Source: Fimbriimonadaceae bacterium
GTDB lineage: Bacteria > Armatimonadota > Fimbriimonadia > Fimbriimonadales > Fimbriimonadaceae
Assembly: GCA_019638775.1 (NCBI GenBank)
Contig: JAHBTD010000001.1
Span: 930,001 to 994,000, forward strand
DNA length: 64,000 nt
Direction: 5' to 3'
Shown here in pieces: positions 1-64,000 of this stretch. Made by a program: the position numbers and the translations under genes. The number at the start of each line of letters is the position of its first letter. Positions within the stretch are counted from its first letter, which is position 1. Below the pieces are notes generated by a model. The model was not told the origin of the DNA. It saw nothing but the letters and a program-made list of their open reading frames with translations, and ran no database searches.

Positions 1-81
1 GGGGCTGATTCTCACCCACGATGAACAAAAACGCTTGCCAACCACACCTAATTCTATGTGGGAGTATTGGAGAGTGTTGCG

Positions 82-681
82 ATGAAAATTCAAACACAAA
101 CATTGATTCCGGCAGCGCTGGCAATAGTTGCTGTCACGATTGCAGGCTGGGGTTGGCCGGAACGAGGCAAGAGCACGACATCAGCCCAAAAAGAGCCTGA
201 GTTGTTGGCTGCTGTCCGAGAGTATCAGCAGTGGACAGTGGCAAACAAGGAGCCAAAAGTGATGGCTCGAGCCATCGATCTTCTCTGCCGAATGCCCACT
301 CCCGAGGAGCTAAAGAAGGCCGAACAAGATCCTCATTACCAAAAGTTCATCAAGGTCTTTGTGAACTCGATTGGGGAAAAGGCGATGTTCAACACGTTAG
401 AGATGCCGCCCGGCACACGCATCAGTGGGGCCGCATTCCCGGTTGGTTCGATCATCGTGAAGGAAAAACGCATCGGCAAGGAAGGGGAGATCGAGCTCTT
501 TACGGTCATGCGAAAGCGTGAGAAAGGCTATAACCCCGAGTGTGGCGACTGGGAGTTTGCGACCGTCGATCCAAAGATGGCCAAGCTCACGAGTCAGGGG
601 AAGATTGAGCTTTGTATGTCTTGCCACCAAGAGCAATCGAAGTTCGATTACACCTTCCGGACGTATTTTGATAAGAAGTGA
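82..681 (+). CDS. cytochrome P460-like heme protein
   Basis: A 199-residue exported protein. The N-terminus (residues 7-25) is hydrophobic, fitting a signal peptide or membrane anchor. The C-terminal half carries the P460 fold pattern: FPVGSIIVKEK (119-129), ELFTVMRKREKGYNPECGDWEF (138-159) and a heme-attachment motif CMSCH at 178-182, followed by DYTFRTY. Proteins of this family bind c-type heme in the periplasm. Some oxidise hydroxylamine or nitric oxide, but no substrate can be read from the sequence. The ATG at 82 is preferred to the ATG at 58 because a GGAGAG precedes it and the signal segment follows directly. The gene stands alone and is followed by a strong hairpin. Confidence 0.85.
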   Translation: MKIQTQTLIPAALAIVAVTIAGWGWPERGKSTTSAQKEPELLAAVREYQQWTVANKEPKVMARAIDLLCRMPTPEELKKAEQDPHYQKFIKVFVNSIGEKAMFNTLEMPPGTRISGAAFPVGSIIVKEKRIGKEGEIELFTVMRKREKGYNPECGDWEFATVDPKMAKLTSQGKIELCMSCHQEQSKFDYTFRTYFDKK

Positions 682-773
682 GTAGGCGAGCAGGGGGTGA
701 ATCCACAAGCTCAAGCAGTCCCCCTGACACGATGCCTCAGCCCTTCGGGTTAAGGCTATTTTGATTGCTTTTA

Positions 774-801
774 GCCTCAACCCTAAGGGGAGGGTTGAGG
801 C
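774..801. terminator. bidirectional terminator-like hairpin
   Basis: Perfect 11-bp inverted repeat (GCCTCAACCCT / AGGGTTGAGGC) with a 6-base loop, lying between two convergent genes. A TCCTTTTAAA stretch follows on the plus strand. A second, shorter hairpin (GCC...GGC) sits about 40 bases upstream. The position suggests termination for the cytochrome gene and perhaps for the facing small gene. Confidence 0.6.
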
Positions 802-815
802 ATGTTAGAGTCCTT

Positions 816-1037
816 TTAAAGCCACCTTAGCCATTCGATGGTGCTAAAAGTTTGATGGCATGCGTTGCAGTGGCGTGAGGTTCTGTATTTCAGAATGACA
901 AGCGCAAAGAAGACCCAGTGAATGAAGATGTCGATCAGGTTCGCGTGAGTCATTAGCGAGTGGTCGCGCCAGCGAACTTTTCGCAGGTTTGTAGACCCGC
1001 AAAGTGGGCAGTTCTGCGTGAGTTGAGGGCGTCGCAC
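816..1037 (-). CDS. small zinc-ribbon membrane protein (hypothetical)
   Basis: 73 residues, GTG start. Two cysteine pairs, CPLCGS near residue 10 and CNACH near residue 57, flank a hydrophobic segment (about residues 36-49). This layout suggests a zinc ribbon interrupted or anchored by one membrane helix. No ribosome binding site is evident before the GTG and there is an overlapping open frame, so the exact start is uncertain. The paired CxxC motifs are the only real evidence that it is coding. Function unknown. Confidence 0.45.
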   Translation of the reverse strand: MRRPQLTQNCPLCGSTNLRKVRWRDHSLMTHANLIDIFIHWVFFALVILKYRTSRHCNACHQTFSTIEWLRWL

Positions 1038-1156
1038 CGTTGTCAGTCTTACGCAACAGAGTCGTAGAGGTTGCGACTCTCTGCTCCTCCACTTTCGAAA
1101 TCACGGTCGGTACCTTGCTTTGTGTGGCGTTGACCAGAGGTGGGCTCGCATTGGAG

Positions 1157-1311
1157 GGCCACTGTCCTCAGTGACCATTCTTGGACCCTTGGACATTGAG
1201 GACAATGTCCCTCCAGCCCCGAAACAAACTTACACCTCGATCAATAGAACTGACCACTCTTGGACTGGCGGCGATAAATCGCCGCTATTCAAAGCGCGAA
1301 TAAATTCGCGC
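1157..1311. repeat. cluster of small palindromes in intergenic DNA
   Basis: Four short inverted repeats occur in a row: GGCCACTG-TCCT-CAGTGACC (1157-1176), GGACATTG-AGGA-CAATGTCC (1191-1210), GCGGCGA-TAAA-TCGCCGC (1268-1285) and GCGCGAAT-AA-ATTCGCGC (1294-1311). The first two resemble each other in opposite orientation. No convincing gene lies between 1105 and 1324. The pattern looks like dispersed non-coding repeat units. Confidence 0.55.
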
Positions 1312-1324
1312 ACTCCCAAGAGGG

Positions 1325-2674
1325 CTATGCACCGATCAGATTCAAAATCTCCTGCGTTCGCCGGACCATTAGATCGTGGTCGCCCCGGGTCTCCACATTC
1401 AGCCGGAGCAGCGGTTCCGTATTCGATCCCCTCAGGTTGAACCGCCACAGCGGAAACTCCACCGACAGCCCGTCAAGCTTATCCACCGTGCCACCAAGCG
1501 GGCCGTAATGGGCCTCGACTTTGGCAAGCGTTGACTGCACGTCGTCGACCTTCGTGTTCACCTCTCCGCTGCAAGGATACGCCGCGATCATCGCCCCGAC
1601 CAGCTCACCAAGCGACTTCCCGGTCGAGGACACAAGCTGGGCGATCAGCAGCAGCGGGATCATGCCGCTGTCGCAATACCAGTGACTCTTGAAATAGTGG
1701 TGGGCGCTCATTTCGCCGCCGTAGGTGGCGTCTTCGGCGCGCATCTTTTCCTTGATGAAAGCATGCCCCGATTTGCATACAACTCCCCGCCCGCCGTACT
1801 GCTTGATGATGTCCAGCGTGTTCCAAGTGAGGCGTGGATCGTAGATGATCGTCTGGTCGGGATCGACACTGAGCAAGGCTTGCGTAAGCACGCCAACGAT
1901 GTAATAGCCCTCGATGAACGCACCGTTTTCGTCAAGGAAGAAACAGCGGTCGTAGTCGCCGTCCCACGCCACCCCAAAGTCGAACTTCTCGGCCTGCATC
2001 CGCTCCACCGCCATCGCCCGCGACTCTTCAAGGATAGGGTTGGGGACGCCGTGGGGGAAGTGGCCATCGGGCTCCCAGCGCAGCTTTTCCACTTTGAGCG
2101 GCAAGTGCGGCAGGAGCGCTTCCAGAGCCACGCCCGCCGAGCCGTTGCCCGGGTCGAGCAAGAGCTTGAGCGGCTTGAGTTTGTTCACGTCGATCAAGCC
2201 CAAAAGGTGAGCGACGAAGTCCCGATAGACGCCCTGCTCGACGATTTTTCCCGAGCCTGTCCTCTCCCAATTCTTGTCGAAGGCGCGCTTTTCGATGTCG
2301 TTCAGACCGGAGTCGGAGCTAATCGGACGGCTCTCTTGCCGTACCATTTTGAGGCCGTTGTATTGGGGCGGGTTGTGGCTGGCGGTGATCATGATGCCGC
2401 CGTCGTAGCCGTAGAACGCGGTGGCAAAGTAGACCATCTCCGTGCCGACCATGCCCAGATGCACGACGTCCACGCCCGCTTCGTTCAACCCCTTGGCCAG
2501 CGCTTTGTAGAGGTCGGGCCCAGAGAGCCGGATATCGTAGCCGATGCAAACGGTTTTTGCGCCGGTGGAGTCGGCATAAGCGCGTCCGATGGCGTAGGCA
2601 AGCTCGGGGTTGAGCTCGTCGGGAACGATGCCACGAACGTCATACGCCTTGAAGCAGGCAAGGTATTGGCCCAT
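1325..2674 (-). CDS. phosphomannomutase / phosphoglucomutase
   Basis: 449 residues, full length for the alpha-D-phosphohexomutase family. It shows all four active-site elements: the phospho-serine loop TASHNP (Ser99), the metal loop DGDYDR (238-243), the sugar-binding loop GGEMSAHHYF (319-328) and the phosphate loop RGSNTEP (415-421). It interconverts hexose 6- and 1-phosphates for nucleotide-sugar and surface polysaccharide synthesis in the cytosol. The GEMSAHHYF loop is typical of bacterial PMM/PGM enzymes such as AlgC/ManB; which sugar is preferred cannot be told. Downstream of a HAF-type secreted protein gene on the same strand, with 54 bases between. Confidence 0.95.
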   Translation of the reverse strand: MGQYLACFKAYDVRGIVPDELNPELAYAIGRAYADSTGAKTVCIGYDIRLSGPDLYKALAKGLNEAGVDVVHLGMVGTEMVYFATAFYGYDGGIMITASHNPPQYNGLKMVRQESRPISSDSGLNDIEKRAFDKNWERTGSGKIVEQGVYRDFVAHLLGLIDVNKLKPLKLLLDPGNGSAGVALEALLPHLPLKVEKLRWEPDGHFPHGVPNPILEESRAMAVERMQAEKFDFGVAWDGDYDRCFFLDENGAFIEGYYIVGVLTQALLSVDPDQTIIYDPRLTWNTLDIIKQYGGRGVVCKSGHAFIKEKMRAEDATYGGEMSAHHYFKSHWYCDSGMIPLLLIAQLVSSTGKSLGELVGAMIAAYPCSGEVNTKVDDVQSTLAKVEAHYGPLGGTVDKLDGLSVEFPLWRFNLRGSNTEPLLRLNVETRGDHDLMVRRTQEILNLIGA

Positions 2675-2703
2675 TGGGGACTGTGTACCCGAAAAGCCAC
2701 TTA

Positions 2704-2726
2704 GCCCACTGAAGCTTTCAGCGGGC
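2704..2726. terminator. weak intergenic hairpin
   Basis: Imperfect palindrome GCCCACTGAA...TTCAGCGGGC between two minus-strand genes, just past the stop of the HAF-type gene. On the minus strand it is followed after about ten bases by a CTTTTCG stretch, so it could be a weak terminator or a processing site. Confidence 0.3.
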
Positions 2727-2728
2727 GC

Positions 2729-3862
2729 TTAGAGTTTGGGCGTCAGCAAAACCAAAGGCCCAGGCTTATACTTCTGCTTGTCATCTGTCGCGCAAAGAAT
2801 CTGTCCTTTCTCATTGACCCCGATGATGTGGCTTAAGATGTACGTTCGGGTGCCAGGCCAGAGTGTATTCAGGTCGTAGGCTCTGCCGTCTGTCCACAGC
2901 AAAGCATAGTCTTGGAGTTTGTCGTGTCCGTTGAATGTACGGAATTCTTGCTGACGGCCAAGTACCCAATCCTTCGGACCGAACGTCATGGCGTAGGCTC
3001 CACGCGAATCCACCTTTCCGTTCCCCGACGTCCTTGCGAACGGAAAGATTTGCGGTTTGCCTGCGGTCCAAACTGTCGGTTCGGCAGGCTCTGCAACGCG
3101 GTAATAGGATTCGCTCATCGCGCGAAACAGATACATATGCTCTTTTGAGACGGCTCCGGCAATCCGTCCGCCCTCGTCGATCCACTCTGCCTCGCCGCTA
3201 ATGTAGCCCTTTGGATACGGCAAGAACTTCGCCTCGCCCTTTGCATTCCAGAAAATCGCCGACGTTGTGAGGCTTACCTGTCCGTCCCCAAGGGACCGCT
3301 CGTGGGAGATTGAGCCCACAGTCTCGCCCTTTGAGTTGCGCCTGCCAATGATGGTAATCGGATCCCACACCCCATTCAGTGGTACGAAGCCGGTGGGATA
3401 TTTCATGCTCAACCATTGCGCCCCATCCCAAGTTTGCACGTGGTTGGGGTCGGTCTTCGTTTGATCGGGAATGGGCGGGGCATAGAGGGTCGCCTTTGAC
3501 GGCAGAAAGGAGCTTGGACTTGGGCTGATTTGTATTTCGCCTTTTCTCGGCACCAAAGCGTAAATCATTCGAGTGTCATTCGCCGAAACCTGCTGTATGA
3601 CAGCAATGCACATGCGGGAGTCCTCTGCCCACATCAGGGATTCCAGGCCCTGAACGCCCCCAATCCCCTTGAAACTCACCCGAACCTTTTGAGCCCCTTC
3701 GTACCAAACACATTCTTGAGTGGCTTCTCGTGCTACTGCGACGGTGTTCAGCGTTAGCGCGAATTTGTCGCGAGGTGAGAAGGTGTCGGTGAATGCTCTT
3801 CCAGTAAAGGATGGGGCTGCCCCAAGTAGGTTGACAGCGAGCGCTGCAATAACTCCAATCAT
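2729..3862 (-). CDS. secreted HAF-repeat-like protein
   Basis: 377 residues with an N-terminal hydrophobic signal segment (1-16). The body has repeated motifs of the kind ALLWTDGRAYDLNTLWPG and SAIFWNAKGEAKFLPYP with intervening NEKGQI/DEGGRIAGA turns. These are characteristic of HAF-type (beta-propeller-like) extracellular repeat proteins. AGAGGGA stands at a good distance before the ATG. Function unknown; likely exported or periplasmic. A second HAF-type protein, that one with a PEP-CTERM tail, is encoded at 55666-56817. Confidence 0.7.
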   Translation of the reverse strand: MIGVIAALAVNLLGAAPSFTGRAFTDTFSPRDKFALTLNTVAVAREATQECVWYEGAQKVRVSFKGIGGVQGLESLMWAEDSRMCIAVIQQVSANDTRMIYALVPRKGEIQISPSPSSFLPSKATLYAPPIPDQTKTDPNHVQTWDGAQWLSMKYPTGFVPLNGVWDPITIIGRRNSKGETVGSISHERSLGDGQVSLTTSAIFWNAKGEAKFLPYPKGYISGEAEWIDEGGRIAGAVSKEHMYLFRAMSESYYRVAEPAEPTVWTAGKPQIFPFARTSGNGKVDSRGAYAMTFGPKDWVLGRQQEFRTFNGHDKLQDYALLWTDGRAYDLNTLWPGTRTYILSHIIGVNEKGQILCATDDKQKYKPGPLVLLTPKL

Positions 3863-4029
3863 TCTGTCCCTCTAAGCGTCGTACAATTCTTTCAACTATA
3901 GATGAGAACGTCGCAATCCAAGTTCGATTTCGGCGAACTTCCCACCATCGTCATTCCAAAAAATGTAACCCACCAATTGCATGAACCGATTACATCTTTC
4001 TGGGCTCTGGAACTCCGAGGAAGCAGATA

Positions 4030-4118
4030 TTGAGCGACCGCAGACTGATTCGCAGAATCTTGGACGGAGACAACGATGCCGCAGAGCGTTTCGTTCGGCA
4101 GCACTATCCTGGCATTCA
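4030..4118 (+). pseudogene. N-terminal remnant of an ECF sigma factor
   Basis: From a TTG at 4030, with GAGGAAG upstream, the frame reads SDRRLIRRILDGDNDAAERF followed by VRQHYPGI. This is the start of sigma-70 region 2 in ECF sigma factors. After about 29 residues the similarity ends, and the remaining open frame runs antisense into the 3' end of the neighbouring minus-strand gene. The rest of region 2 and all of region 4 are missing. Read as a truncated remnant left by a deletion or rearrangement. No anti-sigma partner lies next to it. Confidence 0.55.
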
Positions 4119-4121
4119 CAG

Positions 4122-5306
4122 TCAAGGCCTGTGCAAGACCAAAGTTATTCCCATCGGTGCGGGGCCAGGATCGTTTTCCCTGCGGTTGAACTGGGCCGCG
4201 CCACGCCGCATCCCAGTAAACACAAGCTCCAGACTGTTAAACGACTTCTTCGCCGTGTCCCATTCCCCGCGTCCATACATCTTGGCGTCGTAGCCCCGGC
4301 GGGCCGTCCCGAGCTGCACCGAACCCGAGTATTCGATCTGCATCAGGCTCCCTGATTGGCTCAGTCGGCGCATCGTGATCGTCGCCTGCTTCACTTCGCT
4401 CGCTTGCCAGGTTGGGACCTGTCCGCGCACGTTGTCGACCAAGACTTCCTGGGCGATCCGGCTCACTGCGTCGGATGAAACCGCTTCAGACGCCGTCCCG
4501 GAAGGGACAAACGTCGAAGCAGACGGAAGGCCGATCCAGTTCTCGTTCCACGCCCACTTCACATAGTCGGGGAAGAACTCTCGATTGCCCGTCACTTCAT
4601 CGAACCGGGCCCCGCTCCTATCGCCCGCGCCGCGCGGCAGGTCACGTACATTCACGCGCAGAATAAGTTCGCCTCTGATCCCGGGCGGAAGGGCTGACTT
4701 AACAGTCGGGACCGGACTGTTGGCGTAGTTCTTTTCTTTGCGAAGCGTCTCCCACCTTTGCAGGGCGCGGCTCAGACGTGCGCGAATGTCGCCCGCATCG
4801 CCCGACGCGGCAAAGCGGCCTTCCAGGTATTCGGCGTTCGGGCCGATCATGTAGATGCCCTGCTTGGTGCCGGGATGATTCCACGCCCCCGGAGGCATGC
4901 TCTCGCCATATTTCTTGAAGAAAACGTGCTCTGGGTTGTCCTTGACCCGGTTGAGGTTGCCTGGATCTTCGGGATAGAGCATGTAAACCTCGTCGGCGAC
5001 GGTGACGAACTCCTTGCTGAGCTTCTTGATTTCGGGGTCTGACCAGACCAGTTGGCGTCCGCGGACGCCGTTATTTCACGTACAGCCGAGAGGATGTCCG
5101 TTCATGGTCCAGAACAGGAGGGGGCGTCCGAGCCTCTTCGCCTCCTGCACGGCGGGCCAGAACTGGTTTCGCCAGCCGATGTCTTTGTACGCCTCCTCTT
5201 TGGCGTCGGGCTGGATTGTGGCGATCAATGATCGGTAGTTCTGGGCGTTCGGCTCGGTGGCTTGAGCCTGACCGATGAGGGCGGCCAGCGTTAGTGTCGT
5301 CAGCAT
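4122..5306 (-). CDS. candidate selenoprotein: secreted thioredoxin-like protein with C-T-U motif
   Basis: Two open frames (5306-5079 and 5075-4122) are in the same phase and separated only by a TGA at 5078-5076. Read through, they give 394 residues. Features: signal peptide 1-16 (AQA cleavage), a thioredoxin-like strand GRPLLFWTM (60-68), then NGHPLGCT-U-NNGVRGR with Cys75 and the TGA codon at 77. Next come SDPEIKKL and a later GIYMIGPNAEYLEG segment like the second half of a thioredoxin fold. A C-terminal domain of about 190 residues (from about 205) is not recognised. The TGA falls exactly where a redox cysteine is expected, and no other stop or frameshift occurs in 1.2 kb. A hairpin with a GGUC loop follows the TGA. 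Probably an extracytoplasmic redox enzyme; the substrate is unknown. The alternative is a recent nonsense pseudogene. It lies 84 bases downstream of a second gene with the same feature. Confidence 0.7.
5036..5078 (-). promoter_or_regulatory. candidate bacterial SECIS element (gene 4122-5306)
   Basis: On the minus strand, after the TGA at 5078-5076, comes a perfect 16-base palindrome (5069-5054). A stem GGUCU/AGACC (5049-5045 with 5040-5036) then closes the tetraloop GGUC. The loop begins 31 bases after the TGA and its first bases are G, as needed for SelB recognition in bacterial SECIS hairpins. The 5-bp stem is short, so this is the weaker of the two elements in the locus. Confidence 0.55.
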
Positions 5307-5390
5307 GCCTCTATCCTAACACACGCGAATACCTACGATACAAGAAGATAGGTTTTCGCTCGCAGACCTGCGAGCATCACGATCAGCCTA

Positions 5391-5930
5391 TCACCCACCG
5401 CCGATAGCGTCCACCGAGAGCTCGATGTAGTAGAGTTTGTCGTCTCGGAAGAGATAGTAGTTCGAGTACTTGACGCCCATCCCATCGGCGTTGAGCGGTG
5501 TCTGCCGCGTGTAGACAAGCTCCTTAGCAAGAAACCGTTTGCTCCAGAACGCCTTTTGCGGCTTGCCGAGAATCTGTTTGACCTCTTGCTGAGACATGCC
5601 GAGGTGGATGCCAAGGTTCGTTCTGGGCTTGATCGAGCCTGATTGGAAGTTGCGCTTCTCCTCCTCAATGCGCTGAGGAATTTCATCATCAGCGAGTTCA
5701 TCGTGGATGATGCCTTCGTTTTGCAAGATCGAACGCAAATCGGCGCTTAAGACCAAGCGCCTGTGGGAACCGTCTCAGTCGGCGCCGGAAAAGAGATAGA
5801 GCTTTTGCTTTGGGTCAAAGACAGACTGATGATAATCGTCTGCCGACTTGGCACCGATTGACGTATCCATTGGAGCTTTTTGCCCGAGAGCCAACGCACT
5901 CATCACACCAATCAACAAGAGTGTTCTCAC
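5391..5930 (-). CDS. candidate selenoprotein: small secreted BamE/SmpA-like protein
   Basis: From a GTG at 5930 the frame gives a signal peptide (VRTLLLIGVMSALALGQ). It runs on through YLFSGAD, reaches a TGA at 5777-5775 (codon 52), and continues in phase as DGSHRRLVLSADLRS to the stop at 5391 (TGA directly followed by TAG). Total 179 residues. Residues 108-128 (IHLGMSQQEVKQILGKP) and the following LVYT...YYLFRDDKLYYIEL form a BamE/SmpA-like domain. The part after the TGA alone would lack any signal peptide, which favours one continuous protein. A 7-bp hairpin with loop GGUCUU follows the TGA. An in-frame TTG at 5945 could also be the start. Role unknown; probably periplasmic or lipid-facing. 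Confidence 0.7.
5742..5777 (-). promoter_or_regulatory. candidate bacterial SECIS element (gene 5391-5930)
   Basis: Minus strand: the TGA (5777-5775) is followed after 13 bases by a perfect 7-bp stem GGCGCUU/AAGCGCC (5761-5755 with 5748-5742). The stem closes the 6-base loop GGUCUU, which starts 20 bases after the TGA. This spacing fits bacterial SECIS elements. The loop nearly matches the AGGUCU loop of the Escherichia coli fdhF element, where the GU is contacted by SelB. Confidence 0.7.
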
Positions 5931-6032
5931 GAACTTTATTATCAATCAGTTACTGTCACTTTGAATAAGAAAAATCGTGGTTCTCCCCTGGCAGGCCATG
6001 TGGTTGAGAGCCATTCAGGTAAGACTGAGAGC

Positions 6033-7034
6033 ATGGCCCCGCTCAGTCGCCGGGAAAAGATCGAAGCGATCGTTTTCTATGCGGCGACTTCTTTGGCGAC
6101 GATCTTGTGGTGGGGGCTCCTCCTTGCCAATCCACAGAGTCGAACGCCGTTCTTGGGGGCTGACTTTGCCGACCGCTGGCTGTGGGTGTTGTTTTCGCCG
6201 GATATTCTCTCGGCCCTTGTTATGTCCACCGTTATGGTGTGGGCGATTGTCCGATCCCACTGCATCGCGCCAGCCTTGGCTTGGGTGCATTTCGGGGCGC
6301 AAGGCTATGCGTGGGTGATCAGCCTTGGCCTTGCAGTGATTGATTCGCGGGCGTACTGGGGTGTCGTGGCCATGACCCTTTCTACCGGCCCTGCCTTGGC
6401 GTTTGCGATTCGGATTCAGGGGAGCAACATCTTGTGGGGCGCTTTCCAGTTTGCTTACCGAGAACAGCGGACTCCGAAGGAGTATTGGACGAGGGCTTTG
6501 AAGCAGACCTTCTGGATGTGGACGATCTTCTTGCTTTTGATCCCGGCGGGCATCGCATTAAGCGAGCGAGCCTTGGGATGGGATCGGCACTGGATCACGG
6601 ATAACTGGCGATTTGCTGTTGCCGCAGTTCTGTTCACGTTAGGAGGATCGATAGGGTTGTGGGCTGGAAAAATGATGGCGGATACCGGGGATGGCACACC
6701 ACTCCCTTCCGAATGCACTCGCAAGCTTGTCCTGTCGGGGCCCTACCGCTTCATTCGCAACCCAATGGCGATGGGGGGCACTCTGCAAGGCATCATGGTC
6801 GGGCTTGCTTGGGGTTCGCCGCTGATCATGCTCTATGCGTTCATCGGCGGAGTCTGGTGGGAGGTTCTGGTGCGGCGGCTTGAAGAAGCACACCTTGAGG
6901 CCACGTTTGGGGACGAATATCGGGCTTATCTGGCACAAGTGCGGTGTTGGTGGATTGGACGAAGCCGGAGGATGTTAGGCTTTATTGGGCATGGAGCGGC
7001 GGTTGAGTCTCAGGATTTGCCTCTGAGCGTCTAA
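6033..7034 (+). CDS. integral membrane methyltransferase (ICMT/PEMT-like)
   Basis: 333 residues with about eight hydrophobic helices. The C-terminal motif LSGPYRFIRNPMAMGG, followed by a Glu in EVLVRRLEEAH and the closing FGDEYRAYLAQV, is the hallmark of the isoprenylcysteine carboxyl methyltransferase / phospholipid N-methyltransferase fold. These enzymes use S-adenosylmethionine at the membrane. The substrate is not determinable. The open frame extends upstream to 5880, but that part overlaps the divergent gene and looks non-coding, so the ATG at 6033 is chosen; a GTG at 6000 is the alternative. It is followed 9 bases later by endonuclease IV, probably cotranscribed. Confidence 0.75.
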   Translation: MAPLSRREKIEAIVFYAATSLATILWWGLLLANPQSRTPFLGADFADRWLWVLFSPDILSALVMSTVMVWAIVRSHCIAPALAWVHFGAQGYAWVISLGLAVIDSRAYWGVVAMTLSTGPALAFAIRIQGSNILWGAFQFAYREQRTPKEYWTRALKQTFWMWTIFLLLIPAGIALSERALGWDRHWITDNWRFAVAAVLFTLGGSIGLWAGKMMADTGDGTPLPSECTRKLVLSGPYRFIRNPMAMGGTLQGIMVGLAWGSPLIMLYAFIGGVWWEVLVRRLEEAHLEATFGDEYRAYLAQVRCWWIGRSRRMLGFIGHGAAVESQDLPLSV

Positions 7035-7043
7035 ACTATCCCC

Positions 7044-7889
7044 ATGCCAGCAAAGCTTCTTGGCGCGCACATGCCCACTTCGGGCGGACTCGGGATGGCC
7101 GTTCGTCGCGGCAAAGAGATCGGCTGCACCGCCATCCAAGTCTTCACCTCCAGCCCGCAGCAGTGGAAGGCCAAAGAGATCACCGACAAGATGGTCGAGG
7201 ACTTCAAGGCCGCCAAAGCCGAGACCGGAATCAACTTCGTCGTGAGCCACGACAGCTACCTTGTCAACCTCTGCGCCCCGACCGATGAGAATAAAGAAAA
7301 GAGCATTAACGGGCTCAAGGCTGAGCTGAACCGCTGCCATCAGTACGGTATTCCTTATGCGGTTTCGCACATGGGCTCGCACATGGGTCAGGGCGAAGAG
7401 GAGGGCCTGCGCATCGTCGCCGAATCAGCAAAGATCGTGCTGGACGAAACACCCGACGACGTGACCATCCTCATGGAGACCACTGCCGGGCAGGGCAGCG
7501 CGCTGGACTACAAGTTTGAACATCTGGCCTGGCTGCTGGAAGCCATGAAGGGGCATCCCCGGCTGTGCGTCTGCCTGGACACCTGCCATATCTTCGTCGC
7601 GGGCTACGACATCTCCACCGAAGAGGGCTACGCCAAGACCTTCGACGAATTCGACCGGCTGGTCGGAATGGACCGCCTTAAGGTGATCCACTGCAACGAC
7701 ACCAAAAAGCCGCTCGGCAGCAAGGTGGATCGGCATGAAGCGATCGGGAAGGGGTTCATAGGGCCGAAGGCGTTTGAGCTGATAGTGAATGATCCGAGGT
7801 TTGAGAACGTGCCGATCCTGCTGGAAACTCCGGAAGCGGAAGCCATGCACCAGGTGAACCTGGAAGTTCTCATGAGCTTGCGGAAATAG
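7044..7889 (+). CDS. nfo: deoxyribonuclease IV (AP endonuclease family 2)
   Basis: 281 residues, the normal length. The zinc-site landmarks are present: GAHMPTSGGL at the start, the SH in FVVSHDSYLVNL, AVSHMGSHMGQG, LMETTAGQG, CLDTCHIFVAGYDI, VIHCNDTKKPLGSKVDRHE and LLETPEAE. It cleaves 5' to abasic sites in base-excision repair as a TIM barrel with three zinc ions. It begins 9 bases after the membrane methyltransferase stop. Confidence 0.95.
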   Translation: MPAKLLGAHMPTSGGLGMAVRRGKEIGCTAIQVFTSSPQQWKAKEITDKMVEDFKAAKAETGINFVVSHDSYLVNLCAPTDENKEKSINGLKAELNRCHQYGIPYAVSHMGSHMGQGEEEGLRIVAESAKIVLDETPDDVTILMETTAGQGSALDYKFEHLAWLLEAMKGHPRLCVCLDTCHIFVAGYDISTEEGYAKTFDEFDRLVGMDRLKVIHCNDTKKPLGSKVDRHEAIGKGFIGPKAFELIVNDPRFENVPILLETPEAEAMHQVNLEVLMSLRK

Positions 7890-7932
7890 GGAGTTTCTCG
7901 CGGAGTCCGAGGCTAATGAAGGACTTGCGGAG

Positions 7933-8266
7933 ATTTCTCACAGAGGCACAGAGAACCACAGAGTGCACGGAGGGGCATTGTGGCCCTCATCAGCTGAGTT
8001 GAAACCGAGGAACCTGAGGAAGAGAGGCTTCCTGTTAATGGGTGAAGTGTACTTCGGGCGCTGAATAGACTTACACAGGCCGTTCGTTCAATGCCCATGC
8101 AGCCCCATGTCCTCAGTGCTTTCAATTGGTATCTCTGTTCTCTGTAGTTCTGTGAGCAATCTGCCGTCACCACTCAGTACCCCTCTACTCCAGTAGGAGT
8201 CCCGACGGCCTCTACACCCCGCAGGTATCTGTGTGCTCTGTGGTCCTCTGTGCCTCTGTGAGAAAT
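7933..8266. repeat. inverted pair of CACAGAG-type repeats
   Basis: A tract rich in CACAGAG (TTCTCACAGAGGCACAGAG..., 7933-7970) recurs in inverted orientation at 8229-8266 (...CCTCTGTGCCTCTGTGAGAA). Related wording (GCGGAG / CTCCGCG) continues outward on both sides. About 260 bases of non-coding DNA lie between the arms, and I see no gene between 7890 and 8327. The repeat abuts the following GxxExxY gene. It could be a MITE-like or rearranged repeat unit. Confidence 0.55.
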
Positions 8267-8327
8267 GTTGAGCAACCTCCGCGAGAAACCGTTATCGAAT
8301 ACCTCGCTCTGTGAGAAACTACAGTTC

Positions 8328-8708
8328 ATGAACAAGGCCCGACTCAACGAGGTGACCGGCAAGATCGTGGACATTGCCTACAAAATCCACTCCCAGTACG
8401 GGCCAGGGTTGCTTGAATCTGCTTACCAGTCGCTGCTGGAATACGAGCTTTCCAAGGCAGGATTGCGGTTTGAATCCCAAAAGGCGATTCCGATCATCCA
8501 CGAAGGAGTCCACCTTGGTGATGGGTATCGAGCCGATCTTCTTGTCGAAGGGTTGGTCATTGTCGAAGTCAAGTCGATAGAAGCCATCGCCGACGTCCAC
8601 ATCAAGCAGATCCTGACTTATCTGCGATTGAGCGGCGTAAAGGTCGGGCTTTTGATCAATTTCAATACGGCGCTCATCAAAGAGGGCATCAAACGGCTGA
8701 TCCTATAG
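8328..8708 (+). CDS. GxxExxY family protein
   Basis: 126 residues starting at MNKARLNEVTGKIVDIAYKI. The defining motif GPGLLESAY and the downstream RADLLVEGLVIVEVKS, QILTYLRL and GLLINF elements match the GxxExxY family. Its ExK core resembles PD-(D/E)XK nuclease folds. The biochemical role is not established. The family is typically encoded singly among repeats, as here: the upstream 400 bases hold an inverted CACAGAG repeat. The open frame extends 63 bases upstream into that repeat, so the ATG at 8328 is used. Confidence 0.85.
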   Translation: MNKARLNEVTGKIVDIAYKIHSQYGPGLLESAYQSLLEYELSKAGLRFESQKAIPIIHEGVHLGDGYRADLLVEGLVIVEVKSIEAIADVHIKQILTYLRLSGVKVGLLINFNTALIKEGIKRLIL

Positions 8709-8789
8709 TTTTTATCATCGTGCAAGTCGCTTTATTGACGGAGCGGCACCCGTCCCTGGTTGAATCTCGCACTGAGATAGACTCACATC

Positions 8790-9725
8790 ATGAAGCGCGT
8801 TACGCTCGGACAGTCCGACCTCCAGGTCACCCGCCTTGCCTACGGATGCATGCGCATTGCCGGAACCTGGAACCCCGCCGACGTCGACGAAGGCCGCCGC
8901 AGCCACGCCTACGCCTGCATCAACGCCGCCATCAACGCCGGATACAACCTTTTCGACCACGCCGACATCTACTGCCGGGGCGAGTGTGAGCGGCTGTTCG
9001 GAGACGTCCTGCAAGCCCAGCCCGGACTGCGCGACCGTCTTCTCATCGCCACGAAATGCGGCATCCGCCAGCCCGCCGACCCCCACCCCGACTCACCCCA
9101 CAGATACGACTTCAGCAAGGAGCACATCCTGTGGTCGTGCGAAGAGTCGCTCAAGCGGCTGAGAGTAGACACCATCGACCTCTATCAGCTCCACCGCCCC
9201 GACGCGCTCATGAACCCTGAAGAGATCGGCGAGGCGTTCGTCAGGCTCCACGAACAGGGCAAGGTGCGCTGGTTCGGCGTCTCCAATTTCTATCCGTCCA
9301 GCGTCTCGGCCCTCCAGGCCGGACTCCCCTTCCCGATCGTCGTGAACCAGATCGAAGTCCACCTGCGCAGGCTCGACCCGATCTACGACGGAACGCTGGA
9401 CCAGTGTCTCCAAAAGAAGATCGTTCCGCTCTCCTGGAGCCCGCTCGGAGGAGGATTCTTCGTGCGAGACAACGACACGCCCGAAGTCCGTCAGCACGCC
9501 GAAAAGCTGATGGAGATGCTGATGTCGGTCGCCGAAAAGCACGAGACGACCTGGGCCGTCATCGCGCTGGCATGGCTGATGAAACACCCGAGCGGGATCA
9601 TCCCGATCGTCGGCTCAGCAAACCCGGACCGAATACGTGAGATGGTGCGCGCGGATGAGATTGAGATCGACCGTGAAGACTGGTACCGCATCTTCGTCGC
9701 CGCGAGGATGGAGCGGTTGCCGTAG
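8790..9725 (+). CDS. aldo/keto reductase
   Basis: 311 residues. Catalytic tetrad visible: Asp56, Tyr61, Lys89 (LIATKCG) and His135 (YQLHRPD), followed by the WFGVSNF and NQIEVH strands and the NADPH-binding IIPIVGSANPDRI near the C-terminus. The LGQSDLQVTRLAYGCMRIAGTW start resembles the YdhF-like group. It probably reduces small aldehydes or ketones in the cytosol; no neighbour suggests a substrate. It is followed directly by a heptanucleotide repeat array. Confidence 0.9.
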   Translation: MKRVTLGQSDLQVTRLAYGCMRIAGTWNPADVDEGRRSHAYACINAAINAGYNLFDHADIYCRGECERLFGDVLQAQPGLRDRLLIATKCGIRQPADPHPDSPHRYDFSKEHILWSCEESLKRLRVDTIDLYQLHRPDALMNPEEIGEAFVRLHEQGKVRWFGVSNFYPSSVSALQAGLPFPIVVNQIEVHLRRLDPIYDGTLDQCLQKKIVPLSWSPLGGGFFVRDNDTPEVRQHAEKLMEMLMSVAEKHETTWAVIALAWLMKHPSGIIPIVGSANPDRIREMVRADEIEIDREDWYRIFVAARMERLP

Positions 9726-9731
9726 CAGAAG

Positions 9732-9854
<123 letters not shown>

Positions 9855-9896
9855 TTTCAGACGTCGTTGTGCTGCCAAACTGCCTCTTGATCTAGC

Positions 9897-9902
9897 TATA
9901 AT
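9897..9902 (+). promoter_or_regulatory. -10 box ahead of the cobalamin riboswitch
   Basis: A perfect TATAAT just upstream of the predicted riboswitch P1 stem. No good -35 is seen at 17 bases. The position agrees with a transcript starting close to 9908, at the riboswitch 5' edge. Confidence 0.5.
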
Positions 9903-9908
9903 CTCTCA

Positions 9909-10086
9909 ATCGCGAAGGCCGCTCTGTCGTGGAGTGGTTGAAACGGGGAAAGTCCGGTGAGATCCCGGCGCTGTGCCGCAACGGAAATGATTCCATTGAC
10001 GATTGCAGATTGACGATTTGAACCCAAATCCAAAATCGTAAATCCAAAATCGAAAATGAGTTTAGCCCGAATGCCCTCTTTGCGAT
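9909..10086 (+). ncRNA. cobalamin riboswitch, with repeat-derived insertion
   Basis: The core GGGGAAAGTCCGGTGAGAT / CCCGGCGCTGTGCCGCAACGG (9945-9984) matches the conserved cobalamin aptamer core GGGAA-n-GGTGaaAnnCC-n-GCtG-n-CCCGCAACtG. A 3' segment AGCCCGAATGCCC (10064-10076) stands in for the B12 box. The closing P1 helix pairs ATCGCGAAG (9909-9917) with CTTTGCGAT (10078-10086), 9 pairs with one GU. Between the core and the B12-box segment lies an AT-rich hairpin-forming repeat (about 9994-10055), apparently an expansion of a variable arm. It stands about 190 bases upstream of a prepilin-like gene, not of a B12 synthesis or uptake gene. A TATAAT precedes it. Confidence 0.8.
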
Positions 10087-10163
10087 CGAAATCTGATCGG
10101 TCACCTACGAGCATAGGGCCAAGGCAGAGGGCGTGCACCGCCCAACCCCTTCCTCTCTCGTCG

Positions 10164-10198
10164 ATGACCCCCAACGGCCTGCTTGGCTCTGGGGTCAT
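10164..10198 (+). promoter_or_regulatory. leader hairpin between riboswitch and prepilin gene
   Basis: Perfect 8-bp stem ATGACCCC (10164-10171) / GGGGTCAT (10191-10198) with a 19-base loop. No U-tract follows, so it is not a classical terminator. It may be part of the expression platform linking the aptamer to translation of the gene at 10280. Its alternative pairings were not computed. Confidence 0.35.
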
Positions 10199-10279
10199 TG
10201 CGTGCGAGGCTTTGCCACATTGGCGAGCTTCGCAAGCCGTTACCCCCATTGCCAAAGTCGGCTGCACAAGGAGGTATCG

Positions 10280-11044
10280 GTGAAAAAACACAACAAAGCA
10301 TTTACCCTCATTGAGCTTCTCGTCGTCATTGCGATCATCGCGATCCTGGCGGCTATTCTCTTCCCTGTCTTTGCTCAAGCCAAGTCGGCGGCAAAGAAAA
10401 CACAATCCGTCTCTAACCTCAAGCAGATCGGCCTTGCCTGGCAGATGTATGCAGGCGACTACGATGACGTCTGCATGAGGGTGCGCACCTGGGACAGCGC
10501 AAAATCCTACTACTGGTGGGGCAGCTTCGACGGGACGACACTCCGGGAGAGTGAAGGGCTGCTCTTCCCTTACACCAAAAACAAGGGCATCCAAAGCGAC
10601 CCGACGTTCGCGGACACCCTGCGCACGGTGATCGGATTCACGGGATACGCCTATAACTACAGCTATCTAAGCCCTTCGTCATACGCTCCGCCGACATGGG
10701 ATGAGGTTCCGTCACCCGTCTTAATGTCGCAGGTCGGGAGCGTGTCTGACACTGTCGCCTTTGCCACGAGCGCAAGAGTTAACAACTGGTCGTTTTCATC
10801 GCCGGTTGTTGAGGGGAACACCTATTTGGAGCCCCCTTCTTCGGACTTTCCCACCTTCCAGGGTCGACATAGTTCTCGTGGGGCCGTGCTGTGGTGCGAT
10901 GGACATGTGAGTACATTCACACCCACCTATCGCAGCGGCACGTTCGGTTATGGCAACGATGCTGCCGTGTTCAAGCGGTTTCTTGTGGGTGATATCGACA
11001 AAGATGGAGACTTTACTACCGACGAGCTCTTCGATCTCGAATAG
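10280..11044 (+). CDS. prepilin-type protein with H-X9-DG C-terminus
   Basis: 254 residues from a GTG start with AAGGAG seven bases upstream. The short basic leader VKKHNKA precedes the type IV prepilin cleavage motif [19 protein letters not shown], with Glu five residues after the Phe. The C-terminal region has [19 protein letters not shown], the H-X9-DG signature of DUF1559-like proteins that are abundant in planctomycetes and Armatimonadota. Probably a pseudopilin or surface fibre subunit. The open frame extends 49 codons upstream through the leader, but that stretch has no coding character. A cobalamin riboswitch lies in the leader and probably controls it. Confidence 0.85.
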
Positions 11045-11144
11045 TGGAGTCGGTGGGTGCCTCAGGGCTTCTCGCCCGGAGGCACCTGCTTCAGAAGCCA
11101 TCTTGTCCAGTAACCGAGTTCCTTTTTGAGATACGCTTCTGCTT

Positions 11145-11939
11145 ATGGACTTGGGAATTGCTGGCAAGGTGGCGATGGTCGCGGCGGGATCGAAGGGGAT
11201 CGGGCGGGCGACAGCGAAACTCTTGGCGCAAGAGGGGTGCCACGTGTCGATCTGCGGGCGTGATGAAACCAGCCTCCGGGCTGCCCAAGCCCGAATCCTC
11301 ACAGACTCAAATGGCGCAAAGGTTCATATCTGTCAAGCCGACGTGACCCAAAGCAGCGACCTTGAGCGTTGGTTTGGCCTCACTGTTGACGAGCTTGGGC
11401 CAGCGAGCATTCTTGTCACCAATACCGGCGGTCCACCGGCCGGGCTCGTCGATTCGCTTACAGACGAACAATGGCAGCTCGGTTTCGATTCCACAATCAT
11501 GAACATCGTACGGCTATGCCGTCTTGCGGTCCCAACTATGAAAGCGAGCAGTTTTGGGCGGATCGTCCATATCACTTCTTTGGTCGCCAAGGAGCCTAGC
11601 CAGCTCCTTGCCATTAGCTCCACTCTGCGAGCTGGAATTATGGGCTTGATCCGAGTCCAGGCAACCGAGTACGCGGAGCACAACATCACTGTGAACGGCG
11701 TACTGCCTGGGCACACGCTTACGGACCGCCAAACACACCTCGCCGAGATTCGCGCTGAACGAGAGGGGATTACGGTTGATCAGGCCCTGCAGAATCAGGC
11801 TGCAGCCGTACCGATGAAGCGACTTGCCGATGCGGATGAGATTGCGGCGGCGATCGTCTTTCTGTGCTCGATGCAAGCGGGTTACGTTACGGGAACGAAT
11901 CTATTGGTGGATGGTGGGTTGACGAAGGGATTGGCATAG
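11145..11939 (+). CDS. SDR family oxidoreductase lacking the YxxxK pair
   Basis: 264 residues. The Rossmann N-terminus AGSKGIGRATA (14-24), NTGGPP (93-98, in place of NNAG) and catalytic Ser145 (HITS) are typical of 3-oxoacyl-ACP reductase-like SDRs, as is the C-terminal GYVTGTNLLVDGG. At the position of the catalytic Tyr-xxx-Lys there is Ser158-xxx-Arg162 (AISSTLRAG). An SDR branch with this replacement is known, and its chemistry is less certain. Cytosolic NAD(P)H-dependent oxidoreductase by fold; substrate unknown. Single gene, followed by repeats. Confidence 0.85.
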   Translation: MDLGIAGKVAMVAAGSKGIGRATAKLLAQEGCHVSICGRDETSLRAAQARILTDSNGAKVHICQADVTQSSDLERWFGLTVDELGPASILVTNTGGPPAGLVDSLTDEQWQLGFDSTIMNIVRLCRLAVPTMKASSFGRIVHITSLVAKEPSQLLAISSTLRAGIMGLIRVQATEYAEHNITVNGVLPGHTLTDRQTHLAEIRAEREGITVDQALQNQAAAVPMKRLADADEIAAAIVFLCSMQAGYVTGTNLLVDGGLTKGLA

Positions 11940-11984
11940 CTTCCGAGCCTTCCTTTGTTTGAGTGGAGTGTGCTGAGGGGTTGG

Positions 11985-12245
11985 CTCCAGATGCATCCTT
12001 TGGAGGCTAAGACGGCATGAGCTGCATCCCGAACTTACGGGCTCCTGTCTACGTCACCCTCACCCCGTTCGCTACGCTCTCGGACCTCCCCCCTCAAGGG
12101 GGAGGAATCGTAAACTGCCTCCAGATGCGTCATTTTGGGGGCTAAGACAGCGTTTGCCGCATCCCGAGCTTACCGACTCCCGTCAACGTCACCCCCACCC
12201 CGTTCGCTACGCTCTCGGACCTCCCCCCCTCAAGGGGGAGGAATC
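11985..12245. repeat. two tandem copies of a ~126-bp intergenic repeat
   Basis: Copies at 11985-12109 and 12119-12245 share CTCCAGATGC, GGCTAAGAC, GCATCCCGA, ACCCCGTTCGCTACGCTCTC and a CCTCCCCCCTCAAGGGGGAGG hairpin, ending in GAATC. The GGAGG hairpin could fold in RNA from either strand. A related hairpin (CCCCCTCCTC...GAGGAGGGGG) is at about 12311-12350. The 426 bases between the SDR and the MetE-like gene hold nothing else I recognise. Confidence 0.85.
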
Positions 12246-12365
12246 CTGGCGTGTATCTACACGTGTCATTTGGACGCTAACTGTAATCTCCTGTCAGTCT
12301 CCACCCCCTGCCCCCTCCTCATTAAGTCTTCGACATTAACGAGGAGGGGGTTCTGGGAGATTGAT

Positions 12366-13514
12366 TTAGGCGTACTTAGTGCGCAAGTTCTGGGCTGCTG
12401 CGACGATGTTCCGCATCTTGTTCGCAGCAATTTCGTCCTCGTTGACTGGGCGCATCGAGAATGTGGCAAAGCCGCAATCGGGATTTAAGAACAGCTTCTC
12501 TTTAGGAATGACCTTCAGCGCTTCTTCGACGCGGGAGACGATCTGCTCGACCGATTCGACGTCTTCGGTGCGTGGGTTAACGACGCCGTATCCCAACTCC
12601 TTGCCGGGAATGGCGATGAGGTCGCCCGCTCTCGGGGTTGCGTATTCGAGTACGAATTGAGGCACATTCATCTGCTCAAGTGAGGGCAGCAACGGGCGGT
12701 AGTTGCCCTGAAGTAAGGTCGATTCGTCTTGGCTCCAATTGCCCCGGCAGATATGAAGACCGGTTCGAACATTTCCAGCTGCCTTGATGACACGATTGAT
12801 GAGAGAAACGGCAAACTCCAGTTCTTCGGCGGGGTCTTTGCGCGACGCCAAAGCCGCACACATAAACGTCCGGGTTTGGCCCTGAGTGAATACCAACTCC
12901 GTCAGGATCGGCTCGTCGAACTGAATGAAGTCGGCACCCTCCTTTACAAGCGCCTCCACCTCACGGCTCAATATCTCCACCACATCTTCACCGAGCTCCT
13001 CTTTGGAGGCGTAATATTTCGAGGCAACTTCGGGCACCCACATCGCCCGAGTGAGGATATAGGGGCCGGGCAGCGGGATTTTAACGGGCTTGTCCGTATG
13101 CTCCTTCACGAACCGAAGCTCATTCAGTGCGAGCGGCTCTCTTTGCTTGACCTTGCCGACGCACGTCGGGTTACTGATGGCATAGGAGGGCACGTCGAGC
13201 GTTTGGAGAAGCCGCTCAAATCCGGCCTTATCCTCCACATAGTCGAGCATCTCGCCGAGGGACATGAGCTGCACGCCTTCCAGCTTTTCCGCAACGAAGG
13301 AGTAGAAGTTATCTCGACGCTGCTCGCCATCGGTGACGATATCAACTCCAATCTCTTCTTGGAGCTTGAGGAGGCGAGCTACCTCGCCATCGGCAACCTT
13401 GTTGAACTCTGAAGACGTTATTCGCCCTGCTCGCTTCGCCTTTTGGGCTTTGAGCAGTTCCGACCGTCGAGGCCAAGAGCCGACCATCGTTACTGGGAAA
13501 AGCGGCAGGCTCAT
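12366..13514 (-). CDS. MetE C-terminal-type (core) methionine synthase
   Basis: 382 residues, the length of stand-alone core-MetE proteins rather than the two-domain MetE. Landmarks: TMVGSWPR near the start, DIVTDGEQRRDNF, DFIQFDEP, zinc ligands in GLHICRGNW (His and Cys) and LNPDCGFATF (Cys), and VNPRTEDVESVEQI. The family transfers a methyl group to a thiol via zinc. Core forms without the N-terminal half may take the methyl from a corrinoid or another donor. Last gene of a minus-strand operon; its start overlaps the preceding PhnD-like stop by four bases. Confidence 0.85.
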   Translation of the reverse strand: MSLPLFPVTMVGSWPRRSELLKAQKAKRAGRITSSEFNKVADGEVARLLKLQEEIGVDIVTDGEQRRDNFYSFVAEKLEGVQLMSLGEMLDYVEDKAGFERLLQTLDVPSYAISNPTCVGKVKQREPLALNELRFVKEHTDKPVKIPLPGPYILTRAMWVPEVASKYYASKEELGEDVVEILSREVEALVKEGADFIQFDEPILTELVFTQGQTRTFMCAALASRKDPAEELEFAVSLINRVIKAAGNVRTGLHICRGNWSQDESTLLQGNYRPLLPSLEQMNVPQFVLEYATPRAGDLIAIPGKELGYGVVNPRTEDVESVEQIVSRVEEALKVIPKEKLFLNPDCGFATFSMRPVNEDEIAANKMRNIVAAAQNLRTKYA

Positions 13515-14323
13515 TTGAAGAACCCTTGTCTTGTTACAGCGTCTTCAAGTTGCCAGAACCCGGTGGTTCGCCCCTCTTGCCACTCCTTCAACCCCTCCAT
13601 GTCCATCATCTCTTTGTGCTCTGGATTGTCGTAGCTCATCGAATGCAGGACCTTCAACCAGTCCGATTCGGTGGATGAATCGAAGCCGTCGCGGACGGTA
13701 AAGACGCAGTGGTCGAACGGGGGAGTCGTGGCGAGGATTTTGTACTTTGCTGGGTCAGCCGTTCCGTCCGACGACCAGAGTCCCCAGTTCAAATCCAGCA
13801 CACACGTAGCATCGGCGTTGCCGTCCATCAAGCATTGCAAGGCGTCACGCTCACCGCCAACATGGTCCCCATGCTTGCCGACCAAAACGTCGAACCTCTT
13901 GACGAAGAAGTCGCGGCCCGGTTCCAGGCCAGCGTCTTGCATGAGTCTAATCGGGATGAGCGTAGCTTGCGGAGAATCTTTCGCTCCAGTTGCCAGGGTC
14001 TTGCCCCGAAGGTCTTGCAGGGCATTGATGCCGCTGTCTGCCTTGACGACGATATGCGTCACCCGATCGCGATCGGTGTCGCGCATGGCAATGGCTCGGC
14101 ACTGTGAACCGGAACGGTGTTGGGCATCGACCCACGCCAGCGGTGAATTCCATGCGATGTCGATCTGGTCGTTCAGCAGAGCGGTGACAAGCTGTTCGTA
14201 GTTGCTGTAGAACACGTAGTCGATATCACAGCCGTTCTCAACAAAGTACTTTTTGATGATCTCCCAGATGGAGACGACCTTCGGGTCATAGGCGACTGCG
14301 CCGACCAAAACAGTTTTTGCCAT
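13511..14323 (-). CDS. PhnD-like substrate-binding protein without signal peptide
   Basis: 270 residues. The fold markers of phosphate/phosphonate ABC-transporter binding proteins are present: VGAVAYDPKVVSIWEII, QIDIAWNSPLAWVDA, DLRGKTLATGAKDSPQATLIP and FTVRDGFD. No signal peptide or lipobox precedes them, and no permease or ATPase gene is adjacent. It therefore probably acts in the cytosol as a ligand-binding or enzyme-accessory protein. The ATG at 14323 has GGAG upstream and overlaps the acyl-CoA dehydrogenase stop (TAATG), implying translational coupling. Confidence 0.75.
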   Translation of the reverse strand: MAKTVLVGAVAYDPKVVSIWEIIKKYFVENGCDIDYVFYSNYEQLVTALLNDQIDIAWNSPLAWVDAQHRSGSQCRAIAMRDTDRDRVTHIVVKADSGINALQDLRGKTLATGAKDSPQATLIPIRLMQDAGLEPGRDFFVKRFDVLVGKHGDHVGGERDALQCLMDGNADATCVLDLNWGLWSSDGTADPAKYKILATTPPFDHCVFTVRDGFDSSTESDWLKVLHSMSYDNPEHKEMMDMEGLKEWQEGRTTGFWQLEDAVTRQGFFK

Positions 14324-15459
14324 TAGAACAACTCCATTCCGCAAAGCGCTTTGCCTATGAAGTCGTGAAGGACGTCGGAAGTGGGGGCCATGACACTCAT
14401 CGCGCGTGCATCCCTAAAGGATCGCTCGATGCCTAGTTGCTTGCTGAATGCCGCGCCTCCGCATGCCTTCATCGCCAGGTCCGTCACGTCCATAGCGGCA
14501 TCCCCTGCCATCGCTTTCGACTGCAAAATGTGAAGCATCGCAGTGGGAGCACCGGATTCAGCAGCATCGATGGAGGAGGCGAGCAGCGCTCGCGCCTTGT
14601 CGGTTTCGATTCTCATTTGAGCAAGCCGGACCCGAAGGTTCGGAAGGTCGGCAAGCTTGGAACCAAGATGCTCGAACTTATTGCCGGTTAGGTGCTTCGC
14701 CGTAGCCTGCACAGCGCCCTCAGCCACGCCGACCGAGACAGCCGCGTTGCCAAGCTGGAACTGTGGCAAGACAATGCCCATCATCATGCCAAAGGCCTGG
14801 TCGGGCTCGCTTAATCGTCTTGATGTGGGGACTTTGCAGTTCTCCAGCGTCATGGGAGCGCTGGCATTTCCCCGCATGCCTAAGGCGTCCCACGGCCCAG
14901 CAACGCTGAATCCGTCGTCGGATTTAAGGACGAGTACCAGGTCGATACCGGAGTAGGTGCCGGTCGTCGCGACATAGCCGTCGGCATGGCCCGCCGAGGT
15001 GACCCACGATTTCTTCGCGTTTAACGTTATCTGCCCTTCGCTTTCGGTTGACCTGCTCACGGGCGCCCAGAAGTGGCTGCGTGATCCCGCTTCGCTCCAA
15101 GCAAGGGTCGTCAGGTGTTTTCCTTTGGCGGCTTCGCGGAGATGATCGCCGGCAACTTCTGGCTTGGCGCTATAGACAGTCAGGCCACAGAGATGCATCA
15201 GATAGACCATCGCTGTGGAGGCACACGCCTGGGCAACCTCGTCCAGAACGGCAGCGGAACACCGCAACCCTGCGCCCATGCCGCCGAAGTCCTTCGATAT
15301 GGTCAGGCCCATCAGCCCGGAATCACCCAGCGCTTGAAGTCCTGCGGCTGGGAACTGGCTTTGACTGTCTACAGTCTCTGCGTTCGGTCTAATGACCTCA
15401 TTGACTACTTTGCGGGCGGTATCTACGATGGCGAGTTCTTCAGAGTTAAGTCGGTACAT
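14323..15459 (-). CDS. acyl-CoA dehydrogenase family protein
   Basis: 378 residues, usual length. N-terminal helical domain (ELAIVDTARKVVNEVIRPNAE), the FAD-domain motif LAWSEAGSRSHFWAPV, KKSWVTSAGHADGYV, and a C-terminal helical bundle ending MKACGGAAFSKQLGIERSFRDARA. The catalytic Glu of classical enzymes is not obvious. Some family members instead act as flavin-dependent monooxygenases, as in sulfur scavenging. The neighbours (OsmC, PhnD-like, core MetE) do not suggest fatty-acid oxidation; a role in organosulfur metabolism is a guess. Second gene of the operon, six bases after the OsmC stop. Confidence 0.8.
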   Translation of the reverse strand: MYRLNSEELAIVDTARKVVNEVIRPNAETVDSQSQFPAAGLQALGDSGLMGLTISKDFGGMGAGLRCSAAVLDEVAQACASTAMVYLMHLCGLTVYSAKPEVAGDHLREAAKGKHLTTLAWSEAGSRSHFWAPVSRSTESEGQITLNAKKSWVTSAGHADGYVATTGTYSGIDLVLVLKSDDGFSVAGPWDALGMRGNASAPMTLENCKVPTSRRLSEPDQAFGMMMGIVLPQFQLGNAAVSVGVAEGAVQATAKHLTGNKFEHLGSKLADLPNLRVRLAQMRIETDKARALLASSIDAAESGAPTAMLHILQSKAMAGDAAMDVTDLAMKACGGAAFSKQLGIERSFRDARAMSVMAPTSDVLHDFIGKALCGMELF

Positions 15460-15465
15460 AGCGAA

Positions 15466-15918
15466 TCACATATGGCGAAAGGTGACATGCACCTTTGCGC
15501 TTTTTGAGAAGGTTTGGAACAGCGACGATGAGCGCAAGGCTTCTTCCCATGCGCTCTCCACGACGGAGTCGTCGCCGTCTGTCGATGCAAAAAATGAGAT
15601 GTCGATGGCTTCGATTGCGGGGTTTCCTTCCTCCCCGATTACACCGGCCGCGACCATCGGGCTGTGCAGGTCGGCAAAGAGGGTTGCCTCCATTGCGTCC
15701 ACCAACACCCGCCTACGGGTGAGGGAACGCTCGAAGCAGCCGTTGATATCAGCGGCAAGAGCGCCGAGTATCGTTTGGATTGGATCGGGGGCGGATTCGA
15801 CCCCGGAAGTGGAGACACGCGACAGAATATTCAGGCTGGATTTGCCAGCGAACACTGTCGAGAGATTGCGAGCGGCACGGACCCGTACCGACCAGCGCGG
15901 ATTCACGCAGGCCCCCAT
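15466..15918 (-). CDS. OsmC-like protein
   Basis: About 150 residues. The pattern DPIQTILGALAADINGCFERSL, a strand pair around EATLFADL, and the end SSSLFQTFSKSAKVHVTF match the OsmC/Ohr fold. One conserved Cys is visible (GCFE); the second resolving Cys appears absent. OsmC proteins reduce organic hydroperoxides or persulfide-like substrates. The start is uncertain: the open frame extends to 16134, but that part runs antisense to a terminator and into the next gene, so the ATG at 15918 is used. First gene of a four-gene operon. Confidence 0.7.
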   Translation of the reverse strand: MGACVNPRWSVRVRAARNLSTVFAGKSSLNILSRVSTSGVESAPDPIQTILGALAADINGCFERSLTRRRVLVDAMEATLFADLHSPMVAAGVIGEEGNPAIEAIDISFFASTDGDDSVVESAWEEALRSSSLFQTFSKSAKVHVTFRHM

Positions 15919-16026
15919 CGAGATAATGGGATATAGGGTCGCATTGCCCTTTAGTCTACGTGATCTGCGTTTGGGTTTACACCCACCAGGCTCCACGAGG
16001 TGGTTGTTCTTGCAAAGACCTGAGTC

Positions 16027-16056
16027 AAAAAAACGGCCCGGAGAAACTCCGAGCCG
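16027..16056 (-). terminator. Rho-independent terminator of the PEP-CTERM gene
   Basis: Minus strand: a 10-bp stem CGGCTCGGAG/CTCCGGGCCG with a TTT loop and one GU pair, followed by seven Ts. It lies 23 bases after the stop at 16079, a classical intrinsic terminator. It also separates the PEP-CTERM gene from the OsmC operon downstream. Confidence 0.9.
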
Positions 16057-16078
16057 ATGTAATGCAACTGCCAAGAAA

Positions 16079-16696
16079 CTATTTCTTCTTGCGTCGGCGA
16101 AGCAATGCGATGGCACCCACACCGAGAGCCGCAAGCGAGGCTGGCTCTGGTACTGGGCTCATCTGGCCTTGAAATCCGCCATCGGTAGAGATATATCGCC
16201 AGGCATCACCGGCAGGCGAAGCCGCCGTCTCGTAAGAGTTTGCGTTTGCAATTAGCGAGGCATAGTTGCTCGTTGTGCTGTCGAGTTTAACCGCACCAGA
16301 TGTGAGGTCAAACGTGCCGCTCGTCTCGTGCAAGATCTCCCAAATTGCAAGCTGCAGAGCTGCTGCCTTTGTGTTGTTTGTCAAGGCGTCGCCGTAGAAC
16401 TGCGTCACCATCTGCCCGGCCTTTGTAAACTTCGGGCCTTGGGTAGAGGTGAGAGCCTTGGTCACATTCCAAGGGCCGTTCCCGGTTTGCTGAGTGGTGA
16501 GATCGCCACAAAGGGTGATCGTGTCCACTCCGTCAATCTTGTATTTAAGCGAGCCCGCAAACCAACTTCCGGGCTGTACGGAGCCGGACATCTTGACGGT
16601 CTGGCCCTTATTCGTCCCAACGAACTGCATTGTTATGGCATGGCTTGATGCACCAACCGCAAACAATGAGATAACTAAAAATGCTCTTCCTTTCAT
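16079..16696 (-). CDS. PEP-CTERM sorting-domain protein
   Basis: 205 residues. Signal peptide MKGRAFLVISLFAVGASSHA, a beta-rich body, and the C-terminal tripartite tail VPEPASLAALGVGAIALLRRRKKK: PEP motif, hydrophobic helix, basic end. Such proteins are processed by an exosortase and placed at the cell surface or exported with polysaccharide. The middle part (GDLTTQQ, LQLAIWEILHETSGTFDLTSG) resembles exosortase-sorted proteins of unknown role. The ATG at 16696 is chosen because the signal peptide starts there. Ends at a strong terminator. Confidence 0.85.
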   Translation of the reverse strand: MKGRAFLVISLFAVGASSHAITMQFVGTNKGQTVKMSGSVQPGSWFAGSLKYKIDGVDTITLCGDLTTQQTGNGPWNVTKALTSTQGPKFTKAGQMVTQFYGDALTNNTKAAALQLAIWEILHETSGTFDLTSGAVKLDSTTSNYASLIANANSYETAASPAGDAWRYISTDGGFQGQMSPVPEPASLAALGVGAIALLRRRKKK

Positions 16697-16965
16697 GAAT
16701 ACACCAACCAACTGTTGGCGTTGCAGGATGTGTGCCAGGGGTTGCTGAGTCCGGGGCCATGCTGGGAATGCAAGCGGAAATCAGGCAGGTTTGCGGGTTA
16801 GCCCTCAAGCGATCCGCGATCTTTCTCCACTTCACCCTGCAATGTGTAAGGGATGTATTGGCAGAATGTGTCAAGCATCTATGGTCGTGGACAATAGAAG
16901 GTTGAGGCGTGCGAGTGGAGACCCAAAGCTATCGTTTCTCCTCAACTCAGTAAGCTCCAACAGCC

Positions 16966-17088
16966 ATGCTCGTTATTCTGTTGCTGATCGCAGGCTCCCT
17001 ATTCGGGATCGACACCAAGGAGTTCTATGACAACATGCAACAACGCAGTCGCGCTCAAGGGTTAAGAGGTGTGCATTTGAAGGTTTAG
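16966..17088 (+). CDS. possible 40-residue membrane or secreted peptide
   Basis: The frame MLVILLLIAGSLFGIDTKEF, followed by a polar tail ending in HLKV, has a hydrophobic N-terminal segment and then charged sequence, as in small membrane or secreted proteins. No strong ribosome binding site is visible. It lies in an otherwise empty stretch of 469 bases between divergent features. It could be chance. Confidence 0.3.
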   Translation: MLVILLLIAGSLFGIDTKEFYDNMQQRSRAQGLRGVHLKV

Positions 17089-17101
17089 GGCGAAGTTTTC
17101 T

Positions 17102-17151
17102 CCCTCCCCTACCCCTCCCTCATTTTCGCTGCGCTCAAACAAGGGAAGGGG
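17102..17151. repeat. dispersed CCCCTCCCT...AGGGAAGGGG repeat
   Basis: Pyrimidine-rich CCCTCCCCTACCCCTCCCT and TTCGCTGCGCTCAA, followed by AGGGAAGGGG, can fold into a hairpin. It resembles the repeats at 12060-12110 and 12190-12240 and the one inside the ubiD gene near 52820. It lies just downstream of the sdhA stop codon. Confidence 0.6.
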
Positions 17152-17165
17152 AACTTGAACCTTGT

Positions 17166-19073
17166 CTACTGATTCCCAATGCCCACAAGCGCGTCTTCGC
17201 CCATGACCTCTTTGACAATCATGTTCTGATTGATGCGGTACTTGCGGGGGCGGGGGGCGATGTAGCTAACGTCCACCTTTTCGTTCAGGTCGAACTCGGG
17301 GCCGCTCGGTGTCCAAGTCGCCTTGGTTGTGGTCAGCCACTTGTCATCGTCGCGGGCAGGCGTGTCCATCTTAAAGTGGGCTCCGCGCGACTCGTCGCGC
17401 ACGATCGCGCCGCCCACAATCGCCTTCGACATCTCGATCATGTTCTGGATGGCGCGGGTGAACGGAACGGCTTGGTTTGACCACGGCGAGTCGTCGAGAA
17501 CGCGGCACTGCTTGGCTCGCTCGCCCAAGGCGGCGAGCTCATCCTTTGCGGCAAAAAGGTCGCGCTGCGTTCGCCAGATGCCGCACTTGTTCCACATGAT
17601 TTCGCTCAGGTCTGCGTGGAGCCGGTATGGATTCTCTTCTCCGTTATTGGTTTTGAGCTTGTCGTATCGATCTTGTTCAAACTTCTGCGCATCCCCTGCA
17701 ATCGAAGAATCCAGGTCTTCGTAGCCCTTCTCCATCGACTTGAAGTAGGCCTGCACCCCTTGGGCGGCGATCTCTCCGCCATAGAGGCACGAAAGCAGTG
17801 CGTTTGCGCCAAGGCGGTTCGCCCCGTGATACTGATAGTCGCACTCGCCCGCAGCATAAAGGCCGGGGACGTTGGTCATCTGGTTGCGGTGGCTGTCGAT
17901 GTCGATGGCGGTGTCGTGACCCTTTTCGAAGTCCACCCAAAGCCCACCCATGGTGTAATGAACCGCCGGGTAGATGCGCATGGGAGTTTCGATGGGGTCC
18001 TCACGCATGAACTTTTCGTAGATCTCGAGCACGCCCTCAAGCTTGTCGTTAATGACCTCGCGGGAGTAGGGTCCGCCCTTGCTGTGGTGTAGGTGGGTGA
18101 TGTCCAAATAAACCTGCTGACGCCCACCGATGCCCCGGTTCATACGGCATACGCAGTAGATGATAAAGCTGACAAGATCGCGGCTGAGGAGGTTGCCATA
18201 AACCGGGTCGAGCTCTTCGCAGAAGTACCACCGGTCGGGCTCAGGGATGTCGGCAGGCTTGCGAGCGTCGTTCGGGTCGCGGGGAGTCCACAGTCGTCCG
18301 CCCTCTCCACGCACCGATTCCGACATCAGGCGGCACTTGTCCTCTCCAGGAATGGCGGTTGGGTGAATCTGCACCATCTCCGGATTGCCATAAACTGCGC
18401 CCTGCTGATAGCAGATGCTCACGGGTGAGCCGGTGTTGATGATGGAGTTTGTACTGCGTCCGAAGATAAGCCCGTTTCCACCCGTGCAAACCACGACCGC
18501 GTCCGCCGAGAACGACTGAATCTCCATGCTGCGCAGGTCTTGGGCGACGATGCCACGGCAGCGGCCCTCGCTGTCTTTGATGAGCGAAAGGAATTCCCAA
18601 CCTTCGTATTTTTCGACCAAGTGGCTGGCTTCCCACCGCCGAACCTGCTCATCTAGCGCATAAAGAAGCTGCTGGCCGGTGGTGGCTCCGGCATAAGCCG
18701 TCCGATGCTTCAGCGTTCCGCCAAAGCGTCGGAAGCTGAGCATTCCCTCGTCGGTGCGGTTGAAAGGGACGCCCATGCGGTCGAGGAGATAGATGATTGC
18801 GGGGGCGCGCTCGGTCATGCGCATGACCGGGGGCTGGTGGTTGAGAAAGTCTCCGCCCGTGATGGTGTCTTCGAAGTGGAGGTAGGGGGAGTCGCCCTCT
18901 CCGCGCAGGTTGACGGCGCCGTTGATGCCGCCTTGGGCGCAGACGCTGTGGCTGCGCTTGACGGGGACGATGCTGAAAAGCTGGACCTTGACGCCGGCTT
19001 CCGCCAGCTTCATTGCGGTCATGAGGCCGGCAAGACCTCCTCCGACGACGACGACCCGACGTTGCGCTGCCAT
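17166..19073 (-). CDS. sdhA: succinate dehydrogenase/fumarate reductase flavoprotein subunit
   Basis: 635 residues starting MAAQRRVVVVGGGLAGLMTAMKLAEAG. Visible: the dinucleotide-binding GGGLAG, the FAD-attachment region KRSHSVCAQGGINGAVN (His), HPTAIPGEDKCRLMSESVRGEGG, the active-site HYTMGGLWVD and the SGxNR-equivalent GANRLGANALLSCLYGG. It oxidises succinate (or reduces fumarate) as part of complex II. The iron-sulfur and membrane subunits are not adjacent here, which is unusual. The open frame extends 19 codons upstream; the ATG at 19073 is taken because the FAD strand starts right after it. Confidence 0.9.
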   Translation of the reverse strand: MAAQRRVVVVGGGLAGLMTAMKLAEAGVKVQLFSIVPVKRSHSVCAQGGINGAVNLRGEGDSPYLHFEDTITGGDFLNHQPPVMRMTERAPAIIYLLDRMGVPFNRTDEGMLSFRRFGGTLKHRTAYAGATTGQQLLYALDEQVRRWEASHLVEKYEGWEFLSLIKDSEGRCRGIVAQDLRSMEIQSFSADAVVVCTGGNGLIFGRSTNSIINTGSPVSICYQQGAVYGNPEMVQIHPTAIPGEDKCRLMSESVRGEGGRLWTPRDPNDARKPADIPEPDRWYFCEELDPVYGNLLSRDLVSFIIYCVCRMNRGIGGRQQVYLDITHLHHSKGGPYSREVINDKLEGVLEIYEKFMREDPIETPMRIYPAVHYTMGGLWVDFEKGHDTAIDIDSHRNQMTNVPGLYAAGECDYQYHGANRLGANALLSCLYGGEIAAQGVQAYFKSMEKGYEDLDSSIAGDAQKFEQDRYDKLKTNNGEENPYRLHADLSEIMWNKCGIWRTQRDLFAAKDELAALGERAKQCRVLDDSPWSNQAVPFTRAIQNMIEMSKAIVGGAIVRDESRGAHFKMDTPARDDDKWLTTTKATWTPSGPEFDLNEKVDVSYIAPRPRKYRINQNMIVKEVMGEDALVGIGNQ

Positions 19074-19184
19074 AAGAAATTGAACCTGCGGAGATATGAT
19101 ACCGGGTTCAGAACGGTTTCCTCGGGTCATCGAAGTGACCGGTCAATTCCACGTAACTGATCGGAAGCGTCCACAATACAACTG

Positions 19185-19472
19185 ATGGTCGTTGGCATCC
19201 TCCAAATCTTCCTCCGCCTGCCCGGTTGCCGGTCGCTCAAGGACAAGCGGCGCGTCCTGCGCAGCCTCATCGACCGCGTTCGTCGGGACTACCAAGTCTC
19301 TATTGCCGAAGTCGGCGACAACGATCTGTGGGGGAATGCGGAGGTTGGCGTGACGGTGGTAAGCAGCAGCGCTATGCAGGTCGAGAGCATTCTGAGCAAG
19401 GTCTTAGATGCCTTTGCTGGGAACCCCGAGGTTGAGATGGAGGGGTCGCAGAAGGATGTTGAGCGCTATTGA
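19185..19472 (+). CDS. DUF503 (YlxP-like) family protein
   Basis: 95 residues: MVVGILQIFLRLPGCRSLKDKRRVLRSLIDRVRRDYQVSIAEVGDNDLWGNAEVGVTVVSS. This is the whole DUF503 pattern, with SLKDKR and the DYQVSIAEVGDNDLWG strand. YlxP-type proteins are often near ribosome assembly genes and may bind RNA, but this one is isolated. The 3' end overlaps the convergent membrane protein gene by 7 bases. Confidence 0.85.
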   Translation: MVVGILQIFLRLPGCRSLKDKRRVLRSLIDRVRRDYQVSIAEVGDNDLWGNAEVGVTVVSSSAMQVESILSKVLDAFAGNPEVEMEGSQKDVERY

Positions 19473-19861
19473 GTGTCAGCTTCAGACCGACGCTTTTGCC
19501 TGCGTCGCAAAAACATCCCTATCGAGATTACAGCCGTTGACAGAATCTGGAATTTGCCCACAGACAGGGCAATACCGAACAGGACATCATGTATCCCCAA
19601 GGTGAAGGCAAAGCCAAGCCCGAAGAGTGTCGATAGCACGTTAAAGACAAAAACGTAACGTGTTGCCATCTCGTCCTCGAAGGAATCGCCAGACATTGCA
19701 ATGAGCCAAGCCGCAATCTGAATCCACGGACTGACCAAGGGCACGACTAGCATAAGCAGCAAATCAAGGGGGCGAGCAACAAGCACAATTAAATACAAGA
19801 CCGCACAGACGCCGCTCAGACTAACTGCAATGAAACGTACGATTTCTCGACCAGTATTCAT
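19466..19861 (-). CDS. four-helix membrane protein, unknown
   Basis: 131 residues with four hydrophobic segments (about 8-28, 33-55, 66-88 and 94-114) and a basic C-terminus (RRRQKRRSEAD). Helical membrane protein of unknown function. No conserved motif is recognised. Convergent with the DUF503 gene, overlapping by 7 bases. Confidence 0.55.
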   Translation of the reverse strand: MNTGREIVRFIAVSLSGVCAVLYLIVLVARPLDLLLMLVVPLVSPWIQIAAWLIAMSGDSFEDEMATRYVFVFNVLSTLFGLGFAFTLGIHDVLFGIALSVGKFQILSTAVISIGMFLRRRQKRRSEADTQ

Positions 19862-19904
19862 GCCCCAACCTCCAAGGGTTACTCAAACGGCGGAACAGTC
19901 GCCG

Positions 19905-20504
19905 TCAATCGTCATCATCGTCGTCGTCTTTCCGCTTCCGATCCGACTTCCGTAAATCGCTGACCTCAAATTTGGGAGTTATGATCTTGTTTCCGACAGC
20001 GATATGGACCCCGCTGAGACGCGCATTGATCCCGAATTCGTCATCATCATCATCGCTTTCACGACGTCGACGCCGGTCGCGTCTGCGCTTCCATCGCGCA
20101 AACTCCTTTTGGAAGGACTGACTTTTCCGATTGAAAACACTCAAGGCATGGAAGAAGACGCCCACTCCCCATCCCAGCGTGGGCCACCAAAACCAGCTTA
20201 GGGTTCCGTCCTTTCGAAAATCGAGGAAGAAGAATAACGCAACGGCGATGAGATAAGGGAAGAGGTTTGCGAGGAATCCCGACCGCTGCTCTTGAACATA
20301 CGTTTCAAGGGCGTCTTGATGCTCCTTCTCCTCCGCGTACCGTTTCTCCGCTTCTTCAAGCTGTTCGGGCGTGATGCCCATTTCGTCGGCGGCGGCTTGC
20401 AGTCGAGATCGCAGGTCGGCAGTACCCGTTCCGCCCGGCAGTTTGACGGCGATCCTTAAGATTTTATCGACGTCTTCGTCGGATTTAAGATGTTCTTCCG
20501 GCAT
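19905..20504 (-). CDS. 2TM-domain protein with acidic tail
   Basis: 199 residues. Soluble N-terminal helical part (EDVDKILRIAVKLPGG, ITPEQLEEAEKRYAEEKEH), then two membrane helices (FLANLFPYLIAVALFFFLDF and FWWPTLGWGVGVFFHALSVF) as in 2TM-domain proteins. A highly basic stretch KRRRDRRRRRES follows, then low-complexity Asp runs, the last forming the C-terminus. The 2TM domain often accompanies histidine kinases, but here it is alone. Function unknown. Confidence 0.65.
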   Translation of the reverse strand: MPEEHLKSDEDVDKILRIAVKLPGGTGTADLRSRLQAAADEMGITPEQLEEAEKRYAEEKEHQDALETYVQEQRSGFLANLFPYLIAVALFFFLDFRKDGTLSWFWWPTLGWGVGVFFHALSVFNRKSQSFQKEFARWKRRRDRRRRRESDDDDDEFGINARLSGVHIAVGNKIITPKFEVSDLRKSDRKRKDDDDDDD

Positions 20505-20590
20505 GACAAGCCCCCACCATGGTCAATGAAAGGATACACCGGATTTCGGTTTGCGGTTGCGGGTCCCGACCGGGATCAGGGGCTGACTAG

Positions 20591-21205
20591 CTACATGGGA
20601 ACGCAGGCTTCTTCGCAAAGGAGTTCGACAAGCCCGTGAAATCGGCGGGACATCAGCCGAAGCTCTGGGAACTCTTTGCATCGCTCCTCAAAGGCATCGG
20701 CAAGCCGACGGTAAAAGCCAATGCTGTCGTCTTTGGACGCACTGAATGCCTGCCACATCTTATCGCCGTCCAACTCCAAAACCATCAGCAACGACTGCAC
20801 GTTGTGAATCTTGTCGGCAAGCGTGACCAAGCATCCACTTTGCGAACGCGTCGCGATGGCCTCGATGTAAGCCTGCTTGCGAGTGGGCCAGGAGGCTTTG
20901 CCAAGGTGGAGCGGTTCGCTCGCTTCCTCCACGATGTCGGCGACGACATCGCCAAACTTGGCGCGTATCTCGTCCAGCATGGGCTGACCGCCCTGGTCTT
21001 CGGGAGCGTCGTGGAGCAGTGCAGCGATGGCTTCATCCTCGTCGCCGCCGTACTCCATCACAATCGAGCACACGCCTAAGAGGTGGGCGATAAACGGAAC
21101 GTCTTTGTGCTTTCGCACTTGGCGGCTGTGGACTTCGTTAGCAAAACGGAGCGCTTCCTGAAAACGTTCGGTGAGCGGTCCGTCAGATCGTTCGGGATTT
21201 CTCAC
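20591..21205 (-). CDS. HD-domain hydrolase (SpoT-like small protein)
   Basis: 204 residues. ALRFANEVHSRQVRKHKDVPFIAHLLGV gives the first metal His, ALLHDAPEDQGG is the HD pair, and LVTLADKIHNVQSLL gives the last Asp, as in the hydrolase domain of RelA/SpoT and small alarmone hydrolases. It probably hydrolyses (p)ppGpp or a related phosphate ester; no synthetase domain is present. Starts four bases before the stop of the upstream small membrane protein gene region, in a co-directional run. Confidence 0.8.
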   Translation of the reverse strand: MRNPERSDGPLTERFQEALRFANEVHSRQVRKHKDVPFIAHLLGVCSIVMEYGGDEDEAIAALLHDAPEDQGGQPMLDEIRAKFGDVVADIVEEASEPLHLGKASWPTRKQAYIEAIATRSQSGCLVTLADKIHNVQSLLMVLELDGDKMWQAFSASKDDSIGFYRRLADAFEERCKEFPELRLMSRRFHGLVELLCEEACVPM

Positions 21206-21209
21206 TTAT

Positions 21210-21488
21210 CTATAAGGACTCAGATTCCCGCTTCGGGGTTCGACTGTCCCGCCAGAAATATAGGCCGACCAGGAGCAACCCAAGCACGAGCCCGCCGATC
21301 ATGCCTTGGGTGACTCCCCGCCCGATTCCGACGGCGACTGGGTCGAAGCTGGAGTCGTTTTTTGCATCGAACACAGCGATGTAATAGCCAGGGGAGTACT
21401 TCCCGATGAACGCTCCGGCAAAGCCTCCTAACGCACCTCCACAAATGCTGGAAGTGAAAACAAGTCCGAGCGCAGTGAATGGCGACAT
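21210..21488 (-). CDS. small glycine-rich membrane protein, unknown
   Basis: 92 residues from MSPFTALGLVFTSSICGGALGGF. Two Gly-rich hydrophobic segments (about 4-28 and 60-80) end in a charged tail. The open frame extends upstream to 21584, where it overlaps the J-domain gene, so the ATG at 21488 is used. Lies four bases before the HD gene, probably cotranscribed. Function unknown. Confidence 0.5.
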   Translation of the reverse strand: MSPFTALGLVFTSSICGGALGGFAGAFIGKYSPGYYIAVFDAKNDSSFDPVAVGIGRGVTQGMIGGLVLGLLLVGLYFWRDSRTPKRESESL

Positions 21489-21544
21489 CTTGAAATTACA
21501 AACGTTGACCGGCGCGGTAATGCTCCATCCAGGCGGGCAAACAC

Positions 21545-22708
21545 TCAAACGCTCTTGAGAGAATCCGCGACCATCCAGCCGCACAAGGCGCCAAAGTACG
21601 CGATGTTACCGCCCCAAAGGAAGACCTGCATCGGCTCAATCCGGCCCGATACCACTGCGCTGAGCGTTGCCATCAGCACGACTGCCGAAACCGACGCAAG
21701 CACCCGCGAAATGGAGTAAGCAAACGATTTTTGACCAAGACCGAGCAGCACATACAAGGCAACAGCCGCCCAGAAATTCACAAGTGCGATTGGGGCGAGG
21801 GCTAGTGATGGGGCAACCCGCCCGAGTGCATTGGTTGTGAAAGAGTCGAAACGGTCGAGCAGCCGCCCTGCGCTGAGGGAGGCCCCAACGGTTACACCGG
21901 AAATGAACAGCATCACGACCAGTCCCAACGTCCAGGTGTTGATCAGCGTGAGAGCAGGCAAGATCGCCACTTCGCGACTGACGGCGACATAAACGCAACT
22001 GGCCGAGACAAGAATAAATCCAACATAAGGAGCGGGCGACACCGCATCCGGCTTCTTGGAGCTTTTTGGGTACTTCTCGTACGACACCCGGTTCATCAGC
22101 TCTTCGTGCTTGCGGATGTAGACCGGATTGGTGGGGTCGAACTGTGCCGCATAGGCGTACATCTTGCTGGCTTCGGCGAAGTTGCCTTTTTGCCGAGCAA
22201 CGTCTCCAAGCACTGCATAGGGCAGCGGCACACGTGCATCACGAGAGATGATCTGCATCGCAAGAGTTTCGGCCTCGGCAAGTCGGCCCTTGGCAAAGAG
22301 CATCGAAAGGCGAGTGACTTCGGCGGCAAGAGAGGGGGCTTGGCTTGGCGGCGCATTCGACTGTTGGCGTTGGGCGTTGGGCGCTCGCTGGCTTTTGGCG
22401 CTTGCTTTGGTGGCAGCTCTTTCCTGGTTTGATTTGGGCGGTGGCTTTGCACTGCCCTGATTTCCGGCAGCTTTGCGCTGCTTGCGCAGCTGCTCTTGAG
22501 CCACCTGAAGACGGTCGTACTCCGCCCGGCGGTCAGGGTCGCTCAGGACTTCATACGCTTCCTGAACCTTCAAAAAGATTTCGGTAGAGTTTGCGTCGGG
22601 CGAGTGGTCGGGGTGATATCGCTTGACGAGCTTGCGGTAGGCCGTCCGAATCTCGTCGGGGGTCGCTTTGTGCGTGAGTCCGAGGACTTCATAAAACCGG
22701 CCAGCCAT
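21545..22708 (-). CDS. J-domain / TPR membrane protein
   Basis: 387 residues. J domain 1-68 with HPD at 32-34 and the DRRAEYDRLQ end. Then a Gln/Ser/Pro/Ala-rich linker (70-125), a TPR-like helical region (SMLFAKGRLAEAETLAMQII... FAEASKMYAYAAQFDPTNPVYIRKHEELM), and four or five membrane helices from about 225 to the C-terminus. J domains recruit and stimulate DnaK; here it is tied to the membrane. Six bases after the gspF-like gene, so it may help assemble or turn over the secretion/pilus platform. That link is inferred only from gene order. Confidence 0.8.
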   Translation of the reverse strand: MAGRFYEVLGLTHKATPDEIRTAYRKLVKRYHPDHSPDANSTEIFLKVQEAYEVLSDPDRRAEYDRLQVAQEQLRKQRKAAGNQGSAKPPPKSNQERAATKASAKSQRAPNAQRQQSNAPPSQAPSLAAEVTRLSMLFAKGRLAEAETLAMQIISRDARVPLPYAVLGDVARQKGNFAEASKMYAYAAQFDPTNPVYIRKHEELMNRVSYEKYPKSSKKPDAVSPAPYVGFILVSASCVYVAVSREVAILPALTLINTWTLGLVVMLFISGVTVGASLSAGRLLDRFDSFTTNALGRVAPSLALAPIALVNFWAAVALYVLLGLGQKSFAYSISRVLASVSAVVLMATLSAVVSGRIEPMQVFLWGGNIAYFGALCGWMVADSLKSV

Positions 22709-22714
22709 GATAAG

Positions 22715-24019
22715 TTACGACATTGCGTTTGCCGCGCCCGAATACATCTCTATGTAGAACTTGATCACGACAATGCCCACGTAGATCGCCACGCAGATTA
22801 GGCAAACAACGCCAAAGATAACGCCAAACTGCATCGACTTGGTCCGGCCTTCCTCCTCGTAAAACTCGGCCATCTTGTTCAGCATAAAGTCGATGTTTCC
22901 GGTTTGTTCACCGGTACGTGCCATGTCCAAAACGATTGGGGAAAAGACCCCGGTTTTGACGAATGTTTCGGTAATCCCGGCGCCCTCTTGAAGCTGATTG
23001 GCGACTGGATAGATGCGGGCACGGATGTGTTCGTTTCCGCACGAATCCGCTCCCAACTTCACGGCCTTGGGCAACGGTACGCCGCTGGAATACATCGCCC
23101 CAAACGCCCGCCCAAACTTTGCCATGCAAAGCCCGTGCAGCGTTGGACCCAGCGCAGGAATGCGCAAAAGCATCGCGTCCCAGCTTTGCTTTGTCGCTGG
23201 GTTTCGCAGTCCAAACTTCACAAAAAGCCAAGCCCCGATCAGCAAAGGCCCGATCACAAACCATGTCGAAAGCGTAGTGAGCGGGGAGCTGATGCCGCCC
23301 TCTTTGCCTGCCATTTTGATGATGGTATTGGCCGCGCCGATGACCAAGATAGAGACAACGACAACGATCTTTGGATAAAGCGTGACGCGCTTGAGAAGGT
23401 TGCGGAGTTCAACTTCGCGCTCGATGTATTCGGACGTCCTGGCGCACTGCTCCTCCAATCCGCCCATCTCTTCGCCGACCCGGATCAGGCTGACCATCAT
23501 CGGCGAGAAGATTTCGGGGTAGCGCTGCATTCCGGCAGACATCGGCCTTCCCGCTTCGGCGTGGCCCTTCATTTCGCGGATGACGTGAACCAGACGAGGA
23601 TCGACGGTTTGCCCCGCCAAGGTGTCCAGCGCGGCGGCTAATCCCACACCTGCTTTGAGCATGGTGGCGAGCTGCCGGAAGAACATTTGAAGCTGAGTGA
23701 GGGGGACGGTGTTGAACAGCGGTCCGACGATATTGGTTTGGACGTTGCTGCGGGGTTCGGTTGGGGGGGCGTTGGTGTAGGCGCTGCCCTCCTGGGGTGG
23801 AGCTTGAGTGGGTCCGGCGTTCTCGTAGGGCACGTAGCCTTCCGACCCTGTTGGTTGTCCACCAAGGGGATCATCGTATCCGGCTGGTACGCCCAGATGC
23901 TGAACGGTGAGCCCGCGCGAAAGCAGCTGTTCGGAGGCTTGGCTTACAGAACCGCTAAAGAGCGTTCCTCGAATCGCCTTCCCTTCCTTGTCGATGGCTT
24001 GATATTCAAAAACGGGCAT
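22715..24019 (-). CDS. GspF/PilC-type inner-membrane platform protein 1
   Basis: 434 residues. N-terminal segment MPVFEYQAIDKEGKAIRGTL with LLSRGLTVQHL, a Pro/Gln/Thr-rich linker, then two GspF domains. The first has FFRQLATMLKAGVGLAAALDTLA and MVSLIRVGEEMGGLEEQC; the second has MCMAKFGRAFGAMYSSGVPLPKAV and LDMARTGEQTGNIDFMLNKMAEFYEEE. Three membrane helices are visible. It couples the PilB/GspE ATPase to pilus or pseudopilus assembly. AGGTAAG lies before the ATG. A paralogue is immediately upstream. Confidence 0.9.
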   Translation of the reverse strand: MPVFEYQAIDKEGKAIRGTLFSGSVSQASEQLLSRGLTVQHLGVPAGYDDPLGGQPTGSEGYVPYENAGPTQAPPQEGSAYTNAPPTEPRSNVQTNIVGPLFNTVPLTQLQMFFRQLATMLKAGVGLAAALDTLAGQTVDPRLVHVIREMKGHAEAGRPMSAGMQRYPEIFSPMMVSLIRVGEEMGGLEEQCARTSEYIEREVELRNLLKRVTLYPKIVVVVSILVIGAANTIIKMAGKEGGISSPLTTLSTWFVIGPLLIGAWLFVKFGLRNPATKQSWDAMLLRIPALGPTLHGLCMAKFGRAFGAMYSSGVPLPKAVKLGADSCGNEHIRARIYPVANQLQEGAGITETFVKTGVFSPIVLDMARTGEQTGNIDFMLNKMAEFYEEEGRTKSMQFGVIFGVVCLICVAIYVGIVVIKFYIEMYSGAANAMS

Positions 24020-24119
24020 AGTCGGCTTACCTAAGTTTACGACGTATCGGCGGGCTCTATTTGTATGATCGGTCAGTTGATGGAAATCAGAGATCGGAAA
24101 TCAGTTATCCAGTCCCATC

Positions 24120-25508
24120 CTACGGAGCCCCGCCGGTGGTGGCTTCATTGACTTCTCTATCCAGGCTGTCGCTGATTCCGCCGTACAGTCGCCCATAGAC
24201 CAGCCACACCGTGAACGTTGAGAACAGGGCAATGATGATTGCGATCCAGCAGCCAGTGCGCCACTTCGTCTGATTCTCTTCGGCTTTGAGGCCCGTCCGG
24301 GCAGCCTCAGAGAGTTGGAAGAGCTGAGTCGCCACATCGCCGGTGACCTCTCCGGTCGCGACCATCGGAATGAACTCGGGAGGGAGGGAGCGGTTGCCGT
24401 GGAGAGCCTGCGAAAGCGTCACACTTTCCGATATGTTGCCCGCGACGGAGCCGAACTGCTCGCTCAATTCAAGATTGGGCATGGCAGACGCGGCGATCTC
24501 AAGGCTCGACCTAGGCGCCATCCCGGTTTTGCCCAGCAGACCCAGAATCCAGCACAAGACGGCGATGGATTCATGGGTTGCCCGCTTGCCAATGACGGGG
24601 ATCTTCAGCAGCCATCGATGGCGTCGCCTGCGGTTTGCCCGGGACGCCCAAAGCGCTCGGATAATGAGGTACGCGGCCAGACACCCGAGAAGCAAGGGAA
24701 GAGCCCCGATGAATGCCGTCTTTTGCCCATCCATCATCGCACCCGAACCGGAAAGCCTGCCCCCAGCTAGGCTCTGGGCATCCCACGTGTTGAGGCCACC
24801 ATCCACGATCATGATGCCCAAGGGAATGCCCGCCAAGAAGCTGATCCACGTCCAATGAAGGATCTTGAAGACCAGCTTGTACTGATAAGACTCCTTGCTC
24901 TGCTTACTGATGGCCTCGACCACTTCGGGCAAGAAGCCGCCCTGCTCGCCCGCCCGCATGAGCCCCGGAATATGAGGCAGAAATAGGTCCGTGTATTCCG
25001 CCAAGACATCGCTTGTGGGGCGACCCTCTGAAGCTGCTTGGCTTGCGCGGGTGAAGGCCTCTCGGTAGTCGGCGCGGGTGCAGTGGGAGGCGACGTTGCT
25101 GAAGGCGTCGGCGGGGTTTGTGCCGGCGCGAAGGAAGCTTGCGAGCTGGGAAAAGAGGAAAAAGTTGGTCTTCTCGGAGCCTTTGCGCGTCCTCCTTTCG
25201 ACCGGCGCAGCCCGTTGGGGGATGGCGTTCAGCGATGGCGGCGAAGTGGGGCGTGGGGTCTCGGTCGTTGTCCGGGCGATGGGCGGCGCGGCTTGTCCTG
25301 CCATCCTTTGGGCGGCGTGTTGAACGGGCCTTTGCGGTGGCTGTTGCGGTGTTTGGACCCGCTGTTGCAGGTTTATATCGGAGATAGCCCGGACCTGGTA
25401 GCCGCGAGTGCCGAGCATGCGGGTTGCTTCGGCGGCGTCACCGGCCTGTATTTGGCCCTCGACGGTCCGCCCGGAGGCATCGGTCGCCTGATAGCGAAAC
25501 TGCGGCAT
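24120..25508 (-). CDS. GspF/PilC-type platform protein 2 (divergent)
   Basis: 462 residues. N-terminal MPQFRYQATDASGRTVEGQIQAGDAAEATRML resembles paralogue 1. A Gln/Pro linker follows, then GspF motifs FFLFSQLASFLRAGTNPADAFSNVA, IPGLMRAGEQGGFLPEVVEAIS and, in the second domain, IPMVATGEVTGDVATQLFQLSEAARTG. Helices near residues 225, 285 and 425. Less typical than its neighbour. It is unclear whether the two form a hetero-platform or serve different machines. First gene of the co-directional run down to about 19.9 kb; AGGA precedes its ATG. Confidence 0.85.
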   Translation of the reverse strand: MPQFRYQATDASGRTVEGQIQAGDAAEATRMLGTRGYQVRAISDINLQQRVQTPQQPPQRPVQHAAQRMAGQAAPPIARTTTETPRPTSPPSLNAIPQRAAPVERRTRKGSEKTNFFLFSQLASFLRAGTNPADAFSNVASHCTRADYREAFTRASQAASEGRPTSDVLAEYTDLFLPHIPGLMRAGEQGGFLPEVVEAISKQSKESYQYKLVFKILHWTWISFLAGIPLGIMIVDGGLNTWDAQSLAGGRLSGSGAMMDGQKTAFIGALPLLLGCLAAYLIIRALWASRANRRRRHRWLLKIPVIGKRATHESIAVLCWILGLLGKTGMAPRSSLEIAASAMPNLELSEQFGSVAGNISESVTLSQALHGNRSLPPEFIPMVATGEVTGDVATQLFQLSEAARTGLKAEENQTKWRTGCWIAIIIALFSTFTVWLVYGRLYGGISDSLDREVNEATTGGAP

Positions 25509-25601
25509 GCTTTTCTATCCTGACGTAGTTGGATGTTGGAATGTTGGCAAAGGGATTGTAGAATAAGTTTCAATCTCGCAAAGATAAGGTTTCAATCCGA
25601 T

Positions 25602-26138
25602 ATGCCAGAGACCGACCCTCTAAACAAGATAACCCACATGCAGACCGTTGAGTTCTACGGTGGGAAAAACACTCTTGGGTTTCTGGAGTGGCAATGCCGT
25701 TTAGCTGCGATTGTCGGCGGTGTGTGTTTTTTCCTTATCGGCCTATTTTTGCGATCGACAAGCCGTGATCTCCTTACTGTCCCAAGTGACCAGACAACGG
25801 GTTATAGCACGACGAATATCCTGACCTTGATGCCGATTCTTGGCTATTACGTTGATTTCTTCGCATGGATATTGCCCTGGGCTTTCATGGTTGGCGCGTT
25901 TACGCTTTACCGACGATATTCGGGCCTTCGAAGAATCCTTGTAGCAGCCATCATCATGGCGTTTGGAATCCATCAGATCATCCACAATCGAGGATACGGT
26001 TCGATAGCGTTGCTTACCGGAGCCTTATGGTCTCTCTACGGTCTTTACGACTGGTTGTCTGCGACCCCAGATCAGCTACGTAAGTGGTGCATTTTGCTTT
26101 TGGCCAGCGCGCGAGAACGGCTCGAACTGCGCGCGTGA
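25602..26138 (+). CDS. multi-pass membrane protein, unknown
   Basis: 178 residues from MPETDPLNKITHMQTVEFYG. Helices at about 32-52, 78-100, 108-125 and 131-148, with a charged C-terminus (SARERLELRA). No family recognised. The open frame extends upstream to 25533, but the ATG at 25602 gives a normal cytosolic N-terminus. Transcribed divergently from the gspF paralogue. Confidence 0.5.
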   Translation: MPETDPLNKITHMQTVEFYGGKNTLGFLEWQCRLAAIVGGVCFFLIGLFLRSTSRDLLTVPSDQTTGYSTTNILTLMPILGYYVDFFAWILPWAFMVGAFTLYRRYSGLRRILVAAIIMAFGIHQIIHNRGYGSIALLTGALWSLYGLYDWLSATPDQLRKWCILLLASARERLELRA

Positions 26139-26197
26139 TCTGCCGCCCCGATCCCTGTTTCAATGGTCTATACGGGCGCACGAATGGAGTTCTTTTG

Positions 26198-26220
26198 CCT
26201 CCAGGCTTGCAGCCTGGAGG
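26198..26220. repeat. CCTCCAGGC palindrome
   Basis: Perfect 9-bp inverted repeat CCTCCAGGC-TTGCA-GCCTGGAGG between convergent genes. It may end transcription of the unknown membrane gene or of purA. CAAAAGAAC follows on the minus strand, so no clear U-tract is present. Confidence 0.45.
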
Positions 26221-26269
26221 ATTAGCGCTTTGCCCTCCATATCTGCAGATATAGAGAAATCTTCTACGA

Positions 26270-27678
<1,409 letters not shown>

Positions 27679-27715
27679 GCAAAGATCAAGAGAAAGCGGG
27701 GCTAAAGCCTGATGG

Positions 27716-28093
27716 CTATCTCTGGTCAGGCGGGACGGCGTTGAACTGGTCCGTCGCCACCCGAGTGACCTGCCCAGTCGGACTAAACTCCACAATCCCC
27801 TCGTCGGCAACGAACGCGGTGTCCGCATTGCGTACGTACAAGTACCGCAACCCGCCGTCCGGTAGCTCCGATATCTCCTTTGGCCTACCAAGGACATCCT
27901 CAACCTGACCGATCGACATACCGACTCGAACCTCGCCGTCTTTGATGAGCTTGATCGGGTTTTGTCGGGGTGGAGGGCCGAGAATCCACAAAATCCCAAG
28001 GATGGCAAAAGCGATAAACGCCACCGGTCCGCCGATCAAGAAATAGTAATCGGTCCTTGTGAGCTTGGGTTTATCGGGATTCCTTGGCTTCAC
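27716..28093 (-). CDS. membrane-anchored BamE/SmpA-like small protein
   Basis: 125 residues. Basic N-terminus, one membrane helix (YFLIGGPVAFIAFAILGILWIL), then VRVGMSIGQVEDVLGRPKEISELPDGGLRYLYV, a BamE/SmpA-like pattern (GMS..QVE..LG.P), and a final IVEFSPTGQVTRV strand. The same domain type occurs in the candidate selenoprotein at 5391-5930. Function unknown. Confidence 0.6.
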   Translation of the reverse strand: MKPRNPDKPKLTRTDYYFLIGGPVAFIAFAILGILWILGPPPRQNPIKLIKDGEVRVGMSIGQVEDVLGRPKEISELPDGGLRYLYVRNADTAFVADEGIVEFSPTGQVTRVATDQFNAVPPDQR

Positions 28094-28145
28094 CGTTTCA
28101 TTCTACGCGTATCGTGTACTTCGTACTCGGGAGGCACCGAACTTG

Positions 28146-29027
28146 CTACTTGCCAATGTCCAACTTCACCGCTCGGAACGGCTCTGCATAGGCCACTCCC
28201 CACTGCTCACCCGCATTGAGGGCGTTATTGCTGACGGTATTGCGAATGCGCTCCAGTTTCTCACCGAAGAACTGGCTCTTGTGGATGGCAAGCAACTCCT
28301 CGGCTTGCGACCAGAAAACCGACACGTCAACCGCCGTGTTCGATCCCATCGTGCTGAAATGCATCATCCAACCGTTGTACTCCGCCTTCTTTGCTGCATC
28401 GCGCGCGATCTCCGCGGCAGCGCGGTGGTCACCGTGGCTAATGCGAGGAGGGTAGTCAGGATCGAAGCAGAGGATATGGGTTGGGCGATAGGCCTGGATA
28501 GCGACAGCGACTCTGTCGATGATCTCGTCGCTGACGGGTAGGCGTCCATCCGGTTCATTGTAAAAGTCCACTTCCGCGCCCACTTTCTCGCAGGATTCGC
28601 GAAGTTCGGCTTGGCGCACCTTCGTCAGCGCTTTCGAGTCGCTAAAGAAGTAGTAGCCCTTGTCGCCGTTGGTCAGAGCGATCAGCTTGACGCTTGCCTT
28701 CGCATCTTTCAGGGCAAACAAAGTGCCTCCGACATAGTACGCCTCATCGTCGGGGTGACCGGTGATCACTAGCACTCTTGAGGTCTTGCTGAGCAAGCCA
28801 GTGTCCGCGATTGGCATTCTTGGCAGTGGCGCTTTGGGGCGCTTTTGAACGAGGTCGATCCTGTTGGGTTGCCACAGGTAAAAGAGCAGAAGCAGTCCAG
28901 CAATCACCCAGACAGCGATCATCAACCTCCTCACGACACCTTTCCAGCCGCCACCTTTTGCAAAACGGCTCACTTTAGGGGTCGAGGAGTCAGGGCTGTC
29001 ATTCGGAAGATTGGCAAGATCAGGCAT
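28146..29027 (-). CDS. PIG-L family deacetylase, membrane-anchored
   Basis: 293 residues. N-terminal membrane helix (about 33-52), then the zinc-binding GHPDDE (90-95) and later HGDHRAAAEIA supplying the second zinc His. The family removes N-acetyl groups from GlcNAc-containing small molecules or glycans. The single helix suggests the enzyme sits on the periplasmic face, perhaps acting on surface polysaccharide. Divergent from the sugar ABC operon with 49 bases between starts. Confidence 0.85.
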   Translation of the reverse strand: MPDLANLPNDSPDSSTPKVSRFAKGGGWKGVVRRLMIAVWVIAGLLLLFYLWQPNRIDLVQKRPKAPLPRMPIADTGLLSKTSRVLVITGHPDDEAYYVGGTLFALKDAKASVKLIALTNGDKGYYFFSDSKALTKVRQAELRESCEKVGAEVDFYNEPDGRLPVSDEIIDRVAVAIQAYRPTHILCFDPDYPPRISHGDHRAAAEIARDAAKKAEYNGWMMHFSTMGSNTAVDVSVFWSQAEELLAIHKSQFFGEKLERIRNTVSNNALNAGEQWGVAYAEPFRAVKLDIGK

Positions 29028-29076
29028 CGAACATTTCCGACACGATTTAGGTCTGTCCGGTTAGTATAGATAGCCA

Positions 29077-29955
29077 ATGAACGGAAGGAAGCGAAATAAT
29101 CTCTCGGGGTGGCTCTTTGTGAGCCCCTGGGTCATCGGTTTTCTTGCGTTCACGCTGTGGCCTTTCTTGCAGAGCGTTTATCTCTCGTTCACCCGCTACA
29201 ACATCCTCTCTTCTCCGAAGTGGGTTGGCGGTGCCAACTACAATCAGCTCTTCACTCAAGACGATCTCTTTTGGCGGTCGTTGTGGGTCACGGTGAAGTA
29301 CGCGCTAGTTGCTGTGCCTCTCGGGATTGTCGCTGGCGTCGCGCTGGCTCTGCTGCTGAACATCAACGTCCGTGGGATGACCGTCTTTCGAGCGATTTTC
29401 TTTCTGCCGTCTATCGTTCCAACCGTAGCGGTCAGTGTTGTGTTCATGTGGCTGCTCAACCCCACGATTGGCTTGGTCAACACCGTCCTGCGCGCAATAG
29501 GGATCGAAGGCCCCTCGTGGCTTAGCCAAACACCGTGGGCTTTCAACAGCCTCATTCTGCTGGGGCTCTGGGGAGTGGGCGGCAGCATGGTCATCTATCT
29601 TGCCGGACTGAAAGATGTCCCGACGCATCTTTATGAAGCAGCGGTCATCGACGGCGCAAATGCGTGGCAGCGCACGAGGAAGATCACACTCCCCATGCTG
29701 ACGCCGGTTATCTTCTTCAACTTGGTGATGGGGATCATTGGGTCGTTCCAGTACTTCACTCAGGCCTTCGTCATGACGCGTGGCGGACCTGAAGACAGCA
29801 CGATGTTTTATGCGATGTACCTCTTCAATCGTGCCTGGAAGTATCAGGATATGGGCTACGCCAGCGCGATGGCCTGGGTTCTCTTTGTCGTCGTCGTGGC
29901 CTTAACTGCCATTGTATTCAAGTCTCAAAAGAGGTGGGTTCACTATGGCGGCTAA
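29077..29955 (+). CDS. sugar ABC transporter permease (MalF/UgpA-like)
   Basis: 292 residues, six membrane helices. N-terminal GWLFVSPWVIGFLAFTLWPF and the EAA loop EAAVIDGANAWQRTRKITLPMLTPVI identify a CUT1-type permease. With the two downstream genes it forms an importer for an oligosaccharide or glycerol-phosphate-like solute. Overlaps the next gene by 11 bases. Confidence 0.9.
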   Translation: MNGRKRNNLSGWLFVSPWVIGFLAFTLWPFLQSVYLSFTRYNILSSPKWVGGANYNQLFTQDDLFWRSLWVTVKYALVAVPLGIVAGVALALLLNINVRGMTVFRAIFFLPSIVPTVAVSVVFMWLLNPTIGLVNTVLRAIGIEGPSWLSQTPWAFNSLILLGLWGVGGSMVIYLAGLKDVPTHLYEAAVIDGANAWQRTRKITLPMLTPVIFFNLVMGIIGSFQYFTQAFVMTRGGPEDSTMFYAMYLFNRAWKYQDMGYASAMAWVLFVVVVALTAIVFKSQKRWVHYGG

Positions 29956-31300
29956 CGCGCTGGTGCGGCGTTGGGTGCGGTGGTTTGGCGTGGCGCTTGC
30001 GCTCGTCTTTATCGTCTACGTCTTTTCTGCGCCGAACCCCGAGAAGCAGCAATTCCCCGAGCGGACAGTCGTGCGGTTTTGGCATCGGTGGGGTGGTGAG
30101 TGGGCAAGGATCGTGCAGACCATCTGCGACGACTTCAACAAGAGCCAGGAGGAGTATGAGGTCATCCCACTCTCCGTTCCTTCGTATGGGGCGGACTTCA
30201 AGTTTGTCCTCGCTGTCACCGGCGGCGATCCACCTGATGTGATGTCGTTTTGGAACGGCGCGCTGCCGTCGCTCGCCCAGCAGAACCTGCTGACGCCTCT
30301 ATCTGAAATGATGTCGCCGGAAGAATATCAGCGATATCTTGATGAGAGCTACCCCGTGATACGTGACAGCGGCATGGTGGATGGCAAGCTGTATGGGATC
30401 ACCATCGGGGCGGATATGTACGCGCTGTATGTGCGCACGGATTTCTTGGAAGAGGCGGGGCTCGACCCGGATAACTTTCCGACGACTCTTGAAGGCTTGG
30501 AGGGGTGGGGACGCAAGCTCACCAAGCGAGACAAGGGCGGCAATATCACCCGCCTCGGGTTGAGCCTCGATTACTACCAGTTCACGGCCTACTGTTTTGG
30601 CGGTGGGTTCTACGACTTCAAGACACGAGAACTCCTCATCAACACTCCTGAGAACCTGGCTGCGATGCAATGGTATGCCAACTATTTCCGCGAGTACGGC
30701 TTTGACGCGATGCAGAAGTTCTCGTCGGGATTAAACACAGGGTCCGATACTGGCGGGTGGCCCTTCTTGTCGGGAGCGTATGCCGTGACTCTGGATGGGC
30801 AATGGCGTGTTGAGGAGATACGCAAGTATGCGCAGGACATCCCCTACCGGATCATTCCTGTGCCTCCACCCAAAAACGGCAAGGAGCTTGCCGGAGTTGT
30901 GAGCGGGAATTTTATGGTCATTCCCACGTCGGCTAAGCAGAAAAAGGGAGCGTGGGAGTTCATCAAGTTCTGGACCGGGATTGAGAATCGTGAGATTGGA
31001 GCCAGTTGCTACAACCGGGGAGGCTGGCTTCCCTATTCGCCAAAAATCACCGAAACAAAGACCTTTCAAGCGTGGCTTCAGAAGAACCCACAGTTCCAAG
31101 CCTTCATCGACATTATCGACAGTCCGAACTGCAAGACGATGCCCGAAGTGCCCTACTTGCAGTTTTTGAACGATCAAACAGGCCGTGCATCCGACTTCGT
31201 CAAGCGCGGCAACATGACGCCCAAAGCTGCGATAGAGATGCTTGAGACGAATATGCGAGAGGAGCTAAAGCGCCGCAAGGAGTTGGGCTACGATGAGTGA
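29945..31300 (+). CDS. sugar ABC transporter substrate-binding protein, membrane-anchored
   Basis: 451 residues. Start ATG at 29945 with AGAGGTGG upstream. An N-terminal helix (WVRWFGVALALVFIVYVFS) anchors it; there is no lipobox Cys. Family 1 binding-protein features follow: VVRFWHRWGGEWARIVQTICDDFNKSQEEYEV, FVLAVTGGDPPDVMSFWN, YGITIGADMYALYVRTDFLEEAGLD and SGNFMVIPTSAKQKKGAWEFIKFW. It captures a carbohydrate outside the membrane for the flanking permeases. Middle gene of a three-gene operon with overlapping ends. Confidence 0.9.
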   Translation: MAANALVRRWVRWFGVALALVFIVYVFSAPNPEKQQFPERTVVRFWHRWGGEWARIVQTICDDFNKSQEEYEVIPLSVPSYGADFKFVLAVTGGDPPDVMSFWNGALPSLAQQNLLTPLSEMMSPEEYQRYLDESYPVIRDSGMVDGKLYGITIGADMYALYVRTDFLEEAGLDPDNFPTTLEGLEGWGRKLTKRDKGGNITRLGLSLDYYQFTAYCFGGGFYDFKTRELLINTPENLAAMQWYANYFREYGFDAMQKFSSGLNTGSDTGGWPFLSGAYAVTLDGQWRVEEIRKYAQDIPYRIIPVPPPKNGKELAGVVSGNFMVIPTSAKQKKGAWEFIKFWTGIENREIGASCYNRGGWLPYSPKITETKTFQAWLQKNPQFQAFIDIIDSPNCKTMPEVPYLQFLNDQTGRASDFVKRGNMTPKAAIEMLETNMREELKRRKELGYDE

Positions 31301-32159
31301 AGCCCGTCCCAAGCTCCCAATTAGTCAAAAGGCGTTGGTCTACTTCGCTCTTGTCATGCTCGCGATACCGGCGCTCATGCCGCTGATCTGGATGGTTTCG
31401 ACTTCGCTCAAAGGTGAGGACCAGCTTTTTATGAGGGACCAAGCAGGAACGGCCTTCACGATTGGCTCGCTGCTGCCCCGTCCGGTGGCTTGGAACAATT
31501 ACCCCGAGGCGCTGAGTACGGTGCCCCTACTGAGTTATCTCAAGAACACCCTCATTCTTTGCTTCTTTACGGTGATTGGCGCAGTCATCTCAAGCGCAAC
31601 GGTGGCGTACGGCTTTGCAAAGATTCATTTCTGGGGCCGCAACGCGCTGTTTATGATCATGATTGCGACGATGGCGTTGCCCGGACAGGTGACCATGATC
31701 CCGGTGTTTGCGCTCTTTCGATCGCTGGGATGGTACGGCACCTATCTTCCGCTCATCGTGCCGTCATTTTGCGGCTCGGCTTTCTATATTTTCTTGCTGA
31801 CGCAGTTTTTTAAGACCATCCCGAGCGAGATGTCGGAGGCTGCCAAAGTGGACGGCGCGAGTGATTGGACGATCTTTACCCGCCTCATTTTGCCGCTGTC
31901 CAAGCCGGCGTTGGCGACCTGCGCGCTGTTCCAGTTCATCGGCACTTGGAACGACTTTCTGGGACCGCTTCTCTACATCAGCGATGTCTCGAAGTACACG
32001 CTCGCCTACGGCCTGCAACAGTTCTTGAGCTTGCACGGTGGCATGTGGGCGTTGTTGATGGCAGCCTCGACTCTCTTCACGATCCCGATCATCGTGCTCT
32101 TTTTCTTTGCCCAAAAGACGTTTATCCAGGGCATCGCCACGACGGGCGGAAAGGGATAA
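31293..32159 (+). CDS. carbohydrate ABC transporter permease (MalG/UgpE-like)
   Basis: 288 residues, six helices. The EAA motif EAAKVDGASDWTIFTRLILPLSKPAL and the end QKTFIQGIATTGGKG are typical of the second CUT1 permease. Overlaps the binding-protein gene by 8 bases. No ATPase gene follows, so the importer probably uses a shared MsmX/UgpC-type ATPase encoded elsewhere. Confidence 0.9.
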   Translation: MSEARPKLPISQKALVYFALVMLAIPALMPLIWMVSTSLKGEDQLFMRDQAGTAFTIGSLLPRPVAWNNYPEALSTVPLLSYLKNTLILCFFTVIGAVISSATVAYGFAKIHFWGRNALFMIMIATMALPGQVTMIPVFALFRSLGWYGTYLPLIVPSFCGSAFYIFLLTQFFKTIPSEMSEAAKVDGASDWTIFTRLILPLSKPALATCALFQFIGTWNDFLGPLLYISDVSKYTLAYGLQQFLSLHGGMWALLMAASTLFTIPIIVLFFFAQKTFIQGIATTGGKG

Positions 32160-32176
32160 AGATTCGTAGGTGAGGC

Positions 32177-32524
32177 TTAGTCGTCCACCCGCGAGAAGTA
32201 TATCACGGTGATCAGATCGTTCGGGGTGACGAAATCGCCGTAGATGCGCGAAAGAAGCTCAATCACATCCTCTTGCGAGCGCAGTTCAGGGCTCTCGCGT
32301 TCGATGTCGCGAGGGGAGAGCTCAGAGATTCGCTTGACTTCGACGCGGTCTAAGATCGCCGAGAACAGCTTCTGTCGTCGGCCAAAGCGAGGCCCGACGG
32401 TGACCCACACGATCATGCCCGCCTGGTACTTGTCCGACTTGTCTCCACGCCGGATCGTGACCGTCTTGCGGTTGTTCTGAAGCACATCTCCGTAGAGGTC
32501 CGAATAAAAGTTGAGTGCAAACAT
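32177..32524 (-). CDS. ASCH/PUA-like domain protein
   Basis: 115 residues: MFALNFYSDLYGDVLQNNRKTVTIRRGDKSDKYQAGMIVWVTVGPRFG, then LDRVEVKRISELSPRDIERESPELRSQEDVIELLSRIYG. The RKTVTIRRGDK loop with G.IVWVT strand is an ASCH-like (PUA-fold) pattern. Such proteins bind RNA or nucleotides. Function unknown. Divergent from the hydrolase gene with a 49-base gap. Confidence 0.65.
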   Translation of the reverse strand: MFALNFYSDLYGDVLQNNRKTVTIRRGDKSDKYQAGMIVWVTVGPRFGRRQKLFSAILDRVEVKRISELSPRDIERESPELRSQEDVIELLSRIYGDFVTPNDLITVIYFSRVDD

Positions 32525-32573
32525 CCCGTTTTTGTAGTACCAAACTTACCTGACGCCACCCAGACCGCATAAG

Positions 32574-33488
32574 ATGCGTAAGGATAACGGATTAACGATG
32601 GTTTGGATTCTTGGCATCCTCGGCTTCTACTTGCTCGTGCTTCTCGCAATCAGTTGGATCAGCGTGCACCCCTTTCGCACGCCTGTCTATTTTGGGCCGG
32701 GATCGCTCGGCGTTCCGCAAGAGGATGTTTTCTTTACGACTTCGGACGGCATCACGCTCAAAGGGTGGTGGAGCGAGCCCGACAATCCGGTAGCGATTGT
32801 CATCCTCTCGCACGGTTACATCATGAACCGTTCCGAGCTGTCGCCATTGGCCATCCAACTCTTCAATCAGGGCTGTGCATGCCTCACTTACGATTTTCGA
32901 GGGCATGGGCGCAGCGGAAAAGGCTTGTGCGGATGTGGCGTTTACGAAGTTGAAGATGTGCGCTCGGCTGTAGAGTTCGCAAAGTCAAAGCATCCTGATC
33001 TGCCGGTTGTGCTCATCGGCAGCAGCATGGGGGCGGTGGCTTCGGCGCTTGCCGTAGCCAAGTATCCGCACCTGTCGTCGATCGTCGTCCTCGATTCGGC
33101 ATATTCTCGCTTGCCGTCGGCAATCTTGGGTTGGTGGAGGTTCGTCGGCGGGAGATTCCTGCAAACCCTTCTCGCTCCGACCGTGTTTCTCCCGAGCCTG
33201 TTTATTCGCGTGAACCCATTCAAAGTCGATGTTGCCCAAGCCATAAAAGACGCCAGCCATGCCGAGTTCCTGCTGCTTCACGGCGACCGCGACACGCTTG
33301 CTCTACCCGGAGAAGCCGTTCGAAACAAGGAGGCGGCACCAGATCGTTGTCGGTTGGTGTGGCTTCCGGGATGTGGACACTCCGAAGGTCGATGGGAGCA
33401 TCCGACCCTGTATGAAAGCTCGTTAAGTTGCTTTTTACTTGACAATGATGTCCAGATTCGGCACAATCACCGAGTCGGAGTCGAATGA
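32574..33488 (+). CDS. membrane-anchored alpha/beta hydrolase
   Basis: 304 residues. N-terminal helix (WILGILGFYLLVLLAISWI), then SHGYIMNRSEL (oxyanion region), YDFRGHGRSG, the nucleophile elbow GSSMGA (Ser151), Asp in LLLHGDRDTLA and His in PGCGHSEG. A serine hydrolase facing the periplasm is likely; the substrate is unknown. ATG at 32598 (MVWILG) preceded by AAGGA is an alternative start. Confidence 0.85.
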   Translation: MRKDNGLTMVWILGILGFYLLVLLAISWISVHPFRTPVYFGPGSLGVPQEDVFFTTSDGITLKGWWSEPDNPVAIVILSHGYIMNRSELSPLAIQLFNQGCACLTYDFRGHGRSGKGLCGCGVYEVEDVRSAVEFAKSKHPDLPVVLIGSSMGAVASALAVAKYPHLSSIVVLDSAYSRLPSAILGWWRFVGGRFLQTLLAPTVFLPSLFIRVNPFKVDVAQAIKDASHAEFLLLHGDRDTLALPGEAVRNKEAAPDRCRLVWLPGCGHSEGRWEHPTLYESSLSCFLLDNDVQIRHNHRVGVE

Positions 33489-33637
33489 ACGACCACAGCG
33501 CAGACGTCCTAGGGGTTGAAACTCAGACAACAAACTGGAGTTCAAACAACTAAGATGCGAAAATCTGAGATGCAAATGGCACAGGGTCGTGCCTGTTCAG
33601 AAACCACTGCCGGTTTCGCTCAGTCAAGGAAAGACGC

Positions 33638-34150
33638 ATGACAAAACTGGCATTTGAAGCCTGGCAGTTAGAACAACTTGCCCACTTAGCCGTGAGCGAT
33701 CCGGCCCGGGTTGAGCGGGCGCTCGCTGCTGTGTGGGAAGCCCAGCCCGATCTCCTTCGAGACGTAGTTTTGTGGGCCGTGGATCGGCGTGAAATCGACC
33801 ACGAGCGCGCCTGCGAAATTCTCAACATCGACGCTGCCGAACTTGAAAAGCGGCTCGAATCTCTCCGCTCCTCGACGAAGACTTGGGAACAGTACATCGA
33901 AATCGAGGCCGAGAGTGGAACTGCGCGAATGAGCGACAACCATGTTCCGGTTTGGGAAGTCATTCTGGAATACCGAAAGGTCGGCTCGGTAGGCGATCTT
34001 TGCGAGACATTCCCTTCGCTCTCCAAGGGCGCTCTCGCCGCAGCTCTTCGATATGCTGAAACTCACCCCAAGGAGATTCAAGACAAGATCGCAGCATATG
34101 AGAGCTATGTCACTCGACGTCAAGCTGTGATTCGCTCGGAAGCTTCGTAG
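33638..34150 (+). CDS. DUF433 protein with N-terminal helical extension
   Basis: 170 residues. The C-terminal 75 residues (SDNHVPVWEVILEYRKVGSVGDLCETFPSLSKGALAAALRYAETHPKEI) are a DUF433 domain, an HTH-like antitoxin fold. The first 90 residues are helical and contain IDHERACEILNIDAAELEKRLESL, a possible second HTH. DUF433 proteins often pair with VapC-like toxins, but none lies next to this gene. Possibly an orphan DNA-binding antitoxin or regulator. Confidence 0.7.
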   Translation: MTKLAFEAWQLEQLAHLAVSDPARVERALAAVWEAQPDLLRDVVLWAVDRREIDHERACEILNIDAAELEKRLESLRSSTKTWEQYIEIEAESGTARMSDNHVPVWEVILEYRKVGSVGDLCETFPSLSKGALAAALRYAETHPKEIQDKIAAYESYVTRRQAVIRSEAS

Positions 34151-34252
34151 GCTTCTCGCCCGAATCTTCACCCTATACAATTGAAGTTTTGATGCGCTCG
34201 CACGGGTGCTTCGTCGGCTTAGCGATATAGACTAGAATCCCCGACGAGCGCT

Positions 34253-35209
34253 ATGAAACTTCCTAAGATCCCGATCTGGTCGGCACCGACGGCTTCAATC
34301 GCAGGCCCTGAACTTTGCACCGCCATCACGCAAGCAGGTGGCATGGGCGCGATGGGCCTTACATGGACGGAGCCGGAAACCGCTGGCGAGTGGGTTCGGT
34401 ATGTTCGCGAGCGAACTCAGGGTCCCTTTTTTAGCAATTTTGCCCTTCACTTCCCTCCCGATGCCCTCACGGCAGTTTTGGAAGCGGGATGTCCCTACAT
34501 CAGCTTTTCTTGGGGCGACCCTTTACCGCACATTCAGGCTGTTCGCGATGCCGGTGCGGGTTTTGGGGTGCAGGTCGTTTCTGTGTCAGGAGCTCAACGC
34601 GCGCTTAAGATTGGCGCCGATTTCATCATCTGCCAAGGCATCGAAGCCGGAGGGCACGTCCAGTCCACATCCTCCCTTCATGAGCTTCTTCCCAGAGTCG
34701 TTGAGATTGCAGGAGATACGCCCGTCATCGCAGCGGGAGGGATCGGCGATGCGAAGGCGATTCACAACGTTCTGGAACTGGGCGCAACGGGAGCGATGCT
34801 TGGGACTCGATTCGTCGCGACCCAGGAATCGCGAGCCCACGACCAATACAAGCAACTGCTCGTGGACAAGTCAGAGACCGCCTTGACCGTTTGCTTCGAA
34901 GATGGATGGCCCTATTCCGCCTCCCGCGTCATCCGCAACTCCACTTTAGAAGAATGGGAATCGGTCGGCTCACCCGCTATCGGAGAGCGGCCCCATGAAG
35001 GGGAGATTACGGGGACTACGGCTTCTGGTTATGAAATCCCTCGCTACAGCATGGTTGCCCCTCAGCAGGGAGCGACCGGCAACATCGAGGCGATGTGCCT
35101 TTATGCGGGCACCAGCATCAAAGCCATTCATGACCTGCCCAAAGCGGGCGACTTGGTGGGCAGTCTGTGGCGAGAAGTTGAGATGTTGAGATCGACCCAG
35201 GCTCACTGA
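34253..35209 (+). CDS. nitronate monooxygenase-like flavoprotein
   Basis: 318 residues. TIM-barrel signatures of the 2-nitropropane dioxygenase/enoyl reductase II family: ITQAGGMGAMG, CQGIEAGGHVQS (catalytic His), PVIAAGGIGDAKAIHNVLELGATGAMLGTRFVAT. Binds FMN and oxidises alkyl nitronates or related compounds. It begins with a conserved PIWSAPTASIAGPELCTAI. Convergent with the next gene, overlapping by 7 bases. Confidence 0.9.
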   Translation: MKLPKIPIWSAPTASIAGPELCTAITQAGGMGAMGLTWTEPETAGEWVRYVRERTQGPFFSNFALHFPPDALTAVLEAGCPYISFSWGDPLPHIQAVRDAGAGFGVQVVSVSGAQRALKIGADFIICQGIEAGGHVQSTSSLHELLPRVVEIAGDTPVIAAGGIGDAKAIHNVLELGATGAMLGTRFVATQESRAHDQYKQLLVDKSETALTVCFEDGWPYSASRVIRNSTLEEWESVGSPAIGERPHEGEITGTTASGYEIPRYSMVAPQQGATGNIEAMCLYAGTSIKAIHDLPKAGDLVGSLWREVEMLRSTQAH

Positions 35210-37197
35210 GTCTGAAGCGTTGCTTCTTTGCAGGCGTAAGTGCTGAGCGGTTCGAGATAGCACTGAGCTGTGTTTACCGTATCTCTGAACCACTTGCCAT
35301 CTGGTGAGGCGAGCGGGAACCACCAAGCGCTTGGTCTCTGGGCCGCATTGCGCAGTCCGCGCGAAGCCATGATCGCGTTTGTGACCATGCGCATGCGCTT
35401 GATTTCCGCTTCAAGTTCAATGCCTCTTCGGCGTTCGTGCAATCCGATGACTTCTGGCTGCGCGCTCATCTCTTTTTGGGCTCGGATGGAGTCGGCTATC
35501 TTTCGTCGAAGCTCGGCTTGTCTCACTCCGATCTCGCGAATGTGCTTTTCGTGGGCGGCACGTTCTTTTAGCGCCTTGGCGGTGGGTTCTTTCTCGAAGA
35601 TGTGCGCTCGGAAGTGATCGCCCTTGGCCTGTTCGGCAGTCTGCCGCTCGTCACGCACTTTCTTTTGCGCCTCGTAAAGCTTGCCGCGCTCGGCTTTGTG
35701 CTCCCGAATCCGTTCGGCAAATTGCTCAAGCTTTTCGTTGAGGTCGGCATACTCCTTGGCGAGGATGTTCCACGACCCGTACATGTGTCGGTCCAAGTAG
35801 TTGATCAAGTCGACAGGCCGCCGTAGCGTGCCAAGAGTCTCCAGGAGTTTGTCCTGCTCTGCACCCACCTCTTTCCAGCGTCCTGCAAAGCTTGGCGCGC
35901 AGAGTTCCTCCGTTCCAAACGGCTTTTGCAAGGGTGGAGGCAAACGGAACCACATCTTGCCGTTTGACAAAGCATCCCAGATTGAGAACTTGACGCGGAG
36001 GATAGGATTCAAGTCCAGGCCAATGCCGCGGTCATTCAGGGCTACGTGAAACTTGCGGGTGTACTTCACATAGCTGCTCGCGCCCTCGTGAAACACAAAA
36101 ACGAACTCTCGAGCCAGCAATCCGATGAGCGTGATGGCCTTGCCAATGAGGGTGCAATCGGTACCGAACTTCTTCTCGACCACCTGTGCAAGTTCGCAGA
36201 CACTCGTGACCGGTTGCCGCAGGCTAATGAATTGCGGTTTGGGCGTCATGATCACGATGCCTTTGTTGCCTACTCTGATGGTGCCGCGGCCCTTGCCGGG
36301 GATGACGAGGTCGAACGGAATTGCGCCGGTTCCGAAGCGGTCGAGTGTGTAGATTTCGGTGCCCGCAAGTGCGTCGTTATAGGCTTCGACGGTCTGCTGG
36401 CGCGTCTCTGGGTCGAGAAACTTGCCGAGCAGTTCAAACCGTGGGGCATCGCAGGTTTTGAGGTTGAACTGCAAGAGTTTGCGCGTTGTCGTGGATTCGA
36501 TATCGACATGTTCTCCGGCGGCAAAATCGTACAAATCGCCGAGCATGCTCTCATAAAAATCGCTGAGGCTGCCGTTCGGCACGCTCTCGACGTGGTCGCA
36601 GTACAGAGTCTTGAGCTTGTCGGCCTGACGCTCCGCCACTTTGCCATCGCTCTCTGAAAGGCAATCGAGTGTCGTATCGATAGCCCAGTGGAACGTCGAC
36701 TGCAGTTCTGGCCAGACTTCGCTCAACGGCACTTCTGCGGCGATGGGCGGGTCGTCTTCTAGCGACACGACACCACGCCACCCCCACGCCTCCGTGGCAA
36801 CGTCGAGCGCTTGCGGGCGTGTACTTTGAATGCGGTTAAGGCGAAGGCCAGCATTGACGAGGTCCTGCTTGGTCGCCATCGTCTCGGAGCCAAAGAGGGC
36901 CGAGAACTCGGCTGCGGCGCTCCAGAGGCCCTTGGTACTTGTGTCGTTGTGAGGGAATGCTTTGAATTTGCCTCGTCCCCGGGCGCTACCCGAAGGGAGC
37001 TTGGCGAAGTAGTCGGTGTCGTGGACACCGGCGATGAGTTTGCGTCCTGTACCCAGCTTTTGAGCGGCGAGAGCCACCCCCGCTTTCATCGGTTCGTCCC
37101 AAAGGACGGTCTGCCCAAGGGCCAACAACGGCACTCCGGGCGCGATCTCATCGAGCCTGGCTAATATCCTCTCCAGCGGTTCGGTACAACACCCCAT
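35203..37197 (-). CDS. large conserved-looking protein of unknown function
   Basis: 664 residues, not recognised. The N-terminal part has VPLLALGQTVLWDEPMKAG and GTGRKLIAGVHDTDYFAKLP, suggesting an alpha/beta (nucleotide- or sugar-binding) domain. A middle beta-rich region follows (IRVGNKGIVIMTPKPQFISL). A long, highly charged helical stretch, probably coiled coil, spans about 480-605, and the end is aromatic-rich (PSAWWFPLASPDGKWFRDTVN...YLEPL). No signal peptide or membrane helix, so cytosolic. Stands alone between convergent and divergent neighbours. The length and regular composition indicate a real gene; its function cannot be named. Confidence 0.8.
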   Translation of the reverse strand: MGCCTEPLERILARLDEIAPGVPLLALGQTVLWDEPMKAGVALAAQKLGTGRKLIAGVHDTDYFAKLPSGSARGRGKFKAFPHNDTSTKGLWSAAAEFSALFGSETMATKQDLVNAGLRLNRIQSTRPQALDVATEAWGWRGVVSLEDDPPIAAEVPLSEVWPELQSTFHWAIDTTLDCLSESDGKVAERQADKLKTLYCDHVESVPNGSLSDFYESMLGDLYDFAAGEHVDIESTTTRKLLQFNLKTCDAPRFELLGKFLDPETRQQTVEAYNDALAGTEIYTLDRFGTGAIPFDLVIPGKGRGTIRVGNKGIVIMTPKPQFISLRQPVTSVCELAQVVEKKFGTDCTLIGKAITLIGLLAREFVFVFHEGASSYVKYTRKFHVALNDRGIGLDLNPILRVKFSIWDALSNGKMWFRLPPPLQKPFGTEELCAPSFAGRWKEVGAEQDKLLETLGTLRRPVDLINYLDRHMYGSWNILAKEYADLNEKLEQFAERIREHKAERGKLYEAQKKVRDERQTAEQAKGDHFRAHIFEKEPTAKALKERAAHEKHIREIGVRQAELRRKIADSIRAQKEMSAQPEVIGLHERRRGIELEAEIKRMRMVTNAIMASRGLRNAAQRPSAWWFPLASPDGKWFRDTVNTAQCYLEPLSTYACKEATLQTQ

Positions 37198-37312
37198 GCA
37201 TATCCCGCGCGTTCATTGAACTATACGTCAAATGCGTGGAAGCCGTGTCAGGTTCCCTGGGACTTGGCACATTTACGAGAAAGAAGAACTGTGAGATGCG
37301 CCGACAGTGAAG

Positions 37313-39250
37313 CTAAGCGCTCACTGGTTCTTGCTTCTTGCCCGATCGACCTCGCAGGAATCCGATCAGCAGTGCGATATCGCTCGGGCGAACACCCGGC
37401 ACACGCGAAGCCTGGCCGATGGTGAGCGGCTTCACTCTTGACAGCTTATCGATAGTCTCAAAGCTCAATCCCTTGAGGCTTTGGTAATCAAACGCGGCGG
37501 GGATTTTGAGAGATTCCAGGCGTTGCGACTGGTCGGCCACCCTCTGTTGCTGTTGGAGATAGCCGTCGTACTTTGCCGCAAGCTCCACCTGTTCGCGGAC
37601 TTCCCGATTGAGATCGGGGTGATCGGAAAGGCCGACTGGAACGACTTCAAGGCCCGCCAATTCAGCCATCGTTTCCGCTTCCAAAAGCGTGAAACCTGGG
37701 CGCTTCATCAGTTCAAACAGGCTGGCGCGGTTTGTGATAGGGGAATGCCCTCGCTCTTCAATGAGTTCTTGGTGGCGGTTGGTCGTGAAGTAAGTGGTTT
37801 GCAAGGCTTCAAGACCCTTCTCGATGGACTCTTGCTTGATGTTAAACCGGGTCCAGCGCTCATCGGAACACAGGCCAATCTCCTTAGAGATGGGCGTGAG
37901 CCGCTGGTCGGCATTGTCGTGCCGGAGCAAGAGGCGATGCTCGGCCCGGGCCGTGAGCATCCGGTAGGGATCTTCCACACCCTTGGTCACCAAGTCATCG
38001 ATCATCACCCCGATAAAGCTATTGCCCCGGTCGAAAATGACTGGCTCCTCTTCGACCGCAAACCTTGCGGCATTGATGCCCGCGACGATGCCCTGCCCAG
38101 CCGCTTCTTCATAACCGCTGGTGCCGTTGAGTTGCCCCGCCAAGTACAGGCCATCGACCAATTTGGACATCAGCGTCGGATAGAGCTGGAGCGGGTCCGC
38201 CATGTCGTACTCCACCGCATAGCCATAACGAATGATCTCGACCTTCTCCATGCCTGGGATCGTACGCAGGGCGGCAAGCTGAGTCTCGGCGGGGAGGCTG
38301 GTTGAGAAACCCTGCACGTAGACCGACTCCCCATCCCAGTCCTCAATCTCCAAGAAAATCGGATGGCTGTCCTTGTCGGCAAAGCGGACGATCTTATCTT
38401 CGATACTCGGACAGTACCGGGGGCCAACGCCCTCAATCTGCCCCGAAAACATCGCACTTTCGTGGAGTCGGCTTTGCAAGAAATCGTGGGTTGCTTGATT
38501 TGTTCGGGTTTGGTGGCAGCCAAAGAGCGTGCGCTTCGGCTTTGGTTTGCCGTGAAGGAAGCTGAGAGCACCCGCTTCGGGCTCGCTCTCCATCACTTCC
38601 AACCCTTCAACATTCAGCGAGCTGAACTTCACTCGTGGCGTGGTCCCCGTTTTGAACCGGCGTAGGTTCACGCCGATGTCCTTCAAGAACGCCGAAAGCC
38701 CAAAAACAGCCTGGTCGCCATGCCGCGCCGCGACCGTCTTTTCGGCCCCCATATGGCAAAGACCGTTCAAAAACGTACCTGTAGTGAGCACTATAGAGCG
38801 GCATTCGACATCAATGAACTCTTCCGACCCAACAAGCTTGATTCTCAACCCCGTGACCTTGCCATTCTCCGAGAGCACAGTCTCAGCGATGGCCTCAATC
38901 AGTGTCAGATTGGGTTGATTGCTCAGGACCTCCTGCATAAAAAGCGGATAGTCGTTCTTGCAAACGTGGGCGCGGACGGTCTGCACGGCTGGCCCTTTGC
39001 CTGTCCCGACTCGACGAATATGGGTTAGGGTGTGGTCAGTGGCGATGCCCATCTGCCCGCCCAGAGCGTCCACTTCTCGGGCGATATGCCCCTTTGCTGG
39101 ACCACCGATGCTGCAATTGCACGGTAGGTGCCCGATGCGGTCGATCCGGAGGGTGACGCATGCTGTGTTGCGGCCCATGCGCGCTGAGGCTAGAGCCGCC
39201 TCGATGCCCGCATGTCCTGCCCCCACCACAATCACGTCGAACTTGTTCAT
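37313..39250 (-). CDS. mnmG: tRNA U34 carboxymethylaminomethyl modification enzyme
   Basis: 645 residues, full length. FAD-binding VIVVGAGHAGIEAALASARMG, CNCSIGGPAKGHIAREVDALGG, the second signature PRYCPSIEDKIVRFADKDSHPIFLE, GYEEAAGQGIVAGINAA and EDPYRMLTARAEHRLLLRHDNAD are all present. With MnmE it modifies the wobble uridine of several tRNAs in the cytosol. No mnmE or rsmG gene is adjacent. Confidence 0.97.
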   Translation of the reverse strand: MNKFDVIVVGAGHAGIEAALASARMGRNTACVTLRIDRIGHLPCNCSIGGPAKGHIAREVDALGGQMGIATDHTLTHIRRVGTGKGPAVQTVRAHVCKNDYPLFMQEVLSNQPNLTLIEAIAETVLSENGKVTGLRIKLVGSEEFIDVECRSIVLTTGTFLNGLCHMGAEKTVAARHGDQAVFGLSAFLKDIGVNLRRFKTGTTPRVKFSSLNVEGLEVMESEPEAGALSFLHGKPKPKRTLFGCHQTRTNQATHDFLQSRLHESAMFSGQIEGVGPRYCPSIEDKIVRFADKDSHPIFLEIEDWDGESVYVQGFSTSLPAETQLAALRTIPGMEKVEIIRYGYAVEYDMADPLQLYPTLMSKLVDGLYLAGQLNGTSGYEEAAGQGIVAGINAARFAVEEEPVIFDRGNSFIGVMIDDLVTKGVEDPYRMLTARAEHRLLLRHDNADQRLTPISKEIGLCSDERWTRFNIKQESIEKGLEALQTTYFTTNRHQELIEERGHSPITNRASLFELMKRPGFTLLEAETMAELAGLEVVPVGLSDHPDLNREVREQVELAAKYDGYLQQQQRVADQSQRLESLKIPAAFDYQSLKGLSFETIDKLSRVKPLTIGQASRVPGVRPSDIALLIGFLRGRSGKKQEPVSA

Positions 39251-39338
39251 CCGTTAGAGGAAAGTGTACCGGCGAACCTGGCTCACTCTTGGGCCGCTGA
39301 TAGACATGAGTCGGCTATAATTACAGCAGGACAAACAC

Positions 39339-39551
39339 ATGCACCCTCGTCAAGTTGCACCGAAGGCTTTGGAGACTCTCCAAGAACAGTCCTACGAGCA
39401 AGCCCTCGCTGAGTCGCTTGAGATGATGCGATATCTTCATGCGGCGAATTGGGATTGCATCCGACGTAGCAATCCGCAGGCCTCACCAGAGGAACTCAAG
39501 CAAATGTATTTCAAAGCATTTGTGACCAACCAACGACATCCGGTTCGCTAA
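39339..39551 (+). CDS. small protein paired with nucleotidyltransferase
   Basis: 70 residues, helical, charged: ALETLQEQSYEQALAESLEMMRYLHAANWDCIRRSNPQASPEELKQMYFKAF. No known family. Its stop is two bases before the ATG of the nucleotidyltransferase gene, so the two are cotranscribed and probably work together, possibly as a toxin-antitoxin or HEPN/MNT-like pair. That is a suggestion from arrangement only. Confidence 0.6.
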   Translation: MHPRQVAPKALETLQEQSYEQALAESLEMMRYLHAANWDCIRRSNPQASPEELKQMYFKAFVTNQRHPVR

Positions 39552-39553
39552 AG

Positions 39554-40138
39554 ATGATATTCCCAACACCGGGTGAGCTACTTGCCGATGTCGTTCGACG
39601 GCTTGATGGGGCTGGGATTGACTACTTTGTGGGGGGTTCGTTTGCTGCTATCATGTACGGCCTACGGCGTACGACTCGCGACATCGATATGGTTTTTGCT
39701 GCCCGTGCCAATACACTCTCGAAGCTCATTCAGGCCTTTTCTGGCGATTATTATGTGGATGAAGTGGCATTCGAAAGAGCGATCAAAGAGCGTGACTGTT
39801 TTAACCTAATTCACGAAGGGAGCGGCTTCCAGTTTGATGTCTTTTTTCCTCCGGAATCGAGTTTTCTGGACATGCAGTTTGAGCGCCGGATCAAGATTGC
39901 AATTCCGCTGACAGATCCGCCTGTTCAGGGGTACTTCGCCAGCCCTGAAGATACTTTGCTAGCTAAGCTATATTGGTACCGGATTTCAGGTGGTGGATCA
40001 AAAGTCCAGTGGGAGGATGCTCTTGCCATTTGTGCGGTACAGACTTCCCGACTTGACAAGGGTTATCTTCAAAGAACAGCAGCTGAGTTAGGGTTGTCCG
40101 ATCTACTTGTTCGCGTCCTGCAAGAATCTAGAGAATAA
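39554..40138 (+). CDS. nucleotidyltransferase-fold protein
   Basis: 194 residues. GIDYFVGGSFAAIMYGLRRTTRDIDMVF carries the GG(S)-x9-13-D-x-D signature of the nucleotidyltransferase superfamily, followed by QFDVFFP supplying a third acidic residue, and PEDTLLAKLYWY. This arrangement is common in AbiEii/MNT-like proteins and defence-related or toxin-antitoxin nucleotidyltransferases. Encoded directly after a 70-residue partner. Confidence 0.8.
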   Translation: MIFPTPGELLADVVRRLDGAGIDYFVGGSFAAIMYGLRRTTRDIDMVFAARANTLSKLIQAFSGDYYVDEVAFERAIKERDCFNLIHEGSGFQFDVFFPPESSFLDMQFERRIKIAIPLTDPPVQGYFASPEDTLLAKLYWYRISGGGSKVQWEDALAICAVQTSRLDKGYLQRTAAELGLSDLLVRVLQESRE

Positions 40139-40215
40139 TTTTGATGCCGTGTAAGGGGTGGATGGCTCGCCGCTTAACAGAGAGGTATAGCGGGAGTACA
40201 CCGCCATGCTTTACT

Positions 40216-41865
40216 TCAAACCTCAATCACATTCGGCACGATAAGCGGGCGCATCCCGGTCTGTTTTTGAATAAATTTGCGCAAAAGGTCGGCAATGTCA
40301 TGTCGCAGCTTGTCCACGTTCTTTAAATCGGACTTGTTCAACGCCGAAAGAGCATCCCAAACCAGATCGGACGCGCTATCCAGAGCTCCCTCAGGACCAT
40401 GGAAGCCCCTCGCCTGCACGAGCGGATCGCCCACGACTTCTCCAGCTTCAGGATCGACGGCGATTGTGACTGTAATTAAGCCTTCGCGGGAGAGGTTATG
40501 CCGGTCGCGGAGGATATCGTCGCTGACCCCCGGAGTTCCGCTGCAATCGACCAGCACACGCCCACACGCAACACGTTCGTCAAGGAAAGCGTCGTTGTCG
40601 CTAAGGACCAGAGGCACGCCATCGACCATCGTGAACAGCCGATGCTCAGGATGGCCCATGTCTTTGGCAATCTGCAAATAGAGGTGTTGGTGCCGGGGCT
40701 CACCGTGAACAGGGGCCAAGTAGAAGGGCCGCGTCAGGTTGATCATCATCTTCAGCTCTTCTTGATAGGCATGCCCGCTGACGTGAACTGGGGCGGGATA
40801 AGTGTCGTAGACAACTTTGGCCCCGAGCCGGAACAGCCGGTTCACCGTTCGCCAAATTGCGGCTTCGTTTCCGGGGATCGGGCGCGCCGAGTAGATGATC
40901 GTGTCACCCTCCATAATCCGAAGCCTGCCGTACTCTTGTTTCGACATCTGGACCAGCGCCGAAAGGGGCTCACCCTGGCTGCCGGTTGTGAGGATCGCCA
41001 GTTGATCTGCCGGATAGTCGCGAATCTGGTCGAGCTTGATGCGGGTGCCTTTGGGGATGTTGATATAGCCTAACTTCGAACACGTGTCGAGGTTATTCTC
41101 CATCCGGCGGCCTACAGCCGCGACTTTGCGTCCAGTTTCTGCGGCGACCTCGAAGACCTGCTGCATTCGGTGGATATTGCTGGCAAAAGTGGTGAGAAGA
41201 ACTCGTCCCTCTGCCTTTTCGAACACCTTTCTCAACCCTTCGGAAACGATGCTTTCCGACGGGCCCCAACCCGGACGATCCACGTTTGTGCTGTCGCTCA
41301 GAAGGAGGACAACGCCCTCCTCGCCAAGCTGTCCAAAGCGGGTGATATTGGAAAGTTTGCCGTCGACGGGGCTGAAGTCGAACTTGAAATCGCCCGTCAT
41401 GAGGATGATCCCGTGCTTGGTGCGGATCGCAAAGGAGCTATTTTCAGGGATGGAGTGGGTAACGCGGATAGGCTCAACGCTCATCGAACCGGCCTCGATC
41501 ACGTCGCCATGGGCAAAGTTGCGGAGCATAAGCCCCTTCAGGCCGACCTTCTCATCCAGCTTCGAATGGATCATCGCCATCGTAAAGTCAGAGCCGTAGA
41601 CGGGAACGTTGATCTCGCGCAGCAGGTAGGGCAGCGAACCCACGTGGTCTTCGTGGGCATGGGTGAGGAAGATTCCTCGAATCTTGTCTTTGTTTTCGAT
41701 CAGATACGTGAAATCGGGGATGACGATGTCGATGCCGGGCATCTCTTCGTTGGGGAATGCAAGTCCGCAGTCGACCACGATAATGTCGTCGTCTTGCCGG
41801 ATCACGGTGCAGTTTTTGCCGATCTCGCCCACGCCACCGAGGGCGATCACTTCAACTTTGCTCAT
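40216..41865 (-). CDS. rnj: ribonuclease J
   Basis: 549 residues, typical length. Metallo-beta-lactamase motif LTHAHEDHVGSLPYLL, MTGDFKFDFSPVDG, LLSDSTNVDRPGWGPSE (beta-CASP), TTGSQGEPLSAL, HVSGHAYQEEL and LAPVHGEPRHQ. Exo- and endoribonuclease in mRNA decay and rRNA maturation. Runs 31 bases after the stop of the upstream DUF4424-like gene. Confidence 0.96.
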   Translation of the reverse strand: MSKVEVIALGGVGEIGKNCTVIRQDDDIIVVDCGLAFPNEEMPGIDIVIPDFTYLIENKDKIRGIFLTHAHEDHVGSLPYLLREINVPVYGSDFTMAMIHSKLDEKVGLKGLMLRNFAHGDVIEAGSMSVEPIRVTHSIPENSSFAIRTKHGIILMTGDFKFDFSPVDGKLSNITRFGQLGEEGVVLLLSDSTNVDRPGWGPSESIVSEGLRKVFEKAEGRVLLTTFASNIHRMQQVFEVAAETGRKVAAVGRRMENNLDTCSKLGYINIPKGTRIKLDQIRDYPADQLAILTTGSQGEPLSALVQMSKQEYGRLRIMEGDTIIYSARPIPGNEAAIWRTVNRLFRLGAKVVYDTYPAPVHVSGHAYQEELKMMINLTRPFYLAPVHGEPRHQHLYLQIAKDMGHPEHRLFTMVDGVPLVLSDNDAFLDERVACGRVLVDCSGTPGVSDDILRDRHNLSREGLITVTIAVDPEAGEVVGDPLVQARGFHGPEGALDSASDLVWDALSALNKSDLKNVDKLRHDIADLLRKFIQKQTGMRPLIVPNVIEV

Positions 41866-41896
41866 TTATGGGAAACAGGGTACCTGTTTGAAGGTT

Positions 41897-42724
41897 CTAC
41901 TCCTTGGACCAGTCGGTGATGTGTAGGCCATAGTGCAGGCTTATGTCGTCCTTCGTGTCTGGCTCAAAGTTGGTCAGCGTCCATCGGAGAACCTTCCCAT
42001 CCCATGCGGGCTTTTGACGAGTGTTGTAAAGCATGGCTCCTTTGCCGTATCTGGTGAAGTTGATTTCTGCACCTTCTTTGAGCTTCGGCCAGGGCTTGAG
42101 GTTGACCCCGTGCTTCAGATGTGAGCTTGCGAAGGTCACCATGACATCACAACCCTCAATCTTGCCTCGCCAGCTCGCGCCGGTGTGGAGCGTGTAATCG
42201 AGTCTATAAACGTAGTCGCTTTGGTGCTCAGTCAGTTTGAACATATGAGGGGAGATCGCGAAGATGCTGGGTGTGTATTGATAGCGAACAACCACCGTAC
42301 GCGTTTGGCCCTTCTTGAATTCGACGTGTTTCACGTGCCAAGTGAGGTCAACGTCTTTCTTGTCCCGCATGAGGAAGGCCTCAACTTCTTCGCCGTCAAC
42401 CCATGTCTTGAACCACTGGAAAGCGCTCCTTGCTGCAACAGACTCGGGATGCTCCACGTTGTAGTACTTCTCCATTCCGTAGTCCGGGAAGCCCATCGGC
42501 ACTCGGCAAGCCTCTCCGTGATTCTTGAACGTGAAAGTGACTTTAACGTCGACATATTTCGGCCCGCAGTAGATCTTCACCGTCTCCCGAACCATCTGGA
42601 CGGTGCTGTGCTCAACGTTCATGAGTTGAGCGGTACCGCCGTAGGCGATATAGCCATCGTCGGCATAGCTTGAGGCTCCCAAAACAGCGGCAAGAATGAC
42701 AAACGCGCGGCGGCTTGTGTGCAT
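41897..42724 (-). CDS. secreted DUF4424-like protein
   Basis: 275 residues. The start MHTSRRAFVILAAVLGASSYA holds an SRRAFV stretch resembling a twin-arginine signal. The body is beta-rich with MVRETVKIYCGPKYVDVKVTFTFKNHG, matching the pattern of DUF4424 (exported, possibly lipid- or surface-associated). Function unknown. Same strand as the RNase J gene 31 bases downstream. Confidence 0.65.
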   Translation of the reverse strand: MHTSRRAFVILAAVLGASSYADDGYIAYGGTAQLMNVEHSTVQMVRETVKIYCGPKYVDVKVTFTFKNHGEACRVPMGFPDYGMEKYYNVEHPESVAARSAFQWFKTWVDGEEVEAFLMRDKKDVDLTWHVKHVEFKKGQTRTVVVRYQYTPSIFAISPHMFKLTEHQSDYVYRLDYTLHTGASWRGKIEGCDVMVTFASSHLKHGVNLKPWPKLKEGAEINFTRYGKGAMLYNTRQKPAWDGKVLRWTLTNFEPDTKDDISLHYGLHITDWSKE

Positions 42725-42774
42725 CAATTGTTGTATGTAGCGAATGATCGCTTCCTTCTATTCGACTATACAAT

Positions 42775-43716
42775 GTGGATGTGCAAAGAGTTGCGCGGAA
42801 GTTGGCTCTGTTTGCGGTATTTGTCGGGTTGCCCGTAAGCGCGTTTGCGAACGGCGATATGGGCCTTGCCTATCAGATGTTCGACTACCGCTATTGGTTC
42901 GCTTATGTGGCCTTTGCGGTGATCTTTGAGGCTTGGTTTATGGGCATTCGAACAGGGGTGCCATTGTACAAAGCGGGCCTGATCTCCCTTTTGGCGAACT
43001 TTGTGAGCGCGACTTTACCCATGTGCTTCTGTGTGGTCTTTCTTCACAGCGCTTTTGTTGGCACTCAGCTTAATCCGAATCCGCTTATGAACGCAGTTGC
43101 CCTACTCTTTGGGTTTGGAGTCCTCTCGGCTTTGATTGAGGGCGCAGTGTGGCAAGTTGCGGCTAAGCGCTACTTTGAGTTTTCAAGCAAGAAAATCTTT
43201 TTGCGAATGCTTCAGGCACAGATGGTCGTCGCGGCGGTGGGCTTGATTATCTTCTTGATTCCCGAGCGCCCATATTTGGGGTTGCAAAGCATGACCTATT
43301 ACAAGCGTAAGATACACATCGAATACTGCTTGAAGGATTTCGTGGCATCAATGGATGAGAATCACCGACTGCCCACTGTGAAGTCAGCTGAAGACCTCTT
43401 GAGAAGGTTTCCTGCGCCAGATGAAGAATGGTACGCGGAAGATCAGTGGGTATGCGCCTACCTCCCTGATTACACACGCTTCTCGTTCGGCCAGAACCGC
43501 AAAATCAGTTTTGAGCTAAACCCAACGGTTTCGGGATTTAATTACGACAAGCTCTTTGATGATGACACCCAGGAGATCTGGATTTTGCGAATAAGGAATC
43601 CACAGTCGGGCAATTGCGCGGGCTTTGTTCTGAATCCTAACACGAGTTTCGGAGGCAATCACACAACCGATCCGAAGCGTTTGGGCTACGAAGAGCCGAC
43701 AAAAACGCAGAAATGA
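42775..43716 (+). CDS. membrane protein with C-terminal soluble domain, unknown
   Basis: 313 residues, GTG start (a second GTG at 42781 is possible). N-terminal signal-like segment (LALFAVFVGLPVSAFA), then three or four helices to about residue 165, then a soluble domain with IEYCLKDFVASMDENHRLPTVKSAEDLLRRFP, of the kind seen in pseudopilin-like or uncharacterised secreted proteins. TATACAAT lies right before the start. Function unknown. Confidence 0.6.
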   Translation: MDVQRVARKLALFAVFVGLPVSAFANGDMGLAYQMFDYRYWFAYVAFAVIFEAWFMGIRTGVPLYKAGLISLLANFVSATLPMCFCVVFLHSAFVGTQLNPNPLMNAVALLFGFGVLSALIEGAVWQVAAKRYFEFSSKKIFLRMLQAQMVVAAVGLIIFLIPERPYLGLQSMTYYKRKIHIEYCLKDFVASMDENHRLPTVKSAEDLLRRFPAPDEEWYAEDQWVCAYLPDYTRFSFGQNRKISFELNPTVSGFNYDKLFDDDTQEIWILRIRNPQSGNCAGFVLNPNTSFGGNHTTDPKRLGYEEPTKTQK

Positions 43717-43744
43717 GTCTGTCGATTATGCAATTCTATTCAGC

Positions 43745-45262
43745 ATGATCGCGCAGGCAAATGCGGCAACCCTGGTGGGCATCGAAGCCCTGCCGATCGT
43801 GGTGGAAGTGGACCTTCGCCCGCCTGCCCAATCCCCCGAATTCATCCTCGTCGGCCTGCCGGATAAGGCGGTGGAGGAGAGCAAAGTCCGCGTTCGGAGC
43901 GCGATTCGCAACAGCGAACTGCTCGGGACGAACATGACTATCGTCTGCAACCTTGCTCCCGGTGACCTCCGCAAAGAGGGGCCATCGCTGGACCTTCCTA
44001 TCGCCATTGCCGTCCTTGCGGGGATGAACCAAGTCCCTGCGACTGAGCTTGAAGAGACGATTTTCATCGGAGAATTGGGGCTTGACGGGATGCTGCGGAG
44101 CGTGGACGGGGCCGTGAGCGTTGCCCTGATGGCGGCAGAGAAGGGCTTTAAGAGGCTTATCCTGCCTCGGATCAATGCCGATGAGGCAGCTATTGCGCCG
44201 GGCTTAGATGTTTACGGCGTGGAGAACCTTCTGGATGTGGTCTCTTTGCTGAACGGTGCGCCACAATTTGAGCCGGTCCGCTTTCAGATGACGCCGGAGA
44301 TCATGAACCCCGAATACGGGATCGACTTCTCGGATGTGAAGGGGCAGAAGCAGGCGATTCGGGCTTTGGAGATCGTGGCGGCGGGCGGGCACAACATTTT
44401 GATGGTTGGGCCGCCGGGCTCGGGCAAGACAATGCTTGCACGCAGGCTGCCAACAATCCTCCCCCAACTCAGCATTGAAGAGAGTATCGAGGTCACTCGG
44501 ATTTATAGTTCGGCGGGGGCTAAGGGCGGGAAGCAGGGGCTGATTTTTGAGCGTCCGTTTCGGTCGCCCCACCATTCCGCCAGCTATGCGTCGATTGTTG
44601 GGGGCGGGAAGGTGCCGAAGCCGGGAGAAGTTACGCTATCTCACAAGGGCGTTCTTTTTATGGACGAGATGCCCGAGTTTGATCGGGGGGTTTTGGAGGC
44701 TTTGCGGCAGCCGTTGGAGGATTCCGAGGTGACGGTTAGCCGCGTTCAGGCGACAATGACCTTCCCTGCTGAATGTATTCTCGTTGGAGCGATGAACCCC
44801 TGCCCTTGTGGGTTTAAGGGATACCCGGAAGAAAAATGCATCTCTTCACCCGCGACATGCGGACGCTATGCGGGGAGGATCAGCGGGCCGTTGATGGACC
44901 GGATCGACCTGCATGTGGATGTCCCACGCCTCAAGCCTGACGAACTGCTGGGGATGCTGCCTGGCGAAGGCAGTGCAGCGATTCGGGATCGGGTGGCACG
45001 GGCGAGAGAGTTGCAGACAAAGCGGCTCGGCCCTGGTCGGACAAACGCCAAGATGACCCCGAAAGAGATTCGGGAGATGATCGGGCTGAGCGACGAATGC
45101 ACCGAGTTCATGAAGCTGGTTTTGAGCCGGATGAACCTCTCGGCAAGGGTGTTTGACCGTGTGCTTAAGGTGTCGCGAACAATAGCGGATTTGGCGGGTT
45201 CGCAGAGTGTGGAGAAAACGTTCCTTGCTGAAGCGGTGCAGTATCGGGAGCGGGGGACGTAG
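43745..45262 (+). CDS. comM: YifB/ComM family Mg-chelatase-like AAA ATPase
   Basis: 505 residues. N-terminal Lon-protease-like fold (IVVEVDLRPPAQSPEFILVGLPDKAVEESKVRVRSAI), Walker A MVGPPGSGKTMLARRLP, the Mg-chelatase signature RSPHHSAS, Walker B LFMDEMPEF, and the zinc-finger-like AMNPCPCGFKGYPEEKC...C. ComM is a hexameric helicase promoting branch migration of heterologous DNA in natural transformation. Starts 28 bases after the previous gene. Confidence 0.93.
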   Translation: MIAQANAATLVGIEALPIVVEVDLRPPAQSPEFILVGLPDKAVEESKVRVRSAIRNSELLGTNMTIVCNLAPGDLRKEGPSLDLPIAIAVLAGMNQVPATELEETIFIGELGLDGMLRSVDGAVSVALMAAEKGFKRLILPRINADEAAIAPGLDVYGVENLLDVVSLLNGAPQFEPVRFQMTPEIMNPEYGIDFSDVKGQKQAIRALEIVAAGGHNILMVGPPGSGKTMLARRLPTILPQLSIEESIEVTRIYSSAGAKGGKQGLIFERPFRSPHHSASYASIVGGGKVPKPGEVTLSHKGVLFMDEMPEFDRGVLEALRQPLEDSEVTVSRVQATMTFPAECILVGAMNPCPCGFKGYPEEKCISSPATCGRYAGRISGPLMDRIDLHVDVPRLKPDELLGMLPGEGSAAIRDRVARARELQTKRLGPGRTNAKMTPKEIREMIGLSDECTEFMKLVLSRMNLSARVFDRVLKVSRTIADLAGSQSVEKTFLAEAVQYRERGT

Positions 45263-45476
45263 CTTCGGAACGATGAAGTAGGAATGATGAAAGATGAATG
45301 ATGAATGACTATTGGGTGAGCGTCTCACTTACACCACGTTCAGATTCCATCATCACGCCTAACACCCAATACCCAACAGGTCCATCCGCCCAAATGCCCG
45401 AACGCACAATGCCCGACCTGCCTAACATTCCATCTTTCTGCCGACCTGAGGATAAAAAACGCAGTACCCTTTAGGA

Positions 45477-46649
45477 ATGCGTTTCGCCACCAAAGCCATC
45501 CGAATCGGCCAAGACCCCGACGCGGCCTACCAAGCCGCCGTCAACCCGATCTACCAGTCGTCCACGTTCGTCTGGAACAGCCTCGACGAGTCCGATATCC
45601 CACCCATCGACTACACACGCTGCGCGAACCCCAACCGCTCCATCCTTCAAGAGCTGATCGCCAGTTTGGAGAACGGCAAATACTGCACTTGTTTTGCCAG
45701 CGGTATGGCGGCGATTGCAAGCGCAATTTCGACTCTGAAACAGGGCGACAACTTCCTCATGGCGAGCGACATCTACGGCGGAACGCACCGACTGATGTAC
45801 AAGCAGATGGCGCAGTACGGAATCACCACGACGGAATTCGACGCAAACGATCCGGGATCAATCGCTAGGGTGGCAAGCCCGAATACCAAGATGCTGATCT
45901 TTGAGACGCCAACGAACCCGACGCTTCGAGTGGCGGATATCGCCGCGATTGTTGCTGAAGCGAAGAAGCTTGGGATCGTCACGATTTTGGACAATACATT
46001 CGCCTCCCCCTACCTTCAGAACGGACTGGATATGGGCGTCGATATCGTCATCCACTCCACGACGAAGTACATCGCTGGGCACAGCGACATCGTTGGGGGA
46101 TGTCTCATCACCAACGACCCGGTGATCGCGAACAATGTTCACGAGTATGTGAAGATCGTGGGCAATCAGCCGAGTCCGTTCGACTGTTGGCTGACCGTTC
46201 GCGGGGCCAAGACGCTTGAGTTGAGGATGCAGAAACACTGTTCCAATGCTTTGGCGATCGCGCAGCATTTGGAGAAGCATCCTAAGATCGCGAAGGTGTT
46301 TTATCCCGGACTGGAATCTGCCCCAGACCACGATATTGCCAAGAAGCAGATGCGCGGGTTTGGCGGGATGCTGAGCATTGATATCAAGGGCACGGTCGCC
46401 GATGCCAAGACCGTTGCCGAGTCAATGAAGGTATTCCTCCTTGCCGAATCGTTGGGCGGAGTGGAGTCGTTGGTGGCATATCCTCCGCTGATGTCCCACG
46501 CTGTTATGTCTGAGGCAGAGCGCCTGAAAATTGGGATCACTCCGACGATGCTGCGGCTCAGCATCGGCATTGAAGATCCAGCGGACTTGATCGAAGATTT
46601 GGATCAAGCTCTGGCGAAGATTCCTTTGCGCCAGACAGCGGCAGTCTAA
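45477..46649 (+). CDS. cystathionine gamma-synthase / trans-sulfuration PLP enzyme
   Basis: 390 residues. PLP-Lys197 in HSTTKYIAGHSD, FASGMAAI, ETPTNPTLRV, LDNTFASPYLQ, and the C-terminal SLGGVESLVAYPPLMSHA plus RLSIGIEDPADLIEDL. It condenses O-acyl-homoserine with cysteine or cleaves cystathionine; synthase, lyase and sulfhydrylase functions cannot be separated by eye. Isolated gene. The 214 bases upstream hold a short ATGAATGATGA-type repeat near 45290 and nothing else. Confidence 0.9.
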   Translation: MRFATKAIRIGQDPDAAYQAAVNPIYQSSTFVWNSLDESDIPPIDYTRCANPNRSILQELIASLENGKYCTCFASGMAAIASAISTLKQGDNFLMASDIYGGTHRLMYKQMAQYGITTTEFDANDPGSIARVASPNTKMLIFETPTNPTLRVADIAAIVAEAKKLGIVTILDNTFASPYLQNGLDMGVDIVIHSTTKYIAGHSDIVGGCLITNDPVIANNVHEYVKIVGNQPSPFDCWLTVRGAKTLELRMQKHCSNALAIAQHLEKHPKIAKVFYPGLESAPDHDIAKKQMRGFGGMLSIDIKGTVADAKTVAESMKVFLLAESLGGVESLVAYPPLMSHAVMSEAERLKIGITPTMLRLSIGIEDPADLIEDLDQALAKIPLRQTAAV

Positions 46650-46684
46650 CTTTGGGAGTGCGCGGGTTTATCCGCACTTTTCCC

Positions 46685-47113
46685 CTACTTCAGCCGCTCA
46701 TAACCAGCCGGATCGCGGTCAAGCATCTCCCGGATAGCGGAAGGAATGGTGACAGCTTTCCGTTCCGAGCCCATCATCACGTGCCAAGTGTGGCCCTCGG
46801 TCACGACCTTGCCGGTCGATTCATTCAGGACTTCGTATTGAAACTGGATCGCGGCGCGCTTGATCTCACCGATCCAAACCCGCACCGTTATCCAGTCGTC
46901 ATATTTGACTTCGCCCTTATAGCGCACATGCGCCTCGACCACGGGCAGCATATAGCCCATGTCCTCAAGGGACTTGTAGGTGAATCCACGGTCGCGGCAC
47001 CACTCGCCTCTGGCCTGTTCGAACCAGTATAAATAGTTCGCGTAATATGCATGGCCCATCTGGTCGGTTTCGCCATAGCGAACGCGGACGCGCTCCTCGG
47101 TGACGCTGTGCAT
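46685..47113 (-). CDS. acyl-CoA thioesterase (YbgC/FadM-like hotdog)
   Basis: 142 residues. VRYGETDQMGHAYYANYLYWFEQARGEWCRDRG contains the catalytic Asp and the 4HBT signature; IQFQYEVLNESTGKVVTEGHTWHV follows. Hydrolyses acyl-CoA thioesters in the cytosol; some relatives belong to the Tol-Pal region, but no tol gene is adjacent here. Confidence 0.9.
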   Translation of the reverse strand: MHSVTEERVRVRYGETDQMGHAYYANYLYWFEQARGEWCRDRGFTYKSLEDMGYMLPVVEAHVRYKGEVKYDDWITVRVWIGEIKRAAIQFQYEVLNESTGKVVTEGHTWHVMMGSERKAVTIPSAIREMLDRDPAGYERLK

Positions 47114-47216
47114 GTTTTGATTTTGGAATCATTCGGGGAAAGGTGTTAGGGCGTTTAGAGAAGCCATCAGTGATCTGCTATCAGCGATCCGCATGTAGCA
47201 AACTGAGTGACGGGCG

Positions 47217-48590
47217 TTAACCTGGGGTTTTATCCTTCGGCCAGTAAGACTCCGGAAACATCTCACGGATGAAGAAGAACGCGTCGAAGACCCGCCACCA
47301 CTCCGCCTTGGCGTCCAGATAGCCAAGAGGCCGGGCTTGGACAGTTGTCCGAAGCCAATGCGAACTCGGTAGGCTGCGCATATCTGTAAAGAGGAATTTC
47401 TCATTCGTTCTCATACAGATTTCCTCGAGGCTGTCACTTGGGGGCACGGCCAAAGCCTCTTCATTGATGCTGGGAGGGTTTGAATGGGGGAAGTTACTTC
47501 CAATTTTGCCAATGCCCGCTGTAAAGGCAATGGTATAAAGCCTTCGCCCAACTTGTTGATGGAAATACTCTCCCGCCTGGACGATGGCAAGTGGGGTTTG
47601 ATAAGTCCCTGGATACTTCAAAGATTCGATCAGACGCGTTTCCCGGGCTAGGTGGGCTGTCGCGCACCAAATGATCATTTTCCTACCTCGATACCTTTCG
47701 TTCACGAGAAATGAGAGGTTGGTCGCCATTTGCTTGTCGCGCTGGATATTCCAGCGAGTAAGCCACTCGCCGGGTACGTTTTTTCTGGCTTGGCTCCAGC
47801 AATAATCGGATTCCTCGCTGACGAGTAAGGAACTCAGAACCGCTCGGGCAAGATCGACATCGCGCTTTCCGTGGACCTTTTCGAGAGTCTCTCGATGGGA
47901 GTCAATCCGGTCAAAAAGGTCCAGTAAGAACTTCCGCTGCATCACGCGTTCGGGCTCGTCAATCGTCGGTGTGTTTTGTTGCCAAAAGCGAATGACCCTC
48001 TTGAGCACTTCATCCAGCTTTGCTTTTTCCTGATCCGAAAGCAGCAACTCGGGCACGGGATCAAGCAATCCCTTGATGAATCGGGAAAGGTAAACCGCCC
48101 CATTTGGAGGTCGTTGCCCATCGTCGAACCCGCTCATCTCAAGCGGATTTGAGGTCTTCCAAGTCGAACGAGCGTAGGCGAAAGCATCGTGTACGTACTG
48201 GCTCGTCGCCCATCCGCCCCTCATGAGGATGCCTTTAGCGTCATAAAGCGGGATGTCGCCGCGAAGAGCGGTATTCATATACTCGCAGTCGTACATGCCT
48301 GCTTCCCAAACGAGCACATCAAAGCCCATCTTCTGATGCAGGAAGCGAATCATCCGGCACTTCGCCTGCGACGTTGCGCCGTCGCTATGGCTGTTTTCGC
48401 CAAGCACGACGATATCGGAGTTGCCGATCTTGTCGATTAACGGCATGAGATCGCTGTAGTCTTCGTCTTGTGGGTCGATAGAGCGCACCACTGTTGAGGC
48501 GGCCATGAGCGATTCGACGCGGTTTGATTGAGGCGCAGGCGCTGTGTTTAGCAAGGTCCCCAGAATGGCGAACGCGGTGATTTGAATCAT
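47217..48590 (-). CDS. erythromycin esterase family protein, secreted
   Basis: 457 residues with an N-terminal signal segment (MIQITAFAILGTLLNTAPA). GENSHSDGATSQAKCRMIRFLHQKMGFDVLVWEAG has the family's His/Glu active-site pattern, and WCATAHLARETR supplies the second His. Relatives hydrolyse macrolide lactones or act on other esters; the true substrate is unknown, so the name is not evidence of macrolide resistance. Upstream of a co-directional AraC regulator? No: the regulator at 48653 is transcribed in the same direction and precedes it by 62 bases. Confidence 0.85.
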   Translation of the reverse strand: MIQITAFAILGTLLNTAPAPQSNRVESLMAASTVVRSIDPQDEDYSDLMPLIDKIGNSDIVVLGENSHSDGATSQAKCRMIRFLHQKMGFDVLVWEAGMYDCEYMNTALRGDIPLYDAKGILMRGGWATSQYVHDAFAYARSTWKTSNPLEMSGFDDGQRPPNGAVYLSRFIKGLLDPVPELLLSDQEKAKLDEVLKRVIRFWQQNTPTIDEPERVMQRKFLLDLFDRIDSHRETLEKVHGKRDVDLARAVLSSLLVSEESDYCWSQARKNVPGEWLTRWNIQRDKQMATNLSFLVNERYRGRKMIIWCATAHLARETRLIESLKYPGTYQTPLAIVQAGEYFHQQVGRRLYTIAFTAGIGKIGSNFPHSNPPSINEEALAVPPSDSLEEICMRTNEKFLFTDMRSLPSSHWLRTTVQARPLGYLDAKAEWWRVFDAFFFIREMFPESYWPKDKTPG

Positions 48591-48652
48591 GCTCCCATCA
48601 TTGAATGAAGGACAGTCGCAAATATAGAACGTGAATGTCGTTTTCGACTCTG

Positions 48653-49498
48653 CTAGTTCAAATCGAGGGTGCGGAATCTGGAGTTGGACGTAGTTTTGCG
48701 ATAGGCGAGGGGGGTCATGCCCGTGTGCCTTCGAAACACCCGGCCGAAATGGCTTTGGTCGCTGAACCCTAGCTCGGCAGAAATCTCGCCAATAGACTGT
48801 TCCGTAGAAGACAGCATCCGCAAGGCTTGCTCAACACGGAGTGAACGCACGAAATCGCCCATCGTGACGCCATAGTGCTGGCGAAAGATGCGGGCTAGGT
48901 AGCTCCCATCCCGTCCGAACTCGCGCTCGACCTCGCCAAGACATGGCTCCGTGTGAAGATGGCTTCGAAGGTATTCCTCAACCCGCGCGGGCCAACGAGG
49001 AGCGTCGCAACAGGTGCGGGCGAGACGTTGCGCTGTTACGACGGCCTCGACAACCAGACTCTCCAGAATGAGAACACTAAGGGAATCCGGCTCGGCAACT
49101 TCCCGAATCGCCTTTTGCATAAGTTGGCTGAGGTCCGCGCGTCTCGTATCGGTGCGTGTTTGGAGGAGCCCCACCTGAGACAGCGAAGAATAAAGGTTTG
49201 GGTGAATGCTGAAATACATCTCGCGCGTCGGCATCCCAAAAATCGTATTCGAATGACGATCCCCCGCAGGGTGAATGGTTAGCGTCCCTTCTCGACACTC
49301 ATACTTCTGCTGCCCAAACCATTCGTCATAGCCGCCTACGAGGACGAACGAGACATACGGAGTCTTATGGTCGTGCACGGGCACGGACGTACATGGACGG
49401 TATCTTTCGATATAGGACGACAGCCGGTCGCTTTGCGGTCCGCGAATCAGATAACGTTGTCTTTCTTCAGCCACTGGAGTGCTATACGCATAGATCAA
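48653..49498 (-). CDS. AraC family transcriptional regulator
   Basis: 281 residues. N-terminal cupin-like sensor region (VPVHDHKTPYVSFVLVGGYDEWF...IHPAGDRHSN) and C-terminal double HTH: LRSHLHTEPCLGEVEREFGRDGSYLARIFRQHYGVTMGDFVRSLRVEQALRML and IGEISAELGFSDQSHFGRVFRRHTGMTPLAYRK. It may control the erythromycin-esterase-like gene 62 bases downstream on the same strand; the effector is unknown. Confidence 0.93.
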   Translation of the reverse strand: MIYAYSTPVAEERQRYLIRGPQSDRLSSYIERYRPCTSVPVHDHKTPYVSFVLVGGYDEWFGQQKYECREGTLTIHPAGDRHSNTIFGMPTREMYFSIHPNLYSSLSQVGLLQTRTDTRRADLSQLMQKAIREVAEPDSLSVLILESLVVEAVVTAQRLARTCCDAPRWPARVEEYLRSHLHTEPCLGEVEREFGRDGSYLARIFRQHYGVTMGDFVRSLRVEQALRMLSSTEQSIGEISAELGFSDQSHFGRVFRRHTGMTPLAYRKTTSNSRFRTLDLN

Positions 49499-49521
49499 GT
49501 CGGGCAGTTGCGATCATCGCC

Positions 49522-50079
49522 CTACGCAAAGTCCTTCACAAGCTTCAAAACCTCACGGAAGTTTGGATGTCCGGCCGACCCCATCCACTCGTAAGCGATG
49601 GATTCGGTGTGGGCGACTTGGGCTCCGGCGTCACGTATTCTGTTTATTCCAATGTTGTGCCTATCGTCAGATCTCGACGAAACTGCATCTTCGCAAACAA
49701 AAACTTCATAGCCAAACTCAAGCAGCGGCAAGGCCGTTTGCGTGACGCAGATGTGGGTCTCGATCCCCACCAGGACAATCTGCTCCTTTTCATGCTTGCG
49801 GATGTACTCCAGCACACTTTCGCAGCCCAAGCATGAAAACGCCATTTTTGCGTACGGTGGCTCCGAAAGGAGAGTGATAAACCGGTCGTCGGTGCCGCCC
49901 ATCCTTTCTGGGTACTGCTCCGTCGCCAAGATCGGAACATGCAGTTCGTGGGCCACTCGGGCGAGGAATTCGCAACGTTTGAGAACACTTTCCGACTCCA
50001 CAATCCCCCCTAAAAACGAGGGTTGAAGGTCCACGAGAAGAAGCAATGACTCCTCCCGACTTGCGATTCCTGTCGGCAT
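49522..50079 (-). CDS. isochorismatase family hydrolase
   Basis: 185 residues. Catalytic triad Asp17 (LLLVDLQPSF), Lys78 (YAKMAF) and Cys111 (GIETHICVTQTAL). The family hydrolyses amides or isochorismate-like substrates. Close to YcaC-type members. Same direction as the AraC gene that follows after 23 bases, so the two may be cotranscribed. Confidence 0.9.
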   Translation of the reverse strand: MPTGIASREESLLLLVDLQPSFLGGIVESESVLKRCEFLARVAHELHVPILATEQYPERMGGTDDRFITLLSEPPYAKMAFSCLGCESVLEYIRKHEKEQIVLVGIETHICVTQTALPLLEFGYEVFVCEDAVSSRSDDRHNIGINRIRDAGAQVAHTESIAYEWMGSAGHPNFREVLKLVKDFA

Positions 50080-50210
50080 AGTTCATTATGTCTAAGACCG
50101 AATTCGAACCAGGTTGTTTGACTGGCACGTCTTGATTCAGTAAAATAACCGTGCTCAACAGGATTTGGGCGGATAGCTCGGTCCGAAATACGGAGGTTAG
50201 GCAAGTCACC

Positions 50211-50720
50211 ATGAAACGAGTCATGCTCTTAGCCGCATTAGCGGCAACAATCGGTACCAGCGCAGCGGCATCCGCTCAAAAGCTGGGCGACGTCACACCA
50301 TACAACTTTGCGTTCCGCATTGGTTTGGTCTACCCAGTGAATGACAATCTGCGAGACATCAACGATAATTTCATTCTCCTTGGCGCAGACTACACGTTCA
50401 CTTCTCAGTATCTGAAGAACTCGGATACCTTCTTGTCGATCGACTACATCGCCAAGGCGCTCAACGGCGACCAAGGCAGCTATTGGCCGATCCTGATCAA
50501 CCAGCGATTCTACGGACAAGATGGAATGTACTGGATGGTCGGCGCGGGAATCGTCAATGCTGACTTCACGCGAACCGACACCGTGTTCGGCGCGCGCGTA
50601 GGCGTTGGCAAGAACTTGGGTCCGAACATCTTCGCCGAGGCGTCGTTCTTCTGGAGCGACAAGATCCGTGGCGATCTTCATGCGAACAGCATCGGCTTCT
50701 CGCTCGGCTATCGGTTCTAA
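50211..50720 (+). CDS. small outer-membrane beta-barrel-like protein
   Basis: 169 residues. Signal peptide MKRVMLLAALAATIGTSAAASA, then alternating strand pattern (FAFRIGLVYPV, FILLGADYTFT, TFLSIDYIAKAL, YWMVGAGIVNADF, VFGARVGVGKNLG, FAEASFFWSD, SIGFSLGYRF) ending in Phe. This is typical of a small eight-stranded outer-membrane barrel. The ATG at 50211 is preceded by CGGAGG; the longer open frame covers the leader. Ends at a strong terminator. Confidence 0.75.
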   Translation: MKRVMLLAALAATIGTSAAASAQKLGDVTPYNFAFRIGLVYPVNDNLRDINDNFILLGADYTFTSQYLKNSDTFLSIDYIAKALNGDQGSYWPILINQRFYGQDGMYWMVGAGIVNADFTRTDTVFGARVGVGKNLGPNIFAEASFFWSDKIRGDLHANSIGFSLGYRF

Positions 50721-50742
50721 GGGAATCGAACAGCTAAACAAG

Positions 50743-50780
50743 AAATCCGCCTGTCTCCTTTTGGGGCAGGCGGATTTTTT
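50743..50780 (+). terminator. Rho-independent terminator of the barrel protein gene
   Basis: Stem AAATCCGCCTG (50743-50753) / CAGGCGGATTT (50767-50777), 11 bp with a 13-base loop, running directly into TTTTTT. A textbook intrinsic terminator 23 bases after the stop codon. Confidence 0.95.
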
Positions 50781-50782
50781 GA

Positions 50783-50835
50783 TCAGCGGTCAGCGGTCAG
50801 CGGTCAGCTATCGGCTATCGGCTATCGGCTATCGG
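50783..50835. repeat. tandem heptanucleotide arrays (TCAGCGG)n and (GCTATCG)n
   Basis: Three copies of TCAGCGG from 50783, changing into four copies of GCTATCG up to about 50835. Same seven-base periodicity as the array at 9732-9850. It lies between a terminator and the 3' end of the convergent gene. Confidence 0.9.
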
Positions 50836-50852
50836 TGATCAGGAGTCTCCCT

Positions 50853-51710
50853 TCACTCGCCAAGTCGCTGGTGGATCGATTCTCCGAGCTCTTCTTCGGC
50901 GCGCCCAAGCTCCTGCCGAGCGGCTTCGTCCAGCCTGAGCTGCTCCAAAACGGACCCCATCACGCTGCCCGACGCCAACGCCTCTGTCACCGTCATTTGG
51001 CTGTGGACGAGGTTGCTCAGCCGCTTTGAAAGCTCTTCCAAGTCCCGAATGCGCGCCTCAATCACCTTGCGGCAGTTTTCGCTGTTCTCGGGAAACTTCT
51101 CCATTAGCGCCGCTTGGTTTAGCGAAACGATCATGGCTTCGTCGGCAGCGGCTTTCACCGCTGGCTCATGCTTTTGGAGGAGGGTTGCCGAACGTGAATC
51201 CTTTGTTTTGAGCATGCCCTGGATGCGGTTGTAATAAGCTGCTGACCGCTCCAGCAGACCGTATGTGAACGGTTTGAGCTTGTCGGAGGAGGTGCGCGGG
51301 CCGCCAAAGCTCATGCCAAAGATATCGATTCGGAAGCTGTTATTTCGCTGCTGCGAGTTCCACTCGTTCCACCCGATGTGCGTGGCAAGCCTTTGGATTA
51401 GGGCTCTCGCGTCCGAAGTTAGCGATACCTCTGGTTGTGGCACATTGCGGTGTCTTCGCCGGATCATCTGGCTGATGCCGAGAAACACGCTTCCTACTGT
51501 AAGTTGGATAAGCCCAGGAATCATGAGCGCTTTGACGGTGCTGAGCATCCCGCCAAGCGTGAGCCCAAGGCCAATGAGAGAAACGATTACGCCTGGGATG
51601 AGGAACCCGAGAAAGGTGCCGTTGACTCCGGAATAGCCCCAGAATGCGGTCGCCTTTGACCAAATGAAGCGGTCAAGCGAAGAGGGCTCGTGGCGTTGCG
51701 GATTCGACAT
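50853..51710 (-). CDS. membrane protein with helical cytosolic domain, unknown
   Basis: 285 residues from MSNPQRHEPSSLDRFIWSK. Two hydrophobic segments (GTFLGFLIPGVIVSLIGLGLTLG and ALMIPGLIQLTVGSVFLGIS) near residues 30-80, then a long helical, charged C-terminal domain with a probable coiled coil (ENCRKVIEARIRDLEELSKRLSNL). No family recognised. The longer open frame to 51878 crosses into the divergent mgtC leader, so the ATG at 51710 is chosen. Confidence 0.6.
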   Translation of the reverse strand: MSNPQRHEPSSLDRFIWSKATAFWGYSGVNGTFLGFLIPGVIVSLIGLGLTLGGMLSTVKALMIPGLIQLTVGSVFLGISQMIRRRHRNVPQPEVSLTSDARALIQRLATHIGWNEWNSQQRNNSFRIDIFGMSFGGPRTSSDKLKPFTYGLLERSAAYYNRIQGMLKTKDSRSATLLQKHEPAVKAAADEAMIVSLNQAALMEKFPENSENCRKVIEARIRDLEELSKRLSNLVHSQMTVTEALASGSVMGSVLEQLRLDEAARQELGRAEEELGESIHQRLGE

Positions 51711-51813
51711 TAACTCTATTGTAAGGGACGGCCAGAGCCTGCATGGGTCGAAGACCTTATCTTGTCTGGCTCGAAAAGGACTTTTGATAAGGACCGCGAA
51801 CCTCCTTCTTGGC

Positions 51814-52479
51814 ATGGAAAGCTTTCGCGGCGTGTTCTCTTCTGAATCTTGGCTGTTCGCGCTGGAAGTGATGCTCAAGCTCGGACTCGCAGCCGTGATC
51901 GGCGGAGCCGTCGGCTATGAGCGCGAGCTTCACGGACGGCCTGCTGGAATTCGCACGCACATCCTGATCATCATCGGCGTGACCCTCTTTTGCGAGGTTG
52001 GAAAGAGTTTGGGCGGCGACACTGGGCGCACGGCGGCAAACGTCGTTACCGGCATCGGCTTCCTCGGCGCAGGCACGATTTTGCGGATGGGCGCAGAGAT
52101 CAAGGGCCTCACGAGCGCGGCATCGATCTGGGCCGTCGCCGCCGTGGGTATGGCAGTGAGCGCAGGCGGGCCGTATTATCTGATCGCGATCTTGGGGGCG
52201 GCGATGACGTTGATCACGCTCTCTTGGGTGGATCATCTGGAGAGGAGACTGGTGCCACATTCTCACCCCAAAGCGATGCAGGTGGAGCTGGATTCGCAGG
52301 CAGCGGCGATGGCGCTGATGGAGTCGTTGACGAAGGACAACGGTTCGGTGAAGGCGATTCGAATCATGAGCCAGGAACCGCAAGTGATCGTGCAACTTGA
52401 CGTACAAGGACCGTACGACGCCCTGCTGGCAGCCGCGATTGGGTGCAACGGGGTCCGCTCTGCGCATTGGTTGGATTAA
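51814..52479 (+). CDS. MgtC/SapB family membrane protein
   Basis: 221 residues. The family core AAVIGGAVGYERELHGRPAGIRTHILIIIGVTLFC and TGIGFLGAGTILRMGAEIKGLTSAASIWAVAAVGMAVSAG is complete, with four to five helices, followed by a soluble ACT-like C-terminal part (VKAIRIMSQEPQVIVQLDVQG). Linked in other bacteria to magnesium limitation and virulence; the transported species is unclear. The ATG at 51814 lacks a clear ribosome binding site. Confidence 0.85.
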   Translation: MESFRGVFSSESWLFALEVMLKLGLAAVIGGAVGYERELHGRPAGIRTHILIIIGVTLFCEVGKSLGGDTGRTAANVVTGIGFLGAGTILRMGAEIKGLTSAASIWAVAAVGMAVSAGGPYYLIAILGAAMTLITLSWVDHLERRLVPHSHPKAMQVELDSQAAAMALMESLTKDNGSVKAIRIMSQEPQVIVQLDVQGPYDALLAAAIGCNGVRSAHWLD

Positions 52480-52532
52480 GCCTTAGTTCACCAAGCAATA
52501 CACATCTCCAATTCGCGTACACTCTGACCGGA

Positions 52533-54224
52533 ATGGCGTACCGCGATTTTCAACACTTTCTTGAGGCTCTTGAGGCGGCTGGCGAGCTGAAACGGATTAC
52601 GGAGCCGCTGTCGCCGTATTTGGAGATCACCGAAGTTGCGGATCGGGTGATGAAGTCCGCTGGTCCGGCGTTGCTGTTTGAGAATGTGGTCGGGCCAGCG
52701 CCCCGGCTGGGCACGCCGAATCCAAAAAGCGCGGTGATGGGGCATCCCAGCATTCATCCGGAGAGTTCGCCAGCGTATATCGTGGGGGATCAGCGATCAG
52801 CGATTGGCGATCAGGGGACCTCCCACCCCCTACCCCCTCCCTCCATTTCCGGAAAAATGGAGGGAGGGGAGGAATCCAAAACCCAAAACCTAAAATCTAA
52901 AATCCTGCGGCCCAACACTGACTTGCGCACCTACATGCCCGTCGCCATCAACACCATGGGCTCGCGGAAACGGATGTCGATGGCTTTGAGTTGCAGCGAC
53001 TTTGAAGAGCATGCCGAGCGCATCGAACAGCTTCTGAAACTGCCGAGCAGCCCGCCAAAAGGGATCAAAGATATCCTCCAGATCGCACCGCTGATGAAGG
53101 AGATTCTCAGCACGACCAAGCCGAAAGAAGTTAGTCGAGGAATCTGTCAGGAGGTTGTGCTGAAGGGGGATGATATCGACCTCACCAAGCTTCCGATCCT
53201 CACCTGCTGGCCCGAAGACGGCGGCCCGTTCATCACCCTGCCGATGGTCTTCACCTACGACCCTGAAACCGGCAAACGCAACGTCGGCATGTACCGCATT
53301 CAGGTTCACGACAAGAACACTTGCGGGATGCATTGGCAGATGCACAAAACCGGCATGCGGCATATGGAAGCTGCTGGCGAGAAGGGCAAGAAGATCGAAG
53401 TTTGCGTCGCCATCGGCGGAGATCCCTGTTACGCCTTTGGCGCGATCTCTCCCCTGCCCCCCGGCATCGACGAGATGGTGTTCTGCGGGTTCTTGCGCAA
53501 GCAAGCGGTCGAGATGGTGAAGGCAAAAACCGTGGACATCATGGTCCCCGCCGACTGTGAGATCGTCATCGAGGGCTATGTCGACCCGTCCGAGCGGCAG
53601 CTGGAAGGGCCGTTCGGGGATCACACTGGCTACTACTCCCTCGCCTCCGATTTCCCGGTTCTGCATGTGACCTGCGTGACCATGCGCAGCAAAGCGATCT
53701 ATCCGGCAACGATCGTGGGCATTCCCCCGATGGAGGACGGCTGGATGGGCAAGGCGGTGGAGCGGATTTTCTTGCCGATGATCCGGCTGACCGTGCCCGA
53801 GATCGTGGATATGCACCTTCCCGTGGAAGCGTGTTTCCACAACGTAGCGTTCGTCTCGATCAAGAAGAAATATCCCGGCCACGCGTACAAGATCATGAAC
53901 GCGATTTGGGGATTGGGCGGGCTTGCGTTTACTAAATTTGTCTATGTTTTCGATGAAGACTGTAATGTACAAGACATAGGAGAGGTGCTTTTCCGCATCG
54001 GCGCAAACTGCGACCCAGGGCGGGATGTTTTGCTTAGCCGGGGTCCGGTCGACCAGCTCGACCACGCCTCCCAGCAAGAAGGATTTGGCGGGAAGATCGG
54101 GTTCGATTGCACCCACAAGTGGCCTGGGGAGAACGGCTTTAGTCGGGACTATCCAAAGCTGATCAAGATGTCGGACGACGTGAAAATAAAGATCGATGGG
54201 CTTTGGAGTCGACTGGGGCTGTAG
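52533..54224 (+). CDS. ubiD: UbiD family decarboxylase with repeat-derived insertion
   Basis: 563 residues, longer than the usual 480-500. Family landmarks: YRDFQHFLEALEAAGELKRI, YMPVAINTMGSRKRM, the prFMN-binding region NVGMYRIQVHDKNTCGMHW, PADCEIVIEGYVDP and LEGPFGDHTGYYS, and the end GFDCTHKWPGE. It uses prenylated FMN to decarboxylate unsaturated or aromatic acids, possibly in quinone synthesis. Residues about 85-125 are encoded by three intergenic-type repeats inserted in frame at a normally short loop. All active-site motifs downstream are intact, so the protein may still work. No ubiX gene is adjacent. Confidence 0.9.
   Translation: MAYRDFQHFLEALEAAGELKRITEPLSPYLEITEVADRVMKSAGPALLFENVVGPAPRLGTPNPKSAVMGHPSIHPESSPAYIVGDQRSAIGDQGTSHPLPPPSISGKMEGGEESKTQNLKSKILRPNTDLRTYMPVAINTMGSRKRMSMALSCSDFEEHAERIEQLLKLPSSPPKGIKDILQIAPLMKEILSTTKPKEVSRGICQEVVLKGDDIDLTKLPILTCWPEDGGPFITLPMVFTYDPETGKRNVGMYRIQVHDKNTCGMHWQMHKTGMRHMEAAGEKGKKIEVCVAIGGDPCYAFGAISPLPPGIDEMVFCGFLRKQAVEMVKAKTVDIMVPADCEIVIEGYVDPSERQLEGPFGDHTGYYSLASDFPVLHVTCVTMRSKAIYPATIVGIPPMEDGWMGKAVERIFLPMIRLTVPEIVDMHLPVEACFHNVAFVSIKKKYPGHAYKIMNAIWGLGGLAFTKFVYVFDEDCNVQDIGEVLFRIGANCDPGRDVLLSRGPVDQLDHASQQEGFGGKIGFDCTHKWPGENGFSRDYPKLIKMSDDVKIKIDGLWSRLGL
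52785..52905 (+). repeat. in-frame repeat insertion within ubiD
   Basis: Three dispersed repeat types follow one another: heptad-like GATCAGCGATCAGCGATTGG (52787 on), a hairpin CCTCCCTCCATTT/AAATGGAGGGAGG (about 52836-52868), and the AT-rich tract AATCCAAAACCCAAAACC (52873 on). All three types also occur between genes in this window. They encode Gly-Asp-Gln and Pro/Ser/Lys-rich sequence. Confidence 0.85.
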
Positions 54225-54227
54225 CCG

Positions 54228-55709
54228 CTACTTTGCCTTGCCATTCTGATCGCGCTTCTTTGCGGCAAGCTCTTCTCTCAGCCCTGCCAAAGATTGGCGA
54301 TGCGCTTCCTGTGCCTCTGCGTAAGTCCTTTGCGCCCACTCTGTTGGAACATATAGATCGAACCGTTCGTTTTCAAGATCGACGCGGTAGACCAGCCTTG
54401 CTTTGATTCCAGTCGCAGGCTCTGGCCAAGGCTGATCCGGCATAGGGATCTTCGCATAGAAGGAGTGAGGATGTTCTCGCCTAGATCTCATATTCAACTC
54501 ATCAATCCTCCACCACGCAATTTCGTCCTCGGCGCTGGCACCAGCCAGAAGGACTTTCATCGGCTTACGAAACTCTTGATAGAGCGGACAATTCAGCAAG
54601 GTCACGGCATCGCTTGGAGTCAGATTGTACTGAAATGTAACCAGTGCCTGGTTGTTTAGCGATTCTACGAATCGTGCTGAACTATCAGGGCACTCCACCC
54701 TAACACCGAGGGGCGAAGTAATCCTCCAGCCAGGCTGGTTTGAATCGCTAAACCAGTGGATCGGCGGCAGTTCAAGAGTCTCCTCCCAGGTTCGATAGCG
54801 CGTCACGGTGCCGTATACATGCATCAGTTGTTGGCCAGGGCTTGGTCTCTGACCGAAGCCGAGCATATTGACCGAATCATGCTGAGTTCCCTGCTGAAGC
54901 CAAAGCCGAGAACTGTTGCCGTGATGCCACTCTCCTGTGTAGGCGAATCTGATCTCGTACTGGTCGCGAGGATCGTGCCCGCCAGACAAGAACAGATCGA
55001 CCGTGTATTTGCCTTGGCGCAAGCCGATCGTTCTTCCAAGCACCACTGCCTGCATCTTGGGAGCCTGATCTTTTGCAATGACTCTGCGTGGCGGGCGAAG
55101 TCCTGACACTCTCCAGCGGCCCACTTCCGCGCCGTTAGCCTTCAGTATCAAATTTGATTCACAAAAGCTCGGAGGGAAATGGTGCAAAACGCCCAAGTAC
55201 ACAATTCTGTCTTCAGTCGCCTCTTGGTGCGTTACTGGGGACGCGCTATTACTCGGCAGGCGCACACTTACGGGAGCATGGTTGCCGGATTCGTCCTCGA
55301 GATATGCAGAGAGTCCATTGACGCTCTGCAGGCTGGTCGGGTAGCCGACGAAGAAGGCAGCGGCTAGACCTGAATAGTTTGCGTGATAGCGACTGCCTTT
55401 GTAGGAGAGTGTTGCCCTGCCCCCAAAAGGTGGCGAATGAGACCCCAGGAGTTCATAGCCCTCATCCGCGCGGACCAGCCTGGTCGAAAGGCCGCTGAAT
55501 TCATCCCAGACGGAAAGTGTGACCAATCCCACCAACAGGCTGAGAATCAGAAGCCACTCCCTGACGTCCTTCCAAGCCAAGTGGTATTCAGCCACATACT
55601 CCGGGGGGTGGGTCAGTTCTTCTTGCAATTGTTCACTTCTCCCCAGTCTCTTGAGTTTTGTGCGCTCAGCCGACTTTCTCGCGCCGATGCGCTCTGCGCC
55701 TGCGAGCAA
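54228..55709 (-). CDS. large exported or membrane protein, unknown
   Basis: 493 residues. One membrane helix near 52-66 (WLLILSLLVGLVTLSVW), then a long soluble part with strand-rich segments and a charged helical C-terminus (AEAQEAHRQSLAGLREELAAKKRD). Likely a periplasmic domain anchored by the helix. No family recognised. TTG start at 55709 overlaps the upstream PEP-CTERM gene by 44 bases; a TTG at 55628 with GGGGAG upstream would also leave the helix intact and avoid the overlap. Confidence 0.6.
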   Translation of the reverse strand: MLAGAERIGARKSAERTKLKRLGRSEQLQEELTHPPEYVAEYHLAWKDVREWLLILSLLVGLVTLSVWDEFSGLSTRLVRADEGYELLGSHSPPFGGRATLSYKGSRYHANYSGLAAAFFVGYPTSLQSVNGLSAYLEDESGNHAPVSVRLPSNSASPVTHQEATEDRIVYLGVLHHFPPSFCESNLILKANGAEVGRWRVSGLRPPRRVIAKDQAPKMQAVVLGRTIGLRQGKYTVDLFLSGGHDPRDQYEIRFAYTGEWHHGNSSRLWLQQGTQHDSVNMLGFGQRPSPGQQLMHVYGTVTRYRTWEETLELPPIHWFSDSNQPGWRITSPLGVRVECPDSSARFVESLNNQALVTFQYNLTPSDAVTLLNCPLYQEFRKPMKVLLAGASAEDEIAWWRIDELNMRSRREHPHSFYAKIPMPDQPWPEPATGIKARLVYRVDLENERFDLYVPTEWAQRTYAEAQEAHRQSLAGLREELAAKKRDQNGKAK

Positions 55710-56817
55710 TGGCGGCTAAGCCGACTGCAAGGGCGAGAGCCGACGCGGGCTCGGGAACGGGCGCAGCGTGGTAGTAAAACTGGCTCTGATCGCTCCGAAT
55801 CGCCCAGCCTACGAAGGAGCCGTCGGAAGCCGATGCAGACAGGTAGTAATGCTGGGCCTGGGCAGAGTCAGGGCTCAGCAAAGATTCGATAGGCGCTATC
55901 CCACTCTGATGCGTCCAAATCGCTACACCCCCTTCAAGACCCCCAAGGCCGCTAGTACTTGCGGTCACACGAACTCCGAGGACAACGCCGGACTCGGAGA
56001 CGCTTCGCGCCCCCATGTACCATTCCAGCCCATCCTTCTGGAACGAGCCCGTCGGCACAAATCCCATCGACTCAGACCAGGCGTATCCGACATCGCCAGT
56101 GCCAGAAAGAAAGGTCATGCCAGCCACATGCCCAGAAGAATTCAGCGCATCGCCAGAGACACTCAAATAGCCTCCTGCTGCATGAATCAAATGCGCTACC
56201 GTTCGATCTGGATTCCACACGACCCCAACGCTGGAGCCAGAGATCGTTGCCGTTCCAACGCTCCTGCCCGACTCGGCAAGGTCGTTCACGCTCGCCTCTC
56301 CCCCTGGATCGGCAAGGGTTTGGAATCCGTTGACAGCATCCCAGATAAACGCAGTGAGAACTCCAGGACTCAGCTCAGCCATCACGGCAGTCTGTCCCGC
56401 GTCGTTGATTCTTTTGACGCTCACATTGTCCGTACCCGGATGAAGGATTCTTCGGTATCCGCTGACGCTATCCCACAGAAGCATAGCGGCAGGACCGCCT
56501 GTATTGGAGTTTGCATACCCAAGGGCGAGGCCAGAGCCATTCAGGTCGAAGAAAGAGACGTCTCTAAAACCGCTTCCATACTGGGGGATAGCAGTCGGCG
56601 TTCCGAACGCATCTGCATAGACCCCTTCCAGAAAGTTAGGCGGATCAACGTATCCGACCATCGCGCCCGATGAGTGCAAAGCCGTCGGAGCGAAAGCGCT
56701 GTACCCGGCTGGGGGAGCGATCTCTTTGATCCGATACTGCGGCTGAGCCTGCATACAGGAACAAAGGCCAGTCAAAGAGGTGAGGGCAAAGCCAAAACGT
56801 AAGACAAAGGGTCTCAT
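55666..56817 (-). CDS. PEP-CTERM protein with HAF-type repeats
   Basis: 383 residues. Signal peptide MRPFVLRFGFALTSLTGLCSC, then repeated modules of the type LLWDSVSGYRRILHPG, FIWDAVNGFQTLADPGG, VWNPDRTVAHLI and AIWTHQSGIAPIESLL with interspersed NDAGQTAV/NSSGHVAG turns (HAF repeats, propeller-like). It ends VPEPASALALAVGLAAIARR plus a basic tail, the exosortase-sorting PEP-CTERM. Probably displayed on the surface. The ATG at 56817 is used because the signal peptide begins there. Confidence 0.85.
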   Translation of the reverse strand: MRPFVLRFGFALTSLTGLCSCMQAQPQYRIKEIAPPAGYSAFAPTALHSSGAMVGYVDPPNFLEGVYADAFGTPTAIPQYGSGFRDVSFFDLNGSGLALGYANSNTGGPAAMLLWDSVSGYRRILHPGTDNVSVKRINDAGQTAVMAELSPGVLTAFIWDAVNGFQTLADPGGEASVNDLAESGRSVGTATISGSSVGVVWNPDRTVAHLIHAAGGYLSVSGDALNSSGHVAGMTFLSGTGDVGYAWSESMGFVPTGSFQKDGLEWYMGARSVSESGVVLGVRVTASTSGLGGLEGGVAIWTHQSGIAPIESLLSPDSAQAQHYYLSASASDGSFVGWAIRSDQSQFYYHAAPVPEPASALALAVGLAAIARRRRAHRREKVG

Positions 56818-56947
56818 TGCAGTCACATAAGCCAAAAAAAAGCTCTTTAAGTATACGAGATGAATACGCTTAGAACAGTTCATAGGTGCGCCATCATACT
56901 TGCCTGAATCGATAGCGTGCACTAAGCGTCCTAACCCATGAGGGCGT

Positions 56948-58405
56948 ATGCTACAGCGTTTTTTGGAAACCCTTTGGTCGGGATTCACCGAAGTCGGCCG
57001 TTTCTTAGCCGAGCGACAAATCGTCATTCTCCTCTTCTTCGTGACCATTGTCGTCGCGGGAGTCGCCCTTTATATCGCCGACCGCGACCGGTTCGAAACC
57101 ATTCGTCAGGGGCTTTTGAACACATCAAAGCAGAGCGGAAGCTGGACGCTCTATGCGTTGATGCTACTCGGAGCAGGCTACATGCTGGTGGCGATCCGTG
57201 GCATCGTCAACGACCAGCGCATCATCGCCGAGAACGCCGAGTACTCGGCTAAAGACGACCCCTCCCTCGGCGGGATTTATCAGTACGGTCCGTCAGCAGC
57301 CGGACTCGTGGAGAAGACCTACACCCGAACACTTACCCTCCCACCCGCATTTCTCGACCGGCTCGGCTCCGAAGGCATCCAGTCGCTCACGCCTTACCTG
57401 CAAGACCCGTCCTCGACGAACATCCTCAAACTCAGCGACACCTTCCGCAAGAGCGGACAGGATGCGGTTTTCACTCGGGAGGTCGTGCGGATGGAGGAGC
57501 AACCGCTGCCCATCCAAAACGCCGTCGTCAATGTCGACGTGCACATGCGGGATGCCGAATCCACCAGCTCGAAGGTTTATGACGTCGACTTCCGGTCCGA
57601 ATTCACTTTTCGAAACCCAAGTTCCGAAGTCGCCAAAGTCCGCATGACCTTCCCCTTGCCTCAACAATCGGGTCTGTTGAGCAGTTTTTCGTTCAAGGTC
57701 GGCGAAGAGCCGGTTAGTAATCAGGACGAGATGGAGAACTACGTTTGGGAGGGCATGCTCCAGCCCGGCGAGACACGCACCGCGACGGTCGCCTACAAGA
57801 GTCAGGGGGGCGGGGCGTGGGTCTACAACATCGGCTCACGACGGCGGCGCGTCGAGGCGTTCACGCTGAACTTGAAATCGAACAGCGAAGTGCGGTTCCA
57901 GCGCGGCGGACTGTTCCCCACAACCTCGAACGACAACTCGCACACGTGGAGCTTGTCCGACATCATCACCACCCAAAACATCGAGCTCACATTCCCCACC
58001 CTTCAAGCCCGCAAAGAGGCTATCACGAAGGCGTTGGTGTTTCAGCCAGCTGCCCTCCTTTTGCTTCCGATCCTCGTGCTTTGGTGGGGTTGGCGCATGC
58101 GCAAATCGGCGAATCTGAGCGCTCTCTTCCTCGGTTTGGCGGGCATGACTCTTGGATTCGCCTCAACTGCGGTGCTGCTCGGCTACATGCAGATGTTCCT
58201 GGCGCTGCTGGTCGGCGGGTTCATCGCCGCGGTCCTTGCCGTGCGAGCGGTCGGCATGAGCTTTATCGTCCCGGTCGTCGCAGCGGCGCTCGCCCCGATG
58301 GCATTCCTGAACGCGGAGCATTCGGGGTTGTTGCTTGTGATTGGTGCGCTGGCGCTGTGGACGGTATCTGAACCTGCGGCAAGGAAGGGCCAGGTTAAAG
58401 ATTAA
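56948..58405 (+). CDS. multi-pass membrane protein, unknown
   Basis: 485 residues. Two N-terminal helices (about 24-43 and 69-87), a large soluble beta-rich domain (about 100-350, with DVDFRSEFTFRNPSSEVAKVRMTFPLPQ and GMLQPGETRTATVAYKSQGGGAWVYN), then four to five C-terminal helices. The middle region looks like a carrier or adhesin-like domain between membrane parts; resemblance to CreD-type proteins is faint. Function unknown. Confidence 0.7.
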   Translation: MLQRFLETLWSGFTEVGRFLAERQIVILLFFVTIVVAGVALYIADRDRFETIRQGLLNTSKQSGSWTLYALMLLGAGYMLVAIRGIVNDQRIIAENAEYSAKDDPSLGGIYQYGPSAAGLVEKTYTRTLTLPPAFLDRLGSEGIQSLTPYLQDPSSTNILKLSDTFRKSGQDAVFTREVVRMEEQPLPIQNAVVNVDVHMRDAESTSSKVYDVDFRSEFTFRNPSSEVAKVRMTFPLPQQSGLLSSFSFKVGEEPVSNQDEMENYVWEGMLQPGETRTATVAYKSQGGGAWVYNIGSRRRRVEAFTLNLKSNSEVRFQRGGLFPTTSNDNSHTWSLSDIITTQNIELTFPTLQARKEAITKALVFQPAALLLLPILVLWWGWRMRKSANLSALFLGLAGMTLGFASTAVLLGYMQMFLALLVGGFIAAVLAVRAVGMSFIVPVVAAALAPMAFLNAEHSGLLLVIGALALWTVSEPAARKGQVKD

Positions 58406-58470
58406 CCACGACTCGCGCCGATTGTTACTGCCCCACCGTCCTTTTCAACGATCATTGCGTAGGTTGAGAA

Positions 58471-59133
58471 ATGAAGGTCTTTACAGAATTTATCGGATCG
58501 TTCCTGTTTATGCTCGCCATTCCGTTGGCCATTGGCAATGCTGGGAACTTGGCCCCGCTGGCAATCGGCGCCGCACTCATGGTGATGGTCTATATGGGTG
58601 GACACGTTTCGGGCGCACACTACAACCCTGCGGTGACACTGGCTGTCTGGTTACGAGGAAAGATGGACTTGAAGGACGTCGTTCCCTACATCGTCGCCCA
58701 AATCCTCGGCGCAATTGCTGCCTTTTTCATGGGTTACTGGCTGCTTGGCTCGGCGATGACTCTCGCTCCTGGTGAAGCGTTCGCACCTGCGAAAGCATTG
58801 GCGGTTGAGATCCTCTTCACCTGCATGTTGGTCACAGTGATTCTCAACGTGGCGACCGCCAAAGCAACCGCTGGAAACTCCTATTACGGACTTGCCATAG
58901 GCTTTACGATTGTGGCGGCGGCGTTCGTCGGGGGGCCGATTTCTGGCGGTGCGTTCAATCCCGCAGTTGGTATCGGCGCAACCGTTTCCGGAGCGCTGTT
59001 TGGTGATGGAAACTGGAGCAATCTTTGGCTCTATCTGGTGGGTCCGTTCGTTGGCGCAGGATTAGGGGTTTTGATCTTTAAGGCTCAGCATGGAAGCGCC
59101 GAGGCCTCAGCCTCTGAAGCGGCATCGGCTTAG
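58471..59133 (+). CDS. MIP family channel (aquaporin-like), second NPA without arginine
   Basis: 220 residues, six helices. First motif GAHYNPAVT (NPA 52-54), second GGAFNPAVG (NPA 163-165). The second NPA is normally followed by the selectivity-filter arginine (NPAR); here it is Val. The channel may pass a different small neutral solute. Cytoplasmic membrane. Ala/Ser/Glu-rich C-terminal tail. Confidence 0.88.
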   Translation: MKVFTEFIGSFLFMLAIPLAIGNAGNLAPLAIGAALMVMVYMGGHVSGAHYNPAVTLAVWLRGKMDLKDVVPYIVAQILGAIAAFFMGYWLLGSAMTLAPGEAFAPAKALAVEILFTCMLVTVILNVATAKATAGNSYYGLAIGFTIVAAAFVGGPISGGAFNPAVGIGATVSGALFGDGNWSNLWLYLVGPFVGAGLGVLIFKAQHGSAEASASEAASA

Positions 59134-59237
59134 GGCCGCGGTTCTAAATCCCCGTACTCTCATCAGTTTCAACGGCTCCGTTCAGCCCCGATAACTTACT
59201 TGGGATTGATCCGTCCTGTCGGATCGCCCGGAGGGTT

Positions 59238-60986
59238 ATGGCTCAACTAAAGCAAAAGCTTGGCGAATTATTGACTGGACAACGGTTGGTCACAAAGAAG
59301 CAACTCGAAGAGGCGCTCGAACTGCAAAGAGACACCTCAGCTCCACTGGGAAGCATTCTCATTTCGATGGGAGCGATTACCGAGGATCTGTTGCTTCGTG
59401 TTCTTGCCGCCCAAATGGGCGTCGCTCCGTGGCATTTTGAAACTCAACCACCACAAAAGGATGTTGCGCATGTCCTTTCTCCGGAAGCATGTGACCGCTA
59501 CCAAATGTTGCCCGTGCAAAAGCGCGGCGACCTCCTGACCGTAGCAATGCGAAATCCGATGGATACAGAAGCGATTGACCTTGCTCGTAACCTCTCAAAG
59601 ATGCGCATTGAGCCGGTGCTGGCAAACGGCGAGCGTCTTCAGCGCGCAATTCAAATTACACTACAAACTCTGCCTGCCCGTGGCGGAAAGTCGATCGATA
59701 ACCTTGTCGACCAGGCTATTAAGGAGTTTGGACGAGCGAGCAGCGGCCCTGAAGAGGCGATGCTTGACCAGGCAGACTCTCGGCCCGTCGTTGGGGTCGC
59801 CAACCAGATTTTGAGCGATGCGATCCGGATGGGATCGTCGGACGTACACATTGAGCCGTATGCCAATCGTGTCGAGGTTCGCTATCGCGTGGATGGGCAG
59901 CTTGTACGCGTTCGACAGATGCCGGTAGATATCTTGCCAATGCTCGCCACGCGCATCAAGATCATGGCTGAGCTCGATATCGTCGAAACTCGGATGCCCC
60001 AAGATGGACGCGTTGCCGCTGAAATCGATGGGAGGAAGGTTGACCTTCGTGTTTCCGTTATTCCAAACCACCACGGACCGCGCATCGTTTTGCGAGTTCT
60101 CGATAAGTCGGTTTCGCTCAAGAATATGGCGGATATCGGTTTCTCGCAGAGAAACGAAGCAACTTTCCGCTCGATGATTCAACGACCTTATGGGATGATC
60201 CTTGTCACTGGCCCCACGGGCAGCGGTAAGACAACGACCTTGTATTCGGCGCTGCAAGAGATCAAGACCGGAACGAACAACATCCTCACTTGTGAGGACC
60301 CGGTTGAATACGATATCGACGGCATTGGTCAGGCTCAGGTCAACGACAAGATTGGACTGAGCTTTGCGTCACTGCTGCGCTCGGCACTGCGACAAGACCC
60401 AGACGTGATCCTTGTCGGTGAGATTCGCGACAAAGAGACCGCCGAAACCGCGATCCGAGCTTCTCTTACGGGGCACTTGGTGCTCAGCACGCTCCACACA
60501 AACGACGCGCCGGGAGCAATCCCGCGATTGCTGGATATGGGCATCGATCCTTATCTTCTCAGCACTTCGCTGATCGGTGTCACCGCCCAACGCCTGGTCC
60601 GGTGTTTGTGCAGCCACTGCAAGAAGGAAGAGACCAACGAGGCCGATCTTGAGCTGCTGCGTACGATTTCTGGTCAGGAAGATGTGAGCGCCTATAGCCC
60701 AGGCACGTGCGTCAAGTGCAGCCGTACAGGCTACAAAGGTCGCATGGCGCTGCATGAGATCATGCCCGTCGTGGGGGATGTCGCCACTGCCATCGCCGAG
60801 CGCGTGCCGGTAGACCGCCTGCGCGAGCTCGCGCACGTAGCTGGCTATGAAGAGATGCAGGCAGATGGCGTCCGTCGCATTCTGCAGGGCAAAACTTCAA
60901 TCCAGGAAGTTCGGCGCGTCGCCAACTTTGAAGTTCTCGGAAGCGCTCCGCAATTCGGGGGCGCGAGCCTTAGGTTAGCGGCATAA
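59238..60986 (+). CDS. type IV pilus / type II secretion ATPase (PilB/GspE)
   Basis: 582 residues. N-terminal GspE-type domain (about 1-150), then Walker A GPTGSGKTTTL (about 325), Asp box NNILTCEDPVEYDIDGIGQ, Walker B VILVGEIRDKETAE (about 390) and His box HLVLSTLHTNDAPGA. A zinc site is formed by CSHCKK (about 459) and CVKCSR (about 490). Hexameric motor for pilus assembly. The gspF-type partners are at 22.7-25.5 kb and a prepilin is at 10.3 kb, so the machinery is scattered. Confidence 0.93.
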   Translation: MAQLKQKLGELLTGQRLVTKKQLEEALELQRDTSAPLGSILISMGAITEDLLLRVLAAQMGVAPWHFETQPPQKDVAHVLSPEACDRYQMLPVQKRGDLLTVAMRNPMDTEAIDLARNLSKMRIEPVLANGERLQRAIQITLQTLPARGGKSIDNLVDQAIKEFGRASSGPEEAMLDQADSRPVVGVANQILSDAIRMGSSDVHIEPYANRVEVRYRVDGQLVRVRQMPVDILPMLATRIKIMAELDIVETRMPQDGRVAAEIDGRKVDLRVSVIPNHHGPRIVLRVLDKSVSLKNMADIGFSQRNEATFRSMIQRPYGMILVTGPTGSGKTTTLYSALQEIKTGTNNILTCEDPVEYDIDGIGQAQVNDKIGLSFASLLRSALRQDPDVILVGEIRDKETAETAIRASLTGHLVLSTLHTNDAPGAIPRLLDMGIDPYLLSTSLIGVTAQRLVRCLCSHCKKEETNEADLELLRTISGQEDVSAYSPGTCVKCSRTGYKGRMALHEIMPVVGDVATAIAERVPVDRLRELAHVAGYEEMQADGVRRILQGKTSIQEVRRVANFEVLGSAPQFGGASLRLAA

Positions 60987-61404
60987 AGGGGCCACTTTAC
61001 GATCTCAGGTGGGCACAAGCAGAGGCACTCAAACCTCAGCTCGTGCCTACTTTCTGTTTGCCCCGGAACTTTGACTATCTGTTACCAAAGGGGATCGATT
61101 TATCGATATCGTCTGGGCCTCCCGAAATTTACAAGCTCCTACCTGCCAACTCTACTAACCACTTTTTGCCTTGTTTTGCACAATTCTTGGTTGTTAAAGA
61201 AAAGTGTACATACGCATCTACAATCGCGATGCCGATTATCAATCGTGGGCTAGTACGTAACTGTACGATTACCGGGGTGTTGGCTTGATTGGGGGAACTG
61301 TCAGGCGATTATTGACATGTGAAAGCAAGCCCGATTACGACGGTGGAGAGAACTGACCACGGCTGTTGAACAGCCCAATCACTGCCCGAATGGGAGATTA
61401 AAAA
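60987..61404. other. 418-base intergenic region
   Basis: No convincing gene. The sequence is AT-richer than its surroundings and holds a TTGACA at 61312-61317 upstream of the chemoreceptor gene, with no good -10 at the usual distance. It probably contains the chemoreceptor promoter and leader. I see no repeat or RNA structure worth naming. Confidence 0.4.
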
Positions 61405-63354
61405 ATGAAATGGTTTTCTAACTTGAAAATCGGTCGAAAGCTGGCTATCGCGTTTGGGATATGTATCCTCTTGACGAGTGTTATGGGGATCATTGCGATG
61501 CAGCGCATATCTCAGCTCGGGTCGCAGTCTGTGGAGTTTACAAAGGAGCTTGCTCTTCTGGAACTGCTTGGAGACCTTGACGCCGACATTCTGAAGTTTG
61601 TTCGTGCGGAAAAGAATCACATTCTGTCTGAGAACGCTACCGAGAGGGAGAAGCACCAAGCAAGCGCTGCCAAGTTCAAGAAAGAGTCTGAAGAGGCTTT
61701 GGGCAAGCTTGAAGAGTATTTGCACACACCCAACGGAGAGAAGTTCAGTGCAAAGCTGCACGAGCTCTTGCCCGTGTATTACGCTAACGCCGACAAGGTT
61801 TTTGTACTTTCGAATGCTGAAAAAGATATCGAGGCGCAAACCCAGTCACGAAGTGGACGGAAATACCTTGACGAGATCGACAGTGCAATGGAGGAGTTTG
61901 AGGTCTACGTTGCTGGCAAGATCGAAAAGGAAAAAGCGATCGCCACAAAGACCATCTCTTCTTCTCGAGCAACGATGATTGGGCTCATCGTCTTTGTCGT
62001 CGTAGTTGCTCTCGCCTCTGGATTAATGATCACAAGAACGATCAGTGGAGCGTTATCTCAGGTGCAAAAGGCTGCAAAAGGCTTAGCAGTGGGCGACATC
62101 AATCAAGAGATCACCATCAATACAAAGGACGAATTTGGCGACCTTGCGGCGGACTTCCGAGAATTGATTGACCAGCAGTCGCAGATTGCACGAGCTGCGG
62201 AAGCAGTAGCAAGCGGAAATCTTGCCGTTCATGTACAACCTAAGTCGACCAATGACGTTCTCGGGCAAGCTTTCTCAAGCATGCTGGATAACCTTCGAAA
62301 CCTGGTTTCAGAAGTTGCGAAAACGACTCAAAATGTGACGAAGTCCAGCGAGTCACTGAGCGCCATCGCCACTCAATCGAGCTCGGCATCAGAAGAGATC
62401 AGCCTTGCGATACAGCAGGTTGTGACGGGCGCTACAGAGTCCGCTGAAACGAGCACACAGATTGCTCGTGGCAGCGAACAGCTGGCTATCGGCGCTTCCG
62501 ACGCAAGCATCGCGATGGAGAAGCTGGATAACGCTGTCGCCCAGGTTCAGGAAGGCAGCGAAAAGCAAACCACTGCCACCGCACGTGCCAATGAAACGGC
62601 AATGGAAGGCGGCAAAGCTGTTCAAGCGACAATTGAAAGCATGGATCGCATCTCGAAGCAGGTTGCTATCTCTGAGGAAGCGGTTCGTGACCTTGGTGAA
62701 AAGCAGGCTCAGATCGGCGCGATTGTCCAAGCTATCGACGAGATTGCCGAGCAGACAAACCTGCTTGCCCTGAATGCCGCTATTGAAGCAGCAAGAGCAG
62801 GCGAGCATGGCCGCGGCTTTGCCGTCGTTGCCGAAGAGGTTCGCAAGCTTGCCGAGCGATCCAGCGAATCGACTAAAGAGATCGCCTCGCTTATCTCTAC
62901 GATTCGAGCGGGCGTCGACCGTGCTACTAACTCGATGGCGACAAGCGCCGAAGAGGTTGCCGAAGGGTCAAAATTCAGCGATGCCACCAAGAATGCTCTT
63001 GCGGAAATCCTTGAGGTTATCGCGAATGTTCGAGAGTTGGCAGAGCAGAATGCGACCTTGGTTGCAAGCATGGGTACCAACGCACGCACCGTCAGTGACG
63101 CGATCACCAATGTGGCTTCCGTAAGTCAAGAGACGGCTGCAGGAGCCGAAGAGATGAGCGCATCTGCTGAGGAGATGGCTGCAGCAACCGAAGAGGCCTC
63201 TGCCGCAGTTCAGCAGCAGACGGCTGGGATTTCGGAGGTTAGCCGAATGGCTGGCGATCTCATGGCAGTTTCTGTTGAACTGCAAGAGCTGGTCGCCAAG
63301 TTCACACTCGGTGATGACGGAGACAACAGCCATCCGCTCACCCTTGCAGCATAA
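61405..63354 (+). CDS. methyl-accepting chemotaxis protein
   Basis: 649 residues. N-terminal helix ([20 protein letters not shown]), a helical periplasmic 4HB-type sensor domain (about 35-185), second helix ([19 protein letters not shown]), HAMP region, and a cytoplasmic coiled coil with the conserved tip [38 protein letters not shown]. It signals to CheA/CheW. No C-terminal CheR pentapeptide. The ligand is unknown. Followed by a strong terminator. Confidence 0.95.
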
Positions 63355-63376
63355 GCACAACCAGAACCTGCAAATC

Positions 63377-63418
63377 AAAGATGGCGAATGGCTTTATCAG
63401 CCGTTCGCTATCTTTTTT
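63377..63418 (+). terminator. Rho-independent terminator of the chemoreceptor gene
   Basis: Near-perfect stem (AAAGATGGCGAATGGCT with AGCCGTTCGCTATCTTT, two GU pairs) and a five-base loop, followed by TTTT. It ends 64 bases after the stop codon. Confidence 0.9.
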
Positions 63419-63444
63419 GCGCTCGGGGCTAACCGCTGCTTATC

Positions 63445-64000
63445 TCACCTCCCCCAAACCCTCAACTCCACAAGGTGAACACCTTCATTGGCGGAGTTGG
63501 AGAGCATGTTCACCTTGACGTATCGCGCAGAAACGGGGCTAATCGTGTGCTCATCTCCTGAAGCCGACACGGGAACGGAGTTCTCACTCTTGTCCACGAC
63601 CTTTGTCCAGGCTTTGCCGTCGGCGCTAACCTCGACTGTGTAGCGGTAATATCGCCGCCCATCCCAGTAAGGAAACACGTCGATCTTGTCTATGCTGTAG
63701 ACCTTTTGTAGATCGACCTGGAGCCACTGGGGTGATGGGCTTGCCCACCAGCTTGAGCCGAGATTGAGGTTATTATCCACTGCAAACTCGGGAACCTGGG
63801 GGCCCTGTGTCCCTCCCGAAACCGTCACCGGCTTTCCGGTAGCGAGGTTCGGTTTTCCGCTGACGTCTTTGTAAAACGTACGGGTGGACTCTCGCAGTGC
63901 AGCGAGCTTCTTGCCGTTGAGTGAGGTGAAAATGGCGCGGATCGTTGTTGTTTTATCAATCATGATAGGCTTGCTATAGACCAGAGAGTCGGGCGTCGGT
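63445..64000 (-). CDS. C-terminal part of a discoidin (F5/8 type C) domain protein, partial
   Basis: The frame is open to the window edge, so the N-terminus is missing; it reads SLVYSKPIMIDKTTTIRAIF just inside the edge. That segment is like the C-terminal domain found after glycoside hydrolase modules (chitobiase/hexosaminidase type). It is followed by an F5/8 type C domain: AVDNNLNLGSSWWASPSPQWLQVDLQKVYSIDKI ... YYRYTVEVSADGKAWTKV ... SARYVKVNM. Probably a secreted or surface glycoside hydrolase or lectin; the catalytic part lies outside the window. Confidence 0.8.
   Translation of the reverse strand, partial: PTPDSLVYSKPIMIDKTTTIRAIFTSLNGKKLAALRESTRTFYKDVSGKPNLATGKPVTVSGGTQGPQVPEFAVDNNLNLGSSWWASPSPQWLQVDLQKVYSIDKIDVFPYWDGRRYYRYTVEVSADGKAWTKVVDKSENSVPVSASGDEHTISPVSARYVKVNMLSNSANEGVHLVELRVWGR

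Follow-up and report, generated by a model that had tools for sequence, protein, structure and literature searches.

The published model of the bacterial SECIS element describes a hairpin with a loop of 3–9 nt and a stem of 4–16 bp at a spacing of 16–37 nt, where a G lies within the first two loop positions and the loop follows the pattern N1-G[G/U]-N-N2 (PMC13188914). Families with a terminal Sec (KCU-star/DUF466 and UXX-star) and proteins with two Sec residues exist and are listed in the same source. Redox reactions are thought to be the role of most bacterial selenoproteins (review, PMC9312934).

The window, i.e. the whole stretch of 64,000 nucleotides analyzed here, contains a gene whose product, judged from sequence, is highly likely to be an exported protein with two selenocysteines, U52 and the terminal U180. 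For Sec52 on its own, leaving U180 aside, the reading comes close to certainty. The original prediction of a selenoprotein is supported. Terminal-Sec and two-Sec proteins are already known, but the layout found here is unusual. The protein is absent from the published selenoprotein lists and reviews surveyed, and literature searches for selenoproteins together with BamE, Armatimonadetes, Armatimonadota or Fimbriimonas found nothing relevant. Features of the gene are given in Table 1.

Table 1. Positions of the predicted coding and recoding features, numbered from the first letter of the window
Feature	Position	Strand	Basis or remark
Predicted two-Sec protein CDS	5388..5930	-	GTG start 5930; 180 residues, putative Sec at 52 and 180; probable true stop TAG 5390–5388; translation and alignment with 17 homologues
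Predicted signal peptide VRTLLLIGVMSALALGQ	5880..5930, extent approximate	-	By eye from the sequence
TGA codon 52, putative Sec52 in ...SGAD-U-DGSH	5775..5777	-	Cys in 15/15 non-UGA homologues; TGA in G031 and G050
Candidate SECIS 1, GGCGCTT-GGTCTT-AAGCGCC	5742..5761	-	Loop begins 20 nt past the TGA; matching hairpins in G050 and G031
BamE/OsmE-like half, residues 107–176	5403..5612	-	PF04355 E = 0.027 (below cut-off); VIA-align OsmE Z 6.5, BamE Z 6.1
Terminal TGA codon 180, putative second Sec U180, ...IGGG-U-stop	5391..5393	-	Aligns with terminal or near-terminal Cys in 11/15 Cys homologues
Candidate SECIS 2, GCTCGCA-GGTC-TGCGAGC	5358..5375	-	7-bp stem; loop begins 22 nt past the terminal TGA; beyond the stop codon

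The reading frame and its homologues

Translation of the minus strand from the GTG at 5930 gives VRTLLLIGVMSALALGQ..., proceeds to SGAD and reaches the TGA at codon 52 (5777–5775). After this codon the sequence is DGSHRRLVLSADL... and the frame stays open as far as the TGA at 5393–5391. This bears out the single frame with a signal peptide, an in-frame TGA and a BamE-like domain that had been proposed. The gene end, previously placed at 5391, appears to be one codon short, as the frame probably continues through the terminal TGA to the TAG at 5390–5388. A hydrophobic N-terminus is also found in most homologues. Rfam models, applied with their gathering scores, detect no RNA within the window.

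Homologue searches across the order (113 genomes) and the phylum (291 genomes) resulted in an alignment of 18 proteins. All 15 uninterrupted homologues display a Cys exactly at the position of codon 52, mostly in the context E/D-C-D-G-A-H, which is the outcome sought when Cys homologues were suggested as a check. The alignment of the window protein with these contiguous Cys proteins runs unbroken across the TGA, and both sides are conserved. None of the homologues begins past the TGA and carries a signal peptide there.

The UGA carriers are three in total, i.e. the window protein and those of genomes G031 and G050. G031 has a TGA at codon 52 in GGG-TGA-DGAHRRLVLS and is 38–39% identical to the window protein; G050, which belongs to another family, has its TGA at codon 52 in GGE-TGA-DGAYLGLVLS and is 23% identical. 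The nearest relative, in genome G095 (42% identity), has Cys at both Sec positions and a C-terminus of GGAC-stop. The sequence GDCDGA is kept in several more distant Armatimonadota members, and the family is found mainly in this phylum. With just the window protein as query, a protein-pattern search in named genomes found no match. The gene neighbourhoods of G031, G050 and G095 show no shared neighbour by eye.

In the tree, the UGA members occupy at least two separated branches: the window protein with G031 (starred support), and G050 elsewhere on a long branch. Thus Sec and Cys seem to replace one another at both positions jointly, the number of events being uncertain.

In the relative L092, on a contig labelled Verrucomicrobia (VFJQ01000057.1), the Cys domain is preceded by a hydrophobic segment and by a CPKC segment that resembles a zinc ribbon; its N-terminus is not a plain signal peptide.

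The hairpin behind codon 52

SECIS 1 has the perfect 7-bp stem and the GGUCUU loop at 20 nt that were originally described, and it is found as such at 5761–5742. Its folding energy is unexceptional (z about −0.8 to −1.0), and neither of the two hairpins of the window gene is significant in folding energy against shuffled sequences. The weight of SECIS 1 comes from its loop, position and recurrence. A loose bSECIS-like hairpin with at least 4 pairs is present behind 805 of the 2088 TGA triplets (~39%) on both strands of the window. This means that presence of a hairpin says little, and that what counts is the GGUC loop together with homology. Under a strict criterion (GGTC loop, at least 7 Watson-Crick pairs, loop 14–30 nt downstream of the TGA), only three of the 2088 triplets match. 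Two belong to this gene, at codon 52 and at its end; the third is out of frame and lies within range of the hairpin behind the terminal TGA.

The nucleotide sequence TTG-GTC-YTA-AGC lies behind the putative Sec codon in all three UGA members. The Leu codon at this place is TTA or CTA in 3/3 UGA members and in 0/15 Cys members; these two account for about 6% of the Leu codons of long genes in the window. In the 15 Cys homologues there is no GGTC hairpin at the equivalent place, with the exception of one chance 2-bp case. The G050 hairpin, GGGCTT-GGTCCT-AAGCCC, is a perfect 6-bp stem with one compensatory pair, where the C-G of the window is replaced by G-C, so that the covariation previously proposed as a check is seen in a conserved stem with a single compensatory change. 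The first hairpin of G031 has four loop-adjacent pairs followed by an internal C-A mismatch, and its predicted most stable fold is a different one.

A simple terminator scan labels SECIS 1 (5742–5761, minus strand) as a terminator, which is a warning for automatic annotation.

The terminal TGA

The original prediction overlooked the TGA at codon 180, which very probably encodes a second Sec under the direction of a separate SECIS. In 3/3 UGA members the terminal TGA is preceded by GGG or GGA and followed directly by TAG, TAG or TAA. Tandem stops of this type are found in 0/86 long open reading frames of the window. At the aligned C-terminal position, 11 of the 15 Cys members have a Cys, in sequences of the types VPGC-stop, VPGCGE... 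and GGAC-stop. The remaining four (L034, L035, L048 and L049) have no terminal Cys, and thus the terminal site is not essential for the fold.

Both hairpins of the window gene, with their 7-bp stems and GGUC loops at 20 and 22 nt, fit the bSECIS model. The AGGUCU core of SECIS 2 is the same as that of the E. coli fdhF element. The terminal hairpin of G050 is CGCAC-GGTCC-GTGCG at 16 nt, and that of G031 is GGTCGCC-CGTTG-GGCGACC at about 19 nt, where the loop is CGUUG and not GGUC. The GGUC loop is therefore present in the terminal hairpins of 2/3 UGA carriers, and the terminal hairpins of all three satisfy the bSECIS model including its N1-G[G/U]-N-N2 pattern. The two-Sec reading is weakened by the fact that there are just three UGA carriers and that the hairpins of G031 deviate (CGUUG loop, C-A mismatch).

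SECIS 2 was also considered as a transcription terminator; this was rejected, given the absence of a T-run and of a call in the terminator scan. A terminal Sec codon of this kind can hide from annotation, since its UGA is read as a stop and its SECIS lies in the untranslated region.

Sec-decoding genes

The source assembly is 4.3 Mb in 126 contigs with a completeness of 99.86%. It contains tRNA-Sec (70.8 bits), SelB (377 bits), SelA (491 bits) and SelD (358 bits), and the SelD gene is itself interrupted by an in-frame TGA. The genes for Sec decoding, whose absence had been named as an argument against the prediction, are thus all present, and the TGA within SelD serves as a positive control for Sec decoding in this genome. 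SelA, SelB and a UGA-containing SelD are found in the genomes of all three UGA carriers. The genome of G095 has no SelA match and only a weak SelD match of 41 bits versus the 125-bit cut-off. A true Sec/Cys pair should be distributed in this way, with UGA in genomes that have SelA, SelB and SelD, and Cys in G095, which lacks a SelA match. At the sequence level, then, both Sec/Cys exchanges, the hairpins and the decoding machinery are in evidence.

TGA terminates 33/86 long open reading frames in the window and 6/25 long non-overlapping genes. It is thus also an ordinary stop, and the genetic code is not globally reassigned.

The hairpin behind the TGA of this SelD (L090, G000:C3:202514-203419) displays a C-rich loop, GCCCGA or CCCGA, and not GGUC; the SelB of the host may therefore accept more than one loop type.

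The next gene downstream (4122–5306, minus strand) has the sequence GHPLGCT-TGA-NNG, with its TGA at 5078–5076, and shows no Pfam or NCBIfam match. Relatives are present in 41 of the 113 genomes of the order, and where a match covers the site, the codon is almost always TGA. It very probably represents a large, mostly Sec-only family with the motif C-T-U. A divergent second copy with one in-frame TGA is found in the same genome outside of the window (G000:C2:224815-225654).

Fold of the protein

The PF04355 (BamE) profile gives 14.7 bits (E = 0.027) for the window protein, under the gathering cut-off of 23.2 bits, and the best score among the 18 family members is E = 0.0073. In NCBIfam, BamE is likewise sub-threshold (E = 0.031), and no family member matches any model better than E = 0.03. 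The family is without an accepted Pfam or NCBIfam model.

An AlphaFold model built on six sequences has a pLDDT of 86.8 and a pTM of 0.81. In this model the turn U-D-G-S connects two strands, residues 44–51 and 56–62, and the last strand (165–176), which is long, runs into Gly-Gly-Gly-Sec. Foldseek gave no match at E ≤ 0.001. The best VIA-align matches are YjgB/DUF4309 (Z 7.5), OsmE (6.5) and BamE (6.1), all under Z 8. Since there is no Foldseek match and all Z values are below 8, the fold assignment is weak. A profile search of PDB sequences gave weak matches only, chiefly to BLIP and BamE. On the model, the protein is best described as BamE-like in arrangement, not as a BamE; the earlier designation as BamE-like holds as a weak resemblance of fold and sequence and does not extend beyond this, the profile score being under the Pfam cut-off.

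Proposed mechanism and alternatives

SelB and tRNA-Sec would insert Sec at UGA codons 52 and 180, with a separate hairpin shortly behind each codon directing the event; the hairpin for codon 180 would lie in the 3′ untranslated region past the TAG. The translated product would be exported via its signal peptide and would carry an alpha/beta domain that resembles BamE/OsmE and YjgB. It may function as a redox protein. Sec52, placed in a tight beta-hairpin turn with the motif U/C-D-G-A/S-H, would then attack as the selenolate, and the role of resolving residue or electron relay would fall to the flexible Gly-Gly-Sec at the C-terminus. In the Cys homologues a pair of Cys would take these parts, and the four that have no terminal Cys may use an external thiol. 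For an exported protein in which Sec and Cys are exchangeable at two sites, a redox pair is the simplest mechanism, and we infer it at about even chances. The fuller proposal, i.e. an exported redox protein on a BamE/BLIP-like scaffold with a diselenide or selenenylsulfide between the internal and the terminal Sec, and with two UGAs, each served by a SECIS, that exchange jointly for two Cys codons within the family, is offered tentatively and has rather less than an even chance of being correct in all its parts.

The main rival to the redox pair concerns the mechanism and not the two-Sec reading. Here the Sec/Cys positions would bind a metal or a selenium or sulfur ligand, as in a chaperone or scavenger. 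The conserved Asp, and often His, beside Sec52 (U-D-G-A-H), the flexible Gly-Gly-Sec tail and a fold which is not a thioredoxin fold are all compatible with such binding. It is set against the redox role generally ascribed to bacterial selenoproteins (PMC9312934), and we regard ligand binding as unlikely, although to be reckoned with.

The two other alternatives concern the reading of the gene. In the first, which is improbable, Sec52 alone would be real, codon 180 would be a normal stop backed by a TAG that is there by chance, and the hairpin behind them would be fortuitous or mark the transcript end. Genes are often followed by hairpins, the four Cys homologues lack the terminal Cys, and the terminal hairpin of G031 has no GGUC loop; against this, a terminal or near-terminal Cys is present in most Cys homologues including the nearest one, the TGA is directly followed by a second stop in every UGA carrier as opposed to none of the long window frames, a GGUC loop at SECIS spacing occurs in two carriers, and the terminal hairpin of the window, without a T-run, is not called a terminator. 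Far less probable still is a gene that is broken or ends at codon 51, where the TGA would be a true stop or a sequencing error and the downstream open reading frame a separate gene or a remnant. A TTG-started frame of 121 aa does follow the TGA and the assembly is fragmented into its 126 contigs. However the same TGA is found in three divergent genomes, all of them Sec-decoding, with Cys in the others; the downstream frame has no signal peptide by eye, as had been claimed for the part past the TGA, and conservation extends on both sides. The homologues already contradict a broken gene.

Comparison with known systems

With the predicted two-Sec gene, the selenoproteins gain a family that does not have the thioredoxin fold, in Armatimonadota, a phylum for which no published selenoproteome analysis was found. 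Its two putative Sec residues, each paired with Cys in relatives, would allow the contribution of Sec to an active site to be tested cleanly, and likewise whether bacteria form diselenides outside the cytoplasm.

Like the selenoproteins with fdhF-type SECIS elements, the gene has an in-frame UGA, a GGUC-loop hairpin 16–22 nt downstream, SelA, SelB, SelD and tRNA-Sec in the genome, and Cys homologues. Unlike these, it appears to encode a small exported non-thioredoxin protein in which 128 residues separate the two Sec and each Sec would have a SECIS to itself, one of these elements lying past the stop codon. KCU-star/DUF466 and UXX-star, by their names, share a Sec at or near the C-terminus, and a SECIS past the stop would be expected for them; the window protein however has no NCBIfam match to these families and has an internal Sec as well. 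BamE/OsmE (PF04355) and BLIP-like folds are also exported and resemble the C-terminal half in its helix-plus-three-strand arrangement (VIA-align Z 6.1–6.5). The window protein differs from BamE/OsmE in its score below the Pfam cut-off, in an extra N-terminal beta-hairpin bearing Sec52, in its Cys/Sec sites, and in that no outer-membrane-complex context is seen for it. YjgB (DUF4309, PDB 4ygt) is the best structural match, with Z 7.5 over 102 residues at 3.4 Å, but the identity is 10%, and a Z under 8 may reflect merely a common arrangement.
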